Source: Exiguobacterium mexicanum
GTDB lineage: Bacteria > Bacillota > Bacilli > Exiguobacteriales > Exiguobacteriaceae
Reading direction: 5' to 3'
Assembly: GCF_005960665.1 (NCBI RefSeq)
Contig: NZ_CP040676.1
Coordinates: forward strand, 2,080,001 to 2,144,000
DNA: 64,000 nt
The translations under genes and the position numbers were made by a program. The notes under the pieces were generated by a model. It worked only from the letters and a program-made list of their open reading frames with translations. It was not told the DNA's origin and searched no databases. Each line of letters opens with the position of its first letter. Within the stretch, counting starts at the first letter, position 1. This document shows, piece after piece, positions 1 to 64,000 of this stretch.

Positions 1-453
1 GACCGCCTCGACGAAAGACGCATAAAGTGGATAAAGGGCTGTCGCGCCATCGAGACGCGGCAACTTCGAGTCTAGTTTAAACGAAGATTCGCCATCCAGC
101 TCCGCTAAATCTGATTTTTCCTTAAAAGGCTGATAGTCCATCAACTCGACGCCCCGTTCTTCAATCCGTAAACTTTCTGTATACACATAATAGCCTTTCA
201 CCGAACCAAAGAAGACGATCCCGAGCACCGTTCCAATTAAAGTGATTCGCTTGAGATGACCTTTTTTCAACGGTGAGAAGTCATATAGCGCCATAATGAC
301 AATTACTAACGCCACTCCATACCAAATCGTCCATACAATCGGACGTGCCCCGGCAACCGGATCGTCCATCATGAACAATCCTATGAAAACTGATATGACC
401 CAAGCCACAAACACAATAAACACACTGCCTAATATAAACTTCATCATTTTCAT
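1..453 (-). CDS. PstS-like substrate-binding domain protein (5' part only)
   Basis: The gene runs off the left edge; only the first 151 codons are present, in frame to base 1. The start is an ATG at 453, with a GGAG about 12 bases upstream. The N-terminus holds two or three hydrophobic segments (about residues 4-30, 40-58 and 70-88). They are followed by a soluble part beginning LPRLDGATALYPLYASF, which resembles the opening of phosphate-binding (PBP-like) domains of the PstS family. The protein is therefore probably membrane-anchored with an extracytoplasmic ligand-binding domain. The ligand and partner permease cannot be judged from this fragment. Confidence 0.6.
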   Translation of the reverse strand, partial: MKMMKFILGSVFIVFVAWVISVFIGLFMMDDPVAGARPIVWTIWYGVALVIVIMALYDFSPLKKGHLKRITLIGTVLGIVFFGSVKGYYVYTESLRIEERGVELMDYQPFKEKSDLAELDGESSFKLDSKLPRLDGATALYPLYASFVEAV

Positions 454-486
454 CTAAATCAGCTACTCCATTCGCTTCTATAGTAG

Positions 487-1359
487 TCAGGCGATTTCAT
501 AAGCGATTGCTTCGACACCGACGCCTTTTGTCGGCCGGGCGACCGACCGGACATATCCTTTTCGAACGAGGAAGCCGACGATGCTCCCCAGGTCGACTTT
601 CAATGCTTGCAAGTTCGGATGCTCCATCAATTCTGAGAACGGCCACGGTTCATCCCGTTGTTGCATCGTTTGTAATAGAAGAAGAGTGCCGGGCAACACT
701 TTCGATTGAATCAAATGTTCAATGCCGATGATTACCAAATGAATCCGCTGTTCCAGCGATTCTTGTCCGCTCACCAGTTCTTCATGTAACTTATATATTT
801 CCAAATCGAGGGTGCGCACTTGCTTCCACAATATGATTTCCGGATGAATTCCGGACTCCAACACCGACAACCGCGCCAAATGAGTCAAGGCGTGATGGAT
901 TTGGGTGAAAGCATCTTGATGCTCCTCTTGTAAAAATAAGCTTCGTCCATCTTCAAAGCGTCGCAACAACTTCGCAAAAGCAAGGGACAGTTGAAGACGT
1001 TGCTCATCATTCGAAAAATTACGAAGGCGTTGTCGCAAGTCTAATAAAAACGTATTTCGTTCAAACAAGACCATCCCATCTTCAATCCAATGAATGGCCC
1101 GGCGATTCTCGTTCATTAAAATCCAACGATCCATCATCGAGTCACTTACGAGATGAAGAATAATTTTTTCTTGCCCAACCTGATAATGTTTCACTGTCCA
1201 GAACGGTTCTTCTTTCGCTTCAATCACAATCAATAGCCGGTCCGATTGATCGGTCAAAGGGTCTCTCGGCCGTTTCTTTTTCACTTCAATGATGCCAAGC
1301 GTTGTCTTCAAGGCCGCATATTCCGAATAGATCGTGCGCGTCGCATACTCCATAGTCAC
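487..1359 (-). CDS. ygxA: YgxA-type nucleotidyltransferase-like protein
   Basis: A 290-residue protein matching the length and general sequence of Bacillus YgxA, a nucleotidyltransferase-like protein of unknown substrate. It has a mixed N-terminal domain (about residues 1-120) and a helical middle and C-terminal part ending in a winged-helix-like stretch. The start is read as GTG at 1359, with AGAAGG seven bases upstream; an ATG two codons later is also possible. As in Bacillus, it lies close to ygzB, perR and gsaB. Function is not established: the family name rests on fold similarity, and no catalytic motif is obvious here. Confidence 0.75.
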   Translation of the reverse strand: MTMEYATRTIYSEYAALKTTLGIIEVKKKRPRDPLTDQSDRLLIVIEAKEEPFWTVKHYQVGQEKIILHLVSDSMMDRWILMNENRRAIHWIEDGMVLFERNTFLLDLRQRLRNFSNDEQRLQLSLAFAKLLRRFEDGRSLFLQEEHQDAFTQIHHALTHLARLSVLESGIHPEIILWKQVRTLDLEIYKLHEELVSGQESLEQRIHLVIIGIEHLIQSKVLPGTLLLLQTMQQRDEPWPFSELMEHPNLQALKVDLGSIVGFLVRKGYVRSVARPTKGVGVEAIAYEIA

Positions 1360-1521
1360 CTTGATACCTTCTTTCTATAATGATGAACCACAATCGTCCA
1401 CCCAATAATCTGATACAAAAATGATTCGCCTTCTTTTAAAATTCTCCTGCCAGCGATTGTATGAACTTCTCACGGTCGTGCAGATGAGCTATAGTAAAGA
1501 CAGACATGGAGGGATTACGAA

Positions 1522-1881
1522 ATGAAAAAACGGGGGAATAAAATCAACCGCGCTCGAAACCTTGCGTTGTTGCTCGTCTTTGCGGGAATCGGAGTCATGT
1601 ATCTCGGCCTGTTGGCGAAAAGCATCACATGGCTGATGATTATTTTCATGTTGCTCGGCTTCGTGATGGTGTTATCGAGTTCAGCGCTCTACTTTATTAT
1701 TGGGATGGCATCCACGAAAGCCATCGTCGTCACTTGCCCGAATTGTGAGAAACAGACAAAGATGCTCGGCCGGGTCGACTTATGTATGCACTGCGACGAA
1801 CCGCTCACGATCGATCAATCGCTCGAAGGTAAAGAGTTCGATGAAAAATATAATAAGCGTCAAACCCATTCACACGAATAA
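1522..1881 (+). CDS. ygzB: YgzB/UPF0295 zinc-ribbon membrane protein
   Basis: A 119-residue protein with two transmembrane helices (about residues 13-32 and 38-62). A cytoplasmic zinc-ribbon-like tail follows, with CPNC and CMHC pairs about 15 residues apart. This matches the YgzB (UPF0295) family, which sits next to perR in Bacillus. The Shine-Dalgarno GGAGGG lies eight bases before the ATG. It converges on perR and both share the hairpin at 1881-1913. The function of the family is unknown. Confidence 0.85.
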   Translation: MKKRGNKINRARNLALLLVFAGIGVMYLGLLAKSITWLMIIFMLLGFVMVLSSSALYFIIGMASTKAIVVTCPNCEKQTKMLGRVDLCMHCDEPLTIDQSLEGKEFDEKYNKRQTHSHE

Positions 1882-1913
1882 AAAAACATCCTCTGCCTGA
1901 GGATGTTTTTTTA
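1881..1913. terminator. Bidirectional terminator between ygzB and perR
   Basis: The inverted repeat AACATCCTC-tgcct-GAGGATGTT is flanked by an A-tract on the left and a T-tract on the right. It can therefore end transcription of both convergent genes. Confidence 0.9.
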
Positions 1914-2354
1914 ATGTTTATGCGCTTGTTCAGCTTGGCAAGCCGGGCACGTCCCGTATACTTCAAGACGGTGACGATCGACTTTGAACCCTGTCAATTG
2001 AGATGCGACCGATTCGATCTCGTCGAGGACCGGATAGTTGAAGTCGACAACTTTCCCACATGCATCACAGATGATGTGGTAGTGACGCGACGTCACAAAA
2101 TCAAAGCGACTCGAAGCGTCCCCATAGTTCATCTCTTGAACGAGTCCGACTTCTTTAAAGACGCGCAAGTTATTGTAGACGGTAGCGACACTCATGTTCG
2201 GAAATCTCGCCGAAAGTGCCTTATAAATGTCATCCGCTGTCGGGTGACTGTGCTCCGTGACGAGGTACTCCAAAATGGCCTGGCGCTGAGGCGTCATTCT
2301 GACTCCATGTTCTCGGAGCGACTGAACAGCATGGTCAAGCATTTCGCTTCCCAC
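1911..2354 (-). CDS. perR: Peroxide-sensing repressor PerR
   Basis: A 147-residue Fur-family regulator. It has every PerR landmark at the Bacillus numbering: regulatory metal ligands H37, D85, H91, H93 and D104, and the structural zinc cysteines C96, C99, C136 and C139. The N-terminal winged helix (about residues 10-80) binds PerR boxes. Iron-catalysed oxidation of H37 or H91 is the known peroxide-sensing mechanism of the family. The start is GTG at 2354, with GAGGG six bases upstream. A likely in-window target is the metal-efflux ATPase at 41287. No convincing PerR box was found in front of perR itself. Confidence 0.95.
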
Positions 2355-2469
2355 GTCAATCCCTCATTTCTTCTATAAAATTCATGCGAAATGTCAGTTA
2401 GAATTAACCTATTTCTTACATAGTAATCTTTATAAATAGTGTACTGATTTCTTGAACGGTCGTCAAACG

Positions 2470-2497
2470 TTGAGCTTATGCGGTTGACGGCTATGAT
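2470..2497 (+). promoter_or_regulatory. Promoter of hemL
   Basis: The elements are TTGAGC at 2470-2475 and TATGAT at 2492-2497, with a 16-base spacer. They lie 36 bases upstream of the hemL start codon. This is a sigma-A type match by eye. Confidence 0.6.
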
Positions 2498-2533
2498 ACA
2501 ATAAGTGCGAATTTGTAAAAGGAGGCAACACAT

Positions 2534-3832
2534 ATGGCAACACCATCTACACGCAACAATTCAGACGTTTTGTATACCGACGCCTTGACGCACATCGTCG
2601 GCGGGGTCAATAGCCCTTCCCGCTCATTCAAGGCAGTCGGCGGCGGTGCACCCGTCTATATGGAACGAGGAGACGGCGCTTATTTCTATGACGTCGACGG
2701 CAATCGCTATATCGACTATTTGGCGGCGTACGGACCGATTATCACAGGCCACGCCCATCCGCATATCCATAAAGCGTTGATTGAGGCGTCGTCTAAAGGA
2801 CTCCTTTACGGGACACCGCACGCGCTTGAAGTCGAGTTCGCGAAAAAATTAAAGGCGGCCATCCCGTCAATGGATAAAGTCCGTTTCACCAACTCAGGGA
2901 CCGAGGCGGTCATGACGACCGTTCGTGTCGCTCGCGCCTATACCGGTCGTGAGCTCGTCGTCAAATTCAGCGGTTGCTATCACGGTCACTCGGACTTGAT
3001 GCTCATCGCGGCAGGCAGTGGACCGGCCACGCTCGGCTCACCAGACTCAGCCGGCGTCACACGAGCTACGGCGAAAGAAGTCATCACCGTGCCGTTCAAT
3101 GACGTCGAGGCGTTCCGAGACATGATGAGCGAATGGGGAAGTCAAATCGCCTGCGTCCTCGTCGAACCGATTGTCGGGAACTTCGGGATCGTCGAGCCGA
3201 AACCAGGCTTCCTCCAGGCCGTCAATGACATCACCCATAAACATGGTGCACTCGTCATTTACGACGAAGTCATCACGGCGTTCCGTTTCACGTACGGAAG
3301 CGCCCAGCAAGTGTACGGGATTGAACCGGATATGACCGCACTCGGGAAAATCATCGGCGGAGGCTTGCCGATTGGTGCCTATGGCGGTAAAGCTGAAATC
3401 ATGGAGACGGTCGCTCCGCTCGGCCCAGCCTATCAGGCCGGAACAATGGCCGGCAACCCGGCGTCGATGGCAACGGGTCTCGCTTGTCTCGAGGTTCTCG
3501 AGCAACCCGGCGTTTACGAAAAGCTCGACGCACTCGGTGCCGAGCTCGAGGCCGGGATTCGTGAAGCCGCAGAAACACATGGTGTGACCATCACGTTGAA
3601 CCGTTTAAAAGGTGCCCTTACGGTTTACTTCACGGACGAGATTGTGACCGATTACGAAGGCGCCGAAAAATCAGACGGTGAAGTGTTCGGACGTTTCTTC
3701 AAATTGATGCTCGAGAACGGTGTCAATTTAGCCCCTTCGAAGTACGAGGCTTGGTTCTTGACGACTGAGCATACCGAACAAGATATCGAAGAGACGATTG
3801 CCGCTGTGAATCGCGCGTTCGCCCAACTATAA
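2534..3832 (+). CDS. hemL: Glutamate-1-semialdehyde 2,1-aminomutase (GsaB/HemL)
   Basis: A 432-residue class-III PLP aminotransferase. It converts glutamate-1-semialdehyde to 5-aminolevulinate in C5-pathway haem synthesis. The N-terminus ([11 protein letters not shown]) and the PLP lysine K272 in [17 protein letters not shown] are characteristic. The ribosome site AAAGGAGG lies eight bases before the ATG. Its position next to perR and ygxA matches gsaB of B. subtilis, the second HemL paralogue outside the hem operon, rather than the hemAXCDBL operon. It appears monocistronic, with its own promoter and terminator. Confidence 0.93.
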
Positions 3833-3836
3833 GCAA

Positions 3837-3863
3837 AAGGAGATGCCGCGGCATCTCTTTTTC
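3837..3863 (+). terminator. Terminator after hemL
   Basis: A perfect palindrome, GAGATGCCGCGGCATCTC, is followed by a T-run immediately after the hemL stop codon. Confidence 0.88.
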
Positions 3864-3865
3864 GT

Positions 3866-5503
3866 TTACACCGAAGGCCGAATCCACAGCTGGTCGTAGC
3901 GGGGGTGGCCGAACACATCGACTGGAACTTCCCCTAGAAAGCTCGGGAATCGCCGCTCTCGGGCCACGTGATACAGAGGAATAACAAGTGCTGCTTCTGT
4001 CAAATAACGCTCGACATCACGATGGAGCCACGGCCACGCACTCATATCGGTCTGACGGTAACGGTCCATCATCGTCCGGAGCTCCTTTTCATGCGCGATT
4101 AACTTGCCGACGAGTGACAGTTCACTCGTCAAAAACGCGAGAAACGCCAAATCGAGATCTTCGCTCATCATCTCCCCGCATAAAATCAAATCAGCACGGC
4201 GCAGCGTCTCCTCTTGTAGTAACGAGGCAATCGTATACGTCTCGGTCTCAACGATAAAGCCGGCTACGCGCAACTGTTCCGCGACAAGCATCGCGTCTTC
4301 TGTCGCAACGTCGAACGGCAAATGCAATAGACGCAGTGGACGGCGCGAACTTCCCGTTGCTTTTGGTGCCGCCACCGGTCGACTCGCCTCCGGGAAAAAA
4401 CCATGGGCCACTTGATGACGTTCTCCCCCCAAATCGACGACCGCTTGTTTATCGATCGCCCGTTGAATCGCGCGTCGCGTCGCCATATCCTCTTTCAGCC
4501 AGGAGTGCTGTAAGTTGAACATGAGATAACGAGCCCCGGCCTCGGCAATCCATTTCACGACGCTATGATCGTCCCGCGCGCTCCATTTGGCGTGATCTGC
4601 TTCCGAGAACGTGACAAACTCAACCACGTCCAATGACGGACGCGGGCGCAACCCGCGCTCGAACGCCCGTAAACGCACGACGTCGTCAGATTGTTTCTCC
4701 AATTTGAAAGGCCCCGTCCCAACAATCCCTTCTGCTCCTTCATACGTAATGGATGCCGGTGTTTGAGCAAGCAAGCGCTCGATGTAGGCCCGATGTGCTT
4801 TCGTATGGATGTCAATGACGTAAGGCGCCGGCGATTCGACCCGTTCGATTGGCGCGAACAACCAAACTTGTTTTCCGCGAGCCAATAATCGATTCAACGA
4901 GTAAACGACATCTTTGGCGGCTAACGTCATTCCGTTGTGGAATGTGACGCCTTTTCGGATATAACACCGAAATCCGAATGTCACTTCTTCGATATGATGG
5001 GCAAGGGACGTTTGGACCGTCGTCCCATCCCATTCGAAGAGGCGATCGAAGACGTGCCGAGACAAGGACGCCTCCATCGCGATATGGATGTCGAGCGGGT
5101 CGAGTGATTCAAGCGTCCGGGTACGCGGGAACACGAATCGGTCTTCTTCCGTCTGTTCGAAACCGAATCGACTCCAAATCCGCGCTTGGATCAGTTCCCG
5201 TAATGCGGGTGGCCAATCCCACTCCAACCATTTGGCCGCCTGCGCCATCGTAGCCTCAGAAAATGAGGTTACGACCCACGCCTGGAGCGTCTCGTCAAAG
5301 TCCGACTGAAAACGAAGCATCGATTCATGGCCGCGCCCTTTGCCGGCTTGATAGGTCACCCACCCCATCGCCTCCCATGCCTTGATATCACGCTTCACTT
5401 GTTTCTCACTATAGCCGACCGCTTCAACCGCTTCCCGCAACGTCACTTCCCTTTTGCCCGTCTCTATCGTGTGGCGATAAATCGCCACTAGTTTCGCATT
5501 CAT
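3866..5503 (-). CDS. SgrR-type transcriptional regulator with solute-binding domain
   Basis: A 545-residue regulator. An N-terminal winged-helix domain (about residues 1-110, SgrR_N type) is fused to a family-5 extracellular solute-binding-like domain (about 150-530) that would bind a small ligand in the cytoplasm. There is no signal peptide, as expected for this architecture. The start is ATG 5503 with AGGGGG seven bases upstream; an in-frame start ten codons earlier lacks a ribosome site. It is divergent from an MFS exporter, the same pairing as SgrR-SetA in E. coli. The palindrome at 5521-5532 between them is a plausible operator. The ligand is unknown. Confidence 0.8.
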   Translation of the reverse strand: MNAKLVAIYRHTIETGKREVTLREAVEAVGYSEKQVKRDIKAWEAMGWVTYQAGKGRGHESMLRFQSDFDETLQAWVVTSFSEATMAQAAKWLEWDWPPALRELIQARIWSRFGFEQTEEDRFVFPRTRTLESLDPLDIHIAMEASLSRHVFDRLFEWDGTTVQTSLAHHIEEVTFGFRCYIRKGVTFHNGMTLAAKDVVYSLNRLLARGKQVWLFAPIERVESPAPYVIDIHTKAHRAYIERLLAQTPASITYEGAEGIVGTGPFKLEKQSDDVVRLRAFERGLRPRPSLDVVEFVTFSEADHAKWSARDDHSVVKWIAEAGARYLMFNLQHSWLKEDMATRRAIQRAIDKQAVVDLGGERHQVAHGFFPEASRPVAAPKATGSSRRPLRLLHLPFDVATEDAMLVAEQLRVAGFIVETETYTIASLLQEETLRRADLILCGEMMSEDLDLAFLAFLTSELSLVGKLIAHEKELRTMMDRYRQTDMSAWPWLHRDVERYLTEAALVIPLYHVARERRFPSFLGEVPVDVFGHPRYDQLWIRPSV

Positions 5504-5520
5504 GACCTTCCCCCTAAATG

Positions 5521-5532
5521 TGGACATGTCCA
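5521..5532. promoter_or_regulatory. Palindromic operator candidate between SgrR-like regulator and MFS gene
   Basis: A perfect 12-base palindrome, TGGACATGTCCA, lies 18 bases upstream of the regulator start. The half-site GTCCAC recurs at about 5561-5566. It sits in the divergent intergenic region, as an autoregulatory and target operator would. This is inference only. Confidence 0.4.
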
Positions 5533-5595
5533 AATATTTTGTCTCTTTTCACCAAGTGTAGTCCACGTTTAAAGTAGTGACAAGGAGGTGCTCAC

Positions 5596-6828
5596 ATGAA
5601 ATTCAAAGATTTTCCAACCAACGTTCGGCTTCGACTCGTCTGCGGCTTTTTCATCCGCATCGTCGGCTCGGCCATCTTTCCATTCATGGCTTTATACTTT
5701 TCAGAAGAACTCGGCAAAATCGCTGCCGGGATCATCATGACGTCATTCGTCATCGTCGGGTATGTCACCGGCTTGTTCGGTGGGTACTTCTCGGATCGCT
5801 TCAATCGCAAGCACGTCTTACAAATCGGCCAACTCGTTCAAATCCTTTGCTTCATCGGAATGACGGTGGCGATTCACCCATCAAACAATTGGGCACTCGC
5901 CGTGGCCATTCTCTACTTCGGTCACGCGGTCGCCAACGGGTTGAACTATCCGGCCTTGGAGGCAATCGTCATCGATTCGATGGAAGAATCGAATCGGAAA
6001 GCGATTTATGTATATGATTATTGGCTCGTCAACTTGGCTATCGCCGGCGGTGTCATGCTTGGTGGTGCCTTCTATCGTGACTACCGCTTCGGCTTGTTCG
6101 TCGGGATGACGCTCGTTTTGACGATCACGACGATCGTCTTACAGCGCTATCTCGTCGATTCTCATCAAGGCAATCGGTCGACGCCGGCCAATCCGATTGT
6201 CGGCGTGATTCAAAACTACCGGATTGCCCTCAATGACCGACGCTGGATGTTATTCGTGCTCGGCAGCATGCTCGTCTTCTCGACCGAGTTCCATATGGCG
6301 AACTATATCGGTGTTCATTTGGCGGAATCGTTTCAACAGCGCTCGATCGGCGGCGTTCCGTTCGATGGTGTCCGAATGATGGCGTTCATGCAACTCGAGA
6401 ATACACTACTCGTCGTCGCCATCACGTTCGCCGTCACTGCATTTGTGAAACGGTACCGTGAGAAATACGTTTTCTTCATCGGCTTGTCGTTATACATCAC
6501 GGCGTACGCTGCCATCACGTCGATGAACTCGTTCCTGATTCTCGCCGTCTTGGCCGTTGTCTTCACGGTCGGCGAATTGCTGTACTCGCCGATCCGCCAA
6601 GTGAAACAAGTCGATTTGCTCGACCCGGAGCGTCGCGCCTCGTACCTTGCTTTCGGTGGACTCACATTCCACGGGGCCAAACTCGTGGCCGCGGCCGGGA
6701 TTGTCGTCGGAGCATTCATCGGACCCGTGTTCATGAGTGGCTACATCTTCTTGTTCGGAGCGCTCGGTGCCTACCTCTACTACGTCTCGTTATATAGGAT
6801 GGAATCGGTGCGCCAGCTCGCCGCATGA
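5596..6828 (+). CDS. MFS multidrug-type transporter
   Basis: A 410-residue protein with about twelve hydrophobic segments and the MFS loop 2-3 signature (GGYFSDRFNRKHVL, about residues 60-75). It belongs to the drug:H+ antiporter-like part of the major facilitator superfamily. The Shine-Dalgarno AAGGAGGTG is ideally placed before ATG 5596. It is divergent from the SgrR-type regulator, which probably controls it. Sugar or sugar-analogue efflux, as for SetA, is one possibility, but the substrate cannot be read from the sequence. Confidence 0.8.
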   Translation: MKFKDFPTNVRLRLVCGFFIRIVGSAIFPFMALYFSEELGKIAAGIIMTSFVIVGYVTGLFGGYFSDRFNRKHVLQIGQLVQILCFIGMTVAIHPSNNWALAVAILYFGHAVANGLNYPALEAIVIDSMEESNRKAIYVYDYWLVNLAIAGGVMLGGAFYRDYRFGLFVGMTLVLTITTIVLQRYLVDSHQGNRSTPANPIVGVIQNYRIALNDRRWMLFVLGSMLVFSTEFHMANYIGVHLAESFQQRSIGGVPFDGVRMMAFMQLENTLLVVAITFAVTAFVKRYREKYVFFIGLSLYITAYAAITSMNSFLILAVLAVVFTVGELLYSPIRQVKQVDLLDPERRASYLAFGGLTFHGAKLVAAAGIVVGAFIGPVFMSGYIFLFGALGAYLYYVSLYRMESVRQLAA

Positions 6829-6881
6829 CGTTTGAAGTGACACCGGAACGGAAACAGGCAAGAGTGAAGGAGGCGAGTGGT

Positions 6882-7298
6882 ATGCCAGCCATTGTATTAT
6901 TTGATGGAGACTGTAACTTTTGCGACGCGAGCGTCCAGTTCATCTTGAACCGTGACGCGACGGGGAACTTTCATTTCGCCTCGCTTCAAGGCGAGGCCGG
7001 TCAAGCTTTACGTAAACGTCATCGTATCAACGACTCGGTCGACAGCATCGTGTTGATTCGCGATGGTGTCCCGTACATTAAATCCGACGCGGCGGTCCGC
7101 ATCGCTGAAGGATTGGATGGGAAGTGGCGTTGGCTCAGGTTTGTGAGGTTCGTCCCAAAACCGATTCGTGATTTCGGCTATGATGTGATCGCTAAACATC
7201 GTTATCAGTGGTTCGGACAAAAACAGACGTGCAAACTGCCGACGCCGGAAGAACGGAGCCGATTTCTCGACCAACAACCAAAACCGCCGACTCGATGA
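6882..7298 (+). CDS. DCC-family thiol-disulfide oxidoreductase (DUF393, YuxK-like)
   Basis: A 138-residue protein opening with the family signature LFDGDCNFCD, with redox cysteines C11 and C14 in a thioredoxin-like fold. The start is ATG 6882, with AAGGAGG eight bases upstream. The open frame extends 19 codons further 5', into the end of the MFS gene, but no ribosome site supports those starts. It follows the MFS gene with a gap of 53 bases and may be co-transcribed. A predicted cytoplasmic redox protein of unknown substrate. Confidence 0.85.
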   Translation: MPAIVLFDGDCNFCDASVQFILNRDATGNFHFASLQGEAGQALRKRHRINDSVDSIVLIRDGVPYIKSDAAVRIAEGLDGKWRWLRFVRFVPKPIRDFGYDVIAKHRYQWFGQKQTCKLPTPEERSRFLDQQPKPPTR

Positions 7299-7318
7299 GT
7301 CGACGGTTTTTTTTTTTT
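7282..7318 (+). terminator. Terminator after the DCC-family gene
   Basis: The inverted repeat AACCGcCGACTC / GAGTCGaCGGTT (one mismatch) overlaps the stop codon and runs into twelve Ts. Confidence 0.85.
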
Positions 7319-8465
7319 AGTCCATACAGGTCAAGTACGTCCAGTGGCACTCCGGCATCGGATTGCCCATGAAACTGACACCGAGGTCGTCCGCCCGGTG
7401 AATCGTCGTCCATGGGGCATCACCGACTTGAAGATACACTTCATGATGTGGCGATTGCGTATGACTTCCGGACAGCTTGAACGTAGCATTGTCCTTTAAT
7501 TGCGCGACGATCGTATATTTGATGTCCGGCGCGATAACGAGCGGGTTGCCAACGGAATGTTGCAACCGATACGCCGCCCGCCCGCGGTCGATATCGACAT
7601 CTTCAAGATACACTTGGTCGACAGAGGCGATATCTTCACCCGTCAAACGGTGATGTTTCGTATAGCCACGCGTCACATTCGCATCTTTTTTGATGGAGAC
7701 GATCGGAATATCACTCAGCCCTTCGGCCTTCACTTCCGTCCGCGTGCGATAGTCGGTCGCATGAACGTTATAAGGGCGACCGTCTCCTTCAAAATACGGA
7801 TGAGGCGACAACAAGTTCGGGTTTTTAATCATCGGCGGGCGGATGAACGTCTGGACGCGAAGCTGAATCTGGTCCACCGTCTCCAAATCAGGTCGAATCG
7901 GACTGACGAGAAAATACATGATGTACAATTCCTTGTCCCGTCTCGTGTCCGTCTTCAATTCTTTGGCGAGTGACATCGCTTTGCCGACGGCGTGAATGAG
8001 ACTCGTCCCCGGTTTCTCATCTCGCTTCACAGAGCGGAGCGCCCGCACTTCATACATTGTTGGCTCATGGAGCGGCGTCTCGTCCAAATAAGCATGGCCG
8101 ACGACTTCGGCAATGCGTCGTCCTTGCCGGTAAATCGCATACGTTTCGACGTCAGCAATCGGGTCCCATTGGAGATGGGTGCCGTTCGAGGCGACGACTG
8201 CCGACGTGAGATGACGATTCCAGTACAAGTCGTCAGTTGGGTCGACGGCGGCCGTATACACTTTCGCCACTTCCCCCTGTTCGTCCGTGATGCGATAAGC
8301 GACTTGTTCTCCCACACCGGTCTCGTGATCGACATAGTGTTGATCGGTCCCTTCATACACATACTTCCCGTTCCGCGTGAGCCGGACCGTCCCTTCGACT
8401 GACCACGTCAGCTCGAGCGCGTCTTTTAGCGGTTTTACCGTAATTAATCCTTCCCCGTTCATCAT
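7317..8465 (-). CDS. DUF3238 domain protein
   Basis: A 382-residue protein without signal peptide or membrane segments. The N-terminal part (about 1-165) looks like two fibronectin-III-type beta domains. The C-terminal part (about 180-382) resembles DUF3238, known from Bacillus proteins of unknown role. The start is ATG 8465 with GGGGGA about seven bases upstream. It is monocistronic between the DCC gene and ygaD. No catalytic residues can be named. Confidence 0.6.
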   Translation of the reverse strand: MMNGEGLITVKPLKDALELTWSVEGTVRLTRNGKYVYEGTDQHYVDHETGVGEQVAYRITDEQGEVAKVYTAAVDPTDDLYWNRHLTSAVVASNGTHLQWDPIADVETYAIYRQGRRIAEVVGHAYLDETPLHEPTMYEVRALRSVKRDEKPGTSLIHAVGKAMSLAKELKTDTRRDKELYIMYFLVSPIRPDLETVDQIQLRVQTFIRPPMIKNPNLLSPHPYFEGDGRPYNVHATDYRTRTEVKAEGLSDIPIVSIKKDANVTRGYTKHHRLTGEDIASVDQVYLEDVDIDRGRAAYRLQHSVGNPLVIAPDIKYTIVAQLKDNATFKLSGSHTQSPHHEVYLQVGDAPWTTIHRADDLGVSFMGNPMPECHWTYLTCMD

Positions 8466-8520
8466 TGGTTCATCCCCCTTTTGTCATGTCGTTTCTTCAT
8501 TCCCGTCTCACTGTCACGGA

Positions 8521-8551
8521 AAACAAAAAGACCTCGAGTTTCCTCGAGGTC
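8521..8551 (-). terminator. Terminator of the ygaD gene
   Basis: Read on the minus strand: stem GACCTCGAG, loop GAAA, stem CTCGAGGTC, then TTTTTG. It directly follows the ygaD stop codon. Confidence 0.9.
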
Positions 8552-8556
8552 CCGTC

Positions 8557-10305
8557 TCATTCGACGACTGCTAAATCTTGAATCATATACAAATCGTAAT
8601 AGGCGCCGCGGCGACGCATCAGTTCTTCATGCGTCCCGGTCTCCATGATTTGTCCGTTATCGACGACGACGATTTTATCGGCGTCGGTGATGGTCGACAA
8701 TCGGTGCGCGACGATGAGCGTCGTTCTGCCTCTCGTCAATCGCGCGAGCGAATCCTGAATCATCGCCTCACTCTCAAGGTCAAGCGCACTCGTCGCTTCG
8801 TCGAGAATGATGATCGGTGGATGTTTCAAGAAGACCCGGGCGATCGCGAGCCGTTGCTTTTGCCCACCTGACAGTTTAACCCCTTTCTCCCCGACCGGCG
8901 TATTATAGCCGTCCGGCAAGTTTGAGATGAACTCATGGGCGTTGGCAGCTTTCGCGGCGGCGATCACATCTTCGTCACTCGCTTCCGGATTCCCCATCCG
9001 AATATTCATCGCGACCGATTCACTGAAGAGGACCGAGTCTTGCATAACCATCCCGATTTGGTCACGGAGGGCCCGCAGTTTAAAATCGCGGACGTCGGTA
9101 CCGTCAATTTTAATGCTGCCTGACGTGACGTCATAAAACCGTGGAATCAGGCTGACGAGCGTCGATTTCCCGCCGCCAGACATGCCGACGAACGCGACCC
9201 GCTCCCCGGAGCGAATATGCAGGTTGACGTCACGGAGGGCGCGGGTACCGTCTTTCTCGTACGCAAAGCTGACCTGATCGAGTTCGATGTCGCCTGCCGT
9301 TTTCACGGGAACGAACGCACTCGATTTTTCTTCGATGTCATACGGCTCATCGAGGAACTCGAAGACCCGGTCCATCGAAGCGACCGACTGCGTGAGCGTC
9401 GTCGCCGAGTTGACGAGACGGCCGAGCGGTGCATAGAGACGGTCGATATAGGCGATGAACGCGACGAGCGTCCCGAGCGAGACGTCCCCTTGCAAGACGA
9501 GCCATGAGGCCGTCGTGAAAATCAAGATTGGAGCGATATCGGTGATCGTCGAGACGACGACGTACGTCTTCGCGTTCCACCCCGTATGGCGGAGTGCAGC
9601 CTTTAAGAAACCGCCGTTTTGTTCTTCGAACGCTTTGTTCTCATACGGTTCGAGGGCGAAGCTGCGGATGACGGCCATCCCGTTGACGCGTTCGGTCAAA
9701 TGACCTTGAAGGTCCGCAAGGGCGGCCGAGCGTTCCCGTGTGAGCCGGCGCAACCGTCCATAGAAGTAACGGACGGCGATGGCGTAGAACGGGAGCGGCA
9801 AGACGGCGATGAGCGTCAATTGCGGGTCGATCGTGTACATGATGGCGATGGCAATCAAAATCGTGACCATATCGAGCCAGATGTTCATCAGACCGGTGAT
9901 GACGAAATCTTTCGTCTGCTCGACATCGTTGATGATGCGCGAGATGATTTGTCCCGTCTTATTGTTCGAATAGTAGCGGAGCGACAACTTTTGGACGTGG
10001 TCGAACAATCGGTTCCGGACGTCGAACAAAATCCGCGTCGCCGCCCATTGCGCCAAATATTGGCGTAAGTATTCAATCGGTGGCTTTAAGACGAGGAAGA
10101 CGAAGAAGACGATGCTGAACAGCCAGACGAGCTCCGTGTAGTCGGCAGCCGGAGCATCTTCCGTCAAATAGTTATCGATGACATATTTATAAAGGAGCGG
10201 CAACCCGAGCGGGATGGAGAATTTCAAAATCCCGACGAAGATGGTCAGCGCGATTTGTTTTTTATACGGTTTAACGAACTTTAAATAACGTTTAATACTA
10301 CCCAT
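8557..10305 (-). CDS. ygaD: ABC exporter YgaD (fused TMD-NBD)
   Basis: A 582-residue half-exporter: six transmembrane helices (about residues 15-310), then a nucleotide-binding domain. The NBD has Walker A GMSGGGKST, signature LSGGQKQR, Walker B IIILDEATSALD and the H-loop VAHRLST. All catalytic residues are present, so it can work as a homodimer. ATG 10305 is chosen because GAAGGAGG lies five bases upstream. Length and position next to ntdP match YgaD of B. subtilis. The substrate is unknown (lipid or drug-like export is typical of the family). Confidence 0.85.
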   Translation of the reverse strand: MGSIKRYLKFVKPYKKQIALTIFVGILKFSIPLGLPLLYKYVIDNYLTEDAPAADYTELVWLFSIVFFVFLVLKPPIEYLRQYLAQWAATRILFDVRNRLFDHVQKLSLRYYSNNKTGQIISRIINDVEQTKDFVITGLMNIWLDMVTILIAIAIMYTIDPQLTLIAVLPLPFYAIAVRYFYGRLRRLTRERSAALADLQGHLTERVNGMAVIRSFALEPYENKAFEEQNGGFLKAALRHTGWNAKTYVVVSTITDIAPILIFTTASWLVLQGDVSLGTLVAFIAYIDRLYAPLGRLVNSATTLTQSVASMDRVFEFLDEPYDIEEKSSAFVPVKTAGDIELDQVSFAYEKDGTRALRDVNLHIRSGERVAFVGMSGGGKSTLVSLIPRFYDVTSGSIKIDGTDVRDFKLRALRDQIGMVMQDSVLFSESVAMNIRMGNPEASDEDVIAAAKAANAHEFISNLPDGYNTPVGEKGVKLSGGQKQRLAIARVFLKHPPIIILDEATSALDLESEAMIQDSLARLTRGRTTLIVAHRLSTITDADKIVVVDNGQIMETGTHEELMRRRGAYYDLYMIQDLAVVE

Positions 10306-10320
10306 TAGTTCCTCCTTCAA

Positions 10321-10350
10321 GAAAAAAGCGGAGATGAGCGATCATCTCCG
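10321..10350 (-). terminator. Terminator between ntdP and ygaD
   Basis: On the minus strand CGGAGATGA-tcgc-TCATCTCCG overlaps the ntdP stop and is followed by GCTTTTTT. The ygaD ribosome site follows at once, so some read-through from ntdP into ygaD is likely. Confidence 0.85.
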
Positions 10351-10884
10351 GTAACGTGCTTCGTATTCGCGATACCATTCATCGACGAATGTTGGGTTGA
10401 ACGGCCCTTTCCGTCCTCGAATCCAGTTAATAAGTTCTTGAACGTTCTGTTTCAAGATTCGATCAATCGCTTTCGGATAATTCATCTCGCGACGATGCCG
10501 CTCATATTCATCCTCATCTAAAATCGTGTACGACATATCCGGGAACACCTTGATGTCCAAATCGTAGTCGATGTACTTGATGGCACGCTCTGCCCCATCG
10601 AACGTTGTCGGCGAACCTAGATTACAGTAATAGTAAATCCCATCTTCGCGAATCATGCAGATGACATTGAACCAAAACTCAGATGAAAAGTAGCAAATTG
10701 CCGGCTCACGAGTTCTCCATTGCCGGCCGTCTGACTCACTGACCATGATGCGGTCATTGAATCCGATCATATCCGTTTTTGACGACTGAAGGACGAGCGT
10801 TTCTTCCCAAACGCGATGCAAAGTTCCGTTGTGCTTGTAGCTCTGTATCTCGATCTTGCTACCTGCTTTGGGAAATAAGCTCAT
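10342..10884 (-). CDS. ntdP: Nucleoside tri-/diphosphate phosphatase (DUF402, YgaC)
   Basis: A 180-residue DUF402/UPF0374 protein. The family hydrolyses nucleoside tri- and diphosphates in a metal-dependent way. The acidic and tyrosine-rich core ([24 protein letters not shown]) is well conserved. Length and neighbour (ygaD) match YgaC of B. subtilis. AAAGGAGG lies five bases before ATG 10884. It is a soluble cytoplasmic enzyme, with a terminator hairpin overlapping its stop codon. Confidence 0.88.
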
Positions 10885-10973
10885 AAGCTCCTCCTTTCCG
10901 CTATGATGCTATACAATTCTCATATTTAATTATAGCGACTTTCAGAACCAATGAAAAAGGAAATCTCTTATTT

Positions 10974-11399
10974 TCACGAATTTAGTGTTTTTTGGAATGC
11001 TTTGGCTCGCGCTTTGAACATCGGTCGAAGCACGAAGTATTCGACAAGGACGGTCGGTACGTAACTATCGAATGTGACCTCATCGACCATGACAGCCTGT
11101 CCTCCGACTTGTTCGACCCGATGGACATGGCTGAAGCGACGGAACGGAAACGGCAACTTCACACCTTGGTCACAAAAAGCGTAATTCCCGGTCAATGTGA
11201 TGGCACTGTTCCACGGTAATGAAACTGGACCGACACCCACCCGCAATTGAACGAGATTCCCCTCGACCGACGCCCCATCCCCAAGGAGCGTCACTTTCGG
11301 GAACGATGTCAGTGTTGATAAGAGCGAAGCATCTTGAAGCAGCGTCCAAAGCGTGTCAACGGATGTGTCATATGGCGTTCGTACGTCAAACTGTCTCAT
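10974..11399 (-). CDS. SRPBCC/START-like lipid- or ligand-binding protein
   Basis: A 141-residue protein with the beta-alpha layout of SRPBCC (polyketide cyclase/dehydrase, START-like) domains. It opens with a YDTSVDTLWTLLQDASLLSTL helix-grip start (split here at the helix) and ends in an amphipathic C-terminal helix. ATG 11399 has AGGTG six bases upstream. The gene overlaps the 3' end of mutY by 14 bases, so it is translationally coupled to it. The ligand is unknown and no link to DNA repair is evident. Confidence 0.6.
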   Translation of the reverse strand: MRQFDVRTPYDTSVDTLWTLLQDASLLSTLTSFPKVTLLGDGASVEGNLVQLRVGVGPVSLPWNSAITLTGNYAFCDQGVKLPFPFRRFSHVHRVEQVGGQAVMVDEVTFDSYVPTVLVEYFVLRPMFKARAKAFQKTLNS

Positions 11400-12420
11400 C
11401 TTTTGCACCTGCCATCTGCTCTAATTTTTGTTGGGCGACCGATACGGTCACCACGTCCCGTGCCTCTTCGTCGAGCCAAGTCCATTCCCCTGCCGGTAAC
11501 GTCTCGACTTCATATAAGTCGATGTACCAGACGATGTGGGAAAACACATGTTTCACTTGTCCAACATAGGTTCCGTTTAACTGTTCCCCCGTTCCCCGGT
11601 CTGTAAGCGGATATTGCCACATTCCAGCGAGAAGACCTGTTTCCGGCCGCTTCATATAGGCCGTGCGGCCCTCTTGTCGACAATAAAGCGCATCATACAT
11701 TTCAATCCGAGACGCCCCTTTTTTCGTCTTGACCGGGAGTTCATCTTGAACGTTATGGGTATAAGCATAACAATCGTCTTGAACGGGGCAAAGCGAACAC
11801 ATCGGGTTTTTCGGCGTACATACCGTCGCCCCGAGTTCCATGATGCCTTCGTTAAAGTCCGAGGCATGCGCCGGGTCCATCAGTCGACGCACGACTTGCT
11901 CAAACAACTTCCGCGTTTTTGGGATGGCGATGTCGTCATAAATCCCGAATTGACGGGACATGACGCGCATGACGTTGCCATCGACGGCTGGTTCCGGCTG
12001 ATTGTAGGCGATCGAGAGCACGGCCCCGGTCGTATACGGTCCGACGCCTTTCAGTTTTTCGAACCGCTCTTTTTCTTCGGGGACGATGCCGTCGTACACA
12101 GCAACGACTTCCCGGACGGCTTGATGAAGGTTTCGGACCCGTGAGTAATAACCGAGTCCTTCCCAATATTTGACGACCTCATCGGGTTCGGCCGCTGCCA
12201 ATGCCTCAATCGTCGGGAAGCGATCCATGAAACGGTTATAGTATGGGATGACGGTATCGACGCGCGTCTGTTGGAGCATGACCTCACTCACCCAGACGCG
12301 ATACGGATTTTTCCCGTGACGCCACGGCAAATCTCGCTTTTCGCGATTGAACCACGTCACTAAATTTGTGTTAAATTCTTGAATATTATAATTTGTGAAC
12401 AATTTATCAACATCGAGCAT
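11386..12420 (-). CDS. mutY: A/G-specific adenine glycosylase MutY
   Basis: A 344-residue base-excision repair enzyme that removes adenine mispaired with 8-oxoguanine. The catalytic glutamate E46 (WVSEVMLQQT) is present, as are the helix-hairpin-helix LKGVGPYT and the catalytic aspartate D147. The [4Fe-4S] cysteines are C201, C208, C211 and C217 (C-X6-C-X2-C-X5-C). A Nudix-like C-terminal domain (about 235-335) recognises 8-oxoG. It is divergent from yfhP, as in Bacillus (yfhQ-yfhP), and overlaps the SRPBCC gene downstream. Confidence 0.95.
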   Translation of the reverse strand: MLDVDKLFTNYNIQEFNTNLVTWFNREKRDLPWRHGKNPYRVWVSEVMLQQTRVDTVIPYYNRFMDRFPTIEALAAAEPDEVVKYWEGLGYYSRVRNLHQAVREVVAVYDGIVPEEKERFEKLKGVGPYTTGAVLSIAYNQPEPAVDGNVMRVMSRQFGIYDDIAIPKTRKLFEQVVRRLMDPAHASDFNEGIMELGATVCTPKNPMCSLCPVQDDCYAYTHNVQDELPVKTKKGASRIEMYDALYCRQEGRTAYMKRPETGLLAGMWQYPLTDRGTGEQLNGTYVGQVKHVFSHIVWYIDLYEVETLPAGEWTWLDEEARDVVTVSVAQQKLEQMAGAKDETV

Positions 12421-12506
12421 TTCGTTTCCCCTCGTTTTAAAAATATTGTATGATGAAATGGATTAAATAACGCCGTTTTTTCTACTTATGGAGGTGCTGA
12501 AGCACA

Positions 12507-13490
12507 TTGGATACTGCTACTCACATTGGGATGGGACTTGGTTTAAGTGCAATCGCGACCCTCAGCCCAGAGGTGTCAGGCGACGCACAAATGTTTCTAG
12601 CCATGACAGCGACGGCTCTCGTCGGCTCGCATGCTCCGGACTTTGACACGATCTTCAAACTAAAAGGAAATAGCACGTATTTACGCCAGCACCGCGGTCG
12701 TTCACACGGAATCACCGCACTCCTCGCCTGGCCGATTATCGTCAGCGCTGTCATCGGACTCGCGCTTGGCGTCAACCCTGCCTCATTATGGGTCATGGCA
12801 CAAATCGCCGTGCTGTTGCACGTCACGGTCGACTTGTTCAACGCCTACGGGACGCAAGCCCTCCAACCATTTTCGAAGAAATGGATTGGCTGGGGCGTCA
12901 TCGGGACGTTCGATCCGTATTTGTTCTCTGCCTATTACGGCGCATATGTATTATGGCTTATCACAGGGGCGACTGTCCCGATTTTTGCACTGCTCATTGC
13001 GCTCGTCATCAGCTATTACGCCGTCCAGTTCAAATTGCGTAATCGCGCCCTCGCCACGGTCGCCCGTCACTTCGCCGGCGCCCACGAACTGTTCATCTCG
13101 CCGGGTATCGGCTGGGATGACTGGCACGTCGCCGTTCGATTCCGCAACGGTTTAGGAGCAGTCAAAGTAAAAAAAGGGACGGTCATCGAATGTGGTCGTT
13201 TCCGTGACAAGCCGATGCCTGGGGAAGATGACCTTCACTTCGTGGAGGCCCGTAAAAATGCGGATCTTCAATCGTTCCTTGAGTTTTCGAAGATTCACAC
13301 GTATACGGTCACACGCCACAATGGCATGATTGAATATCGCTTCACGAACTTGCGCTACTTTTCGAAAGACATTTATCCGTTCGTCGCCGTCGTCATCGTC
13401 GATGAAGTGTCAAACGAAGTGTTGTCTTCGTTCACCGGTTGGGTGTTCAGCGAAGAGAGCTTACAAAAGAAATTGGCCTACGAACAGTAA
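12507..13490 (+). CDS. yfhP: YfhP/YdjM-family membrane-bound metal-dependent hydrolase
   Basis: A 327-residue membrane protein. The N-terminal half (about 1-190) has four or five transmembrane helices and the His/Asp motifs of the YdjM family (MDTATHIGMG, GSHAPDFDT, RQHRGRSHG, HVTVDLFNAYG). The C-terminal half is soluble. The start is TTG 12507 behind GGAGGTG; the family opens MDTGTH, which fits this start exactly. It is divergent from mutY. In B. subtilis YfhP is linked to surfactin-related control; its enzymatic role is unproven. Confidence 0.85.
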   Translation: MDTATHIGMGLGLSAIATLSPEVSGDAQMFLAMTATALVGSHAPDFDTIFKLKGNSTYLRQHRGRSHGITALLAWPIIVSAVIGLALGVNPASLWVMAQIAVLLHVTVDLFNAYGTQALQPFSKKWIGWGVIGTFDPYLFSAYYGAYVLWLITGATVPIFALLIALVISYYAVQFKLRNRALATVARHFAGAHELFISPGIGWDDWHVAVRFRNGLGAVKVKKGTVIECGRFRDKPMPGEDDLHFVEARKNADLQSFLEFSKIHTYTVTRHNGMIEYRFTNLRYFSKDIYPFVAVVIVDEVSNEVLSSFTGWVFSEESLQKKLAYEQ

Positions 13491-13518
13491 AAAGTCGCTC
13501 GCGAGAGCGACTTTTTTT
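13490..13518. terminator. Bidirectional terminator between yfhP and the YceI gene
   Basis: The repeat AAGTCGCTC-gcga-GAGCGACTT has an A-tract on the left and a T-tract on the right, between convergent genes. Confidence 0.9.
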
Positions 13519-14050
13519 ATGCCTCCGACTCCGTGAACTGGAGCTCAAAGTCAAACTTCACTTTTTTATCGACGAGGACGCCGCCCGCTTCGAGCGCCTG
13601 GTTCCACGTCAATCCGTAATCTTCCCGGTTGATCGACCCGTCCCCGGTGAAAGCGTGCTTCATGTTGCCCCAAGGATCTTTTACACTTCCCTCGTATTCA
13701 ACGTCGAACGTCTCTTCACGGGTCGTGCCGCGAATCGTCAAATTCCCTGTCAATTCGAACTCGCCGCCGCCTTTTGAGCGAAACGATGTTGATTCAAAGA
13801 CGATGTCCTCATGCTGCTGCGCATCGAAGAAGTCGCCAGACCGCAAATGGTTATCGCGGTCGCTGTTATTCGTATCGATCGATGCTGCTTTAATCGTCAC
13901 GTTTACGCGTGCGTTCGCGAGATCGTCCGGTTGCCCGCTCGCTTCGACGTGAAAATCTTTGAACTCCCCTTTTACTTTCGAGATCATCATGTGCTTGACG
14001 GTAAATGTAATCGAACTGTGTGCCGGGTCGACTTGGTATGTTTTTGCCAT
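13517..14050 (-). CDS. YceI-family polyisoprenoid-binding-like protein
   Basis: A 177-residue lipocalin-like beta-barrel of the YceI family. It has the typical start (YQVDPAHSSITFTVKHM) and the GNLTIRGTTREETFDVEYEG strand pair (20 residues). There is no signal peptide, so it is cytoplasmic here, unlike the E. coli periplasmic protein. ATG 14050 has AAGGAG about 11 bases upstream; a GTG four codons earlier sits too close to that site. Family members bind isoprenoid quinones or fatty amides; the ligand here is unknown. Confidence 0.85.
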   Translation of the reverse strand: MAKTYQVDPAHSSITFTVKHMMISKVKGEFKDFHVEASGQPDDLANARVNVTIKAASIDTNNSDRDNHLRSGDFFDAQQHEDIVFESTSFRSKGGGEFELTGNLTIRGTTREETFDVEYEGSVKDPWGNMKHAFTGDGSINREDYGLTWNQALEAGGVLVDKKVKFDFELQFTESEA

Positions 14051-14157
14051 GAATACGTCCACTCCTTCGATTTAAAATTGATGCTAATTGATGTTTACCA
14101 CAAATCTTGACTTCAAAACATATCTTAATAAATGTGACAAATTATTGTCTAAAAATT

Positions 14158-14187
14158 TTGACTTTTATCATACCGACCCGTTACGAT
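14158..14187 (+). promoter_or_regulatory. Promoter of the disrupted aldehyde dehydrogenase gene
   Basis: TTGACT at 14158-14163 and TACGAT at 14182-14187, with an 18-base spacer. It reads towards the truncated gene starting at 14271. Confidence 0.55.
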
Positions 14188-14218
14188 GAAAAAAGGAAGC
14201 TGTGGACTTACAGTAAAA

Positions 14219-14232
14219 TGTAAGCGCATACA
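14219..14232 (+). promoter_or_regulatory. cre site (CcpA operator) candidate
   Basis: TGTAAGCGCATACA fits the cre consensus TGWAARCGYTWNCA with one mismatch. It lies downstream of the promoter at 14158 and upstream of the start codon at 14271, a position where CcpA acts as a roadblock. The left half also forms the inverted repeat CTTACA-N6-TGTAAG (14207-14224). Confidence 0.55.
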
Positions 14233-14270
14233 TAGAATCCCTATACTTTTCGGAAAAGGGAGGAACTACC

Positions 14271-14313
14271 ATGATTTATGAAGTCCCAAACTCGACAGGC
14301 ACGAAAGTTCACT
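14271..14313 (+). pseudogene. 5' remnant of an aldehyde dehydrogenase gene, cut by the IS element
   Basis: ATG 14271 has GGGAGG seven bases upstream and the promoter and cre site described above. The first 14 codons read MIYEVPNSTGTKVH, which resembles the start of ExaC/AldB-type aldehyde dehydrogenases (MIYxxPNxxGxxVxF..). From about 14314 the sequence is the IS end and the frame stops at 14435 after 54 codons. The rest of the enzyme, about 490 residues, is absent from the window. Recognition rests on a very short match and is therefore moderate. Confidence 0.5.
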
Positions 14314-14325
14314 GTGAACTACTCA

Positions 14326-14354
14326 CCACTTGCTTGCTTCGCAGCCTGAAGTGG
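14326..14354. repeat. Right-end subterminal hairpin of the IS element
   Basis: CCACTT (14326-14331) pairs with AAGTGG (14349-14354), with an inner GC/GC pairing. Such imperfect hairpins are the recognition structures of IS200/IS605 transposases and form the core of omega-RNAs. Confidence 0.7.
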
Positions 14355-14391
14355 GAGTTTCTTGGGAAGACCGTACTTTTACTAGCTACGA

Positions 14392-15528
14392 TTATTGACC
14401 AAGCTCGTCGGGCAGTCCCTGCCCTGAAGACATGATATCCTCGGCGAGGCGCAACAGGTTGAGGCTCGCGTTGACGTCGCGGTCGTGGTGCGCGCCGCAT
14501 GCGCCGCATGTCCACTCCCGGATATGCAGGCCCTTCCTGCCGCCGTTCTCGCCGCAGGCCGAACAGACCTGGGTCGAGGCGAACCACGGGTCGGCCTTGA
14601 TCAGCGTCCGCCCATAGAACTTACATTTATATTCGAGTTGGCGGACGAACTCGCCCCACCCGGCGTCCCCGATCGCTTTTGCCAGGCGGCGGTCCTGCAT
14701 CATCTCCCTCGGTCTCAGCGTCTCGACCACGACGACTTGGTTCTCGTCGACGATGCGTCGCGACAGCTTGTGGAGGAAGTCGTGCCGGCGGTTCCTGACC
14801 TGCTCATGCTTCTTCGCGAGGAGGAGCCGGGCCTTCTCGCGGTTCCTGCTGCCGGGCTTCTTGCGGGAGAGCGCGCGTTGCGCCCATTTGAGCCGTGCCT
14901 CGGCCTTTCGCAGGTTGCGCGGGTTCGCGATCTTCTCCATGACGAGATCGTCGTTCGTCATGGTGGCGAAGTGCACGAGTCCGAGGTCGATCCCGACCGT
15001 GTGCTCTGCCGGGACCCACGGCTCGTCGTCCTGCTCGACGAGGAGCGACACGAAGAATTTGCCCGTTCTCGTCATCGACACGGTCGCCGAGCGGATCTCG
15101 CCGTCGAAGCCGCGGTGCTGTGTGAACCGGATGAACCCGACCTTCGGGAGCCGGACTTTTCCCGCCTCGATGCGGATCGTGCCGTGCTGGTTGTTCGTCG
15201 TGTAGGACGCGCGCGATTTCCGTCTCGACTTGAACACCGGGAAGCCGGCCGTCCCGGCGAAGAACTTCGCGAACGCCGCGTCGAGGTGCAGCTTCGCGTT
15301 CGCGAGCGCGAGGCTGTCCGCCTCGCACAGGAACGGGAACAGCGGCTTGTAGGAGGCCGGTGTCGGCGGCTTCCGTTTCGGCCCGCCGCCCGCCTTCGCC
15401 TCCTCGTGGATCTTGATGCGGTCCTCGAGCAATTTGTTGTAGACGAAGCGGGCGCAGCCGATCGTCTTGACCAGGAACTCGGCCTGTGCCGGCGTGGGGT
15501 GGAGCCGATATTTGTAGCCTTTCAGCAC
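14392..15528 (-). CDS. tnpB: TnpB RNA-guided endonuclease (IS200/IS605)
   Basis: A 378-residue TnpB with intact catalytic residues: RuvC-I D181 (VGIDLGLVHFAT), RuvC-II E269 (VVVVETLRP) and RuvC-III D351 (DRDVNASLNLL). A zinc finger lies between the last two (C322, C325, C341, C344). Family members are small RNA-guided DNA nucleases, ancestors of Cas12, that help keep the element in place. The start is GTG 15528 behind AGGAGGG. No stop or frameshift is seen, so it may be active. With no tnpA nearby, movement would need a transposase in trans. Base composition and codon use are more G+C-rich than the neighbours. Confidence 0.93.
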   Translation of the reverse strand: MLKGYKYRLHPTPAQAEFLVKTIGCARFVYNKLLEDRIKIHEEAKAGGGPKRKPPTPASYKPLFPFLCEADSLALANAKLHLDAAFAKFFAGTAGFPVFKSRRKSRASYTTNNQHGTIRIEAGKVRLPKVGFIRFTQHRGFDGEIRSATVSMTRTGKFFVSLLVEQDDEPWVPAEHTVGIDLGLVHFATMTNDDLVMEKIANPRNLRKAEARLKWAQRALSRKKPGSRNREKARLLLAKKHEQVRNRRHDFLHKLSRRIVDENQVVVVETLRPREMMQDRRLAKAIGDAGWGEFVRQLEYKCKFYGRTLIKADPWFASTQVCSACGENGGRKGLHIREWTCGACGAHHDRDVNASLNLLRLAEDIMSSGQGLPDELGQ

Positions 15529-15678
15529 GTCTTTCCCTCCTTCTCCATATGGTCGGATGACTCTCGTCCCATTCCGATACCCGCGGAGGGGGCGAGGAAA
15601 TCTGACGGAATCACGAACTTTTGTTCGTTGTATTTGTCACAGGAACATCCAAAGGGTTCGCAAGCAGGCGATTCATCT

Positions 15679-15719
15679 CCCACCTACGCCGGGCTTCGCC
15701 CGAGACGCTTAGAGGTGGG
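15679..15719. repeat. Left-end hairpin of the IS element
   Basis: CCCACCT (15679-15685) pairs with AGGTGGG (15713-15719), enclosing a second stem CGGGC-ttc-GCCCG (15690-15702). Confidence 0.7.
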
Positions 15720-15720
15720 G

Positions 15721-16041
15721 GAATTCTCGCCAAGTTTAGTTAAACAAAACGAGCTCCATATGCGGGCGATCGAACAACTGCTCGGTCTCGACCGCAGTTG
15801 TTTGCAATCGTGGATTGTCTTCAGTGACCGTTCCACATTAAAACGAGTTGAGTCGTCGAGCGTTCCGGTGTTGAATCGAAAAGCATGGGCCAAACAAATG
15901 ACGGACTCTGTTGAGCCTCGATTGTCGGCGGCCGAACGAATCAACTTATACGAACAACTTCGTCCCTATATGCACGTTAGCGATGAAGTCAAGGCAGCAC
16001 ACATCGATGCCATTCAACAGACAAAATCCCCCATCGGCTAA
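15721..16041 (+). pseudogene. 3' remnant of a NERD-domain protein gene
   Basis: An open stretch of about 106 codons to the stop at 16041, without its own start signals. The residues (SLVKQNELHMRAIEQLLGL, WIVFSDRSTLKRV, then an LSAAERINLYEQL helix) resemble the C-terminal part of NERD (nuclease-related) domain proteins, where a QN..H..AL motif precedes the last strand. The NERD catalytic core (QIDH, ExK) that should lie upstream is missing and replaced by the IS left end. This is not the downstream half of the gene starting at 14271. Family assignment is moderate. Confidence 0.5.
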
Positions 16042-16059
16042 TATTCCCGCCTCAGGCGA

Positions 16060-16097
16060 CACAAAAAGTCCCGCTCACGGTGAGCGGGACTCCTTTT
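16060..16097. terminator. Bidirectional terminator after potD and the NERD remnant
   Basis: AGTCCCGCTCAC and GTGAGCGGGACT are separated by one base. The repeat is flanked by A's on the left and TCCTTTT on the right, between convergent units. Confidence 0.85.
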
Positions 16098-17166
16098 ATT
16101 TACTTTGCATTTTAAAGCGCAAGTAGAGTTCGTTGTAGTACGCGTTCATGCGTTTGCCTAAATTCTCATACACTTCGAGCTCATCTGTCACGTCTTTTGA
16201 CGGATAAAAACGTTCGTCTGACGTCACTTCTTCATCTAAGAATTCAAGTGCCGCTTCGTTCGGTGTCGAATAGCCGACATAGTCGGTATTGCGGGCCGCG
16301 ATTTCCGCGTCAAGCATGAAGTCGATGAACTGGTGCGCGCCTTCGACGTTTTTCGATGTGTTCGGGATGACGAGGTTGTCGAACCAGAGATTCGTCCCTT
16401 CTTCCGGGATCACGTACGTCAACTCTTCGTTCTCGTACATGATTTCGGAGGCGTCACCTGACCAGACGACGGCCGCGGCCGCTTCGCGATTGGCCATGAG
16501 CATCTTGATTTCATCGCCGACGATCGCTTTGATGTTCGGCCAGAGCGTCTCGAGCTTTTTCTCCGCCTCGAGCAACTCGTCTTTGTCCGTCGTGTTGAGC
16601 GAGTAACCGAGCGAGTTCAGACCGAAGCCCATCACCTCACGAGTCCCGTCTGCGAGCAAGATGTCATTCTCGAGCGGCATGTCCCATAGGTCGTTCCATG
16701 ACGTAATCTCACCGTCGACGAGCTCAGGGTTGTACACGATACCGACCGTTCCCCAGAAGTAAGGGACCGAGTACGTGTTACCCGGATCGAACGACTTGTC
16801 GAGGAAACGTGGGTCAATGTTATCGAAGTTCTCGAGCTTGTCATAATCGATCGGCAAGAGCAGGTCCTCTTCGATCATTTTACTGATGGCGTAATCCGAC
16901 GGGACCGCAATGTCGAACGCCGTACCGCCTTGCTCGATTTTCGTGAGCATCGCCTCGTTCGAGTCGAATGTCTGATAAATGACCTTCAAGCCCGTCTCTT
17001 CCTCGAACTCTCCAATCAAGTCTTCATCGATATAATCACCCCAGTTGTAGACGACGAGCGTGTTATCGCCGCCAAACCCTTGCGCCATATTGATTTGATA
17101 CACCCAGAGCAAAAGAGCGGCACTGACGAGGACCGGCACCGTCAACATGATGACCAATTTTTTCAT
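16096..17166 (-). CDS. potD: Spermidine/putrescine-binding protein PotD
   Basis: A 356-residue family-1 solute-binding protein with an N-terminal hydrophobic segment (about residues 3-24) and no lipobox cysteine. It is therefore probably held by an uncleaved anchor or secreted. Residues LVVYNWGDYIDEDLIGEFEE, the DSNEAMLTKIEQG stretch and VPYFWGTVGIVYN are typical of PotD. It captures polyamines outside the membrane for PotABC. It is the last gene of the operon and its start overlaps the potC stop (ATGA), with GGAGG upstream. Confidence 0.92.
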   Translation of the reverse strand: MKKLVIMLTVPVLVSAALLLWVYQINMAQGFGGDNTLVVYNWGDYIDEDLIGEFEEETGLKVIYQTFDSNEAMLTKIEQGGTAFDIAVPSDYAISKMIEEDLLLPIDYDKLENFDNIDPRFLDKSFDPGNTYSVPYFWGTVGIVYNPELVDGEITSWNDLWDMPLENDILLADGTREVMGFGLNSLGYSLNTTDKDELLEAEKKLETLWPNIKAIVGDEIKMLMANREAAAAVVWSGDASEIMYENEELTYVIPEEGTNLWFDNLVIPNTSKNVEGAHQFIDFMLDAEIAARNTDYVGYSTPNEAALEFLDEEVTSDERFYPSKDVTDELEVYENLGKRMNAYYNELYLRFKMQSK

Positions 17167-17963
17167 CGTCTTACCTCCTTCGCTTTACCACCGCGTTGGG
17201 CAAGTACATAATACCCAAGGACGAGAATGAGTGTGAACAAGAACAAGATGGCTGACAAGGCGTTAATTTCGAGCGAGATACCTTGGCGAGCCCGTGAGTA
17301 AACTTCGACGGCAAGTGTCGTAAAGCCGTTGCCGGTCACGAAGAACGTGACGGCAAAGTCATCGAGCGAATACGTGAGCGCCGTGAAGAACCCGGCGAAG
17401 ATGCCCGGTGTGATATACGGCAAGATGACTTTCGTCAACACGTCCCACGTGCTCGCGCCGAGGTCACGCGACGCATCGATGAGCGTCGGGCTCATCTCTT
17501 GCAGCTTCGGCAAGACCAAGATGACGACGATCGGCACCGAGAAGGCGATGTGCGCCAATAGCACCGAGTAGAAACCGAGCTGAATCCCGAGCATCGTGAA
17601 CAGGATGAGGAACGAGGCCCCGATGATGACGTCCGGACTGACGATCAACACGTTGTTGAGCGACAAGAGCGACGTCTTCGTGAAGCGTTGCCGCGCCGTA
17701 TAGATGGCGAGCGCGCCGATGACGCCGAGCACGGTCGAGATCGTCGCCGACAGCAGAGCGATGACGATCGTGTTCAAGACGATGACGAGCAGGCGTGTGT
17801 CGGTAAAGAGCGACTTGTACCAGTCGAGCGTGAAGCCTTCAAAATTGCTCATCGTCCCGCCACTGTTGAACGAGTAGACGACCAAATAGAGAATCGGTGC
17901 GTAGAGGATGAAGAACACCGCCATCAAATAGAGGTTGGCTAATTTAAATTTTTTCGGTTTCAT
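17163..17963 (-). CDS. potC: Spermidine/putrescine permease PotC
   Basis: A 266-residue inner-membrane subunit with six transmembrane segments. The cytoplasmic EAA loop ([20 protein letters not shown], residues about 165-185) docks PotA. It overlaps potB by four bases (ATGA) and potD likewise. AAAGGAG lies ten bases before ATG 17963. Together with PotB it forms the channel of the polyamine importer. Confidence 0.92.
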   Translation of the reverse strand: MKPKKFKLANLYLMAVFFILYAPILYLVVYSFNSGGTMSNFEGFTLDWYKSLFTDTRLLVIVLNTIVIALLSATISTVLGVIGALAIYTARQRFTKTSLLSLNNVLIVSPDVIIGASFLILFTMLGIQLGFYSVLLAHIAFSVPIVVILVLPKLQEMSPTLIDASRDLGASTWDVLTKVILPYITPGIFAGFFTALTYSLDDFAVTFFVTGNGFTTLAVEVYSRARQGISLEINALSAILFLFTLILVLGYYVLAQRGGKAKEVRR

Positions 17964-18781
17964 CGACGCACCGCTCCTTTCGCGCCCCAGTCACGCGTGA
18001 TGACCATGACGAGGACCATCGCCAAAATCAAGAACACGGCAATCGTCGAGCCCATGCCCCAATTTTGCGTGACGAGGAATTGTTGTTCAATCGCCGTCCC
18101 GAGCGTGATGACTCGGTTCCCAGCGATGAGTCGGGTGATCATGAACAGTGACAATGCCGGGATAAAGACGATTTGAATCCCTGACTTCACGCCGTCGAGC
18201 GTGAGCGGGAAGATGACCCGGCGGAACGTCGTCCAGTTCGAGGCCCCGAGGTCACGCGACGCATAGACGAGCGACGGCGGGAGCTTTTCAATGGCGTTAT
18301 AAATCGGCAAGATCATGAATGGGATGAAGATATAGACCGACACGAACACGAAACTAAAGTCCGTGAACAAAATCTGTTGTGTCCCGATGCCAATCGCCTC
18401 TAAAAATTGGTTCGTGATGCCATACGTCCCGAAGATGCCGAGGAATGCATAGGCTTTAAGCAATAAGTTGATCCATGATGGCAAAATGATGAGCAAAAGC
18501 CAAAGTTGCTTATGCTTTGTCTTCGTCAATAAATAGGCGGTCGGATACCCGATCAACAGCGAGAAGAACGTGATCAAGAACGCATACCAGAAGGAAGACA
18601 ACGTCATCGTCAAATACGTCGACGTGAAGAACATCTGATAGTTCTCTAAACTCAAGTTCCCTTCGATATCAAAAAACGAGTAATAGACGACGAGCAGGAG
18701 CGGCGCGATGACGAACAGCGCGATCCATAACCAATAGGTCGTCAAATAGACCGTCTTCGCGGTTTGACTAGTTTGATTCAT
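17960..18781 (-). CDS. potB: Spermidine/putrescine permease PotB
   Basis: A 273-residue membrane subunit with six transmembrane helices and the EAA-type loop [23 protein letters not shown] 18781 is chosen because GAGGAGG lies six bases upstream; the frame is open five codons further, inside potA. It overlaps potA by 14 bases and potC by four, which indicates tight translational coupling. Confidence 0.92.
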
Positions 18782-19874
18782 GAGCGACCTCCTCATAGGA
18801 CTCGAGACGACGGTCGAACTCTTCCTCCGTCTCCCCTAAGCGCATGACGTGAATCGCCTCGTCATCGAACGTGAGGCCGATTTTTGAGCCGACGACCGAT
18901 TTTTTCGTTGAATGGACGAGCCATTCGTTCCCTTCTTGGTCATAGCAGCAAATCTCATAGTGGACGCCGCGGAACAGTTGCGAATCGACGTCGACGACGA
19001 GTTTCGCCGAGTCGACCGACGTCATCTCCAAATCTTCCGGACGGATGATGACTTCGACTTTTTCATTGCGATCAAACCCTTGGTCGACACAATCGAACGT
19101 CTTCCCGGCGAACGTGACAATGTTATCTTCTGGCATGACGCCCGGGACGATATTCGACTCTCCGATAAAATCAGCGACGAAACGGTTGATCGGCTCGTCG
19201 TAAATGTCGGTCGGTGTCCCGCTTTGGACGATCTTTCCGTTATTCATGACGAAAATCTCATCCGACATGGCGAGCGCTTCTTCTTGGTCGTGCGTGACAA
19301 AGATGAACGTGATGCCGAGACGCTGTTGCAATTCACGAAGCTCATATTGCATCTCCGTCCGGAGCTTCAAATCGAGCGCCGAGAGCGGCTCATCGAGCAA
19401 GATGACTTCCGGTTCGTTGACGATGGCACGGGCGATGGCGACACGCTGTCGTTGCCCGCCTGACATCTCATCGATTTCACGTGACTCGTACCCTTTCAAG
19501 TTAACGAATTTGAGCGCTTGTTCGACTTTCGTCTTCACGTCCGCTTCTTTCATCTTTTTGATGCGCAGACCGAATGCGACATTCTCGAACACGTTCAAGT
19601 GCGGGAAGAGCGCATAGTCTTGAAACACAGTGTTCACTTGACGTTTGTTCGCTGGGACGTCGTTAATGCGCTTCCCGTTGAACTGGATGTCGCCTTCTGT
19701 CGCATCCGTGAAACCTGCGATCAGACGTAAAATCGTCGTCTTCCCACATCCAGACGGTCCGAGCAACGTATAGAACTTCCCTCGTTCAATCTCAAAGCTA
19801 ATGTTTTCCAAGACGACGGTGTCATCGTAACGCTTCGACACGTTGTCAAAGCGGATAATCGTTTCTGGGTTCAT
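18768..19874 (-). CDS. potA: Spermidine/putrescine ABC transporter ATPase PotA
   Basis: A 368-residue ATPase. It has Walker [10 protein letters not shown], signature [14 protein letters not shown] and Walker [18 protein letters not shown]-like C-terminal domain (about 280-350) regulates it. It energises polyamine import. ATG 19874 follows GGGAGG, while an earlier in-frame start 13 codons upstream has no ribosome site. It starts 13 bases after the XRE regulator stop, so it belongs to the same operon. Confidence 0.94.
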
Positions 19875-19887
19875 TTCGGTTCCTCCC

Positions 19888-20427
19888 TTATAAATATGAA
19901 TGGGTCGCGACAATCAAACATTCACTCTCGCCATCACAGTCGTTGACGAGCTGATGTGAATCCGAAGCGACGTAATATAATGTTTCTCCCGCTTTGGCGA
20001 AATACGTGTGATGGCCGAGCTTGAGGGCGACCCGCCCTGACAGGACGTAGACGAACGTCTCGGAACGGGAAGGCTCATAGCGTTTGAATTCCCCATGTTT
20101 GGAGAAGGTCAGCAAAATCGGTTCCATCTCTTTTTCGTTCGATTCCGGGATGAGCCATTCGGTCCGGTATTTTCGTTCCTCATCCACATACACGGTCCGG
20201 TCGTCTTCGCTATAACTTACCTTTTGAAAGATCTCTTCATCGAAAAATTCTTTCGGTGAGCAACCTAGTACTTCTAACAAGTCGAATAATGTCTCAAGCG
20301 AAGGTGAACTCAAATCACGCTCGATTTGAGAGATATACCCTTTACTCAAATCCGTGCGTTCGGCCAGCTCTTCTTGCGTCAAGCCTTTCTTGACGCGGAG
20401 CCGTTTGATTTTTTGACCGACGTCCAA
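19888..20427 (-). CDS. XRE-family regulator with cupin domain (polyamine operon)
   Basis: A 179-residue regulator: an N-terminal helix-turn-helix of the Xre/Cro type (residues 1-62, [19 protein letters not shown]) and a C-terminal cupin (about 105-178) that can bind a small effector. The start is TTG 20427 with AAAGGAGGG upstream. It is the first gene of the operon with potABCD, so it is probably a local polyamine-responsive regulator like PuuR. The promoter at 20533-20560 serves the whole operon. Confidence 0.85.
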
Positions 20428-20532
20428 GTCACATTCCCTCCTTTCGGCCTCGTCTCAAGTTTAGTGAAAGATGATTCCAACTAAAGAAAGTTTATAAATA
20501 CTTAACTATGAAACGAACTAATAGCGACCTTT

Positions 20533-20560
20533 ATTATAACGGATTGTGAGTTGTTTGCAA
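20533..20560 (-). promoter_or_regulatory. Promoter of the xre-potABCD operon
   Basis: On the minus strand TTGCAA (20560-20555) and TATAAT (20538-20533), with a 16-base spacer. It leaves an approximately 100-base leader before the xre start. Confidence 0.6.
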
Positions 20561-20563
20561 GCA

Positions 20564-20592
20564 AAAAATCACGCCAATTATGGCGTGATTTT
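20564..20592 (-). terminator. Terminator after yfhJ
   Basis: Stem AATCACGCCA, loop TAAT, stem TGGCGTGATT, followed on the minus strand by a T-tract. It lies directly behind the yfhJ stop. Confidence 0.88.
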
Positions 20593-20862
20593 TCAATGAA
20601 GGTCGCGCTTGGACATCAAGTGCTTAAACTTCTCATTTTTCGTTTGAAACAAGTGGAGTTGCGGTCCGTACGCATCAATCTGTTGTACGACATACTGGAA
20701 CGATTTTGCTTCTCCCGGATATGGTTCTCCGGCCCGGGCGAGCGTCGTCTCAAAATCCTCCCACAGCACTTCGACCCACGTCAACGCCTCGAGCTCGCTC
20801 AAGACATCGTTCTTCTGTTTTAAGATGTGAGCCAAGCGCTCGTATTGTTCGGTCCGGTTCAT
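20593..20862 (-). CDS. yfhJ: WVELL-motif protein YfhJ
   Basis: An 89-residue soluble protein carrying the family motif as WVEVLWEDFETT (residues about 29-40), followed by REPYPG-like residues (AGEPYPG). This is the YfhJ/WVELL family of Bacillales, of unknown function. It overlaps yfhH by four bases (ATGA), as expected for a coupled pair, and ends in a strong terminator. Confidence 0.8.
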   Translation of the reverse strand: MNRTEQYERLAHILKQKNDVLSELEALTWVEVLWEDFETTLARAGEPYPGEAKSFQYVVQQIDAYGPQLHLFQTKNEKFKHLMSKRDLH

Positions 20863-21173
20863 GCGTTCACCTCCGACAGCTCCGAGAGCGGAATCGCATG
20901 CTCAGCCGTCTCGCCTTCGAATGTCCCCCAACCCATGACGCCGTTCACAAACTTCAATCGGAATGGACGGTCATTATAGTTGACGATATACGTCGCTCCC
21001 GGCTTGAACGAGTTCGGGTCAATCAAGTAGCTCTCGGCAATCGCGATTCGTCGCAAGACGACCTCAATCTCACTGACCATGCCCATCTGCTCGGCTTTCC
21101 GCTTCCGTTCATGGAGCGCCCGAATCTCTTGTTCGAGTTCATATTTTGATAAATCACTCAATCGTTTTTCCAT
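20859..21173 (-). CDS. yfhH: YfhH (DUF1811) protein
   Basis: A 104-residue protein, the same length as Bacillus YfhH. It opens with a helical N-terminus (RLSDLSKYELEQEI, RKAEQMGMVSEIEVV) and has a small beta domain after YLIDP. DUF1811 folds as an SH3-like barrel with helices; function unknown. ATG 21173 follows GAGGTG by six bases; the GTG three codons earlier is part of that ribosome site. Co-transcribed with yfhJ. Confidence 0.85.
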   Translation of the reverse strand: MEKRLSDLSKYELEQEIRALHERKRKAEQMGMVSEIEVVLRRIAIAESYLIDPNSFKPGATYIVNYNDRPFRLKFVNGVMGWGTFEGETAEHAIPLSELSEVNA

Positions 21174-21216
21174 TTCGCTCACCTCTCTTGTAGCGTATCA
21201 GATTTTTCGCGGAAAA

Positions 21217-21240
21217 GAAAAAGGCGAAACTGAATTCGCC
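21217..21240 (-). terminator. Terminator after rtcB
   Basis: On the minus strand GGCGAA-ttcagt-TTCGCC is followed by TTTTTC, just past the rtcB stop. Confidence 0.8.
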
Positions 21241-21243
21241 CTT

Positions 21244-22422
21244 TCAGTTTGCCTTGAAGTTATACAGTGGTTTGATGACTTGATCAATCGTGACGGCCGG
21301 TTCGATATAGCGGACGATTTCCTTCATCGACTTATAGACGAACGGTGATTCGTCAATCGTCGACGGCCGGACCGAGCTCGACCAAACCCCTTCCATTGAT
21401 CGTTTGAACTCTTTGAAGTCAACCCGTTTCCGCGCTGCCGAGCGTGACATGACCCGACCGGCGCCATGTGGACCCGAGTAGTTCCAATCCGGGTTGCCTT
21501 TCCCGGTACAGATGAGCGAGCCGTCGCGCATGTTCATCGGGATGATGACCCGCTCCCCGTTCCGCGCCGAGATGGCCCCTTTCCGAAGCATCATCGCGTC
21601 GTGATCGATATAATTGTGGACCGTATCGAATTGGTCGACGACGTTCCAGTTCATCGCCTCGACGATGACGTCGGTCATGGCGAGACGGTTGGCGGCCGCA
21701 TATTGCTGTGCGATGCGCACGTCGTGCATGTAGTCTTCCATCGCTTCCCCTTCGACGTAGGCGAGGTCGCGGAAACGTTTCCGTGCCTCGCGCTCCGTCT
21801 CGAGATAGGCCGAGATGTCTTGCTGCCGCCCCGTTGCCTTCATCCGTTCAATCTCGTCTCGAATGTCGACCGTCTTCATCATGTGCTCGACCGCCAACTG
21901 TTGATAATGGTCAGCGATTTGGACACCGAGGTGGCGTGAGCCGGAGTGGATGACGAGAAACGTGCGTCCGGCTTCGTCCCGGTTCACTTCGATGAAATGA
22001 TTGCCCGAACCGAGCGTGCCGACCGAGCGGAGGGCCCGGTCGAGCTTATACGGCGCCCGCACATCCTCGAGCGGGAGCTCAGACGCGTAAGAGTGTGCTG
22101 TATCCCGGATGTTCATCCCGCTCGGTACAAATTGGCGGATGACGTCGTCGAGCCGTTGAAAGTCGATGCGCTTTACCTTGATTTCCGTACAGAGCATGCC
22201 ACACCCAAGGTCGACGCCGACGAGGTTCGGCACGACCTTGTCGTGAATCGTCATCGTCGTCCCGACGACCGATCCTTTGCCGGCATGCATGTCCGGCATG
22301 ATTCGAATCGAGGCGCCTCGCGTGAACGGTTGATCGACAAGTGTTTGGATTTGGGCCCGCGTCGTATCGTCAATCCGTTCATTGAACACTTTGGCCCGGT
22401 TATGCTTTCCGATAATCTCCAT
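21244..22422 (-). CDS. rtcB: RNA-splicing ligase RtcB
   Basis: A 392-residue RtcB, the short bacterial form. RtcB joins 2',3'-cyclic-phosphate or 3'-phosphate RNA ends to 5'-OH ends using GTP and Mn2+. Metal and nucleotide motifs are seen: MPDMHAGKG, GVDLGCGM (D71, C74), GSGNHFIEV, VIHSGSRHLG and the guanylylated histidine in PHGAGRVMSR. No archease or RtcA gene is next to it. It sits ten bases upstream of nothing else of its kind: the flanking bmrCD genes on the same strand end just before it and may read into it. An RNA-repair role is inferred. Confidence 0.92.
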   Translation of the reverse strand: MEIIGKHNRAKVFNERIDDTTRAQIQTLVDQPFTRGASIRIMPDMHAGKGSVVGTTMTIHDKVVPNLVGVDLGCGMLCTEIKVKRIDFQRLDDVIRQFVPSGMNIRDTAHSYASELPLEDVRAPYKLDRALRSVGTLGSGNHFIEVNRDEAGRTFLVIHSGSRHLGVQIADHYQQLAVEHMMKTVDIRDEIERMKATGRQQDISAYLETEREARKRFRDLAYVEGEAMEDYMHDVRIAQQYAAANRLAMTDVIVEAMNWNVVDQFDTVHNYIDHDAMMLRKGAISARNGERVIIPMNMRDGSLICTGKGNPDWNYSGPHGAGRVMSRSAARKRVDFKEFKRSMEGVWSSSVRPSTIDESPFVYKSMKEIVRYIEPAVTIDQVIKPLYNFKAN

Positions 22423-22431
22423 AAGACCTCC

Positions 22432-24477
22432 TCAACTGATGGCTTGTTGTTTACTTTGCAACTCATGCATCCGGGCGTAGACCCCGCCATCAGCGATGAG
22501 TGATTGATGGTTGCCTCGCTCGATGATGTGACCGTGATCGAGGACGAGGATTTGGTCCGCTTCCCGTATCGTCGAGAGACGGTGCGCGATGACGAACGTC
22601 GTCCGCCCGTATGTGAGCGTCTTGAGCGCGTCTTGGATGAGCGCTTCAGTCTCCGAATCGACACTTGCCGTCGCCTCATCTAAGACAAGGATGGCTGGGT
22701 CGAAGACGAGGGCACGGGCGAAACTGATCAACTGGCGCTCTCCGCTCGAGAGCGAGGCGCCGCGTTCGATGACCGGCTCGTCTATTCCGTGTGGCAACTG
22801 TTTGACGAATCGATCGGCTCCGACCGCCGTCAACGCTTGCCAAATCCGGTCGTCCGAGATCGTCTCGTCACCGAGCGTCACGTTCGTTCGAATCGAGCCC
22901 GTGAACAAGAACGGGTCTTGGAGCACGATACCGAGATGGGCACGGACGGCTTGCGTCGGCAGTTTCGTCACGTCCATGCCATCAATGTTGAGCGTTCCTT
23001 CTGACGGGTCATAAAAACGCATGAGCAGGTTCATGATCGAACTCTTGCCGCTGCCCGTATGACCGACGAGCGCCACCGTCTCACCCGGTTCCGCATGGAT
23101 ATCGATGTGTTGAAGCACCGGTTTCCCGGCCTCATAGCTGAACGACACGTCCTCGAAGGCGACCTCGCCTTTAAAGCGTGCAATCCGTTCCGTGGACACG
23201 TCTTCCCCTTTCTCATCGAGCAACTGGAACATCCGGTCTGCCGAGACGAGCGCTTGTTGGAGCGGGGACAGTTGGTTCATGATTTGTGTGACCGGCTCAA
23301 AGATCCGTGACACGTAATCGATATAGGCGTATAAAATCCCGAGCGTGAGCACGCTGCCCGTTCCAAGCGTCTGCGCACCGACGACCCAGATGAGTAAGGC
23401 GAGCGCCATGTTGCGGAAGAAGTTGACCAAGTTGTGCGACATGAGCGCATCCAGTTTGAGCAGTTTCCGTCTCGTTTGGAAGTTGTCGCTGTTTTTCTCG
23501 TTGAACTCGTCATAGACGAGATCTTCTTTGACGTACGACTGAATGATCGGCATCGTCTGGATGCTCTCATTCAATTGGGCGTTCATATCCGCGACGAGGG
23601 CACGGACACGAAAGTTGTTTCGGGTCGACAGGCGTTGGAACAGCTTAATCCAGACGATGACGACCGGGATGATGATGAGCGAGACGAGACCGAGGCGCAC
23701 GTCCAAGAAGAACATGGCGATCAGGACACCAATCATCATGACGACGCTTTGGAAGACGCGTGCGAGCACGCCTAAATATAGGTCGCGAATCGTCTCAGTG
23801 TCATTCGTGACGCGGCTGACGATTTTCCCGATCGGTGTCTGGTCAAAGTAGCGGACCGGAATCGTCTGCAAATGCCGCATGACGTCGAGTCGCATCGTCT
23901 TGACAATCTTATGGGCCGACCGCTGGAGGAGCATCTGTTGCCCCCAGTTCAAACCGGCCGCGATAAGAAGCAAGACGACGTACAAGGCAGATAACATAAG
24001 CACGGCCTGAAGATCCGTCTCATAAAATTGAAACACATCGGTCGAGGAGAGCGGCACGATATTGTCGTACGTCGCTGATTCCTCGCTCCGTGTGATGGTG
24101 AGGACGCCGTCTTCGACTTCACGTACCCCACCACTCATGACAGCGTCTGGGACGAGATAGTATCCGTCCGTCGTCTGAACGATCGAGACAGGTCGGACGA
24201 CGGTCTCTCCGTCGAGCCGTGTCTCTTTTTCATAGGAGTTGCCGTCAAAGTCGACACTCCCGCCTGACTCGACTTGAACCCAATCGCGCTCGATGGCGAC
24301 GATATGGTCGTCGATGATAATTTTGGCGATATACGGTCCGGCTAGTTCGGCCCCGACCGCTAAAAATAGTAAGGTCAAACCGAGGAAAATCGAGTGTCTC
24401 ACTTGTTTGGCATAGCCGACGAGTGAACGGATCGTTTTTTTCCTGCGGACTGGATCTAATTCGTATTGATCGATCAT
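22432..24477 (-). CDS. bmrD: Heterodimeric ABC multidrug exporter subunit, BmrD/YheH type
   Basis: A 681-residue TMD-NBD half-exporter. Its extra domain of about 95 residues between TM1 and TM2 (about 60-160, extracytoplasmic) is the hallmark of YheH/BmrD. The NBD has Walker A GHTGSGKSS and Walker B ILVLDEATASVD with the catalytic glutamate. Its signature motif is altered (LSSGERQ), as in this subfamily. The partner at 24500 has the complementary defect. ATG 24477 follows AAAGGGGGA. Expected role: drug export as a BmrC-BmrD pair. Confidence 0.85.
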   Translation of the reverse strand: MIDQYELDPVRRKKTIRSLVGYAKQVRHSIFLGLTLLFLAVGAELAGPYIAKIIIDDHIVAIERDWVQVESGGSVDFDGNSYEKETRLDGETVVRPVSIVQTTDGYYLVPDAVMSGGVREVEDGVLTITRSEESATYDNIVPLSSTDVFQFYETDLQAVLMLSALYVVLLLIAAGLNWGQQMLLQRSAHKIVKTMRLDVMRHLQTIPVRYFDQTPIGKIVSRVTNDTETIRDLYLGVLARVFQSVVMMIGVLIAMFFLDVRLGLVSLIIIPVVIVWIKLFQRLSTRNNFRVRALVADMNAQLNESIQTMPIIQSYVKEDLVYDEFNEKNSDNFQTRRKLLKLDALMSHNLVNFFRNMALALLIWVVGAQTLGTGSVLTLGILYAYIDYVSRIFEPVTQIMNQLSPLQQALVSADRMFQLLDEKGEDVSTERIARFKGEVAFEDVSFSYEAGKPVLQHIDIHAEPGETVALVGHTGSGKSSIMNLLMRFYDPSEGTLNIDGMDVTKLPTQAVRAHLGIVLQDPFLFTGSIRTNVTLGDETISDDRIWQALTAVGADRFVKQLPHGIDEPVIERGASLSSGERQLISFARALVFDPAILVLDEATASVDSETEALIQDALKTLTYGRTTFVIAHRLSTIREADQILVLDHGHIIERGNHQSLIADGGVYARMHELQSKQQAIS

Positions 24478-24499
24478 GAGAGATTCCCCCTTTCCCGGA

Positions 24500-26224
24500 T
24501 TACTCCGACTCTCCTTGTCGAACGTATTGTTCATAATACCAACCGCGTCGTTCCATCAGTTGGTCGTGCGTGCCCCGCTCTGTGACACGACCGTCTTGTA
24601 ACACGATAATCTGGTCGGCGTGGGCGACAGCGGACAGGCGGTGCGCGACGATGAACGTCGTCTGTTCGGCCCGGCTCGTCCGGACCGAATCGATGATGCG
24701 CGCTTCCGTCTTGGCGTCGACCGCTGAAAGCGAATCGTCGAGCAAGAGGATCTCTGGGTCTTTCAAGAGAGCGCGGGCAATCGAGAGCCGTTGTTTCTGG
24801 CCACCCGAGAGCATGACCCCTTGTTCCCCGACGACCGTGTCGAGACCGTTCTCTAAATGCTCGATATCGGTATCGAACGCCGCAAGTCGAATCGCCGTTT
24901 CAAGGTCTTGTTCCGTCACATCGTTTGAGCCGAACAAGATGTTGTCGCGGACCGTCTTCGAGAACAGCAAGTGTTCTTGCGAGACGTAACCGCTCCAACC
25001 GCGTACCGTATCGAGTTTGATGTCGTGAATCGGGACCCCGTTAACGAGTAGCGAGTCGTCAATCGGATATTCTCGGAGCAATTGACGCAATAGCGTCGTT
25101 TTGCCGGCCCCGGTCGGTCCGACGACCCCAATCGTCTCCCCACGTGACACGTGCAAGACGATGTCTTCGAGCGAGGCACGGGTCGCCCCTGGATATTGGA
25201 ACGACAAGGACTTGAACGTGATTTTCTCCGGGACATCGATGTCGACCGTACCGGTCGAGACGACGTCCGGTGTCTCGTTCATCGTCGCCTCGATTCGTTC
25301 GAGGCTGGCCGTTCCCCGTTGCACGACGTTAATCAGTTCTCCGAACGCGTACATCGGCCAAATGAGCATCCCGAGATAGATGTTGAACGAGACGAGCTGT
25401 CCGAGTGTGATGTCGTTCGTGAACACGAGATACGTGCCGAACGACAAACCGATCAAATAGCTCAAGCCGACAAGCAGTTTAATGACCGGTTCGAACAAGA
25501 CGTCGATTTTCGCGACGTGCATGTTTTTCGCCATCACGTCGTCGGTGATCGTGTCGAATTTCTTCGTGTCCGCCTCTTCTTGGACGAACGAACGGACGAC
25601 CCGAAGGCCTGAAATCGATTCGACGACTTGGTCGTTCATCACGCCGAACGCGTCCTGTGCCGCTGTGAAGCGAGCATGGATTTGGCGTCCGAGCTTATTC
25701 ATCGACCAGGCGAGGAGCGGCATCGGTAGGAGTGCCGCGAGCGTCAACTTCCAATCGATGAACACGCCCATGATTGTGAGGGCGATGAGCGTCATATTGA
25801 ACGAGTCGACGAGCGTCATGACGCCGAACCCGGCCGTCCGTTCCACCGCTTTCAAATCGTTCGTCGCGAGCGCCATCAAATCCCCGGTGCGGTGCTGTTG
25901 ATAGAAGCGCGGTGTCTGCCGGAGCAAGTGGCCGAAGAAACGGGCCCGCAATTTTTTCTCGAGCAGGAACGCCGTCCCAAACAGACGGGCGATCCATACA
26001 TACGAAAGGACGTATGATAAAACCATGATACTGAGCAATGATCCGACGATCATGACGAGACGTTCCGTCGTCAAGCTCCCTTCGCGGATGGCGTCAATCG
26101 CCTGCCCGATAATCCATGGCGGCAGCATATCGACGACGCCGGTGATGATGAGCAGGATGATGGCGACGATATACGTCCGCTTCTGTCTTTTAATAAACCA
26201 ATCTAATTGTTTAATCAGTTTCAT
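24500..26224 (-). CDS. bmrC: Heterodimeric ABC multidrug exporter subunit, BmrC/YheI type
   Basis: A 574-residue half-exporter with six transmembrane helices (to about residue 305). The NBD has Walker A GPTGAGKTT and a canonical signature LSGGQKQRLS. Walker B is ILLLDDSLSAVD, with aspartate in place of the catalytic glutamate: the degenerate site expected for the BmrC side of a heterodimer. ATG 26224 follows GGAAGGGGGA. It lies 22 bases upstream of bmrD and behind a leader peptide and attenuator, so expression is probably induced by translation inhibitors. Confidence 0.85.
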   Translation of the reverse strand: MKLIKQLDWFIKRQKRTYIVAIILLIITGVVDMLPPWIIGQAIDAIREGSLTTERLVMIVGSLLSIMVLSYVLSYVWIARLFGTAFLLEKKLRARFFGHLLRQTPRFYQQHRTGDLMALATNDLKAVERTAGFGVMTLVDSFNMTLIALTIMGVFIDWKLTLAALLPMPLLAWSMNKLGRQIHARFTAAQDAFGVMNDQVVESISGLRVVRSFVQEEADTKKFDTITDDVMAKNMHVAKIDVLFEPVIKLLVGLSYLIGLSFGTYLVFTNDITLGQLVSFNIYLGMLIWPMYAFGELINVVQRGTASLERIEATMNETPDVVSTGTVDIDVPEKITFKSLSFQYPGATRASLEDIVLHVSRGETIGVVGPTGAGKTTLLRQLLREYPIDDSLLVNGVPIHDIKLDTVRGWSGYVSQEHLLFSKTVRDNILFGSNDVTEQDLETAIRLAAFDTDIEHLENGLDTVVGEQGVMLSGGQKQRLSIARALLKDPEILLLDDSLSAVDAKTEARIIDSVRTSRAEQTTFIVAHRLSAVAHADQIIVLQDGRVTERGTHDQLMERRGWYYEQYVRQGESE

Positions 26225-26258
26225 GACTGATTCCCCCTTCCGTCCTTTCCGCGCACGC

Positions 26259-26307
26259 AAAAAAAGCGCACGTCACCTGATTGTGCAACCAATCGGATGA
26301 AGTACGC
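26259..26307 (-). terminator. Attenuator terminator in the bmrCD leader
   Basis: On the minus strand an 18-base stem with two mismatches (arms at 26307-26290 and 26283-26266, loop GTTGCA) is followed by seven Ts. It lies between the leader peptide and bmrC and would stop transcription before the exporter genes unless disrupted. The 5' arm GTACTTCATC is exactly complementary to bases around the leader start codon (26439-26430 on the minus strand), which gives a mutually exclusive antiterminator pairing. Confidence 0.75.
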
Positions 26308-26369
26308 TTCTGAGTCTTCAGTCTTTTGCATGGTCAGGGAAAGGACACTACCCCTATCCAGCTGCCAAA

Positions 26370-26441
26370 TTACGCAGTCAAATACGAGTAGCCATATGAT
26401 GTTGTGTGTGTGCGTTGTAGTGTTGGGATGTACTTCATCAT
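26370..26441 (-). CDS. Leader peptide of the bmrCD operon (BmrB-like)
   Basis: A 23-codon open frame starting MMKYIPTLQR and ending SYLTA, with AGAGGAG five bases before ATG 26441 and a promoter 40 bases further up. It is followed by the attenuator at 26259-26307 and then bmrC. In B. subtilis bmrCD is governed by translation of the bmrB leader with ribosome-mediated attenuation; the arrangement here is the same although this peptide is shorter. The peptide is rich in Thr and Tyr. It probably serves as a sensor of ribosome stalling rather than as a protein. Confidence 0.7.
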   Translation of the reverse strand: MMKYIPTLQRTHTTSYGYSYLTA

Positions 26442-26480
26442 GCTGGCTCCTCTCTGTTCATAGTTTGAAAATCTACTAAA

Positions 26481-26510
26481 ACCTTAGCAGACTGTTCAGA
26501 AAATTGTCAA
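26481..26510 (-). promoter_or_regulatory. Promoter of the leader peptide-bmrCD transcript
   Basis: On the minus strand a perfect -35 TTGACA (26510-26505), an 18-base spacer and TAAGGT (26486-26481) preceded by TGC (extended -10). Confidence 0.65.
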
Positions 26511-26539
26511 TATTATTGTCGTAAATAATTTGTAACTTT

Positions 26540-28177
26540 TTACAAGAAGAATGCAGCGAGCATTAAACCGACAAGACCGGTCGCCGTCACGTAGTAAATC
26601 ATCGGCATGAGCGTATAGCGGATGATCGTTCCTTCTTTCCCAAGAAGACCTGCGACCGAGGCGACCGCGACGACGTTCAAGACACAAATCATGTTACCGG
26701 CGTTGGCTCCTGCCATCTGCATCGATAACGCGAGCGTCTCGTTCAAACCAACGGATTCGGCAACATTCGTCGTCAAACTTGAGAACATCATGTTTGAGAA
26801 CGTGGCCGATCCGGAAACGAAGGCGCCGAGCGCCCCAATCCATGGTGCGACGAGCGGCCAGACACCGCCGAACGTATCGGCTGCAGCCGTGGCGAGTTCG
26901 ACCGGCATCGAAGCCAGGCCAGCTCCACCATTTTCTGAGTGAATGAAGATTCGAACCATCGGCACTGACGCAGCGAGCGTGATGGCCGTCCCGACGACAC
27001 CGAGCGTCGTCGCTTTAAAGACCGAAGTCACTTGTGACCAACTCATGTTGTGGAGGAAGAATGTCGCAATCATCGTCAAGATGAACATGAACCCTGGCGA
27101 ATAGAACGGTTCCCACGACGTCGAGATTCCTTCGACCCCGATGATGTTTGGCAAGTCAATGCGGACGCTACGTGCCAATTCATTCAAGAATGGCACGGTC
27201 CGTGTCAACACGAGGAAAATCGTCAAAATCAAATATGGCGCCCACGCCTTCCACTGCGGAAGTTCACGTTTGCCTTTACCGACAGACGGCTTCTCAAGCG
27301 GCTGCTCGATCTCATCGGCATAACCGTCGAACGTCCACACCCGTTTTGGCATGAGGATCCCTTTGCGTGCCATTGTGACGAGGATGACGAGACCCGTCAA
27401 CCCGCCGAGCATGCCCCCGAATTCAAATCCGAGGATGAGTGTCCAAATGTAGGCCGGGATACTGTAAACGAGTGCTGCGATAATGGCAATCGGGAACACT
27501 TCGAGCGCCGGCTTGATTGACTTCTCTTTGCTGAAGAATCGAGTCAGCATCAAAATCAAGATAAACGGAATCAACAAACCGACGAACATGTCGATGAGTA
27601 CCGTCTGTAAGACGACGCTTGTCAAAAACTCGATCGTTTCCGGTTGATTGACGTCAAGCGACAGCCCGTTCCCAATTCCGATTAAAGCTGGTGTGCCGAC
27701 CGCACCGAACGTGACCGCCGAGACGTCGGCCGATAAAGCGATGACGACCGCTGCAATCGGCGGGAAGCCGAGGGCGATCAAAAGGGGCGCCGCAACCGTA
27801 GCTGGTGTCCCGAAGCCCGAAGCACCTTCGATGAATGAGACGAACAACCAGCCGACAATGAGCACTTGAATCCGGGGATCCGGTGTGATGTTAACGAATC
27901 CAGAGCGAATCGCGTTCATACCGCCGCCCTCTTTCATCGTATTCATCATCCCAATCGCACCGTACACAATCCAGACCGTCGTGACGGCGATCACGAGTCC
28001 TTGTAACGTCGCCGCCATAATCCGTGTCGCATCGAGTTGCCAGACGAAGAACGCCAGTCCTGCCGTCAATACGAGCGAGAGCGGCATCGCGACCGACGCC
28101 GGTAAACGCATAATGACCAATAATACGAGCACTGCCACAATCGGCATGAGTGCTGTAATCCATTCAAAAATCGTCAA
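26540..28177 (-). CDS. lldP: L-lactate permease
   Basis: A 545-residue polytopic protein of the lactate permease family with about thirteen hydrophobic segments. Typical stretches are [20 protein letters not shown] and [12 protein letters not shown]. It carries out lactate:H+ symport (also glycolate) across the cytoplasmic membrane. The start is TTG 28177 with AAAGGTGG seven bases upstream. No lactate-utilisation genes (lutABC or lctE) are adjacent. It stands as a single gene between the bmr promoter region and recX. Confidence 0.9.
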
Positions 28178-28226
28178 TGTAGACCCACCTTTTCAGATTT
28201 TTCCCCTACCGTAAATGAATCTCCCG

Positions 28227-29039
28227 TTATGACTCTTGTTCAGCGAGTCGATCTAAAGCCCGATCAATCACCTCATATGGAAAACCTTTGCGTCGAAGCT
28301 GCATCTTCATCCGCTGTTTCCGCTCATATGGGGCATATCCACTGAACTTCCGATTTAATTTTTCCGCCTGTGTCAAACAAGCCGAAAGTTCAACGTCCTC
28401 ATCCTCGTTCTCCCAAAACGTGAGAATCGCCTCTGAAATGATATCAAACGTAAATCCCCTTTGCATTAGGGTTTGTTGAATTCTTTGTTGCACTTCTGTG
28501 GCAGAACGGCGATTTGTTTCCATTTGTTTCCTATTTACGAATTTTCCGGCCTTTTCAAGCTGGTCTTCGTGCGAAATTGCGCCGATGACTTCTTCAATGA
28601 TGTCCGCGTCGATTCGGAGCTGGGTGAGTTCTCGTTTAATTTTGACCGGTCCGCTCGGACTCGTATTGAACTTCGTCTGGGTGTAGGCTTTGGCAAATTC
28701 AGCATCGTTCAAGTAGCGCTGTTCGATTAATCGCTCGATGACGCGCTTGATGGCTGCCTCATCTATCTCTTTCTTCACGAGGTAGTCACGCACCTCTGAA
28801 ACGGCACGCATTCGGTACGATAAATAATTGACGGCCGCTTTATATGCTTTTTGTTCTTCTTCGGCTTGAAGGACGTCACGGACGAAGTCGTCTTCGAGCT
28901 CCATCCCTTTCGTCAATTCATATTTGATGAAGACGTCGAGGTCGATGGCGAACGCAAACTCCTCACGCCCGTCCTTCTCGACGTACACGTTGAGCCGGTC
29001 TTTATTTTTCTTCTGGGTCGTAAACTTGGCAATTTTCAC
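28227..29039 (-). CDS. recX: RecA modulator RecX
   Basis: A 270-residue RecX (YfhG) made of repeated three-helix motifs (for example LSYRMRAVSEVRDYLVKK, VIERLIEQRYLNDAEFAKAY). It binds RecA filaments and limits recombination and the SOS response. The start is GTG 29039 behind GGAGGG. Length fits the long Bacillus form. It is divergent from yfhF, as in B. subtilis. Confidence 0.93.
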   Translation of the reverse strand: MKIAKFTTQKKNKDRLNVYVEKDGREEFAFAIDLDVFIKYELTKGMELEDDFVRDVLQAEEEQKAYKAAVNYLSYRMRAVSEVRDYLVKKEIDEAAIKRVIERLIEQRYLNDAEFAKAYTQTKFNTSPSGPVKIKRELTQLRIDADIIEEVIGAISHEDQLEKAGKFVNRKQMETNRRSATEVQQRIQQTLMQRGFTFDIISEAILTFWENEDEDVELSACLTQAEKLNRKFSGYAPYERKQRMKMQLRRKGFPYEVIDRALDRLAEQES

Positions 29040-29197
29040 GAAATCCCTCCATTTCCTGCTTCTAACATATCACGTTCCCCTTTCGAGCAGGATTTTTGAT
29101 AAGTTAGAAGAAAGGGTATTCACAATACGAACGGTCCGCTTTCTTTATGGAACTCATACCCGTTTTGAAATCGCTTCAATATACTGGAGGGAGACTT

Positions 29198-30106
29198 ATG
29201 AAAATTGCAATCACCGGCGGAACCGGACTAATCGGTCGCCCGCTCGTCCGCGCGCTCGCCGAGGTCGGACATCAAGTCGTCGTATTGACGCGCCGCCCGC
29301 GCCCACGACAAGGAGGGATCTCGTTCGTTGAATGGTTGACGCCTGACAGCCATCCTGAGTCCGAGTTGCAAGACGTCGACGCCTTCATCCATTTGGCTGG
29401 CGCCTCCATCAACGATGGACGCTGGACACATAAACAGAAACAAGCCATTCTTCAAAGCCGAATCGACGGGACGAAAGAAGTCGTTCGGATCATTAAAAAT
29501 ATGAAACGCAAGCCGAGCGTCGTCATCAGCGGATCCGCCATCGGGATTTACGGGGAAGACCGTTCCATCACGTATTCCGAAGCGACCCCACTCCCGGACC
29601 GGACCAACTTCTTAGGAAACGTCTGTGTGTTGTGGGAGAAAGAGGCGGCCCCGATCAAAGACATGGGAATTCGCCTCGTCACGATGCGGACCGGTGTTGT
29701 CTTATCGAATGACGGCGGTGCCTTCCCGCTCATGAAACTGCCGTACACGCTCGGTGTCGGAGGACGGCTCGGCTCAGGACAGCAATGGGTACCATGGATT
29801 CATTTGGACGACCTCGTTCGCCTGTTTGTCCATATCATCGAGACGACTTCCATCGAAGGCCCCGTCAACGGCACGGCACCGACGCCTGTCACGATGAATG
29901 AGTTTGGAAAAACGCTCGGACGTGTGATGCATCGCCCGCATTGGGCACCTGCCCCAGCACCGCTCCTCAAGCTCGCGCTCGGAGAGAAGAGTGTCATCGT
30001 CCTTGAAGGGGCGAAAGTCGTCCCGACGAAAGCACTCAATCACGGTTTCCGCTTCCGTTACGAAACGTTAGAACCCGCTTTGAAACAACTACTTCATTTG
30101 ATTTGA
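29198..30106 (+). CDS. yfhF: YfhF-type NAD(P)-dependent epimerase (TIGR01777)
   Basis: A 302-residue atypical short-chain dehydrogenase. It has the Rossmann dinucleotide motif TGGTGLIG (residues 7-14), the family stretch IHLAGASINDGRWT, and a C-terminal DUF1731-like domain after about residue 245. The start is ATG 29198 behind GGAGGG; an upstream in-frame ATG has no ribosome site. Its substrate is unknown. It is 13 bases upstream of the amidohydrolase gene, probably one transcript. Confidence 0.88.
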   Translation: MKIAITGGTGLIGRPLVRALAEVGHQVVVLTRRPRPRQGGISFVEWLTPDSHPESELQDVDAFIHLAGASINDGRWTHKQKQAILQSRIDGTKEVVRIIKNMKRKPSVVISGSAIGIYGEDRSITYSEATPLPDRTNFLGNVCVLWEKEAAPIKDMGIRLVTMRTGVVLSNDGGAFPLMKLPYTLGVGGRLGSGQQWVPWIHLDDLVRLFVHIIETTSIEGPVNGTAPTPVTMNEFGKTLGRVMHRPHWAPAPAPLLKLALGEKSVIVLEGAKVVPTKALNHGFRFRYETLEPALKQLLHLI

Positions 30107-30119
30107 AAGGAGCTAGCAC

Positions 30120-31271
30120 GTGAGTAATTTGTTAATTCGTAACGCCCACATTTATCCGATCACCGCCCCACATTTTTACGGAGATTTGCGCGTCAAAGAC
30201 GGCAAAATCATCGAGATGGCAGACTTACTGGACCCGCTCGACGGAGAAACGGTCATCGAAGCCGAAGGCAACTTCTTATTCCCAGGGTTTATCGATGCCC
30301 ATACCCACCTCGGACTGTATGACGAAGGGACAGGTTCAGTCGGGAACGATGCAAACGAGACCGTCGAGGCGATGACGCCGCACGCTCGGGCCATCGACGG
30401 CGTCTATCCGCTCGATGAAGGGTTTCAAGAGGCGCTCATGGCCGGAGTCACTGCCGTTCAAGTCATGCCCGGCAGTATGAACGTCATCGGCGGGGTGACG
30501 AGTGTCATTAAAACGCACGGCCGCTTCATCGAGGACATGGTACTTCGGCGTTATGCCGGTCTCAAGCTCGCCCTCGGGGAGAACCCGAAGCGTGTCCACA
30601 GTATGGGGAGATCCGGTGAGTTGACCCGCATGGGGATCATGGGATTATTGCGTGAAGCGTTCCGGACCGTCGACTCGACGAAGACGATCGGCACGTTCGG
30701 CAGCCAGATGATTCAACTCGCCCTCGACCGCAAGATGCCAATCCGGGTCCACGCCCACCGCGCCGACGATATTTTATCGGTCGTCCGCTTCGCGCAAGAG
30801 TTCGACCTCGATTATCGGATCGAGCACTGTACGGAAGGACATCTCGTCGCTGAAAAGTTACGCGAACTCGGTATCAAACATGTCACCGTCGGTCCGACGT
30901 TCACACGTAAATCGAAAATTGAGCTCCAGAACAAAACATGGGAGACGTACCGAATTTTACATGAACACGATATGATCGTCTCGATCACGACGGACCATCC
31001 TTATACGCCCGTTCAATATTTAAATCTTTGCGCCGGTCTTGCTGCCCGCGAAGGACTTCCGGTCGACGTCGCACTCCGCGCCATCACGATCCATCCGGCC
31101 GAATCGCTTGGAGTAGACGACCGCATCGGCTCGCTCGAAATCGGCAAAGATGCCGACCTTGTCCTTTGGAGTCACTTCCCGCTCGACTACATGTCAAAGC
31201 CGATTATGACCATCGTCGATGGCCACATCGTTTACTCGACGAGCCGATCGAAAACACATCATGAGATGTGA
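30120..31271 (+). CDS. Amidohydrolase-superfamily enzyme
   Basis: A 383-residue metal-dependent hydrolase of the imidazolonepropionase/dihydroorotase type. Metal ligands are seen as DAHTHLG (residues about 60-66), HAHRADD, the EHC and the aspartate of TTDHP. The C-terminal beta part with GSLEIGKDADLVLW completes the composite domain. The start is GTG 30120 behind AAAGGAG. It follows yfhF closely. The substrate (a cyclic amide or a peptide-derived compound) is not deducible. Confidence 0.82.
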   Translation: MSNLLIRNAHIYPITAPHFYGDLRVKDGKIIEMADLLDPLDGETVIEAEGNFLFPGFIDAHTHLGLYDEGTGSVGNDANETVEAMTPHARAIDGVYPLDEGFQEALMAGVTAVQVMPGSMNVIGGVTSVIKTHGRFIEDMVLRRYAGLKLALGENPKRVHSMGRSGELTRMGIMGLLREAFRTVDSTKTIGTFGSQMIQLALDRKMPIRVHAHRADDILSVVRFAQEFDLDYRIEHCTEGHLVAEKLRELGIKHVTVGPTFTRKSKIELQNKTWETYRILHEHDMIVSITTDHPYTPVQYLNLCAGLAAREGLPVDVALRAITIHPAESLGVDDRIGSLEIGKDADLVLWSHFPLDYMSKPIMTIVDGHIVYSTSRSKTHHEM

Positions 31272-31332
31272 GTGAGGCCAGTCGTGAAAGCGCTCTTATT
31301 ATTTTTTTGTGAAGTTGCATTTTATTTACTTG

Positions 31333-31472
31333 CTTTTTCAAAAAAACTATATAAAATAATCTTGTAACTTCATAAAAGGGAGCAGCCAAGGCAAGTTCGA
31401 ACAACGAAGCCAGAAGTATGCTTTCGTTACAACTATTCTTCAGCGGTCTGAAATAGGAGGAGGAATGTAAAG
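31333..31472 (+). promoter_or_regulatory. Promoter and structured 5' leader of the acetyltransferase gene
   Basis: Within this 201-base gap a promoter candidate is TTGCTT-N16-TAAAAT (about 31333-31360). The transcript would then carry two hairpins: AACGAAGC/GCTTTCGTT (31403-31428) and CTATT..TCAG-cggt-CTGA-AATAG (31433-31456). The second ends where the ribosome site GGAGGAGG begins. A cre-like sequence TGAAAGCGCTCTTA (one mismatch) lies at 31285-31298. Confidence 0.4.
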
Positions 31473-32039
31473 GTGCTCAAATTTCGTGAGCTTACCGACT
31501 GCGCGGAGTTGTTCGAACTGATGCAACACCCAGATGTCTTTCCGTATGTCCGTCAAAAGACGGTCCACTTTGACGAGTTTTTATTTAGCACGAAGCAAAT
31601 CATCGAGCTAGAAGAGCAAGGAAACATCATCTCACGTACCATCACGAACGAGTTCGGTACCCCGATTGGGACGATCAGCTTGTTCGATGTGGAATCGGGC
31701 TATGGATTCCTCGGGACGTGGCTTGGCAAACCGTATCACGGCAAAGGTTACAATCAAGTCGCGAAAGAAGCGTTCTTCTCTGAACTTTTCTTCGAGCTTG
31801 ACATAGAAAGTGTATTTTTAAAAATCCGTCAATCGAATGAGCGTTCGATCGCGGCGGCTGAGAAACTACCGTACGCTTTCTGCGCTAACGAGATCCGGTC
31901 TGAACTATTGACTGAAATCAACCAAGGGGACGTCGAATATGTCTTGTATGAAGTGTCGAAGTCGAGTTTCCAACTCTACTTGCACTCACTCCATGCGCCT
32001 GAATTCGACCATACCTATGAAGCACAGCTCGAAGCGTAA
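31473..32039 (+). CDS. GNAT-family N-acetyltransferase
   Basis: A 188-residue protein with the RimJ/RimL-type GNAT fold: strand GTPIGTISLFD, then the acetyl-CoA loop GTWLGKPYHGKGYNQVAKEAF (split around the GKGYN pyrophosphate loop), and a typical SNERSIAAAEKL helix. The start is GTG 31473, nine bases after GGAGGAGG. The last 30 residues extend beyond the common domain. The substrate is unknown: antibiotics, protein N-termini or small amines are possible. Preceded by a structured leader. Confidence 0.78.
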   Translation: MLKFRELTDCAELFELMQHPDVFPYVRQKTVHFDEFLFSTKQIIELEEQGNIISRTITNEFGTPIGTISLFDVESGYGFLGTWLGKPYHGKGYNQVAKEAFFSELFFELDIESVFLKIRQSNERSIAAAEKLPYAFCANEIRSELLTEINQGDVEYVLYEVSKSSFQLYLHSLHAPEFDHTYEAQLEA

Positions 32040-32040
32040 G

Positions 32041-32068
32041 CCAATTCTGACAAAGAATTGGCTTTTTT
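32041..32068 (+). terminator. Terminator after the acetyltransferase gene
   Basis: CCAATTCT-gacaa-AGAATTGG followed by CTTTTTT, one base past the stop codon. Confidence 0.92.
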
Positions 32069-32208
32069 GTGGCGTTTTTGTGTGGATTTCATGAGGACAA
32101 CTTTACGGCAATGAATATTTCTGTTCTAATTCGGAGAGATAGGTATGATAGAGGTATGAGGGAATTATCACACAGCCTCGTTAACCGTTTTGTAAAGGAG
32201 AATGCCCA

Positions 32209-32898
32209 ATGTCAGAACCAACGTTTCGCGTCTTAGTGACCGATGATGAAGAACAAATGCGGGATTTACTCGTTTCGAATTTAGAGAAGGAAGGATATGA
32301 GACCGTCACAGCCACGAACGGCCTCGAGGCAATCGACTTATTGAAAGAACAGTCGTTCCACCTCGTCCTGCTCGACGTGATGATGCCTGAACTCGACGGC
32401 CTCACGGCGTGCATGCGCATCCGCGAGTTCTCGAACGTCCCGATTATCATGCTCACGGCCCGGTCAGAAGAACTCGATCGCATCCATGGCTTGAAGATCG
32501 GCGCGGATGACTATATCACGAAGCCGTTCAGTCCGCGCGAGCTGCTTGCCCGCATCGAAGCAACGCTTCGTCGGACGCATAACTTCTCGAAAGAACAAGA
32601 AGCGACGTTCGATACCGGAGTCTTGTCCATCGATATCGATGGCCGTGCGGTCAGCGTGAAAGGCAAAACGGTCAACTTGACCCGCAAAGAGTTCGATTTG
32701 CTCTACTTGTTCATCACGAATGAAGAGAAAGTATTCTCACGTGAACAGTTGCTCGATCAAATTTGGGGCACCGAGTACCACGGTAACCTTCGGACGGTCG
32801 ACACGCATATCAAGACGCTTCGCCTCAAGCTCGGTGAAGCAGGTGGCTACATTCAAACCGTCTGGGGGATCGGCTACAAGTTCGAGGCGACCGTATGA
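32209..32898 (+). CDS. OmpR-family response regulator
   Basis: A 229-residue regulator. The receiver domain has acidic residues DDEE, the phospho-acceptor D56 (LLDVMMPELDG) and the switch lysine in TKPF. The winged-helix DNA-binding domain spans about residues 130-226 (VNLTRKEFDLL, RTVDTHIKTLRLKL). AAAGGAG lies eight bases before the ATG. It overlaps the histidine kinase gene by four bases (ATGA). Its targets are unknown; no adjacent transporter hints at them. Confidence 0.92.
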   Translation: MSEPTFRVLVTDDEEQMRDLLVSNLEKEGYETVTATNGLEAIDLLKEQSFHLVLLDVMMPELDGLTACMRIREFSNVPIIMLTARSEELDRIHGLKIGADDYITKPFSPRELLARIEATLRRTHNFSKEQEATFDTGVLSIDIDGRAVSVKGKTVNLTRKEFDLLYLFITNEEKVFSREQLLDQIWGTEYHGNLRTVDTHIKTLRLKLGEAGGYIQTVWGIGYKFEATV

Positions 32899-34280
32899 AG
32901 CAATACACGATCCGGAAGCGGATTTGGATCACCATCTGGACCGCTAGCCTCTTCTCCGCGTTCGTGTTCATCATCATGACGTTTTACTTATACGACAAGT
33001 TCTATATTCAGACGCAGGAAGAACTGCTCATCAACCGCGGAGAGAAGCTCGTCACCATCTACAAGGCGGACGGCTTCTCTGACGCGTTTTCGGACAGTAT
33101 GACGTACACGAACGAACTGACCGAGACGAAAGTGTTCCTCTCGTCGGTCAGGGAAGACAGTCTCGGCTCAGGCAAGACGTTTTTACGGGAACAAGACCTC
33201 GCCAAACTGCAAGACGGCTACGCGATCTCCGTCACCCGTAAACACCCGACCGAGGATGTGGATATCCTGATGTCCGCCTTCCCGCTCATCCGGGACGGCG
33301 AGCTCGATAATGCGCTCATCCTATATATGGAGTTAAGTAAAATCAGTGAGCCGTTCCAACCGATTCGGCTTATGATCACGTTCTTGCTCATCTTGATGAT
33401 CGTGAACTTGCTCATCTTCGGGACGCAAATTATCGATACGATCATTCAGCCACTCATACAAATGAAGCGAGCCTCGCAAGTATATGCCAAAGGCGACTTC
33501 TCGCACCGTATCCCAATTTATTACGACGATGAAATTGGCGAGCTCGCCGAGACGCTGAACCGGATGGCCGAGTCACTCGGTCTCGTCGAAGAGCAACGGA
33601 AAGAATTTTTGGCGAACGTCAGTCATGAATTGCGGACACCGTTGTCATATATTCGGGGCTATACGGAAATGCTCCAAGACCCGTCGCTCGACGAGAAAAC
33701 GAAAAACCAATATTACGAAATCATCGAGAATGAGACAGAGCGCTTGCAACGGCTCGTCAACGACTTGCTCGACTTGGCCCAACTCGAACGCGACTCATAT
33801 CCGATGACGAAAGAACCGGTCGTCTATTCGCAAGTGCTCGAAGATGTGTTGTACCGTTTCGAGCCGATTGCCGGGGCGAAAGGCGTCACAATCGAGACGG
33901 ACCTCGATTTCGACTTGATTATTCTTGGGGACCACGACCGGCTCGAGCAAGTCGTTGGAAACTTGCTCGATAACGCCCTTCGCTACACCGAAGCCGGGAA
34001 ATCGATCCATGTGAAGACATATGCGACCGCCGACAATGCCGTCACCGAGATTCGGGACGAAGGTCGGGGGATCCCGAAAGAGGATCTCGATCAATTGACG
34101 AAGCGATTTTACCGTGTCAATAAGTCACGCACACGCGAAGATGGCGGGACCGGGCTCGGCCTCGCCATCGCCAAACACATCATGGAACGCCACGGCGGCT
34201 CGATGCACTTCACTTCAGAAGTTGGCAACGGAACGACCGTCACGCTCACATTGCCGCTCTTGCCGGACAAAGACATATAA
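32895..34280 (+). CDS. Membrane sensor histidine kinase
   Basis: A 461-residue kinase with two transmembrane helices (about residues 12-34 and 158-180) enclosing an extracellular sensor of about 120 residues. A HAMP domain follows, then the HisKA domain with the phosphorylated H244 (NVSHELRTPLSYI), and an ATPase domain (N-box NLLDNALRYT, DEGRGIPKEDL, GTGLGLAI). It partners the response regulator immediately upstream. The sensor domain does not point to a known signal. Confidence 0.92.
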   Translation: MKQYTIRKRIWITIWTASLFSAFVFIIMTFYLYDKFYIQTQEELLINRGEKLVTIYKADGFSDAFSDSMTYTNELTETKVFLSSVREDSLGSGKTFLREQDLAKLQDGYAISVTRKHPTEDVDILMSAFPLIRDGELDNALILYMELSKISEPFQPIRLMITFLLILMIVNLLIFGTQIIDTIIQPLIQMKRASQVYAKGDFSHRIPIYYDDEIGELAETLNRMAESLGLVEEQRKEFLANVSHELRTPLSYIRGYTEMLQDPSLDEKTKNQYYEIIENETERLQRLVNDLLDLAQLERDSYPMTKEPVVYSQVLEDVLYRFEPIAGAKGVTIETDLDFDLIILGDHDRLEQVVGNLLDNALRYTEAGKSIHVKTYATADNAVTEIRDEGRGIPKEDLDQLTKRFYRVNKSRTREDGGTGLGLAIAKHIMERHGGSMHFTSEVGNGTTVTLTLPLLPDKDI

Positions 34281-34310
34281 AAAAGACAGCCGCGGCTGTC
34301 TTTTTTATAT
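34276..34310. terminator. Bidirectional terminator after the two-component operon
   Basis: Long symmetrical repeat: AAAAAAGACAGCC, then GC, then GGCTGTCTTTTTT. It serves the kinase gene and the convergent small gene at 34305. Confidence 0.92.
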
Positions 34311-34592
34311 GTCTTTGCCTTTATAGGCGTCATCTGATTCATTCATGAGACGTTCCCGCTCGGCGTGCGTCTGTGGATAACCATTCGCTTGCCACTCGGC
34401 CCGATAGTTCGAATCGAGTTGAGTGAGGCCTTCCTCCGCCTCATCCTTATCCGAATCGACACTTTCCATCTTGTCCATCTTGCTCCATGTATCGTCATCT
34501 CGGTCCTGAGTCAAGAGTGCCGCCACTTTTGGTGCGACGAGCGCGGCCCCAGCTACCCCGAGTACGATTCCCATCAATACTTTCTTATCCAT
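34305..34592 (-). CDS. Small membrane-anchored acidic protein
   Basis: A 95-residue protein I do not recognise as a named family. It has one N-terminal hydrophobic segment (about residues 5-27, GIVLGVAGAALVAPKVAALL), as in YtxH-like stress proteins. A hydrophilic acidic tail follows, rich in Asp, Glu and Ser. GGAGGGG lies upstream of ATG 34592. It is divergent from another small charged protein and shares with it a region with sigma-B-like promoter elements. A role in general stress is an inference from context only. Confidence 0.65.
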   Translation of the reverse strand: MDKKVLMGIVLGVAGAALVAPKVAALLTQDRDDDTWSKMDKMESVDSDKDEAEEGLTQLDSNYRAEWQANGYPQTHAERERLMNESDDAYKGKDI

Positions 34593-34648
34593 CCGAATAC
34601 CCCTCCTTAGTCACTATGTACGGATAATTCCACTGTTCTGCGAAATCG

Positions 34649-34693
34649 AAACCCATTTTCTAAAGCGTTTACACCTATTCAGGAAGTGGAATA
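34649..34693. promoter_or_regulatory. Overlapping divergent sigma-B-like promoter elements
   Basis: On the plus strand GTTTAC (34667-34672), 15 bases, then GGAATA (34688-34693). On the minus strand GTGTAA (34674-34669), 14 bases, then GGGTTT (34654-34649). Both resemble the sigma-B consensus GTTTAA-N12..15-GGGTAW with mismatches, and the -35 elements overlap. Confidence 0.35.
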
Positions 34694-34719
34694 ACAGTCA
34701 AGACAAGGAGGCGATGAAG

Positions 34720-34929
34720 ATGAAACAGTCAAAAGATACGTCCAAGCGACCGTTTGATAATCCGGATGCCGTCGATACGGACAAGGAGAGCATCTTCGAC
34801 CAGGAAGGGATGGAAACGGTCGACCCGATCCCGGTAGAAGAGCTGAACCAGAAAGTGAAAGATGAGAAACAAAAGCGGCACTCGAAGGATGACTCGGTCA
34901 GCGAGAAAAAATATGAGGGCAATAAATAA
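34720..34929 (+). CDS. Small highly charged hydrophilic protein
   Basis: A 69-residue protein with about half its residues charged (Lys, Glu, Asp), no hydrophobic segment and low complexity. It is probably disordered. ATG 34720 is preferred because AAGGAGG lies eight bases upstream; an in-frame ATG six bases earlier is too close. No family is recognised. Composition and the sigma-B-like promoter upstream recall small general-stress proteins of Bacillales. Confidence 0.6.
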   Translation: MKQSKDTSKRPFDNPDAVDTDKESIFDQEGMETVDPIPVEELNQKVKDEKQKRHSKDDSVSEKKYEGNK

Positions 34930-34960
34930 AAATGCGGACGAAATTCGTCCGCATTTTTAT
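34926..34960. terminator. Bidirectional terminator between the small charged gene and cdd
   Basis: ATGCGGACGAA and TTCGTCCGCAT flanked by A- and T-tracts, between convergent genes. Confidence 0.92.
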
Positions 34961-35364
34961 GTTAAATCGCTTGGCGAGAAGCCGTAAGGCAACATCTCTT
35001 CTTTCGTCATCACTTTCGTCTCCCCGGCCATGTTCGCGAGAATCAATGTAAAGTCGTCACTGGCAAACTCGGCGATGACTTGACGGCAAGCGCCACATGG
35101 CGAGATTGGTCCGTCCGTGTCGCCGACGACGACGACAGTCTCGATTGCCTTGCTGCCTTCCGATACCGCTTTGAAGATGGCAGTCCGTTCTGCACACATC
35201 GACAAGCCGTACGAAGCGTTCTCGACGTTGCAACCCGAGATCTCTTTGCCGGTCTCGTCGATGACGACAGCCCCGACATTAAACTTCGAATAAGGAGTAT
35301 AGGCGCGCGACCGTGCATCAATCGCTTTATGGACAAGCTCGTTCACTTTTTCTTGTGGGATCAT
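34957..35364 (-). CDS. cdd: Cytidine deaminase
   Basis: A 135-residue homotetrameric-type deaminase that converts cytidine and deoxycytidine to uridine and deoxyuridine in pyrimidine salvage. Zinc ligands C57, C90 and C93 and the proton shuttle E59 (CAE, PCGAC) are all present. In B. subtilis cdd sits near era; here it stands alone, with its own promoter and a cre site overlapping the -35 element, which suggests carbon catabolite control. Confidence 0.95.
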   Translation of the reverse strand: MIPQEKVNELVHKAIDARSRAYTPYSKFNVGAVVIDETGKEISGCNVENASYGLSMCAERTAIFKAVSEGSKAIETVVVVGDTDGPISPCGACRQVIAEFASDDFTLILANMAGETKVMTKEEMLPYGFSPSDLT

Positions 35365-35413
35365 CTGATGTTCCTCCGCTTCTTAACGTTTATCAAAGAA
35401 GTCTGACATCTGA

Positions 35414-35442
35414 ACTATAACGTGAAATCGATTGACTTGCAA
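35414..35442 (-). promoter_or_regulatory. Promoter of cdd
   Basis: On the minus strand TTGCAA (35442-35437), a 17-base spacer and TATAGT (35419-35414), 50 bases before the cdd start codon. Confidence 0.6.
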
Positions 35443-35451
35443 GCGTTTTCA
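35438..35451 (-). promoter_or_regulatory. cre site (CcpA operator) overlapping the cdd -35
   Basis: On the minus strand TGAAAACGCTTGCA fits the cre consensus TGNAANCGNTNNCA fully. It covers the -35 hexamer of the cdd promoter, a position for direct repression. Confidence 0.6.
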
Positions 35452-35459
35452 CAACCCCG

Positions 35460-36836
35460 TCAATACTTTTTCTTTTTCTTCTTCTCGAAGACGACGATTG
35501 ACTCAACATGCGCCGTCTGCGGGAACATATCGTACGGCTGAATATAGTTGATTTTATAGTCGGCTTTCATGAGTTGATCCGCGTCACGCGCGAGCGTCTG
35601 CGGGTTACATGACACGTACACGATGCGTTTCGCTTTCGATGAAATCATCGCATTCAACAGTTGATGATCGACCCCCGTGCGCGGCGGGTCGACGACGATG
35701 ACGTCTGGAATCCATCCGTCTTTCACCCAGCGCGGGATCCAATGTTCGGCCCGGCCTTCGACATAAGTCGCATGGCTGAAGCCGTTCTCACGCATGTGCG
35801 CGTTCGCATCTTCGACCGCTTCCGGGACGACTTCCATCCCACGGATCTCTTTTGCGTGCGGCGCGAGCCATAGCCCGATCGAACCGACACCGGCATACGC
35901 ATCGATGACGCGCTCTTCGCCCGTGAGTCCAGCCGCCTCGACGACTTCACGATACATGATTTCTGTCTGAGCCGGGTTGAGCTGGAAGAACGCGCGCGGT
36001 GACAAGTGGTAATGGACGTCATCGAGTTGCTCGTCCATCTTGTCTTGACCGGCGATATGGACCGTACGGTAACCGAAGATGACACCCGAACGGTTCGAGT
36101 TGATATTAATGTGGAACGATACGACGTTCGGTAACGCCATGATGCGATCGCTCAATTCATCTAAACGCGGGACGTCCTCGTTCCCGACGACGAGCACGAC
36201 TTGGACATCGTCTGTCTTGTAGCCTGAGCGGACGATGACGGTACGGGCGAAACCGACGTCACGGCGCGCATCGTATACCGGGATGTCGAGCTCGTTCAAA
36301 ATACGGACGATGGCGTTGTTAATGTTCGTCGTGTCGCGCTGCTGTACCATGCAGTGTTCGATTGGCACGAGTTCGTTCGTGTTCGGTTTGTAGAGACCCG
36401 ACACGATCTCGCCGCGGCGCGTCGAGAGCGGGAATTGTGACTTGTTGCGGTAATACCAAGGGTTGTCCATCCCTTTCGTACCACGGATATCCGATTTGTC
36501 GACGTTCAATTTCGTCTTTTGACGGAAGGCGTTGCGGACGATCTCTTCTTTATAGTCCATCTGCAGGCGCGGACTCATATGTTGAATCTGGCAACCGCCA
36601 CACTCGTCATAAATCGGACACGGCGGTTTGACCCGGTCCGGTGAATCATTATCGCGCTTGATGACGCGCGCCTCGGCGTAGTTCCGCTCGACGCGCGTAA
36701 TTTCGACTTTCGCCTTCTCTCCCGGCAATAAGTTCGGAATGAAGATGACCATGCGATCAATCGTCGCGATGCCCTCTCCGTTAATGCCTAGCCGCTCGGC
36801 TTGGGCGCTAGTGTATTCTCCTACGATCAGTTTCAA
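35460..36836 (-). CDS. rlmCD: 23S rRNA (uracil-C5)-methyltransferase RlmCD
   Basis: A 458-residue RumA-type enzyme. An N-terminal TRAM domain (about 1-60) is followed by a [4Fe-4S] cysteine cluster (PPCPIYDECGGCQIQH plus a later HCMV). The C-terminal SAM domain has the VIDAYAGVGSIGLWLA motif, VVDPPRTG, and catalytic cysteine VSCNPQTLARD. The Bacillus enzyme methylates U747 and U1939 of 23S rRNA. The tail ends in a run of lysines (EKKKKKKY). It overlaps the small gene at 36833 by four bases. Confidence 0.9.
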   Translation of the reverse strand: MKLIVGEYTSAQAERLGINGEGIATIDRMVIFIPNLLPGEKAKVEITRVERNYAEARVIKRDNDSPDRVKPPCPIYDECGGCQIQHMSPRLQMDYKEEIVRNAFRQKTKLNVDKSDIRGTKGMDNPWYYRNKSQFPLSTRRGEIVSGLYKPNTNELVPIEHCMVQQRDTTNINNAIVRILNELDIPVYDARRDVGFARTVIVRSGYKTDDVQVVLVVGNEDVPRLDELSDRIMALPNVVSFHININSNRSGVIFGYRTVHIAGQDKMDEQLDDVHYHLSPRAFFQLNPAQTEIMYREVVEAAGLTGEERVIDAYAGVGSIGLWLAPHAKEIRGMEVVPEAVEDANAHMRENGFSHATYVEGRAEHWIPRWVKDGWIPDVIVVDPPRTGVDHQLLNAMISSKAKRIVYVSCNPQTLARDADQLMKADYKINYIQPYDMFPQTAHVESIVVFEKKKKKKY

Positions 36837-37042
36837 TGTGTTTCATCCTTTCGAGATACTTGTTCTAAATCTTTGGCGTAACGTACGACTTTCGCACGTA
36901 AGGAATCAATATCAGCTAACAATCGATGCAAATCCTCTGGCGTCGTGAATTCGTCCAACGTATTGACTGATAAGCACAGTAATTCCGTTCTCGATTTTAA
37001 CACGTTCATTTTTCCTGCCGTATCTGTTCGTGATTTACCCAT
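36833..37042 (-). CDS. Small helical protein (SE1561-like)
   Basis: A 69-residue protein predicted to be helical. The C-terminal part, TTPEDLHRLLADIDSLRAKV, resembles the short SE1561-type proteins of staphylococci and bacilli, which have no known function. AAAGGAG lies ten bases before ATG 37042. Its stop overlaps the start of rlmCD (ATGA), so both are probably translated from one mRNA. Family assignment is tentative. Confidence 0.55.
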   Translation of the reverse strand: MGKSRTDTAGKMNVLKSRTELLCLSVNTLDEFTTPEDLHRLLADIDSLRAKVVRYAKDLEQVSRKDETH

Positions 37043-37127
37043 CTCGTGATCGCTCCTTTGGTTCGTGACAAAGAGTTGTTATTATAGCATACTATTTCGT
37101 GTGACTTGATGAAAAGGTGGAATTGAT

Positions 37128-38234
37128 ATGCAAAACATCTCGACAACGTTTGATCCGTGGGAAGCATACCTCGATCAAACCGAGTTCGGTCGCCTCGTCC
37201 TTTCGAACGTCGAAGTGACGACGACCAAGCTATGCAATATGCGCTGCGAGCATTGCGCGGTCGGCTATATGCTCGACCAGACAGAAGAACCCGAAGTCCC
37301 ACTCGACTTATTGATTTCGCGTTTGGATGAAATCGAGCATTTACGCGCGTTTTCGATTACGGGCGGCGAACCGATGCTGTCGATGAAATCGGTGCGCAAC
37401 TACGTCGTCCCACTCTTGCGTTACGCTAAGGAGCGTGGCGCCCGGACACAAATCAACTCGAACTTGACGCTCCCACTCTCTCGCTACCATCTTATTACCC
37501 CTTACCTCGACGTTTTGCACATTTCGCATAACTGGGGCACAGATGCGGATTTCTTAGAGGGCGGTTTCGCGATGATGGACCGAAAACCGAGCGCGGAGGC
37601 ACGTTTGAAGATGCTTCAGACGATGAAAGACAACGCCCGTGCGCTTACGGCCGAGGGTGTGATTGTATCGGCCGAGACGATGCTCAACAAACGGACGATT
37701 CCGCACTTGAAGGCAATCCATGAAGAGATTGTCGCACTCGGCTGTCAACGTCATGAAGTGCACCCAATGTACCCCGCCGATTTTGCAAGTGCGCTCGAGT
37801 CGGCGTCGCTCCCTGACACCCGCCAGGCGATTCACGACCTGCTCGATGTCCGGGATGAGAACGTTTGGATGCTGTTCGGAACGTTGCCGTTCTATGCTTG
37901 TTCCGAGTTACCGGAAGACCGCGCTTTATTGAAACGGCTCCACGAGGCGAAGAACGTGACCGTGCGAAGCGACCCGGATGGCCGCTCACGCCTCAACACG
38001 AACATCTTCGACGGCCAAATCATCGTCACCGACTTCGGCGATGAGCTCGGCACGCTCGGGACGTTGTATGACACCTCGTTCCAAGACGCGTATGAGGCGT
38101 GGACGAACAGCAGTTTGAACGCCACACTGTCCTGCCACTGTCCGGCTGTCAAATGCCTCGGCCCGAACGCACTCGTCAAACAAGCGTACTATCCTGACGT
38201 GAACTTCCGGGAACGTGTGGCCGAACCGTTTTAA
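37128..38234 (+). CDS. yfkAB: Radical SAM protein YfkAB
   Basis: A 368-residue radical SAM enzyme. It has the cluster motif CNMRCEHC (CxxxCxxC, about residues 36-43), the GGEP-like SAM motif TGGEPML and a C-terminal CHCPAVKC (CxCxxxxC). This combination defines the YfkAB family, for which the C-terminal cysteines probably bind a second cluster. In B. subtilis 168 the gene is split as yfkA/yfkB; here it is one intact frame. The substrate is unknown. Confidence 0.92.
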   Translation: MQNISTTFDPWEAYLDQTEFGRLVLSNVEVTTTKLCNMRCEHCAVGYMLDQTEEPEVPLDLLISRLDEIEHLRAFSITGGEPMLSMKSVRNYVVPLLRYAKERGARTQINSNLTLPLSRYHLITPYLDVLHISHNWGTDADFLEGGFAMMDRKPSAEARLKMLQTMKDNARALTAEGVIVSAETMLNKRTIPHLKAIHEEIVALGCQRHEVHPMYPADFASALESASLPDTRQAIHDLLDVRDENVWMLFGTLPFYACSELPEDRALLKRLHEAKNVTVRSDPDGRSRLNTNIFDGQIIVTDFGDELGTLGTLYDTSFQDAYEAWTNSSLNATLSCHCPAVKCLGPNALVKQAYYPDVNFRERVAEPF

Positions 38235-38287
38235 TTACTTCGATTCGGGAAATATTCAGTATATAAACTGAATCGAGGTGTTTGAAG

Positions 38288-38482
38288 ATGACAGCCATCT
38301 ATGTATTTATGATCACCGTCATGGCCATCATCATTTTCGGTGGTGTGCTCAGCATCTTATTGACAGCCGCATTCGTTTCAGACAAAGTAGACCGTGATGA
38401 AGTATTCAGTCAAGGCAGTTGGGACGATGAACTTTTACACTTGAACCATGTACCCCAACCGATTGACGAGCCAAAAAGCTGA
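38288..38482 (+). CDS. Small single-pass membrane protein
   Basis: A 64-residue protein: one hydrophobic segment (about residues 3-30) and an acidic cytoplasmic or external tail. ATG 38288 has GAGGTG seven bases upstream. No family is recognised. It ends inside a terminator hairpin. It lies between yfkAB and an MFS gene on the same strand. Confidence 0.6.
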   Translation: MTAIYVFMITVMAIIIFGGVLSILLTAAFVSDKVDRDEVFSQGSWDDELLHLNHVPQPIDEPKS

Positions 38483-38501
38483 GACCCTTCTCAGCCTTTT
38501 A
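38473..38501 (+). terminator. Terminator after the small membrane protein gene
   Basis: GCTGAGA-ccct-TCTCAGC then CTTTT; the stem includes the stop codon. Confidence 0.82.
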
Positions 38502-38527
38502 CTATGCAATCAATGATGAGGTGAACT

Positions 38528-39670
38528 ATGCAACGCTTTCGATTTTCGATTTTATTACTTGTCGTCTTTATCTCCGGCTTGATTCAAGGTGCGCTCATCC
38601 CGCTCTTGTCGACACTCATCGAACGGGACGGCAACCCGGCCTGGTTGAACGGGTTGAATGCGACGATGCTCTACTTAGGCGTCATCGTCTCTGCGCCGCT
38701 ACTCGAACGGTTCGTCCGCAAGTACGGGTTTCGGCCGACCATCGTCCTCGGCATCGTCTTGACGGCGCTTGCCACGTTCTTCTTGCCGCTCTGGCCGTCA
38801 CTGCTCATGTGGGCACTCATGCGTTTCGTCATCGGGTTCGGGGATTCGGCGCTCCATTACGGATCCCAAGTGTGGGTCACGTCTGCGAGCGAGAAGCGAA
38901 GTCTTGGCCGGGCGATGGCGTATTACGGGATGGCGTTCAGCCTCGGATTCGCGGTCGGCCCGCTCATCGCCCCGCTCGTCGACCTCCACTTTTGGCTGCC
39001 GTTCCTCGTCTTGATCGTCTTCTGTCTCGCATCCTTGTTCTTGATCTTCAAGGTCGACAACGAGTACCCTGAGGCTGAGAAAGTGAAGACCGACTCGAAA
39101 GGACGCATCCGCCTCGTCCTCATCGGCGGCGGATATACGCTCTTACCTGCTTTTACATACGGGTTCCTTGAGGCGAGCTTGAATGCCAACTTACCGATTT
39201 TCACGGTCCGCAACGACATCGGGCTGACACAGACGAGTACGCTCATCACGACGTTCATCGTCGCCTCGATCATCGTCCAGTTACCGCTCGGTCGCCTCGC
39301 CGATCACTTCGGGAAGAAACGCATCCTGCAAATCGTGTTGACGCTCGGAACGCTCGTCTTCGCCGTCGCCAACCTGGCCGTCGACCATTACGCCTGGCTG
39401 CTCGTCTTGTTCGCTCTTGCCGGAGCCGGTCTCGGCTCCACGTATTCTCTCGGTTTGGCTCATATGACAGAAGTGTTGCCACGTTCGTTGTTACCGACCG
39501 GCAATATGCTCTATAGCATCTCGTTCAGCGTCGGTTCGATCAGCGGACCGATGATTGGCGCGTTTTGGATTGCGTTACCGAAAGAAGTGTATTTCTTGAT
39601 GTACACACTTATTCTCGGCATCTTGGCTGTGAGTCTGTTCACAGCGAAAGCGAAGCCGATCGATGCATAA
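38528..39670 (+). CDS. MFS transporter (YfkF-like)
   Basis: A 380-residue major-facilitator protein with twelve hydrophobic segments. It shows RFVRKYGFRPTIVLG in the loop 2-3 region and GRLADHFGKKRILQ in the loop 8-9 region. Its neighbour yfkAB suggests it could correspond to YfkF of B. subtilis, a putative drug exporter, but that is from context. ATG 38528 follows a GAGGTG. A perfect terminator closes the unit. Confidence 0.78.
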   Translation: MQRFRFSILLLVVFISGLIQGALIPLLSTLIERDGNPAWLNGLNATMLYLGVIVSAPLLERFVRKYGFRPTIVLGIVLTALATFFLPLWPSLLMWALMRFVIGFGDSALHYGSQVWVTSASEKRSLGRAMAYYGMAFSLGFAVGPLIAPLVDLHFWLPFLVLIVFCLASLFLIFKVDNEYPEAEKVKTDSKGRIRLVLIGGGYTLLPAFTYGFLEASLNANLPIFTVRNDIGLTQTSTLITTFIVASIIVQLPLGRLADHFGKKRILQIVLTLGTLVFAVANLAVDHYAWLLVLFALAGAGLGSTYSLGLAHMTEVLPRSLLPTGNMLYSISFSVGSISGPMIGAFWIALPKEVYFLMYTLILGILAVSLFTAKAKPIDA

Positions 39671-39703
39671 AAGGGTGAGTCTCAACGGAGACTCACCCTT
39701 TTT
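39670..39703 (+). terminator. Terminator after the MFS gene
   Basis: AAGGGTGAGTCTC-aacg-GAGACTCACCCTT followed by TTT, no mismatches. Confidence 0.93.
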
Positions 39704-39711
39704 CGTATCAC

Positions 39712-40014
39712 TCATTCCTTGATTGGACCGAGACGAACGTCGTTCCGTTCGAACGCGCGCATGAACGCTTCATCGAGCGCGAACGGTTCTGTCTCTAGTG
39801 AGGCCAGCACGTCCGACTTGATTGTGACTTCAATGACGCGATCATTGATATGCCACTTCGTCTGGATGTCCTCCCCTTGCCTCGTTGCACGCGCGTCCAC
39901 TTGGTCGTGATGCTCCTTCAATCCGCGACTTACGCACTTCATCACGTATTTGACGTACTCGTCCCGTGGTTGACGCGAGATGAGTATATTTCGGACAATC
40001 GGATTTCTTGCCAT
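39712..40014 (-). CDS. Hypothetical protein, 100 residues
   Basis: A soluble, basic-to-neutral protein of 100 residues that I do not recognise. The N-terminal 40 residues are basic (RNPIVRNILISRQPRDEYV). A possible beta-strand pair (KWHINDRVIEVTIKSD) lies in the middle. The start ATG 40014 has GGAGG eight bases upstream, which supports a real gene. It stands alone between two convergent or same-strand transporters. Confidence 0.6.
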   Translation of the reverse strand: MARNPIVRNILISRQPRDEYVKYVMKCVSRGLKEHHDQVDARATRQGEDIQTKWHINDRVIEVTIKSDVLASLETEPFALDEAFMRAFERNDVRLGPIKE

Positions 40015-40152
40015 GGCACAATCCTCCCTTCTATCAGATTCGCACGCAAGTCTTTACAACGAAGACCGATTTCCAACTGAAAGAATTCAGAATTTTTAAT
40101 ATATTTTGCCATGGGAACAAGATTCCGTCAACCGTGCGTCAGCATTGTTTGA

Positions 40153-41088
40153 TCAACGGGCCGAACGGTTGACTCGCCCCTGGAAATAAGTCGAGAGATA
40201 GATGCCCGCGATGACGAACAATAATCCGACAAGCGCGTTCCACGGGATCGTTTCACCGAGTAAAACGCTAGATAAGACGACACCGAATAAGGGAACAAAA
40301 AACATATAAAGTGATACCCGGCTGACCGGATTATATTTCATGAGTGTGTTCCATAACGTGAACCCGATTGCAGACAAGAGCGCGAGATACAGCAAGAAGA
40401 AAAGCGTCGTGACCGTGTAAGGAAGGAACACATCCCCTGGCGCGAGCACATAGCCGACGACGAGAAGACCGAGCGAGCCGAAGACCATCGCCCAAGCCGT
40501 CATCGGGGCGACATCATGTGCGCGTGAGTAGTCTTTCGCAATCAAGTTCCCGAACGCCCCTGAGATCATCGCCATAATGAGCAAGATCTCGCCAATCCCA
40601 AATCCTATCTCTGCGTGCGCTGTCGGCCAGTTGGCGATGACGATCCCAGAGAACCCGAGTGTGAGGGCAATCCCCTTCAATCGGTTGAGACGATCATCCT
40701 CATAACGGAAATGGGCAAGCGCCATTTGGAAGAATGAGGTCGATCCCGCGATAATCGAACCTTGCACCCCGGTCGAGATGGAAAGCCCGATATAAAAGAA
40801 CAAATATTGTAAGAATGTCAAAAATGCCCCTAAATGTGCATACGCCTTCAACTTTTCCGCGTTTAATCGAATCGGCCGTTTGAAGACGAGGCGGCTAATC
40901 ACGAGCAAGAGCAGTCCGGACAATAAAAAGCGTTCGCCGGCAAAAAACAACTGCTGGCCGTACTCGTGCTCTTGAATATCAAGCGCCTCGTAGCTCAGTT
41001 TGATGAACGGGAACGCGCTCCCCCATAAAAACGTGTTGAATAGCGCGAGGAACGTGACCGTCCAAGGGCGTTGAAATACATTTTGCAT
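40153..41088 (-). CDS. EamA-family (DMT) metabolite transporter
   Basis: A 311-residue membrane protein with ten transmembrane segments in two EamA repeats. The first repeat opens with NTFLWGSAFPFIKLS; the second has MISGAFGNLIAKDY. The C-terminal GETIPWNALVGLLFVIAGIY is typical of drug/metabolite transporters. AAGGAG lies ten bases before ATG 41088. It is divergent from the P-type ATPase. The substrate (amino acids, purines or others) is not apparent. Confidence 0.85.
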   Translation of the reverse strand: MQNVFQRPWTVTFLALFNTFLWGSAFPFIKLSYEALDIQEHEYGQQLFFAGERFLLSGLLLLVISRLVFKRPIRLNAEKLKAYAHLGAFLTFLQYLFFYIGLSISTGVQGSIIAGSTSFFQMALAHFRYEDDRLNRLKGIALTLGFSGIVIANWPTAHAEIGFGIGEILLIMAMISGAFGNLIAKDYSRAHDVAPMTAWAMVFGSLGLLVVGYVLAPGDVFLPYTVTTLFFLLYLALLSAIGFTLWNTLMKYNPVSRVSLYMFFVPLFGVVLSSVLLGETIPWNALVGLLFVIAGIYLSTYFQGRVNRSAR

Positions 41089-41153
41089 GACACAAAAACT
41101 CCTTAATCTTTTAGTTTGTGAGTTATTACGATTGGTGCTAAAATAGACTTACA

Positions 41154-41168
41154 TGATAATCATTATAA
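41154..41168. promoter_or_regulatory. Fur/PerR-type box 1 upstream of the P-type ATPase
   Basis: TGATAATCATTATAA is a 7-1-7 inverted repeat. Its left half matches the Fur box (TGATAAT) and its right half matches the PerR box (ATTATAA). Confidence 0.65.
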
Positions 41169-41216
41169 ATAAGGTATGAGCTTAAACTCGTATTAAATCC
41201 AATCATATCAAAAATA

Positions 41217-41248
41217 GATAATGATAATCATCCTCAATCATTATCATT
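41217..41248. promoter_or_regulatory. Fur/PerR-type box 2 upstream of the P-type ATPase
   Basis: GATAATGATAATCAT (41217-41231) begins a near-perfect classical Fur box, and AATGATAAT is repeated in inverse orientation as ATTATCATT at 41240-41248. Together they form a larger dyad just upstream of the coding region. Confidence 0.65.
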
Positions 41249-41286
41249 TAACTGATATATATTCTCATTTAGAAAGAGGTGCTCAC

Positions 41287-43194
41287 ATGAACACATCAAC
41301 CGTCACACAGAAAAAAAGCCACGTCTTCAAACGGGCCAACTGGTTCGAACATATCGAGCTCATCATGGCGCTCATCAGTGGTGTATTGATTGTACTCGCA
41401 TATATCGCGGAAAGACAAGACGGAGCTCCTGCGCTCTACGTCACCCTCTATTTGACCGCCTTTTTAATCGGCGGATATGCCAAAGCGAAAGAAGGTCTGA
41501 CCGATACGTGGGAAACCCGTTCGTTGAACGTCGAACTGCTCATGATCATCGCGGCCATCGGCGCCGCGGCCATCGGCTATTGGATGGAAGGTGCCATCCT
41601 CATCTTCATTTTCGCTTTGTCCGGTGCACTCGAGACGTACACGATGAACAAAAACGAACGCGCTCTTGAGTCATTAATGGAACTGCAACCTGAACAAGCG
41701 ACGCGATTGAACGCTTCGGGCGGCCTCGAGGTCGTCCATATCGACGACCTTCGCGTCGGAGACCACATCTACGTAAGACCCGGCGAACGCATCCCGGTCG
41801 ACGGTCGGATTTTGAAAGGCAGTGCCTCAATCGAGGAAGCCGCCATCACCGGTGAATCGATTCCAGTCGACCGAAACGTCGGCGACGAGGTATACGGCTC
41901 AAGCGTTAACTTGAACGGTGTCTTGACGTTAGAAGTAACAAAGCTCGCCACGGAAACGTTGTTCCAAAAAATCATTCAAATGGTACAGCAAGCGCAAGAA
42001 GAAAAATCACCGTCCGCCCAGTTCATCGACCGGTACGAGGGACGCTACGTTCAAGTCGTGCTTGCCTCCGTCACCGCAATCATCTTGCTCGGCCCGGTAT
42101 TGACGCCGTGGTCGCTTGAGACGAGTATTTACCGCGGTATGATTTTACTCGTCGTCGCTTCGCCGTGCGCCCTCGTCGCAGCCATCACTCCGGCCGCACT
42201 CGCCGCCATCGCTTCGTCCGCCAAACATGGGATTTTGTTCAAAGGCGGCGTTCACATCGAGAATATGGGCCGTTTGAAAGCGATCGCCTTCGATAAGACA
42301 GGCACGCTTACAATCGGTAAACCAGAAGTCCAATCGGCATTGATCCATCCAACCGTTGAGAAAGAGCACGTCTATCGCATCGTCAGCTTGATTGAAGAAC
42401 ATTCGATGCACCCGCTCGCCGAAGCGCTCGTCCAATTCACAGGGAATTACACAGGAACGATGGAACACTTCAAAGACGTGACCGGGTCCGGGATTGAAGC
42501 GACGATCGATGGTGTCGCCTATCGGGTCGGCAAACAAAAATTCGCCGATCCGAGCGGAGATTTCTTCCGCGACGATGTCGAACGTTTAAAAGCTGCCGGC
42601 CATACGCTCGTGTTCGTCAGCGATGAAGCGAAGACGATTGGAGCGTTCGCGCTCCGGGACACACTGCGCCCTGAAGCCAAACAAGCGATCAAACGACTCA
42701 ACCAGCTCGGTATCGCGACGATCATGATCACGGGCGATAACGAGGCGACAGCCCGCGCCATCGCCACTGAGGCCGGGTTGACCCGTTACATCGCCGAATG
42801 TCTCCCAGAAGAGAAGGTCGAGCAGATTAAACAATTAAAACAAGAATACGGTAGCATCGGCATGATTGGCGACGGCATCAACGACGCCCCTGCCCTCGCG
42901 ACAGCCGATGTCGGAATCGCGATGGGTGAAGGGACAGACGCCGCCCTCGAGACGGCCGACGTCGTCTTAATGAAAAACGACCTCCTTCGGTTGAGCTCGG
43001 CCATCAAACAGTCCCGTAAATTGAATCGCGTCGTCCTCCAAAACGTCGTGTTTGCCCTAGGTGTCATCCTCGTGTTGATCGCGACGAACATCTTCGAACT
43101 GCTCGTCATGCCGTTCGCGGTCGTCGGCCATGAAGTATCGACCATCCTCGTCATCTTGAACGGGCTTCGTTTGCTCAGCACCTCGTGGGAATGA
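41287..43194 (+). CDS. pfeT: P1B4-type metal efflux ATPase (PfeT/ZosA-like)
   Basis: A 635-residue heavy-metal P-type ATPase with no N-terminal metal-binding domain. The membrane metal site reads SPCALVAAITPAAL (SPC, the P1B4 signature), and the last helices hold a HEVST sequence where ZosA/PfeT have HEGST. The phosphorylated aspartate is D336 (DKTGT); GDGINDAPAL is intact. Length and layout match B. subtilis PfeT, a PerR-controlled Fe(II) exporter. Start ATG 41287 follows AGAGGTG. Two Fur/PerR-like boxes precede it, agreeing with dual PerR and Fur control. Cobalt or zinc transport is a remaining alternative. Confidence 0.8.
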   Translation: MNTSTVTQKKSHVFKRANWFEHIELIMALISGVLIVLAYIAERQDGAPALYVTLYLTAFLIGGYAKAKEGLTDTWETRSLNVELLMIIAAIGAAAIGYWMEGAILIFIFALSGALETYTMNKNERALESLMELQPEQATRLNASGGLEVVHIDDLRVGDHIYVRPGERIPVDGRILKGSASIEEAAITGESIPVDRNVGDEVYGSSVNLNGVLTLEVTKLATETLFQKIIQMVQQAQEEKSPSAQFIDRYEGRYVQVVLASVTAIILLGPVLTPWSLETSIYRGMILLVVASPCALVAAITPAALAAIASSAKHGILFKGGVHIENMGRLKAIAFDKTGTLTIGKPEVQSALIHPTVEKEHVYRIVSLIEEHSMHPLAEALVQFTGNYTGTMEHFKDVTGSGIEATIDGVAYRVGKQKFADPSGDFFRDDVERLKAAGHTLVFVSDEAKTIGAFALRDTLRPEAKQAIKRLNQLGIATIMITGDNEATARAIATEAGLTRYIAECLPEEKVEQIKQLKQEYGSIGMIGDGINDAPALATADVGIAMGEGTDAALETADVVLMKNDLLRLSSAIKQSRKLNRVVLQNVVFALGVILVLIATNIFELLVMPFAVVGHEVSTILVILNGLRLLSTSWE

Positions 43195-43222
43195 CAAAAT
43201 TCGACACTCATTCAAACCGTCG

Positions 43223-43251
43223 TTGAAAGCCGTTAGTAATTTCGCTATAAT
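43223..43251 (+). promoter_or_regulatory. Promoter of the PfkB-family kinase gene
   Basis: TTGAAA (43223-43228), a 17-base spacer and a perfect TATAAT (43246-43251). Confidence 0.75.
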
Positions 43252-43313
43252 TGAAACAATGTGTCTAATGAGACCGGAACTGATAGGAAGATTGGCTAAA
43301 GGTGGTACAGTAT

Positions 43314-44240
43314 ATGAATACGATTGCAGTAATCGGCAAGGTGTTTGTCGATATTAAAGGAACCTCGTTCGCCCCGCTTCATAAAGATGCCAAGAACGTC
43401 GGTGACATCGCGTTCTCGAACGGTGGGACCGGCCGAAACGTCGCCCAAAACTTAGGTGTTCTCGGGAATGACGTCCGTTTCGTGTCGACCGTGACGAACG
43501 ATCAAATCGGGATGGGTGTTCTCGAAGAACTCCGCGATTTGAACGTCAACGTCGATCACGTCGATTTGCTCGATGACAATGGGATGGGCATGTGGCTTGC
43601 CGTCATGGATAACAACGGTGACCTGCAAACGTCAATCTCGAAGCAACCGGACGAAGCGATGATGGAAGAATGTATCCTCCGTCGCATCGATACGGTGTTC
43701 GCTGAAAGTGAGGCGGTCGCGATTGACCTCGACTTGTCGGTCAATGTATTGAACGAGACCATTGAACTGTGCCGCGAAATGAAGCTTCCGCTGTATGGCG
43801 TGTGCGGTCATCTGTCGGTGATTGAACGGAACCGTCATTTACTCCAAGGTTTCACCGGCTTCATCTGTAGCCGCGAAGAAGCGGAGATTTTGTCTGATAT
43901 GTCCATCGTCACAGTGGACGATGCGTTACGCGTCGCCGAAGTGCTCGCGATGAAAGGAGCTCCGCTCACAATCGTCACGATGAGTGAGCTCGGCGCCGTC
44001 TATGTCGACTTACGCACGAATGAACAAGGTCACGTCCCGACGACGAAAGTGAAAGTTGCCGACTCGACCGGTGCGGGTGACTCATTCTTCTCCGCTGTCA
44101 TCTCTGAGTTGATGAAACGTCACCCGATTGAAGATGCGCTCCGACTCGGGATGCGCGTCGCTGGGAAAGTCATCGCCTCGCACGATAACGGCCTGACACC
44201 TGACATGTACGCCTCACTTGAACAACCAGCAACAGATTAA
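43314..44240 (+). CDS. PfkB-family carbohydrate/nucleoside kinase
   Basis: A 308-residue ribokinase-like enzyme. It has the N-terminal GGTGRNVAQNLGVLG substrate motif (about residues 38-52) and the C-terminal ATP/catalytic motif DSTGAGDSFFSA with its base aspartate. ATG 43314 has AAAGGTGG eight bases upstream; a GTG four codons earlier lies within that site. The sequence recalls PfkB enzymes such as pseudouridine or sugar kinases; the substrate cannot be fixed. It is monocistronic with its own promoter and terminator. Confidence 0.82.
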   Translation: MNTIAVIGKVFVDIKGTSFAPLHKDAKNVGDIAFSNGGTGRNVAQNLGVLGNDVRFVSTVTNDQIGMGVLEELRDLNVNVDHVDLLDDNGMGMWLAVMDNNGDLQTSISKQPDEAMMEECILRRIDTVFAESEAVAIDLDLSVNVLNETIELCREMKLPLYGVCGHLSVIERNRHLLQGFTGFICSREEAEILSDMSIVTVDDALRVAEVLAMKGAPLTIVTMSELGAVYVDLRTNEQGHVPTTKVKVADSTGAGDSFFSAVISELMKRHPIEDALRLGMRVAGKVIASHDNGLTPDMYASLEQPATD

Positions 44241-44243
44241 CCA

Positions 44244-44276
44244 AAACGCATCGGCCGCGAGTCGATGCGTTTTGTT
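44244..44276 (+). terminator. Terminator after the PfkB-family kinase gene
   Basis: AAAACGCATCG, a nine-base loop, CGATGCGTTTT, then GTT. The hairpin contains the first ATG of the frame that continues into the Nudix gene, which argues against that start. Confidence 0.85.
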
Positions 44277-44306
44277 CACGATACGAAATCGAAAGGAACG
44301 ATTCCA

Positions 44307-44744
44307 TTGGTCAGAACGAAATTACGCAGTGCCATCATCCTCGTGAATGAACATGACGAAGTCGCGCTCATTCGCCGAGAGAAAGAAAACCTTTTGTATT
44401 ATGTATTTCCGGGCGGTGGTGTCGAATTCGGTCATACGGCTGAAGAGACGGCCGTCCGTGAAGCGTTCGAAGAGCTCGGCGTCCACGTCGAACTTGAAGG
44501 CGTAGCCGCACATGTCGCCTTCAATGGAGAGTTGAACCCATACTACTGGGCCCGGATGACCGGTGGTGAGTTCGGGACCGGGACAGGTGAAGAATTTCAA
44601 GCAGAGCAAACGAACGGATCGTATACGCCGATGTGGGTGAAGCGAAGCGCGCTCAGCCATTTACCGGTACGACCACCGTCACTCGCCGACTTGCTGTCGA
44701 ACGAAGCCGAGCGATTTTTCAATAAAACGCTGGCCGAAGACTGA
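44307..44744 (+). CDS. Nudix hydrolase
   Basis: A 145-residue MutT-like pyrophosphohydrolase with an intact Nudix box: G at the start of GGGVEFGHTAEETAVREA, continuing FEELGV (GX5EX7REUXEEXGU). TTG 44307 is chosen because AAAGGAA lies eight bases upstream. The ATG at 44265 falls inside the terminator of the previous gene. The substrate (oxidised or non-canonical nucleotides, ADP-ribose-like compounds) is not predictable. Confidence 0.85.
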   Translation: MVRTKLRSAIILVNEHDEVALIRREKENLLYYVFPGGGVEFGHTAEETAVREAFEELGVHVELEGVAAHVAFNGELNPYYWARMTGGEFGTGTGEEFQAEQTNGSYTPMWVKRSALSHLPVRPPSLADLLSNEAERFFNKTLAED

Positions 44745-44756
44745 TTTCATGTGTAG

Positions 44757-44805
44757 CCTCCTGACATTTCGGGAAAGAACGTTTCTAACGATAACGTTCA
44801 GGAGG
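44757..44805 (+). promoter_or_regulatory. Hairpin able to sequester the yfkH ribosome-binding site
   Basis: CCTCCTGA (44757-44764) is complementary to TCAGGAGG (44798-44805), which contains the Shine-Dalgarno sequence of yfkH. Inside lies a second perfect stem, GAACGTT (44777-44783) with AACGTTC (44793-44799). Confidence 0.5.
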
Positions 44806-44812
44806 CACATAT

Positions 44813-45760
44813 ATGGATACTACAGAAGTAAAAGAAAAAAAGAATTGGTTCGCCTTCGGGAAAGAGTTGCTTCGTCGCTTCAAAGAACATGATGTTCAAG
44901 ATTACGGCGCGACACTCGCTTTTTTTTGGTTCTTATCGATTTTCCCGGGTATCATCTTCATTCTCGCATTGCTGTCGTTCTTTGACATTTCTCAGGCGTC
45001 GTTCCAAGAGCAGTTGAACAACTTGGCGCCCGGGGCGGCCGCGACTGAATTTTTGACCGGTATCTTCGACGCCATCGGCGAACCGCGCGGCGGACTCCTC
45101 TCAATCGGTGCGATTTTAGCCATTTGGTCGGCGGCTAAAGGGGTTGAACGCTTGATCAATATGGCGATTCACGCGTACGGGGAAGATAACGAACGTAATT
45201 TCTTCGTCAGCAAAGGCATCGCCCTCGGGTTGACGTTATTACTCGGCGTTGGCATGTTACTGCTCATCGTCTCGAACGTATTCGGTTCGCAAATCATCGA
45301 TTTCGTGGCTCGTTTCATCCCGATTTCGGGGGCCGATGTCATCTTGATCAACGTGTTCCGCTACGTGTTGACGACCGTCATCTTGATTTTCACGCTGTCA
45401 ATTTTCTATAAAATCGCCCCGCAGCAACACGTGTTCTGGAAGAGCACGATTCCAGGTGCGATCTTTGGCGTCATCGCCTGGCAGCTCGTCTCCCTCGGCT
45501 TCAGCCTGTACGTTTCGAACTTCGGCAATTACGATTCGACGTACGGCTCACTCGGAGGAATCATCGTCACGTTGCTTTGGCTCCAGCTGACCGGCATGAT
45601 CATTTTGATCGGCTCAGAAATCAACGCTACTTGGCAACGTTTCTTCAAAACGCCGAGCGAACGTGAGTACGAGAAAAACTATAAGAAAAATAAAAAGTCC
45701 AAATCAAAAGATTCGGACGAAGACGACTATAAAGATATCCCCGTCAACACATACGGGTAA
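44813..45760 (+). CDS. yfkH: YihY/BrkB-family inner membrane protein (YfkH)
   Basis: A 315-residue membrane protein with six transmembrane segments and the YihY family features: N-terminal DYGATLAFFWFLSIFPGIIF, SAAKGVERLINMAIHAYG in the middle, and TYGSLGGIIVTLLWLQLTGMI near the end (each shown in part). A lysine- and aspartate-rich cytoplasmic tail follows from about residue 280. Matches YfkH of Bacillus; function unknown despite the 'BrkB virulence factor' label. Its ribosome site can be paired in a hairpin. Confidence 0.88.
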   Translation: MDTTEVKEKKNWFAFGKELLRRFKEHDVQDYGATLAFFWFLSIFPGIIFILALLSFFDISQASFQEQLNNLAPGAAATEFLTGIFDAIGEPRGGLLSIGAILAIWSAAKGVERLINMAIHAYGEDNERNFFVSKGIALGLTLLLGVGMLLLIVSNVFGSQIIDFVARFIPISGADVILINVFRYVLTTVILIFTLSIFYKIAPQQHVFWKSTIPGAIFGVIAWQLVSLGFSLYVSNFGNYDSTYGSLGGIIVTLLWLQLTGMIILIGSEINATWQRFFKTPSEREYEKNYKKNKKSKSKDSDEDDYKDIPVNTYG

Positions 45761-45766
45761 CGAAAG

Positions 45767-45798
45767 AAAGGCGGTCTCTCCAGAAGAGACCGCCTTTT
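45767..45798. terminator. Bidirectional terminator between yfkH and carbonic anhydrase
   Basis: AAAGGCGGTCTCT, a five-base loop, AGAGACCGCCTTT, with no mismatch, between convergent genes. Confidence 0.92.
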
Positions 45799-45801
45799 GC
45801 A

Positions 45802-46353
45802 TTATGCTTCGACGACGTCAAGACGACCGGTCGCAGGGTCGATGACGAACCCATGGACGTTCGTGCCCGGCGGCAAGAGCGGGTGGTTTTTGACGAGGTT
45901 GACCGAGTTGACGACGTTCGCTTCGACCGAGTCAAACCCGTGCAACCACTTCTCCAAATCCATCCCTGACGACTTGAGTGTTTGAAGTGTCTGCGGTTCA
46001 ATGCCGCGACGTTCCATTTCTGCGATGACCGCATTCGGATCGATCGCCGCCATGCCGCAATCATAATGACCGATGACGATGACCTCTTCGGCCCCGAGCG
46101 CATACAACGCGACGAGGATCGAACGCATAACCGATCCGAACGGATGTGACAATACGGCTCCCGCATTTTTTATGATTTTAGCATCCCCGTTTTTTAGTCC
46201 GAGGGCTTGAGGCAACAACGCCGTCAGACGCGTATCCATACACGTTAAAATGACGATTTTTTTATCGGGAAACTTATCCGAGACAAATTGCTCATATTGT
46301 TTCTCTGTTACGAATTTTTCATTGAACGCTAGCATTTCTTGAACGACTGACAT
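45802..46353 (-). CDS. Beta-class carbonic anhydrase (YtiB-like)
   Basis: A 183-residue zinc enzyme that interconverts CO2 and bicarbonate. The zinc ligands C38, H96 and C99 and the D40-R42 dyad (CMDTR, HYDCG) are all present. Size and sequence match the short beta carbonic anhydrases of Bacillales such as YtiB. It is 19 bases downstream of menA on the same strand and may be co-transcribed with it. Confidence 0.9.
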   Translation of the reverse strand: MSVVQEMLAFNEKFVTEKQYEQFVSDKFPDKKIVILTCMDTRLTALLPQALGLKNGDAKIIKNAGAVLSHPFGSVMRSILVALYALGAEEVIVIGHYDCGMAAIDPNAVIAEMERRGIEPQTLQTLKSSGMDLEKWLHGFDSVEANVVNSVNLVKNHPLLPPGTNVHGFVIDPATGRLDVVEA

Positions 46354-46372
46354 GTGGTTCCCTCCTCTTAAT

Positions 46373-47272
46373 TCACGCGATTAGCCGCGCGACCATTAAC
46401 CCGATGACCATCCAAGCGCCAAACAACGTGTTCACTTTTGCGGTCATCGCCATCGCCGGCATGAGTTCAGCCGGTTCACGCTTGACCCAAAAACGCTTCA
46501 CTGCCCGTACCATGATTGGAATTGTCAGCAATGACAACAGCACCCACGGCGTCACGCCAAACCCGAATACGGCGACGAGGATGCCGACCAATGCCGCGAT
46601 AAAGAATCCGGCCAAGACGAGAACGGCACGACGATGTCCGACGAGACAGGCGATTGTTTTGCGCCCATTCACTTTATCATTATCCAAATCACGAATGTTG
46701 TTCGCGAGCAAGATCGCCCCGATCAAAAGCGCCATCGGAAACGATACGAGCAACAGTTCTGTCGTCACCGTCCCGATTTGGATATATCCCGAGATGCCGA
46801 TGATGACATAACCCATGAATAGGCCAGCGACGATTTCCCCGAACGGCGTGTAGGCGATCGGGAGCGGACCTCCCGTGTACAGGAATCCGACGACCATCGA
46901 CAGCACTCCGATCCAAATTAAATGCCAACTCGTTGAAGCCGCAATATAGAGCCCAAGCACAGCCGCCACCCCATACATACCGAGCGCGATGCCGAGCACT
47001 TGTCCGGGTGTGAACCCATCACGTACGATCGAGCCACCGATTCCAATGGAACCTTCGTGGTCGAGTCCACGCTTGTAATCATAATATTCATTAAATAAAT
47101 TCGTCGCGATTTGAATCAAGACCGAGGCGATGAGCATCGCTAAGAACAATCCCCACTTCAACTCGACTTGCCCGAGGACGATGAACGTCCCTAACAGCAC
47201 CGGTATGAAGCTCGCTGTCAACGTATGCGGGCGAATCATGCGCCAATACGCACCTTTCTCTCTCTTCTTCAT
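46373..47272 (-). CDS. menA: 1,4-dihydroxy-2-naphthoate polyprenyltransferase MenA
   Basis: A 299-residue UbiA-superfamily enzyme with eight or nine transmembrane helices. It has two aspartate-rich motifs, NLFNEYYDYKRGLD and NNIRDLDNDKVNGRK, which bind Mg-prenyl diphosphate. It attaches the isoprenoid chain to DHNA, giving demethylmenaquinone. It is divergent from menFDHBEC, so the whole quinone pathway apart from the last methylation and chain synthesis is in one place. Confidence 0.93.
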   Translation of the reverse strand: MKKREKGAYWRMIRPHTLTASFIPVLLGTFIVLGQVELKWGLFLAMLIASVLIQIATNLFNEYYDYKRGLDHEGSIGIGGSIVRDGFTPGQVLGIALGMYGVAAVLGLYIAASTSWHLIWIGVLSMVVGFLYTGGPLPIAYTPFGEIVAGLFMGYVIIGISGYIQIGTVTTELLLVSFPMALLIGAILLANNIRDLDNDKVNGRKTIACLVGHRRAVLVLAGFFIAALVGILVAVFGFGVTPWVLLSLLTIPIMVRAVKRFWVKREPAELMPAMAMTAKVNTLFGAWMVIGLMVARLIA

Positions 47273-47291
47273 GCACTTCCCTCCCTTCGTT

Positions 47292-47321
47292 AGTTTACGT
47301 CTCTTTGAAAAAACCTGTCAA
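47292..47321 (-). promoter_or_regulatory. Promoter of menA
   Basis: On the minus strand a perfect TTGACA (47321-47316), an 18-base spacer and TAAACT (47297-47292), 20 bases before the menA start. Confidence 0.6.
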
Positions 47322-47438
47322 TGCCCGCCGCTCGGACGGCTCCCTTCACTTTCTCGAGCATTTGACGGCCAGTTCTGTTGTGAAGTCATGATACACTAAA
47401 GAATGAGAATTCCATTGGATTGAGGAGGCTTTTCTTTC

Positions 47439-48824
47439 ATGCCAGATACTCAAACACACATTAAACAACGAATCGAACAAGCCCATAAACGGGCACGTGC
47501 TTGGCAACGACCGGTACTTGCCTCGTACACGTGGGAAATCCCTTCGTTCGACGCGTTCCATATTATTCAAAACACTGAAACGTCCCACTACTATTTTTCG
47601 ACGCCAGACCGCTCCCTCGAGATGCTCGGATGTGCCGATGCGCTCGTGTTGACGGCTTCTGGTCCCGAACGTTTCCAACGTCTACAGTACGATTGGAGCC
47701 TGCACCGCCGGGACGTCGACGCGGTCATTTATGCGTTCTCGGGCTTTTCGTTCGACACGTTCGTGCGGCCCCAAAAAAATATGTGGGAAGCGTTCGGTGA
47801 AGCATCGTTGGTCGTGCCGAAATTTCTATATCGCCGCTCGGGCGACAAGCACACGTTGACCGTTTCGACGCTCGTCTCGGCCAAACGTTCGGTCGAACAA
47901 TATTTGATTCAATTGGCCGATCAACTCGCCCAGTTCAACGCGCTACATGCGCCCGACGAACAAACACCGACTTACTCGCAAGTCAAAGACGGCGTCGACC
48001 ATTTCAAGTCGAGTTTCCAACAAGCTAAACTGAACATCACTGAAGAACGAGTCGAAAAGATCGTCATCGCCCGGGAAGAAATCTACCAGACCTCGGAAGA
48101 GGCGTTCCCGTTCGCGACGACACTGCGCCACTTGTCAGAACATCAGACGGGCAGTTACGTGTTCTTGTATCAGCCGAAGCGGGAAATCGGATTTTTCGGA
48201 GCGACGCCGGAACGGCTCGTCAAGAAACAAGGACCGTACATTGAAACGGCCGCCATCGCCGGCACCATCAAGCGACCAGACACCGAGATCGAATCGGATG
48301 TAGCCAAACAGACGTTACTCCACGACGCCAAAAACCTCGAGGAACACCAAATCGTCGTGAAGGACATCAAGAACGCCCTCACACCATACGCGGCTACCAT
48401 CAAGGCACCGGAGTCGCCGCGCATCTTGGAGAACCGGTCGGTTTTCCATCTGCACACACCGATTCAAGCAACGCTCGATACGAACGCATCCTTGCTGTCG
48501 ATCATCGAGTCGCTCCACCCGACCCCGGCGCTCGGTGGATCTCCGAAACGGACGTCTGTCCGCTTGTTGCGCGAGATTGAACGGTTCGACCGCGGCTGGT
48601 ACGGGTCACCGTTCGGTTGGCTGAACACGGACGGTGAAGGAGAGTTCGTCGTCTCGATCCGGTCGGCTCTTGTCCACCATCAATTCGTGGCGCTATACGC
48701 AGGCTGTGGAATCGTCCAAGAGTCTGAACTCGAAGCGGAGCTCGCCGAGACAGAAATCAAGCTCAGTCCAATCAAGCAAGCTCTCGGATTGGACAAAGTA
48801 CGCGCAGGAGGCAATGAAGCATGA
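47439..48824 (+). CDS. menF: Isochorismate synthase MenF
   Basis: A 461-residue chorismate-utilising enzyme converting chorismate to isochorismate, the first step of menaquinone synthesis. C-terminal family motifs are present: EKIVIAREE, FFGATPERLVKK, AAIAGTIKRP, LHPTPALGGSP and GWYGSPFGWL. GAGGAGG precedes ATG 47439. It overlaps menD by four bases (ATGA). A likely extended -10 promoter (TGATACACT) lies about 47 bases upstream. Confidence 0.93.
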   Translation: MPDTQTHIKQRIEQAHKRARAWQRPVLASYTWEIPSFDAFHIIQNTETSHYYFSTPDRSLEMLGCADALVLTASGPERFQRLQYDWSLHRRDVDAVIYAFSGFSFDTFVRPQKNMWEAFGEASLVVPKFLYRRSGDKHTLTVSTLVSAKRSVEQYLIQLADQLAQFNALHAPDEQTPTYSQVKDGVDHFKSSFQQAKLNITEERVEKIVIAREEIYQTSEEAFPFATTLRHLSEHQTGSYVFLYQPKREIGFFGATPERLVKKQGPYIETAAIAGTIKRPDTEIESDVAKQTLLHDAKNLEEHQIVVKDIKNALTPYAATIKAPESPRILENRSVFHLHTPIQATLDTNASLLSIIESLHPTPALGGSPKRTSVRLLREIERFDRGWYGSPFGWLNTDGEGEFVVSIRSALVHHQFVALYAGCGIVQESELEAELAETEIKLSPIKQALGLDKVRAGGNEA

Positions 48825-50470
48825 ATGAACCGTTAACGGAGTGGGTCGCCGGTATGATGAACCGGCTCGTCGAACAAGGGGTCGAGGACGTCGTCATCAG
48901 TCCCGGCTCTCGCTCGACACCGCTCGCCATGGCCGCCTATCTTCATCCGAGCGTCCGACATCATATCATCGTCGACGAACGGTCGGCCGCCTTTTTCGCA
49001 CTCGGGTTGACTCGTTCGCAATCATCGTTGCGCCCGGTCGCGCTCATCTGCACGAGCGGTACTGCCGCCACCAACTACTTTTCGGCGGTGGCCGAGGCAA
49101 ATATCTCACAACTGCCGCTCGTTGTGTTGACGACCGATCGGCCGCACGAACTTCGGAACGTCGGGGCGCCTCAAGCGATCGACCAAGTTCGACTGTACGG
49201 CGAACACGTGAAAGCGAGCGTCGACCTCCCCGTTCCTGAAGCAGCGAGTCAGCGCTACATGGAACAGACATTCGCCCGGCTCGTCCGGACGAGTATGCAT
49301 GCGCCTTTCGGTCCGGTCCATGTGAACATCCCGTTCCGTGAACCGTTGTTGCCGGATATCGAGCGCTTGACGTCACTCCTGGGCGGTGAAGCCGAATCCT
49401 CTGAGCCGACCTATCTTAAACCGACAAGTCTCGACTTGAAACGGTTCAAACAAGAGATTGACGTCAATCGTCTCGCCTTCATCGTCGGACCAGGTACTCC
49501 GACATCATGGCTTGAGCCTCTCTACACGTCGGCGCTGGCCCATCGTATTCCGGTCTTCGCCGACCCATTGAGCGGGATGCGCCGGTTTGACCATGTCTTG
49601 ACGAACTATGACGCGTGGCTCGCGAGCGAGCATCGCACGGAATGGACACCTGACGCGGTCGTCCGGTTCGGGGCTGCCCCCGTCTCGAAACGGCTGAATC
49701 AGTGGCTTCACGACGTGCCATACGTCTTGATCGAGCAACCCGGATCGTTCCGCGACCCGTCGAACAGCGCCACGGTCGTGTACGGCGATGCGATTGATTA
49801 TGTCGCCACCATCAACAAAGACTATGACGCCGACTTATTCGATCGTTTCGCATTGTTCGAACGCGTCGCCGAATCCGCAAAACCTGCTTTGAGCGGAGAA
49901 AGCGCATTGACGCGTCATTTGCTGGCGTCTCGTCTTGATCGCATCTTCGTCAGCAATAGCATGCCGATCCGTGATATCGATACAACACTTTCAGCCGGTC
50001 AGTCAATCGACGTCCTCGCCAATCGCGGGGCGAACGGGATTGACGGCATCATATCGAGCGCGCTCGGTGCCTGTCACGATACGGACAAGGCCGCCCTGTT
50101 AATTGGCGACTTGGCGTTTTATCATGACAGCAACGCCCTGCAACTCGTCAAATCGCACCCAGGTACGTTCTCCATCGTCGTCGTCAACAATGATGGCGGC
50201 GGCATCTTCTCCTTCTTGCCACAAGCTTCGATCGCACCGCAAATGTTCGAGGACTTGTTCGGGACGCCGCTCCACTTGAACTTGCGCGGATTTGCCGAGA
50301 CATACGGACTCAGCTATCGCTTGCTCGAGCAGCCTGAAGATGTCATGACGGCGATTGAAGCAGGCGTTCAGCTGATCGAATTTCCGTCTGATCGCGCTAG
50401 AAACGTGGCCGAGCATCGTCGTTGGACCGCTTCACTCACGGACCGTTTGACGACGGAGAACGAAACGTGA
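48821..50470 (+). CDS. menD: SEPHCHC synthase MenD
   Basis: A 549-residue thiamine-diphosphate enzyme joining 2-oxoglutarate and isochorismate. N-terminal ISPGSRSTPLAMAA and the glutamate of VDERSAAFFALGL are typical. The ThDP-binding end has GDLAFYHDSNAL followed by VVNNDGGGIFSFLP. It overlaps menF by four bases and menH by one base (TGATG), giving tight translational coupling. Confidence 0.94.
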   Translation: MNEPLTEWVAGMMNRLVEQGVEDVVISPGSRSTPLAMAAYLHPSVRHHIIVDERSAAFFALGLTRSQSSLRPVALICTSGTAATNYFSAVAEANISQLPLVVLTTDRPHELRNVGAPQAIDQVRLYGEHVKASVDLPVPEAASQRYMEQTFARLVRTSMHAPFGPVHVNIPFREPLLPDIERLTSLLGGEAESSEPTYLKPTSLDLKRFKQEIDVNRLAFIVGPGTPTSWLEPLYTSALAHRIPVFADPLSGMRRFDHVLTNYDAWLASEHRTEWTPDAVVRFGAAPVSKRLNQWLHDVPYVLIEQPGSFRDPSNSATVVYGDAIDYVATINKDYDADLFDRFALFERVAESAKPALSGESALTRHLLASRLDRIFVSNSMPIRDIDTTLSAGQSIDVLANRGANGIDGIISSALGACHDTDKAALLIGDLAFYHDSNALQLVKSHPGTFSIVVVNNDGGGIFSFLPQASIAPQMFEDLFGTPLHLNLRGFAETYGLSYRLLEQPEDVMTAIEAGVQLIEFPSDRARNVAEHRRWTASLTDRLTTENET

Positions 50471-51246
50471 TGCGTTCCGTGCGTGGCGTCTCCTATGAGG
50501 TGCTCGAACGTGGGAGCGGCCGTCCCGTTTTGCTTCTTCATGGATTCACCGGGAGTGCGGCTTGGATCTCCCAGTTCCCTGAGCTCCCCGTCCGGCTCGT
50601 CGCCCCGTCGCTATTGCAACACGGCGGCACCGGACAGCAAGCGGTCGGGCGTGCCAAGATGAGTCAACAGATTAAAGACTTGTCGGTGCTACTCGATACG
50701 GACGAAGGTCCGTGGACGGTCGTCGGTTACTCGCTCGGCGGACGTATCGGGATGACACTCGCCGCCTATGATGATCGGGTCACCCATTTCATCGGCATTA
50801 GCACGACGCCCGGGCTCGACATAGCGGCTGAACGTCGACAACGCCGGCTTCAAGACGAAAAGCTCGCCGAATTCATCGAGCGAGCAGGACTTGAGGCGTT
50901 CGTTGACCGTTGGGAACGTCTTCCGCTCTGGCATCAAACCGACGAGATGCGCGCCGCCCTACGTCCTGAGCGGTTGGCCCAACGTCCAGCCGCACTCGCG
51001 GACAGCCTCCGCGCCATCGGGACGGGTAGCATGCCGTCGATCTGGCCGCTACTCGATTGTTTACCTCGCACCGATTTGATCGTCGGGGAACACGATGTGA
51101 AGTTTCAACAGATTGCTCGGAATATGCAGTTGATTCGTCCCGATATTGAAATTCATGAAATTTCGGACGCATCTCATGCTCCACATGTCGAGAATGCCCA
51201 ACAATTTGGTACAATGATAGAGAAATTGATTTTAGGGGGAATTTAA
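50470..51246 (+). CDS. menH: SHCHC synthase MenH
   Basis: A 258-residue alpha/beta hydrolase that eliminates pyruvate from SEPHCHC. The nucleophile S88 (VGYSLGGRIG), a GEHDVKF aspartate and a SHAPHVEN histidine form the triad; LLLHGFTGS gives the oxyanion turn. ATG 50470 overlaps the last base of the menD stop codon. The frame is open 16 codons upstream in menD but without a ribosome site. Confidence 0.9.
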   Translation: MRSVRGVSYEVLERGSGRPVLLLHGFTGSAAWISQFPELPVRLVAPSLLQHGGTGQQAVGRAKMSQQIKDLSVLLDTDEGPWTVVGYSLGGRIGMTLAAYDDRVTHFIGISTTPGLDIAAERRQRRLQDEKLAEFIERAGLEAFVDRWERLPLWHQTDEMRAALRPERLAQRPAALADSLRAIGTGSMPSIWPLLDCLPRTDLIVGEHDVKFQQIARNMQLIRPDIEIHEISDASHAPHVENAQQFGTMIEKLILGGI

Positions 51247-52071
51247 ATGGAATCAGTAGCAAACTGGACATCGGTCCGCACGTACGAAGATATCAAGTAC
51301 GAGAAGTGGAACGGCATCGCAAAAATTACCATCAACCGCCCGGAAGTACGGAACGCGTTCCGTCCACTCACGGTCAACGAGCTCATCGACGCGTTCGCAC
51401 GCGCCCGTGACGATAAAGAAGTCGGTGCCATCATCTTGACTGGTGAAGGCGATCAAGCCTTCTGCTCAGGCGGCGACCAAAAAGTCCGCGGCCACGGCGG
51501 CTACGTTGGTGACGACGAGATTCCACGCTTGAACGTCCTCGACCTTCAACGTTTGATTCGCGTCATCCCGAAACCAGTCATCGCCATGGTAGCCGGTTAT
51601 GCGATCGGTGGCGGACACGTCTTGCACGTCGTCTGTGACTTGACGATTGCAGCCGACAACGCTCGTTTCGGTCAAACTGGACCAAAAGTGGGCTCGTTCG
51701 ATGCCGGTTACGGTTCAGGTTACTTGGCCCGCATCATCGGCCACAAGAAAGCACGCGAAATCTGGTACCTCTGCCGTCAATACGACGCACAGCAAGCGCT
51801 TGACATGGGACTCGTCAACACGGTCGTTCCACTCGAGCAACTTGAAGCCGAGACGATCCAATGGTGCCAAGAGATCTTGCAACACTCTCCGACGGCCCTT
51901 CGCTTCTTGAAAGCAGCGATGAACGCCGACACGGACGGACTCGCAGGACTTCAACAGCTTGCCGGCGACGCGACGCTTCTCTACTACACGACAGACGAAG
52001 CAAAAGAAGGCCGCGACGCCTTCAAAGAAAAACGCGATCCAGACTTCGGTCAGTTCCCGCGTTTCCCGTAA
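51247..52071 (+). CDS. menB: 1,4-dihydroxy-2-naphthoyl-CoA synthase MenB
   Basis: A 274-residue crotonase-fold enzyme that cyclises o-succinylbenzoyl-CoA. The oxyanion-hole loop [12 protein letters not shown] and the [16 protein letters not shown] and [14 protein letters not shown] regions are diagnostic for MenB. It starts directly after the menH stop, with AGGGGG as ribosome site. A strong terminator hairpin follows before menE, so menB levels may exceed those of menE and menC. Confidence 0.95.
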
Positions 52072-52079
52072 ATCGACAA

Positions 52080-52107
52080 AGAGTAGCGACTTCGCTACTC
52101 TTTTTTT
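52080..52107 (+). terminator. Terminator between menB and menE
   Basis: AGAGTAGCGA-ct-TCGCTACTCT followed by six Ts. It stands inside the men cluster; the menE ribosome site begins at once after the T-run. Confidence 0.88.
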
Positions 52108-52117
52108 GGAGGTTCTG

Positions 52118-53491
52118 ATGATGAATCGTTATGTGACACAACATCGACGCGACGCCATGGCACTCGTCACCGCGTCCGTCAGTTTGACTTGGGCCGAGTT
52201 AAGCACGGAAAGCTCCCGTTTGGCCCACTTCCTGGAACGGGTCGCACCCGAAGCCCGGCATATCGGATTACGCGCTGTGAACAGCGCTGATTATGTCATC
52301 GCTGTCCACGCCATCCAATTACTCGGAAAAGTACTCGTTCCGCTCAACACACGGTTGACGATGAGCGAACTGGCAGGACAAATCGAGACGGCCGATATCA
52401 ATGTATTGCTCGTCGATGAACCGATTGAACTGTCGATCACCCAATTCGCGTTGACGTCACGAGATGAGGCGTCACTCGCTACACCGCACGAGTGGGCAGA
52501 CGATGAAGTCATGTCGCTCATGTTCACCTCAGGCACGACTGGACGGGCCAAGGCCGTAAAGCAGACGTTCGGCAATCACGTCGCGAGCGCCGAGGCGGCC
52601 AAGACGCGCCTCGGTTACGGGATAAGTGACCGGATGCTCGTCGTGACGCCGCTCTTCCATATGAGCGGACTCGCGCAAGTGTATCGGAGCGCTCGTTTCG
52701 GTTCGCTACTATACGTCGAACCGAAGTTCGATGTCGCTCGTACACTCGAGTTGATTGCGACGGCAAGAATCACCCACATCTCGCTCGTTGCGGTCATGCT
52801 TAAGCGGCTCCTCGACGCAGGTCTCTCCCGCCATCAGTTGCAACTTCTGCTCGTCGGCGGCGGTCCCGTACCGCGTCCGTTGCTCGAAGAAGCCGAGCGG
52901 CGGCAGTTACCGGTCGCCCAGACGTACGGGATGACGGAGACGTGTTCGCAAGTCGCGACGCTGTTGCCAGCCGAGGCACTCGCCCACATCGGTTCGAGCG
53001 GTCAAGCAATCGCGCCGACCCAACTCCGTATCAATGCGGATGGGGAGATTGAAGTGAACGGACCGACGGTGACCCCTGGTTACTATAAACAGCCAGAGGC
53101 CGATGCTTGGACGCCCGACGGCTATTGGCAAACGGGCGACCTCGGCACGATGAAAGACGGTTACTTGTACGTCCATGACCGCCGCAGTGATTTGATCATC
53201 TCCGGCGGTGAGAACATTTATCCGGCCGAAATCGAGAGCGTGTTATTGCGTTGCCCGGGCATTCAAGACGTCGGGGTCGTCGGTCGTCCCGACCCGACTT
53301 GGGGAGCGGTACCCGTCGCCTTCACGGTCGGTACGTTCGATTTCGATGAGGCGATTCAGCTGCTGCACGACCATCTGGCATCTTATAAACATCCGAAAGC
53401 ATGGATTGCCGTCGACGAGCTGCCTCGTAACGCCAACGGTAAATTGATGCGTCATCGCTTAAAGGAGGCTGACCATGATTCGTCGCGCTGA
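52118..53491 (+). CDS. menE: o-Succinylbenzoate-CoA ligase MenE
   Basis: A 457-residue ANL-superfamily adenylating enzyme. It has the P-loop MFTSGTTGRAK, the QTYGMTETCSQ motif, the YWQTGDLG aspartate, DLIISGGENIYPAEIE and the catalytic lysine in NANGKLMRHRL. It activates o-succinylbenzoate to its CoA ester. ATG 52118 follows GGAGG by five bases, directly behind a terminator. It overlaps menC by 17 bases. Confidence 0.92.
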   Translation: MMNRYVTQHRRDAMALVTASVSLTWAELSTESSRLAHFLERVAPEARHIGLRAVNSADYVIAVHAIQLLGKVLVPLNTRLTMSELAGQIETADINVLLVDEPIELSITQFALTSRDEASLATPHEWADDEVMSLMFTSGTTGRAKAVKQTFGNHVASAEAAKTRLGYGISDRMLVVTPLFHMSGLAQVYRSARFGSLLYVEPKFDVARTLELIATARITHISLVAVMLKRLLDAGLSRHQLQLLLVGGGPVPRPLLEEAERRQLPVAQTYGMTETCSQVATLLPAEALAHIGSSGQAIAPTQLRINADGEIEVNGPTVTPGYYKQPEADAWTPDGYWQTGDLGTMKDGYLYVHDRRSDLIISGGENIYPAEIESVLLRCPGIQDVGVVGRPDPTWGAVPVAFTVGTFDFDEAIQLLHDHLASYKHPKAWIAVDELPRNANGKLMRHRLKEADHDSSR

Positions 53492-54542
53492 ACTGTATAT
53501 CGTCCCCCTCACGTTCAAACATCCGATTGTCACCGCCCACGCCGTGTTGACGACGAGACGGACGGTCATTCTCCGGCTGGAGACGGTCGACGGTGTTGTC
53601 GGCTACGGGGAAGGTGTCGCGTTCGAGACGCCATGGTATACGGCTGAGACCGTCCGCTCCGTCATCGATACGTCCGCTTTGATTGTCCAACTTCTGAAAG
53701 GGATGACGTTGTCTGCCACCTCGTTCGGTCCCCATGTCAGCTCGATCATCGGCCAACCGATGGCGAAAGCGATGTGGGAGAGCGCTCTATGGGAAGTGGA
53801 AGCGGCCCGCGCGAATCAGACATTAAAACAATACGTCCAAGCCGGCGATGCCGTGGCATGCGGCCGGACGATTGGCATCGGTCTGCTCAGTCAGACGTTG
53901 AACGCCATCGAGGCTGCGCTCGCGTCCGGATTCGACCGGATCAAGTTAAAAGCGTCCCCGCATGAACTGCTTCCTGCGCTCGGCGAGATTCGCAGCGTTT
54001 TTCCGGACGCCCCGCTCATGATTGATTTGAACGGAAGTGGCTCCGAGCAATCGCTTGACTGGTTCGAGGCATTGGACACCTACCGTCTCTTGATGATCGA
54101 ACAGCCTTATCCGAGCACATATTGGGTCGAGACAGCGGACTTGCAGGCACGGCTCACCACACCGATTTGTCTCGATGAATCGATCAGTGCGGCTCAAGAC
54201 GTGGCGACGATGCATCGACTTCGAGCCGGTCGCATCGTCAATATCAAACCGGCCCGCGTCGGCGGCTGGAGCGAGGCGCTCGCGATTCGCGATAGCGGCA
54301 CCCCCTACTGGGTCGGTGGGATGTATGAGTCCTCCATCGGCCGTTATCACACGCTCTTATTCGCCTCATTGAACGGAACCGCCTACCCGGCCGATATGGC
54401 CGGGACGAGCGCTTACTTCGAGACCGATTTGCTCGATACCCCGCTCGAAGTCGAGAACGGACAATTGATGCTTCCCGACCAGGTCGCACCGGATTGGACG
54501 AAAATCGAGCAACTGAGCGAACAGACGATTCGACTCCTGTAA
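53475..54542 (+). CDS. menC: o-Succinylbenzoate synthase MenC
   Basis: A 355-residue enolase-superfamily enzyme dehydrating SHCHC. Catalytic lysines in KLKASP, metal ligands in MIDLNGSG, MIEQP and CLDESIS, and the IKPARVGG lysine are visible. It has the N-terminal capping domain (about 1-130). AAAGGAGG lies within the menE end. It is the last gene of the men cluster, closed by a strong terminator. Confidence 0.92.
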   Translation: MIRRAELYIVPLTFKHPIVTAHAVLTTRRTVILRLETVDGVVGYGEGVAFETPWYTAETVRSVIDTSALIVQLLKGMTLSATSFGPHVSSIIGQPMAKAMWESALWEVEAARANQTLKQYVQAGDAVACGRTIGIGLLSQTLNAIEAALASGFDRIKLKASPHELLPALGEIRSVFPDAPLMIDLNGSGSEQSLDWFEALDTYRLLMIEQPYPSTYWVETADLQARLTTPICLDESISAAQDVATMHRLRAGRIVNIKPARVGGWSEALAIRDSGTPYWVGGMYESSIGRYHTLLFASLNGTAYPADMAGTSAYFETDLLDTPLEVENGQLMLPDQVAPDWTKIEQLSEQTIRLL

Positions 54543-54553
54543 AAACTCCGCAA

Positions 54554-54586
54554 AAAAGGCGGCAGACTTCGCGTCTGCCGCCTTTT
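54554..54586. terminator. Bidirectional terminator between menC and map
   Basis: AAAAGGCGGCAGAC-ttcgc-GTCTGCCGCCTTTT, perfect stem between convergent genes. Confidence 0.94.
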
Positions 54587-54591
54587 CATCG

Positions 54592-55341
54592 TTAACGGAA
54601 TGTGCCCGTCAATACTTCATAGCCGTCTTTCGTGACGACGACCGTGTGCTCGAACTGGGAGACGAGGCTGTTGTTCGGGGTGAACAACGACCAACCGTCC
54701 TCTTCTGATTGATAGACGATTTCATCTTTTGTCGAGATGAACGTCTCGACGGCAATGACTTGTCCTTCTTTCAAGATGTCGTTCTCTTCACGGCTATAGT
54801 AGTTGGAAATCGTCTCCGGCTCACCGTGGAGCGTGCGACCGAGGCCATGGCCCGCCAAGTTACGAATGACCGTGAAGCCGTTCTTACGGGCATCGGCATA
54901 AATCGCTTTCCCGATTTGGTTGACCTTGACGCCCGCCTTCACTTTGCTGAGACCCGCTTCGAGCGATGTCAATGACACTTCGACCAACCGCTCGTGTTTA
55001 GCCGATTTCGGTGTGCCCGCGATGACCGTACGTCCTGTGTCGGCATAGTAGCCGTCCTTCACGGCCGATACGTCGACGTTGACCACGTCGCCGTCTTGGA
55101 TGACGAGGTCACCTGGAATCCCATGGGCTGCGACTTCATTGATGGAGATACACGTATAACCCGGGAACTCATACATCGTGATTGGGGCCGAGGCGGCCCC
55201 TTCCGCTTCTAAAACACGCTGCCCGATTTCATCCAACTGTTTCGTCGTCATGCCTGGCTTGACTGCTTTCGCCATCTCATCGCGAGCCAAGGCGACAATC
55301 CGCCCAATCTCGCGCAATGCATCGTAATCATAATCTAACAT
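54592..55341 (-). CDS. map: Methionine aminopeptidase, type I
   Basis: A 249-residue pita-bread metallopeptidase that removes N-terminal methionine. Metal ligands are recognisable as VNVDVSAVKDGYYADTGRT (two aspartates), the histidine in LAGHGLGR, and glutamates in AVETFIST and FEHTVVV. The start is read as ATG 55341, seven bases after GAGG; the ATG just before it (55344) is possible. It is outside the ribosomal-protein operon, so it resembles the second copy (YflG) of Bacillus. Confidence 0.88.
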   Translation of the reverse strand: MLDYDYDALREIGRIVALARDEMAKAVKPGMTTKQLDEIGQRVLEAEGAASAPITMYEFPGYTCISINEVAAHGIPGDLVIQDGDVVNVDVSAVKDGYYADTGRTVIAGTPKSAKHERLVEVSLTSLEAGLSKVKAGVKVNQIGKAIYADARKNGFTVIRNLAGHGLGRTLHGEPETISNYYSREENDILKEGQVIAVETFISTKDEIVYQSEEDGWSLFTPNNSLVSQFEHTVVVTKDGYEVLTGTFR

Positions 55342-55352
55342 CATTTTCCCTC

Positions 55353-56537
55353 TCAATCTAATAGTCGATTTTGATATAAGAACTCTTCAGATAAATCGGC
55401 AAACAAGAACATGCCGTCCGGTAACGGATAACTGAACGTCCGCGTCACTTCGTTCGAACTGAAGTCGCGATAATCCTCGGACAAGTAGCCCCGTCCGCGC
55501 ACGTCCATCGCTGCCATCGTCCGAATAAAGTACGGACGGAAACTCCAATTATAGCCGCGATACGTGTTATCGACCGTCCAAGCGGACTGTGCCTGATAGA
55601 CGTTTGCGCTCGTCTGGAACCCGGTTTGGTCCGTCAAATAGTAACGGACGAACGTCCCTTCGAGTTTCGGGGCAATATGGAGCAACCATTCATCTTTCTT
55701 ATCGCGCGACCACTTCCCGCTTTGGACGAGGTCGTGGATTTGTTTATGGAGTTCGAACTCCAATTCATATAATCGCTTTAATCGCTCTTGATCGTGTAAG
55801 AAGAACGACGGTACTTCTTGCGTCAATACGCTCATACCTTTCGCTTCGCGCGGCGGCATCGCATCGCTTTGCCCGAGGAGACTTCCCATATAATAACGTC
55901 CGCCATGACGCCACGCATAACGCAACTGTCCGAGATGGTCGATCGATTTATAGAGGAGCGGAGCCCCGAGACGGGAAGCGATATATTCCATCGTCTGAAG
56001 CATTTGCGGATACGTGACCGATAACGTCTTCTTCTCGACCATCGTCGCCAAATCGACGAGCAACATCTCAGGCGCCACCGTCATGATGTCTTCGATGCTC
56101 GTTGATTCTGCGAAGTCGAGCGCGACTTTAACACCAGATGAACGATAATATTGGACGACTCGTGACAAGCGTGACACGTCAACGAGATCCGTCCCTTGAA
56201 GCGTCACATAAATGCGATGGAGCGGGAAGTTCAATTCTCGAAGCGGGGCCAAAAACGCCTCGCCTCCTTGTTCGAGAATCCACTCTGACCGACATCGGAA
56301 CGTGACGAATTGCGTCGCATCCCTTAACTGTTCGGCCGCTAAACGCTCCATCCGTTTGGCGATATCGAGCTGATACTCGAGCGGAACGTCATCGTCGTAA
56401 AAGAATGGGGTGAGCGACTCGCCCCTGAACTGTCCATGGACCATATAACCTTCTACTTGGAAGGTGGCGGCTCCCAGGATTGGTTCAAATGTCACTTCGA
56501 CTTCTTCTGGATTCATCATCACATCCACTGCGTCCAA
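55353..56537 (-). CDS. Degenerate EAL-domain protein (YkuI-like)
   Basis: A 394-residue protein with a c-di-GMP phosphodiesterase-like EAL domain (about 1-240) and a C-terminal PAS/Cache-like domain (about 260-390; GFQTSANVYQ, GYNWSFRPYF), the layout of YkuI. The signature EAL position reads YMVHGQ, so the catalytic glutamate is replaced by Met. The usual DDFGTG loop is DFAEST. It is therefore probably a receptor or an inactive enzyme. TTG 56537 follows GAGGTG by six bases. Same strand as map, 11 bases upstream of it. Confidence 0.75.
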   Translation of the reverse strand: MDAVDVMMNPEEVEVTFEPILGAATFQVEGYMVHGQFRGESLTPFFYDDDVPLEYQLDIAKRMERLAAEQLRDATQFVTFRCRSEWILEQGGEAFLAPLRELNFPLHRIYVTLQGTDLVDVSRLSRVVQYYRSSGVKVALDFAESTSIEDIMTVAPEMLLVDLATMVEKKTLSVTYPQMLQTMEYIASRLGAPLLYKSIDHLGQLRYAWRHGGRYYMGSLLGQSDAMPPREAKGMSVLTQEVPSFFLHDQERLKRLYELEFELHKQIHDLVQSGKWSRDKKDEWLLHIAPKLEGTFVRYYLTDQTGFQTSANVYQAQSAWTVDNTYRGYNWSFRPYFIRTMAAMDVRGRGYLSEDYRDFSSNEVTRTFSYPLPDGMFLFADLSEEFLYQNRLLD

Positions 56538-56581
56538 CTTGATCACCTCGTCTTTTTTCTAAACACGAAAGCGAGCTGGGT

Positions 56582-56833
56582 TCAGCTCGCTCGTGTATGC
56601 ACATACATATAGGCACCGAAACAAGCAATGAAATATACGATACTCATCACACCGTAGCCGATTCCCATCTTCCCGCCCACGCCGATGGCCATCACAAGCC
56701 AAATCATCGCGCCGAACAGAAGCGTGGCGACCGGGATATATCGAAAATTCGGACGCTCGGTCCGCGTAATAATCGGTTTCAAAGCCAGAACGCACGCCAC
56801 TAGTATGACGAGACCAAAACCTAGTTCAATCAT
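56582..56833 (-). CDS. Small three-helix membrane protein
   Basis: An 83-residue protein with three hydrophobic segments (about 3-20, 30-48 and 52-75), not assigned to a family with confidence; it recalls YesK-like proteins. ATG 56833 has GAGGTG seven bases upstream. A hairpin, GCGAGCTG-aacc-CAGCTCGC on the minus strand, overlaps its stop codon and leads into the YkuI-like gene. Confidence 0.6.
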   Translation of the reverse strand: MIELGFGLVILVACVLALKPIITRTERPNFRYIPVATLLFGAMIWLVMAIGVGGKMGIGYGVMSIVYFIACFGAYMYVHTRAS

Positions 56834-56883
56834 CCGTTGACACCTCATTTTTCTGTCTCTACTCATTTAGTGTAGCATGACAC

Positions 56884-56926
56884 CAAAAAAAAAACCGCAA
56901 ATCCACTTAGGGAGATGCGGTTTTAG
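56884..56926 (-). terminator. Terminator after cshA
   Basis: On the minus strand AAAACCGCATCTCC, loop, GGATTTGCGGTTTT followed by a long T-run; one bulge in the stem. Confidence 0.85.
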
Positions 56927-56933
56927 TTATTGA

Positions 56934-58442
56934 TTAGTCACGCGGACGGCGTGGGCCACGGTCGTCTGAACGACGACGGTCGTCTCCACCCGTGCGTTTG
57001 CCACGGTATCCACCGCCGCCACCGCTGCGTCCACCACGGTCACCGCCACCACGACGTTCTCCGCCGCCGCTGCGATTTCCACGGTATCCACCACGGTCGT
57101 TACGTCCACCTTGACGTTTGACGCGTACTGGTTCTGCATACGAGATTTCAACCGGAGTTGAATCTGGCTCTTTCGTCAATCCACGAAGTGCCGCTGCAAG
57201 AAGCTCGACTGCTTCGTATTCTTCAAGAAGCTCAGTCGCAAGTTGCGTGTAAGCTTTGAAGTCGCCCGCTTGAACACGTTCGATCAATTCTTCAGCTGAT
57301 TGCTTTTGGTTGCCCTCGAGCACTTCTGCGATTGTCGGTACGTGACGACGGTTCATTTTCTTGTTCGTTACGCGTTCGATTGCTTTGACTTGACCGAATT
57401 CACGTGGCGTGATGAACGTAAGGGCTGTACCTGTTTTACCAGCGCGGCCTGTACGTCCGATGCGGTGCACGTAGCTTTCCGGATCTTGTGGGACGTCAAA
57501 GTTGTAAACGTGAGTAACACCTGAGATATCAAGACCACGGGCTGCAACGTCTGTCGCGACCAAGATGTCAATCGTGCCGTTTTTGAAACGACGGATGACT
57601 TGGTCACGTTTTGATTGCGTTAAGTCACCGTGAAGACCATCAGCCGTGTAACCACGTTTGATGAGTGCTTCTGTCACTTCGTCAACACGTTTCTTCGTAC
57701 GAGCGAAGATGATGCTGAGTTCTGGCGAGTCGATGTCGATCAAACGGCAAAGCGTATCGAATTTTTGACCTTCGCGCAATTCAAGGAATTGTTGGTTGAT
57801 GTTCTCAACTGTCATTTCCTTCGCTTTTACTTTGATGATTGTCGGCGACTTCATGAAGCGCTCAGCAATCTTCTTGATTTGTGGTGGCATTGTTGCAGAG
57901 AAGAGAAGCGTTTGACGTTCAGCCGGAAGGCCTTTCAAAATCATCTCGATGTCTTCAACGAAGCCCATGTTGAGCATTTCATCTGCCTCGTCCAAGATCA
58001 CAGTTTGGATCTCGTCGAGTTTGATCGTCTTACGCTTCATGTGGTCCATGAGGCGGCCCGGTGTGGCAACGACGATTTGTGGGTTCTTTTTCAAACCACG
58101 GATTTGGCGGTCGATTTGTTGGCCACCGTATACTGGAAGTGCGTAAACGCGCTTCGCTTCACCGATTTTGTTCAATTCTTCTGCAACTTGAATCGCAAGT
58201 TCACGTGTCGGTGCAAGAACAAGTGCTTGGACTTGACGTGCCTTTGTGTCGATTCGCTCAATTGTCGGAATACCGAAAGCTGCTGTTTTCCCTGTACCTG
58301 TTTGCGCTTGACCTAATACGTCCACTCCTGTGAGTGCGACAGGAATTGTCTCAGCTTGGATCGGTGTAGCTTCTTCGAAGCCCATTTTGAGTACACCTTT
58401 TACTAATGCTTCACTTAACTGTAAATCTTGGAATTTTGTCAA
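56934..58442 (-). CDS. cshA: DEAD-box RNA helicase CshA
   Basis: A 502-residue helicase of the RNA degradosome and cold adaptation. It has the Q-motif ([14 protein letters not shown]), Walker [13 protein letters not shown] ([10 protein letters not shown]), SAT, and [10 protein letters not shown]. The C-terminal tail from about residue 430 is rich in Arg and Gly ([17 protein letters not shown]), typical of RNA-binding tails. TTG 58442 is preferred: AAAGGAG lies eight bases upstream and the family begins near there. A terminator-like hairpin lies in the leader. Codon use is that of a highly expressed gene. Confidence 0.92.
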
Positions 58443-58463
58443 ATTATATTCTCCTTTTTTCAT

Positions 58464-58501
58464 ACAAAAAACGTCTGAGGTTTTGTTCTACAGACGTTTT
58501 T
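58464..58501 (-). terminator. Terminator-like hairpin in the cshA 5' leader
   Basis: On the minus strand AAAAACGTCTG, a 13-base loop, CAGACGTTTTT then TGT. It lies about 20 bases upstream of the cshA start codon. It could be an attenuator of cshA or the end of an upstream transcript. Confidence 0.55.
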
Positions 58502-58605
58502 CCAATGTTTCCTCGTAGTCAACTTTACTAACTATAACGTATTTGTTTCTAAAATGAAAGAAATACATTCTAAAACTTTTCATAGCCACCTGGACATGAG
58601 TTATC

Positions 58606-59457
58606 TTATTTCAATTTATAGCCGTTGTCGAGTTTTTCAACTTGCTTTTCTTTCAGCAGTTTCCCGAGCGCGCGTTTGAACGCCGCTTTACTCATCCCGA
58701 ACTCACGATCGATCACGTCCGGCGCCGTCTTGTCGCCGTAAGGCATTTGGCCGCCGCGTTCTTCAATATAAGCACGGATACTTTCCGCGTCCGGGTCGAT
58801 GGCTTCATATGCCCGCGGTTTCATCGAGACGAGTACCGTCCCGTCTTGTTTCACTTGCGTCACACGCACGGTCAATTGCTCACCGAGACGTGGCCAACGT
58901 GTCATCTCTGCTTCATGTAAGAAACCGAGTGATTCATTTTCGACCCAGACGTTCACACCGACTTCGCGTCGATTGACGACGACCGCATGGACATCTTGAT
59001 TGCCCCATTCCTCTTTAGCGGGACGCGCCAACAAGTTCAAGTACGCATAGTGGGCCGGTTCCCCGAGAAGACGGCTCTTTTGATCGTACTTGAGACGAAT
59101 GCAAAGCTTGTCCCCTTCTTTTGGCCAATACGACCGGTTCTCAGGAAGATCATCTAATGAGACGAGTACATCCTTTTGAATCCCGATATTGACGAACACA
59201 CCGGTGTTATACCGGACTCCAGTCACTTCATACCACTCATAGTCATCGAACGTGACGCTCGGAATCGTCATCGTCGAAGCGAGACGTCCTTCTGAGTCGT
59301 GATAAAGGAAGACCCGCACCGTCTGTCCGACTGTGACTTCCTCAGTTTGTTCTTTTCGATGAAGGAGTACCTCTTCGCGACCGTTTCCGATAAACACACC
59401 AAAATCAGCTGAACGTTCCGCGACCAAGTCTACTACTTCTCCTGCACGTAATGCCAT
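58606..59457 (-). CDS. cvfB: S1-domain RNA-binding protein CvfB (YitL)
   Basis: A 283-residue protein made of three S1-like OB domains (about 1-65, 68-145, 150-215) and a C-terminal winged-helix domain (about 225-283, YGDKTAPDVIDREFGMSK in part). This is the CvfB/YitL layout; the staphylococcal protein affects virulence gene expression and binds RNA. ATG 59457 is chosen by comparison with the family; AAAGGATG lies about ten bases upstream. It reads away from the 288-base gap at 59458-59745. Confidence 0.88.
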   Translation of the reverse strand: MALRAGEVVDLVAERSADFGVFIGNGREEVLLHRKEQTEEVTVGQTVRVFLYHDSEGRLASTMTIPSVTFDDYEWYEVTGVRYNTGVFVNIGIQKDVLVSLDDLPENRSYWPKEGDKLCIRLKYDQKSRLLGEPAHYAYLNLLARPAKEEWGNQDVHAVVVNRREVGVNVWVENESLGFLHEAEMTRWPRLGEQLTVRVTQVKQDGTVLVSMKPRAYEAIDPDAESIRAYIEERGGQMPYGDKTAPDVIDREFGMSKAAFKRALGKLLKEKQVEKLDNGYKLK

Positions 59458-59745
59458 ACAATCCACATCCTTTTTCATCTGTTACTGTCAGTATACCTAC
59501 CTACACACGTTCCTAATCATATCACGTTCGATTTCCTTACTCCGTTCAATTGTGTCTAAAATGTGAACAAGATTACCCCCCCGTTATGCTAAATGGGTCC
59601 GTATACTAGCTTCTATATTTCAAATTTTGTGACAATTTTGTGAACGTGCATTTTCCATCTAGTATCCACATTTTGAAAACGTTATTATTAAGGAAGTGTT
59701 GTTTAACGATTTAGGTTTCAGCCATGGCCGAACGGGGGATATAAA
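59458..59745. promoter_or_regulatory. Intergenic region with tandem repeat and promoter candidate
   Basis: Between cvfB and the small gene at 59746 the sequence is A+T-rich. It holds a tandem 11-base repeat AATTTTGTGAC / AATTTTGTGAA (59623-59644), whose second copy supplies TTGTGA (59638-59643). This is followed after 16 bases by TAGTAT, a promoter candidate for the small gene. No tRNA-like or riboswitch structure was recognised. Confidence 0.4.
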
Positions 59746-59895
59746 ATGTTTGATGTACAATCTCGATCATTCGCGAAGCGCTTCATGAAAGGCTTATTGA
59801 TTGCTTTCTTCGCGCTACTCGCTTCACTTAGCTTCATTTTTTCAAACGGAGTCGATACGAACGTATCCTCATCCGTCACGATGGTCCAAGAGTAA
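59746..59895 (+). CDS. Small single-pass membrane peptide, 49 residues
   Basis: A 49-codon frame with GGGGG seven bases before its ATG and a terminator directly overlapping its stop, which together support a real gene. It has a basic N-terminus (SRSFAKRFMKG) and one hydrophobic segment (residues about 16-32), then a short polar end. No family is recognised. It could be a small regulatory membrane protein or a secreted peptide. Confidence 0.55.
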   Translation: MFDVQSRSFAKRFMKGLLIAFFALLASLSFIFSNGVDTNVSSSVTMVQE

Positions 59896-59926
59896 ACGCC
59901 CTCTCCTGACAGAAGGCGTTTTTTTT
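59894..59926 (+). terminator. Terminator after the 49-residue gene
   Basis: AACGCC, a 14-base loop, GGCGTT followed by eight Ts; the short stem overlaps the stop codon. Confidence 0.75.
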
Positions 59927-60024
59927 GTTTTGTTCCGACAAAAAAAGGGATTTTTTATGCATCTGTCGAACGAACATAACGTTCGGCTTTTATTATTGAA
60001 TCATCTGGGAAGGGAGAGTCACTC

Positions 60025-60267
60025 ATGCTATTTTATTTTCTCACCACGATTCTTTCGGTCGTCGGTTTATCCGTCTCGCTCCAAACCGGTTTTTTCAAAG
60101 ACCCGATCGGTACATTCCTGTTCGCCGTATTGCTCGCTATGGGCTTATCTTCATTTAAACAGTTGGTCGCACAAACGAACGTCTTGCTCATCGAGCGCCG
60201 GAATCAAAAAAAGATCAAGCGCATCGTGGCGCGCATGCATTCAACTACGCGTAAACGTTCTACATAA
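60025..60267 (+). CDS. Small two-helix membrane protein
   Basis: An 80-residue protein with two hydrophobic segments (about 3-20 and 28-46) and a strongly basic C-terminus (RRNQKKIKRIVARMHSTTRK). AAGGGAG lies eight bases before ATG 60025. No family is recognised. The basic tail would face the cytoplasm. Confidence 0.6.
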   Translation: MLFYFLTTILSVVGLSVSLQTGFFKDPIGTFLFAVLLAMGLSSFKQLVAQTNVLLIERRNQKKIKRIVARMHSTTRKRST

Positions 60268-60352
60268 CGCTCGTCTTCCCCCTCCACTTTTGTTATTCTA
60301 TTCTAGACAAGAAGAGCAAAACGGACTCAACCCGTAGGAGGCACAAACACGT

Positions 60353-60613
60353 ATGAACGAAATCCCTTTATCGAACGAGTGGCTATTGCGTTATTCACCT
60401 GTCATGGAGCTTTGGCTAAAAGAAGACGGCATCTTGCTCGTCGACGATGACAATCGCATTCGACTCACGCTTGAAATCGGCAGTGACCAAGTCATGCAGT
60501 TCAAGAGCATCGAACAAGATGGGGCTTACTTTGCTGTGGACCCGGTGAATAAACGAATCACGTTCGAACTCGAGGAAGAAGAAGAGGAAAGCGATTCTCG
60601 CTTCTGGGAATAA
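60353..60613 (+). CDS. Small acidic protein of unknown function
   Basis: An 86-residue soluble protein, probably a small beta-rich fold (ILLVDDDNRIRLTLEIG, AYFAVDPVNKRITFEL), with a very acidic C-terminus (six consecutive Glu). GGAGG lies eleven bases before ATG 60353. No family is recognised. A weak hairpin (AAGAGTC/GACTCTT, 60624-60660) separates it from plsC. Confidence 0.6.
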   Translation: MNEIPLSNEWLLRYSPVMELWLKEDGILLVDDDNRIRLTLEIGSDQVMQFKSIEQDGAYFAVDPVNKRITFELEEEEEESDSRFWE

Positions 60614-60707
60614 AGATTCATGCCGAAGAGTCGGATTCTCGTCAAGAGAGGAAGACTCTTTCTTCGTGTCCAGACTCATTACTGAACGATCGAGAGGAGA
60701 AATATGT

Positions 60708-61409
60708 ATGATCCGCACCGCCATCTGGTTTATCGCCTTTTTCGCCGTCTTACCGCTGACACTTCCGTTCTATCCGAAAGCGAAGCGACTGACGCCCCCG
60801 GAACGTTATGGATACGTCCAAACCGTCGCCTATAAGTGGGCAAGCTTTCTACTACGAATCGCCGGCGCTCGCGTCCGTGTTCACGGCCAAGAGAACATCC
60901 CGAATGAACCGGTCGTCTACGTCGCGAACCACCAAGGGAACTTTGATGTCCCAATTATGATCACAGCGACGAAACATCCAAAAGCGTTTATCTCAAAAAT
61001 CGAAGTGCAAAAGTTCCCAATCATTCCGCGCTGGATGGAACTGATGGGTTGTATCTTCATCGACCGCAGCGACCGGCGCCAGTCCATTAAAGCAATCCGT
61101 TCCTGCGTCGAGACGATCCAATCGGGACAGTCGATTATCGTCTTCCCGGAAGGCACCCGCTCAAAAGGCGGACCGATCAAAGAGTTCAAAGCTGGTAGCC
61201 TGACGCTCGCCACATCAAGCGGTGCCAAAATCGTCCCTGTCGCCATTAAAGGAAGCCACCATTTGCTCGAGACGACAAACCGAATCACACCGGGTACGGT
61301 CGACGTCACGTTTTTACCGGTCATCGATCCGGCAGACGTCCCGAATAAAGAAATTGCGGCGCTGGCAGAGACGATGATTCGCCGCGTCGTTGAAGGAGAA
61401 GAATCATGA
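60708..61409 (+). CDS. plsC: 1-acyl-sn-glycerol-3-phosphate acyltransferase
   Basis: A 233-residue membrane-associated acyltransferase making phosphatidic acid. It has the NH(X4)D catalytic motif N74-H75...D80 and FPEGTRS (about 146-152), with an N-terminal hydrophobic anchor (about 3-20). ATG 60708 has AGAGGAG eight bases upstream; an earlier in-frame start lacks one. It overlaps the ABC-F gene by four bases (ATGA). Confidence 0.92.
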   Translation: MIRTAIWFIAFFAVLPLTLPFYPKAKRLTPPERYGYVQTVAYKWASFLLRIAGARVRVHGQENIPNEPVVYVANHQGNFDVPIMITATKHPKAFISKIEVQKFPIIPRWMELMGCIFIDRSDRRQSIKAIRSCVETIQSGQSIIVFPEGTRSKGGPIKEFKAGSLTLATSSGAKIVPVAIKGSHHLLETTNRITPGTVDVTFLPVIDPADVPNKEIAALAETMIRRVVEGEES

Positions 61410-63298
61410 GTTTATTAGCCATCGAAGGCATTCATAAAGAATTTGCAGATAAAGTCTTGTTCGACGACATCACGATGACGATTCACCCAGGTAATCGCAT
61501 CGGGGTCATCGGGGTCAATGGCTCCGGAAAGTCGACGTTCTTAAAAATCATCGCCGGCGTCGAGACCGCAGACCGGGGTTCGATGCAACACCCGAACGAT
61601 TACCGGATTCGCTATTTGACCCAAACGGTCGACTTCGCCCCCGGGCAAACGATTTTAGACGCGTTGTTCACGAGTGACACCCCGTCCGTCCAAGCGTTGA
61701 AACAGTATGAGCTCGCGCGTCAAGCACTCGAGGCGAACCCGACGAGCGAACAATGGTTGGAACGCTTTATGAAAGCCCAGCAAGCGGTCGATGCAGCCGA
61801 CGCATGGGAGACTGAAGCGAAGTTGAAATCGATTTTAAATCGGCTCGGTCTTCCGGACGTGACGGCAGAGATTAGCTCGCTTTCCGGTGGACAACAGAAA
61901 CGGGTCGCTTTGGCCGCATCCCTACTCGACGAAGCTGACTTGTTATTACTCGATGAGCCGACGAACGAACTCGACGCCGATACGATTGCTTGGCTTGAGA
62001 CGATTCTCGCTGATTACCGGGGGGCCATCCTGCTCATCACCCATGACCGTTATTTCTTGAACCGAGTCACGAATCATATCCTTGAAATCGCCGATGGCAC
62101 GAGTTACTTCTATGACGGCAACTATGAGCTCTTCCTTGAGAAGCGTGCCGAACGAAAAGCCCGGTCGCATTCAATGGAGCAAAAGCGGCAAAACATCTTG
62201 CGTCGTGAGCTCGCTTGGCTGCGTCGTGGTGCCAAGGCGCGGACGACGAAACAGAAGGCACGCATCCAGCGCGTCGAGGACTTGAAGCATCAAGAGACGC
62301 TTGCCGAGGATGAGGCGCTCGAAGTATCCGTCGGTTCGCGCCGCCTCGGGAAAAAAGTAATCGAGGTGGAGAACTTGTCCTTCGGTTATGACGATCACTT
62401 GCTCATTGAAGATTTCACGTGGTTGTTCGGACGCCGGGAACGGTATGGCATCGTCGGACCAAACGGGAGTGGGAAAACGACACTCATGAACTTGCTTGCC
62501 CACCGCCTCGAACCGACGAACGGAACGGTCGTCCACGGGGAAACCGTCCATCTCGGATATTATGGGCAACAAGTCGAATTCGAAGACACGACGCGACGCG
62601 TTATCGACGAGATCGAGCGCATCGCCCAAGTCATCTATACGCCGGACGGCGAAACGATCACGGCCAGTCAGATGCTCGAACGCTTCCTATTCACCCCGGA
62701 CGCGCAATACAAACCGATTGCCAAACTGTCGGGTGGAGAGAAACGCCGCCTCGTCTTGCTTCGGATTTTAATGGACGAGCCGAACGTGCTATTTTTAGAT
62801 GAACCGACGAACGATCTCGACACGGAGACATTGTCCGTCCTCGAGGACTATTTGGAGTCGTTCCCAGGCACGGTCATCGCCGTCAGTCACGACCGCTATT
62901 TCTTAGATCGGATCGCCGAACAGCTGATTGCGTTCGAAGACGGGACGATCAACGTTTATCATGCGGAGTACAGTGACTATTTGGCCACACTCCAAGAACA
63001 GACGAAGCAACAAGTGAAAAAAGAATCGAAAGAGAAGAAAGAACGTGTCAAAGTCGATGTCGTCAAATTCACTTTTAAAGAGCAGAAAGAATGGGAGACG
63101 ATCGAGGATGATATCGCCTCTCTCGAATCTGAGATCGAGGCAGCCGAGGCACGGCTCGCCGCAGCGGGTAGCGACCTCGGTAAAGTGAATGAACTGTACG
63201 CCGACATTGCCGCGTTGAAAGAAGCGCTCGATGCGAAGATGGAGCGATGGGAATATTTATCGGAGATTGATGAACAAATTCAAGCACAGAAGAACTAA
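61406..63298 (+). CDS. yfmR: ABC-F family ATPase (Uup/YfmR-like)
   Basis: A 630-residue soluble protein with two ABC ATPase domains (Walker A GVNGSGKST and GPNGSGKTT; signatures LSGGQQKR and LSGGEKRR; LLLDEPTNELD and LFLDEPTNDLD). They are joined by a charged P-site tRNA-interaction linker (about 240-310). A C-terminal coiled coil (about 540-630) makes it Uup/YfmR-like rather than an antibiotic-resistance ABC-F. It acts on stalled ribosomes, and in Bacillus YfmR works alongside EF-P. Coupled to plsC. Confidence 0.85.
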   Translation: MSLLAIEGIHKEFADKVLFDDITMTIHPGNRIGVIGVNGSGKSTFLKIIAGVETADRGSMQHPNDYRIRYLTQTVDFAPGQTILDALFTSDTPSVQALKQYELARQALEANPTSEQWLERFMKAQQAVDAADAWETEAKLKSILNRLGLPDVTAEISSLSGGQQKRVALAASLLDEADLLLLDEPTNELDADTIAWLETILADYRGAILLITHDRYFLNRVTNHILEIADGTSYFYDGNYELFLEKRAERKARSHSMEQKRQNILRRELAWLRRGAKARTTKQKARIQRVEDLKHQETLAEDEALEVSVGSRRLGKKVIEVENLSFGYDDHLLIEDFTWLFGRRERYGIVGPNGSGKTTLMNLLAHRLEPTNGTVVHGETVHLGYYGQQVEFEDTTRRVIDEIERIAQVIYTPDGETITASQMLERFLFTPDAQYKPIAKLSGGEKRRLVLLRILMDEPNVLFLDEPTNDLDTETLSVLEDYLESFPGTVIAVSHDRYFLDRIAEQLIAFEDGTINVYHAEYSDYLATLQEQTKQQVKKESKEKKERVKVDVVKFTFKEQKEWETIEDDIASLESEIEAAEARLAAAGSDLGKVNELYADIAALKEALDAKMERWEYLSEIDEQIQAQKN

Positions 63299-63300
63299 AA

Positions 63301-63334
63301 ACAAGGATCACGCGTCGGCGTGATCCTTGTTTGT
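63301..63334 (+). terminator. Terminator after the ABC-F gene
   Basis: ACAAGGATCACG-cgtcgg-CGTGATCCTTGT followed by a short T-rich stretch (TTGT). Confidence 0.8.
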
Positions 63335-63384
63335 CGTGTAGCCATGTATGGACAATTCGAGTGCAGCGCTTGGAAGCACCCTGT

Positions 63385-64000
63385 TCATCCTTTACTGACG
63401 ATATTATGTTGAAACGCATAAACGACGGCTTGCGTCCGGTCGTAGACGTCAAGCTTCGTCAAAATGTTGGAGACGTGTGTCTTCACCGTCTTCAACGAGA
63501 TGTATAGTTCATCGGCGATGACTTGGTTCGATTTCCCTTCCGCCATCAATTGCAAAATCTCACGTTCCCTTGCCGTCAGACTCTCGTGCAACGTCTTTTC
63601 CGGATGTCGGAGCCGTTCGAGCATCTTGCCCGTCACTTGGGCGGCCATGACCGGATTGCCGGCTGCCGTTTGACGAATCGCGTCGGCGATCTCGTTGGCG
63701 TTCGCCGTTTTCAAGACGTAACTCATTGCCCCGGCCTCGATGACCGGATACACTTTCTCGTCATCCAAGAAACTCGTCACGACTAAAATCTTGGCCTCTT
63801 TCCAACTCGCCTTGATCCGCTTCGTCGACTCGACCCCATCGACAGGTTCCATCACTAAATCCATCAAGACGACATCGGGCTTCTCGGCGATGGCAAGCTC
63901 GGCCCCTGTCGCGCCGTCCGATGCTTCTCCGACGACTTCGATGTCAGGCTGCGTCGACAGAAACGCCGAGACGCCGGCCCGCACCATCTCATGGTCATCA
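63385..64000 (-). CDS. liaR: NarL-family response regulator LiaR/VraR (5' end outside window)
   Basis: 205 codons are visible; the N-terminus lies beyond base 64000, and the frame stays open to the edge, where DDHEM, the usual acidic opening, is readable. The receiver domain has the phospho-acceptor in VVLMDLVMEPVDG and SFLDDEKVYPVIEAGA, and the C-terminal LuxR helix-turn-helix has LTAREREILQLMAEGKSNQVI (split). The sequence is close to LiaR of B. subtilis, the cell-envelope stress regulator. Its kinase LiaS and LiaF would be expected just outside the window. Confidence 0.85.
   Translation of the reverse strand, partial: DDHEMVRAGVSAFLSTQPDIEVVGEASDGATGAELAIAEKPDVVLMDLVMEPVDGVESTKRIKASWKEAKILVVTSFLDDEKVYPVIEAGAMSYVLKTANANEIADAIRQTAAGNPVMAAQVTGKMLERLRHPEKTLHESLTAREREILQLMAEGKSNQVIADELYISLKTVKTHVSNILTKLDVYDRTQAVVYAFQHNIVSKG

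Follow-up and report, generated by a model that had tools for sequence, protein, structure and literature searches.

A conserved leader peptide frame and a candidate ribosome-mediated attenuator upstream of bmrC/bmrD-like exporter genes in Exiguobacterium

Described leader-controlled resistance genes and the Exiguobacterium locus

The closest described system is bmrB-bmrCD of Bacillus subtilis (Reilman et al. 2014, PMC4191407), in which a short translated leader and an intrinsic terminator precede the genes of a BmrC/BmrD-type heterodimeric exporter. As described there, bmrBCD is controlled by bmrB translation, with a predicted terminator, antiterminator and anti-antiterminator; chloramphenicol, erythromycin and lincomycin act as inducers, and kanamycin and gentamicin do not (PMC4191407). 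In vmlR (Takada et al. 2022, PMC9226507), the leader frame is reported to lie inside the anti-antiterminator, which is broken by a stalled ribosome in favor of the antiterminator. Clostridioides cplR and Streptomyces tiaA and are5sc also carry a uORF and a terminator before antibiotic-resistance genes and are induced by ribosome inhibitors, and stalls at the start codon were detected in toeprints of the Streptomyces uORFs (PMC10201436, PMC12421871).

A comparable arrangement is present in the window, i.e., the 64,000-nucleotide stretch of Exiguobacterium mexicanum DNA analyzed here (NZ_CP040676.1, positions 2,080,001 to 2,144,000), where a leader of ~250 bases on the minus strand sits between a lactate-permease-like gene and an ABC exporter gene pair (Table 1). 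An earlier note on this DNA had remarked that the leader is much shorter than bmrB, and it is indeed 23 codons long against 53. It further starts with ATG instead of GTG, has the terminator outside the frame instead of within the coding sequence and, unlike bmrB as described, carries a conserved C-terminal peptide block, while on the bmrB side AbrB control is reported (PMC4191407). Judged by these features, the Exiguobacterium leader is not the bmrB arrangement itself. The vmlR leader differs in its three-codon uORF (MIN), in the ABCF protein encoded downstream and in a hairpin over the vmlR ribosome site, compared with 23 codons and an ABC exporter here (PMC9226507); cplR, tiaA and are5sc likewise differ in having very short uORFs (MRI; MLV, MVGDDDISG) before ABCF genes (PMC10201436, PMC12421871). 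The kind of switch is already known, and from what the sequences reveal the novelty is in the layout and in the peptide with its conserved C-terminus. No account of an Exiguobacterium bmrC leader was found in searches of the open-licence literature, and Exiguobacterium is not mentioned in the accessible text of the bmrB paper (PMC4191407). The comparison suggests that Exiguobacterium, with another peptide and another layout, also uses the leader-peptide control of a BmrCD-type exporter that has been elucidated in one B. subtilis system.

The two exporter halves are adjacent and of the heterodimer type; their best NCBIfam models were SmdA and SmdB, with scores below the cut-offs of these models. 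At a threshold of E ≤ 1e-170, 174 of 299 Bacilli genomes contain homologues. A second bmrC/bmrD-like pair is encoded in the same genome (L002, L006; C4:1175593-1179067), the first gene of which is 44% identical to bmrC. Inspection by eye of the 500 bases before this paralogue (L002) revealed no comparable leader, and a search of the genome for a second leader copy returned, besides the leader itself, seven matches of 14-22 bases (best E 0.02).

Table 1. Positions of the leader features and flanking genes within the window.
Feature	Position	Strand	Basis or remark
Lactate-permease-like gene	26540-28177	−	334 bits with the NCBIfam LctP family model, slightly below its cut-off of 341
−35 hexamer TTGACA	26510-26505	−	sequence; invariant in clade-1 alignment
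−10-like TAAGGT, preceded by TG, 18-base spacer from −35	26486-26481	−	sequence
Leader ribosome site GAGAGGAG	26454-26447	−	sequence; invariant in 19/19
Candidate antiterminator, 5' side: AGCCAG (26448-26443) and GAUGAAGUAC (26439-26430)	26430-26448	−	folds, duplex tests
Leader frame MMKYIPTLQRTHTTSYGYSYLTA, ATG 26441 to TAA 26370, 23 codons + TAA	26370-26441	−	sequence, alignments
Predicted start hairpin, AUGAUG (26441-26436) with CAUCAU (26401-26396)	26396-26441	−	consensus fold; pairs unchanged in 19/19
Segment 1, last leader codons, UACUC.UAUUUG.CUGC	26374-26390	−	15/15 pairs with segment 2 in 19/19
Segment 2, post-stop, GCAG.UGGAUA.GGGUA	26349-26365	−	pairs with segment 1; alternatively with terminator 5' arm
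Noncoding block without any change, 42 bases	26325-26366	−	42/42 columns invariant in 19 sequences
Candidate antiterminator, 3' side within terminator: GUACUUCAUC (26305-26296) and UUGGUU (26292-26287)	26287-26305	−	folds, duplex tests
Intrinsic terminator: stem 26309-26264, loop, U tract 26265-26259	26259-26309	−	folds; 18/18 pairs in 19/19
bmrC-like ABC exporter half, 574 aa, regulated gene	24500-26224	−	
bmrD-like ABC exporter half, 700 aa as listed	22432-24534	−	35-base overlap with bmrC

Conservation of the leader peptide and leader RNA

A protein search yielded 33 loci, 25 of them from Exiguobacterium, and a search of the genus found bmrC in 19/19 genomes. The sequences fall into two clades. 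Clade 1, the own genus according to the genome classification used, comprises 19 sequences including the window (17 distinct over the aligned stretch; L043, L050 and L056, new species, are among them), with bmrC 91-98% identical to that of the window; clade 2, the sister genus, comprises ten (L021 and the range L024-L032), with bmrC 69-71% identical. Nine loci taken as already in the set and six with identical upstream stretches were left out of the counts. In both clades, a leader frame and a terminator occupy the same place before bmrC.

The frame of 23 codons with its ribosome site, which the earlier note had pointed out, was borne out by the sequence and by the clade-1 alignment. Residues 14-23 (TSYGYSYLTA) are identical in all 19 clade-1 sequences; codons 14-23 change only synonymously (codons 19, 21 and 23), and the stop varies between TAA and TGA. 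Among codons 3-13, by comparison, 10 of 11 change the residue (3-10, 12 and 13; all but 11). The sole gap within the frame is one codon long (seven clade-1 sequences), and a one-base gap comes only after the stop. This substitution pattern indicates that the short frame between promoter and regulated gene is selected as a peptide at its C-terminus. Across 398 Bacilli genomes, YGYSYLTA-stop was found in 19, namely once in each of the 19 own-genus genomes, in 0/19 of the sister genus and in 0/360 others. Short and invariant, the peptide offers a directly testable candidate for ribosome stalling.

Sister-genus leaders share the layout before bmrC and differ in an unrelated C-terminus and in their hairpin sequences: they are 21-23 codons long and end in AETLELV, or in TTETLEHV in L030-L032, so that the leader peptides of the two clades have no common C-terminus. 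Should TSYGYSYLTA act as an arrest sequence, setting it beside the leader of the sister genus would reveal the drugs that each senses and how sensors are exchanged before one pump.

At the RNA level, the leader (26245-26475) folds more stably than 200/200 shuffles (z = −3.75). The clade-1 consensus fold joins the start codons to codons 14-16, and the end of the leader frame to the bases that follow its stop. The latter, leader-end hairpin retains 15/15 pairs in all 29 sequences of the two genera, with clade 2 using its own hairpin sequence at the same place, and exceeds column shuffles (500) at p = 0.02 in clade 1 and p = 0.002 in clade 2. In clade 1, 14 of the 15 pairs never vary and therefore prove nothing on pairing. 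In clade 2, two pairs are changed on both sides (four cells); 1/500 shuffles reaches the observed paired cells, both-side-changed cells and covariation score, while the number of both-side-changed pairs is matched by 41/500 and the further pair types by 500/500. The invariance of the noncoding block stands against 15 of 207 invariant fourfold sites in bmrC of the same genomes. The block is conserved with its loops included, which is more than the proposed pairings need. Of the leader's ingredients, the earlier note had picked out frame, terminator and complement and missed the invariant C-terminal peptide and the hairpin of the leader end with the post-stop bases.

The proposed terminator, an 18-bp stem with seven Ts, holds throughout clade 1. 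The stem AAGCGTAC/GTGCGCTT consists of 8, 5 and 5 pairs with two mismatches, and the first two of the Ts are also paired in it. It begins after a 60-base spacer from the leader stop, and 34 bases separate the last T from the start codon of bmrC. A simple terminator scan missed the hairpin; termination in the cell would be expected near 26259. In clade 2, a local hairpin was observed just upstream of the terminator.

The promoter had been described as strong, which is overstated. The −35 hexamer is present and the promoter stretch is nearly invariant across 16 aligned clade-1 sequences, but the −10-like hexamer is weak, matching the consensus at 3/6 positions, and a sigma-70 promoter scan called no site at the leader. 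TTGACA-18-TATTCT was found at the corresponding place in 8/10 sister-genus sequences. Given this promoter, transcription probably starts near 26474. An imperfect dyad, TCTGCTAAGG/TTTTAGTAGA, spans the −10 region (26472-26491); nearly invariant in the clade-1 alignment, it could be an operator.

Candidate antiterminators and the proposed switch

As a class, ribosome-mediated transcription attenuation by leader translation is the probable explanation; experiment shows this class of control for bmrBCD (PMC4191407) and vmlR (PMC9226507) as described in those papers. During normal translation, ribosomes would cover the leader start, or finish and leave, and the leader would fold on itself; the start hairpin and the pairing of the last codons with post-stop bases would together form an anti-antiterminator. 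With the leader self-folded, the terminator would form and transcription would stop near 26259. A drug, alone or in concert with the nascent peptide, would presumably halt the ribosome over the conserved C-terminal codons and so block both self-pairings. Freed in this way, the stretch from the ribosome-site flank to codon 4 could anneal to the loop and 5' arm of the terminator; with this antiterminator formed, RNA polymerase would read on into bmrC-bmrD. A second ribosome could initiate behind the stalled one and cover the antiterminator, which is a point against this scheme.

Support for the candidate antiterminator, and for its predicted control by ribosome position, comes from folding and partial conservation. 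The 10-base complement that the earlier note had placed at the start of the leader frame is exact in the window, and the helix exceeds these 10 pairs: next to the ribosome site, AGCCAG can pair with UUGGUU at the terminator top, giving 16. In clade 1, the 10-pair helix is complete in eight sequences and keeps 9/10 pairs in four, 8/10 in one, 7/10 in five and 6/10 in one; the AGCCAG:UUGGUU extension is retained in 19/19, so that the extended helix has 16, 15, 14, 13 and 12 pairs in 8, 4, 1, 5 and 1 sequences, respectively. In a duplex test with 300 column shuffles of the 17 distinct rows, covering the ribosome-site flank to codon 12 and using regions picked after seeing the fold, the mean energy of the start region with the 5' arm and loop was −18.7 kcal/mol compared with −11.9 in the shuffles (p = 0.003; weakest sequence p = 0.023). 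When the loop was excluded, the values were p = 0.027 for the mean and 0.257 for the weakest sequence. Sequence by sequence, the start region reached p ≤ 0.02 in 12/19 and 0.12-0.27 in seven.

No pair of the start-region helix is changed on both sides in clade 1, and neither its further pair types nor its covariation score exceeded shuffles. Tested as a set, the clade-2 leader frame alone against the 5' arm alone gave p = 0.87; with the ribosome-site flank, L024 (p = 0.015) and L025 (p = 0.025) stood out, and the other 8/10 lay at 0.10-0.49. The complement is thus lost in part: it is full in 8/19 clade-1 sequences, retains 12-16 of the 16 extended pairs in 19/19 and is weak in the sister genus. 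Covariation across Exiguobacterium, a check that had been suggested for the two alternative stems, is seen for the leader-end hairpin in clade 2 but not for the antiterminator helix. The decay of the 10-base helix in 6/19 sequences would fit a chance complement, a reading that the blocked-footprint folds and the extended-helix test speak against.

Ensemble folding was performed on the RNA up to the terminator loop with a 30-base ribosome footprint blocked. With the ribosome on the start codon, pairing of the start region with the arm was 0.00 in 19/19 clade-1 sequences; with the P site on the third codon ahead of the final one, it was 0.41-0.69 in 19/19. The P site on the last codon gave 0.03-0.32 in 11/19 and 0.59-0.67 in 8/19. 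In the ribosome-free RNA, these 11 sequences gave ≤0.04; the other eight (the window and seven relatives) gave 0.56-0.58, and for them the antiterminator is already favored in the prediction. Codon-by-codon folds of 7/19 sequences, with the RNA cut a few bases elsewhere and values that are indicative only, formed the helix from codon 10 onward in the window, L016, L014 and L050. In L015, pairing exceeded 0.3 (0.31-0.46) only for P-site codons 13-21 of 22, i.e., the conserved block minus its last residue; in L034 it was 0.27-0.51 for codons 10 to 21, and in L019 near 0.2 at best. The cut point matters, as ribosome-free L014 and L050 gave 0.03-0.04 in the first set of folds and 0.23-0.24 in the codon-by-codon folds. 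In clade 2 with a stalled ribosome, start-region pairing reached 0.24-0.27 for L024 and L025 and lower values for the remaining eight; other upstream bases take the arm.

The idea of the earlier note that ribosome position on the leader chooses between terminator and antiterminator is thus favored by comparison and folding, but the helix decays in relatives and lacks covariation. In the complete leader at equilibrium, the terminator wins at all ribosome positions (0.95-0.97 in the window), in folds that end at or soon after the U tract, judged on the full results for the window, L014, L029 and L031 and on some of the results for others of the eight sequences folded. With the terminator so dominant at equilibrium, any switching would need to be kinetic, i.e., a matter of timing.

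Within the attenuation class, a possible but doubtful version takes as the working antiterminator a duplex of the post-stop segment 2 (GGAUAGGGGUA) and the terminator 5' arm. This would be a classical 1:2 / 2:3 / 3:4 attenuator: a ribosome stopping close to the end of the leader frame would cover segment 1 and free segment 2. Such a switch would be independent of re-initiation. Segment 2 and the arm form 11/11 pairs in eight and 10/11 in 11 of the 19 clade-1 sequences, the clade-2 equivalent forms 7/7 in 9/10 (4/7 in L021, with a slipped register by eye), and the duplex with the terminator 5' half is the stronger one in 11/19 of clade 1, at −16.5 to −20.2 compared with −12.3 to −18.7 kcal/mol for the start region. 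The pairing does not exceed column shuffles, however (p = 0.27 in clade 1, 0.15 in clade 2), is without both-side changes, and reaches at most 0.20 in ensemble folds at any ribosome position tried, where it stays low because segment 2 pairs locally with the following CCUUUCCCUGACC. On the blocked-footprint folds and the extended-helix test, we tentatively rank the start-region helix first as candidate antiterminator and the post-stop helix second.

It is improbable that the RNA instead senses a protein or small molecule through the 42-base invariant block, with the leader peptide secondary. All 42 columns are invariant, loops included, beyond what pairing demands; against this, the block joins several alternative pairings that constrain many of its bases, the peptide C-terminus is conserved at the amino-acid level, and the leader matched no Rfam family (no match in the window at gathering score, nor in 26200-26560 at E ≤ 1).

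Very improbable is the reading of the hairpin as merely the terminator of the upstream lactate-permease-like gene, with an accidental short frame: the permease frame does end 29 bases before the −35 with no hairpin plus T-run between them by eye, and permease read-through would stop at the hairpin, but the three sister-genus loci inspected (L021, L025 and L031) have a recX-like gene upstream and still keep the leader, its end hairpin and the terminator, and the frame is under peptide selection and placed between promoter and terminator.

The upstream neighborhood itself is variable. In the window, the order is recX-like gene, permease-like gene, bmrC leader, and in L015 the permease also adjoins the leader; in L021, L025 and L031 the recX-like gene adjoins it (frame read by eye, no family search). 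Judged from these differing upstream genes, a permease gene is inserted or lost right at the promoter of the putative attenuator.

Possible bmrC leaders in other Bacilli

The comparison was extended to 40 stretches before bmrC homologues in other Bacilli, chosen for variety. In 16/40 of them, bmrC is closely preceded by a short frame with the ending (D/E/N)-(S/G/N)-G-stop, compared with a mean of 0.27 and a maximum of 3 in 200 shuffles, the motif having been defined after seeing the data (L103-L106, L108, L109, L115, L116, L118, L120, L125, L130, L132, L135, L136 and L140). These frames end, e.g., in KESLEGG, PESLESG or ELESG, with N-termini that vary as in Exiguobacterium; their stop is TAG in 13/16 and, where the distance was measured by eye, lies ~18-41 bases upstream of bmrC. 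A terminator-like hairpin is located upstream of the frame in 13/16. Among all outer loci such hairpins were counted in 37/40, an upper figure since some lie inside genes. The frames are possibly a further leader peptide before bmrC, and the accessible text of the papers on bmrB (PMC4191407), vmlR (PMC9226507) and the other uORFs (PMC10201436, PMC12421871) contains no mention of them.

Considering these leaders together, we hypothesize that TSYGYSYLTA is a new drug-dependent or drug-assisted arrest peptide and that bmrC leaders across Bacilli swap C-terminal sensors (TSYGYSYLTA in clade 1, AETLELV in clade 2 and (S)LE(S/G)G in further families) on changing RNA scaffolds, with the sensor of one conserved exporter repeatedly replaced. 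This is put forward tentatively, the balance leaning somewhat against the combined proposal. The sister-genus ETLELV resembles ESLESG, a likeness that may be due to chance. A stretch of L118 likewise resembles CTGGATAGGGGTAG of the invariant block; this similarity was judged by eye to be chance, and its place relative to the terminator differs. A search of 20 of the 40 outer loci against Rfam gave five matches, of which Bacillaceae-1 in L103 was above the gathering score and four were far below.
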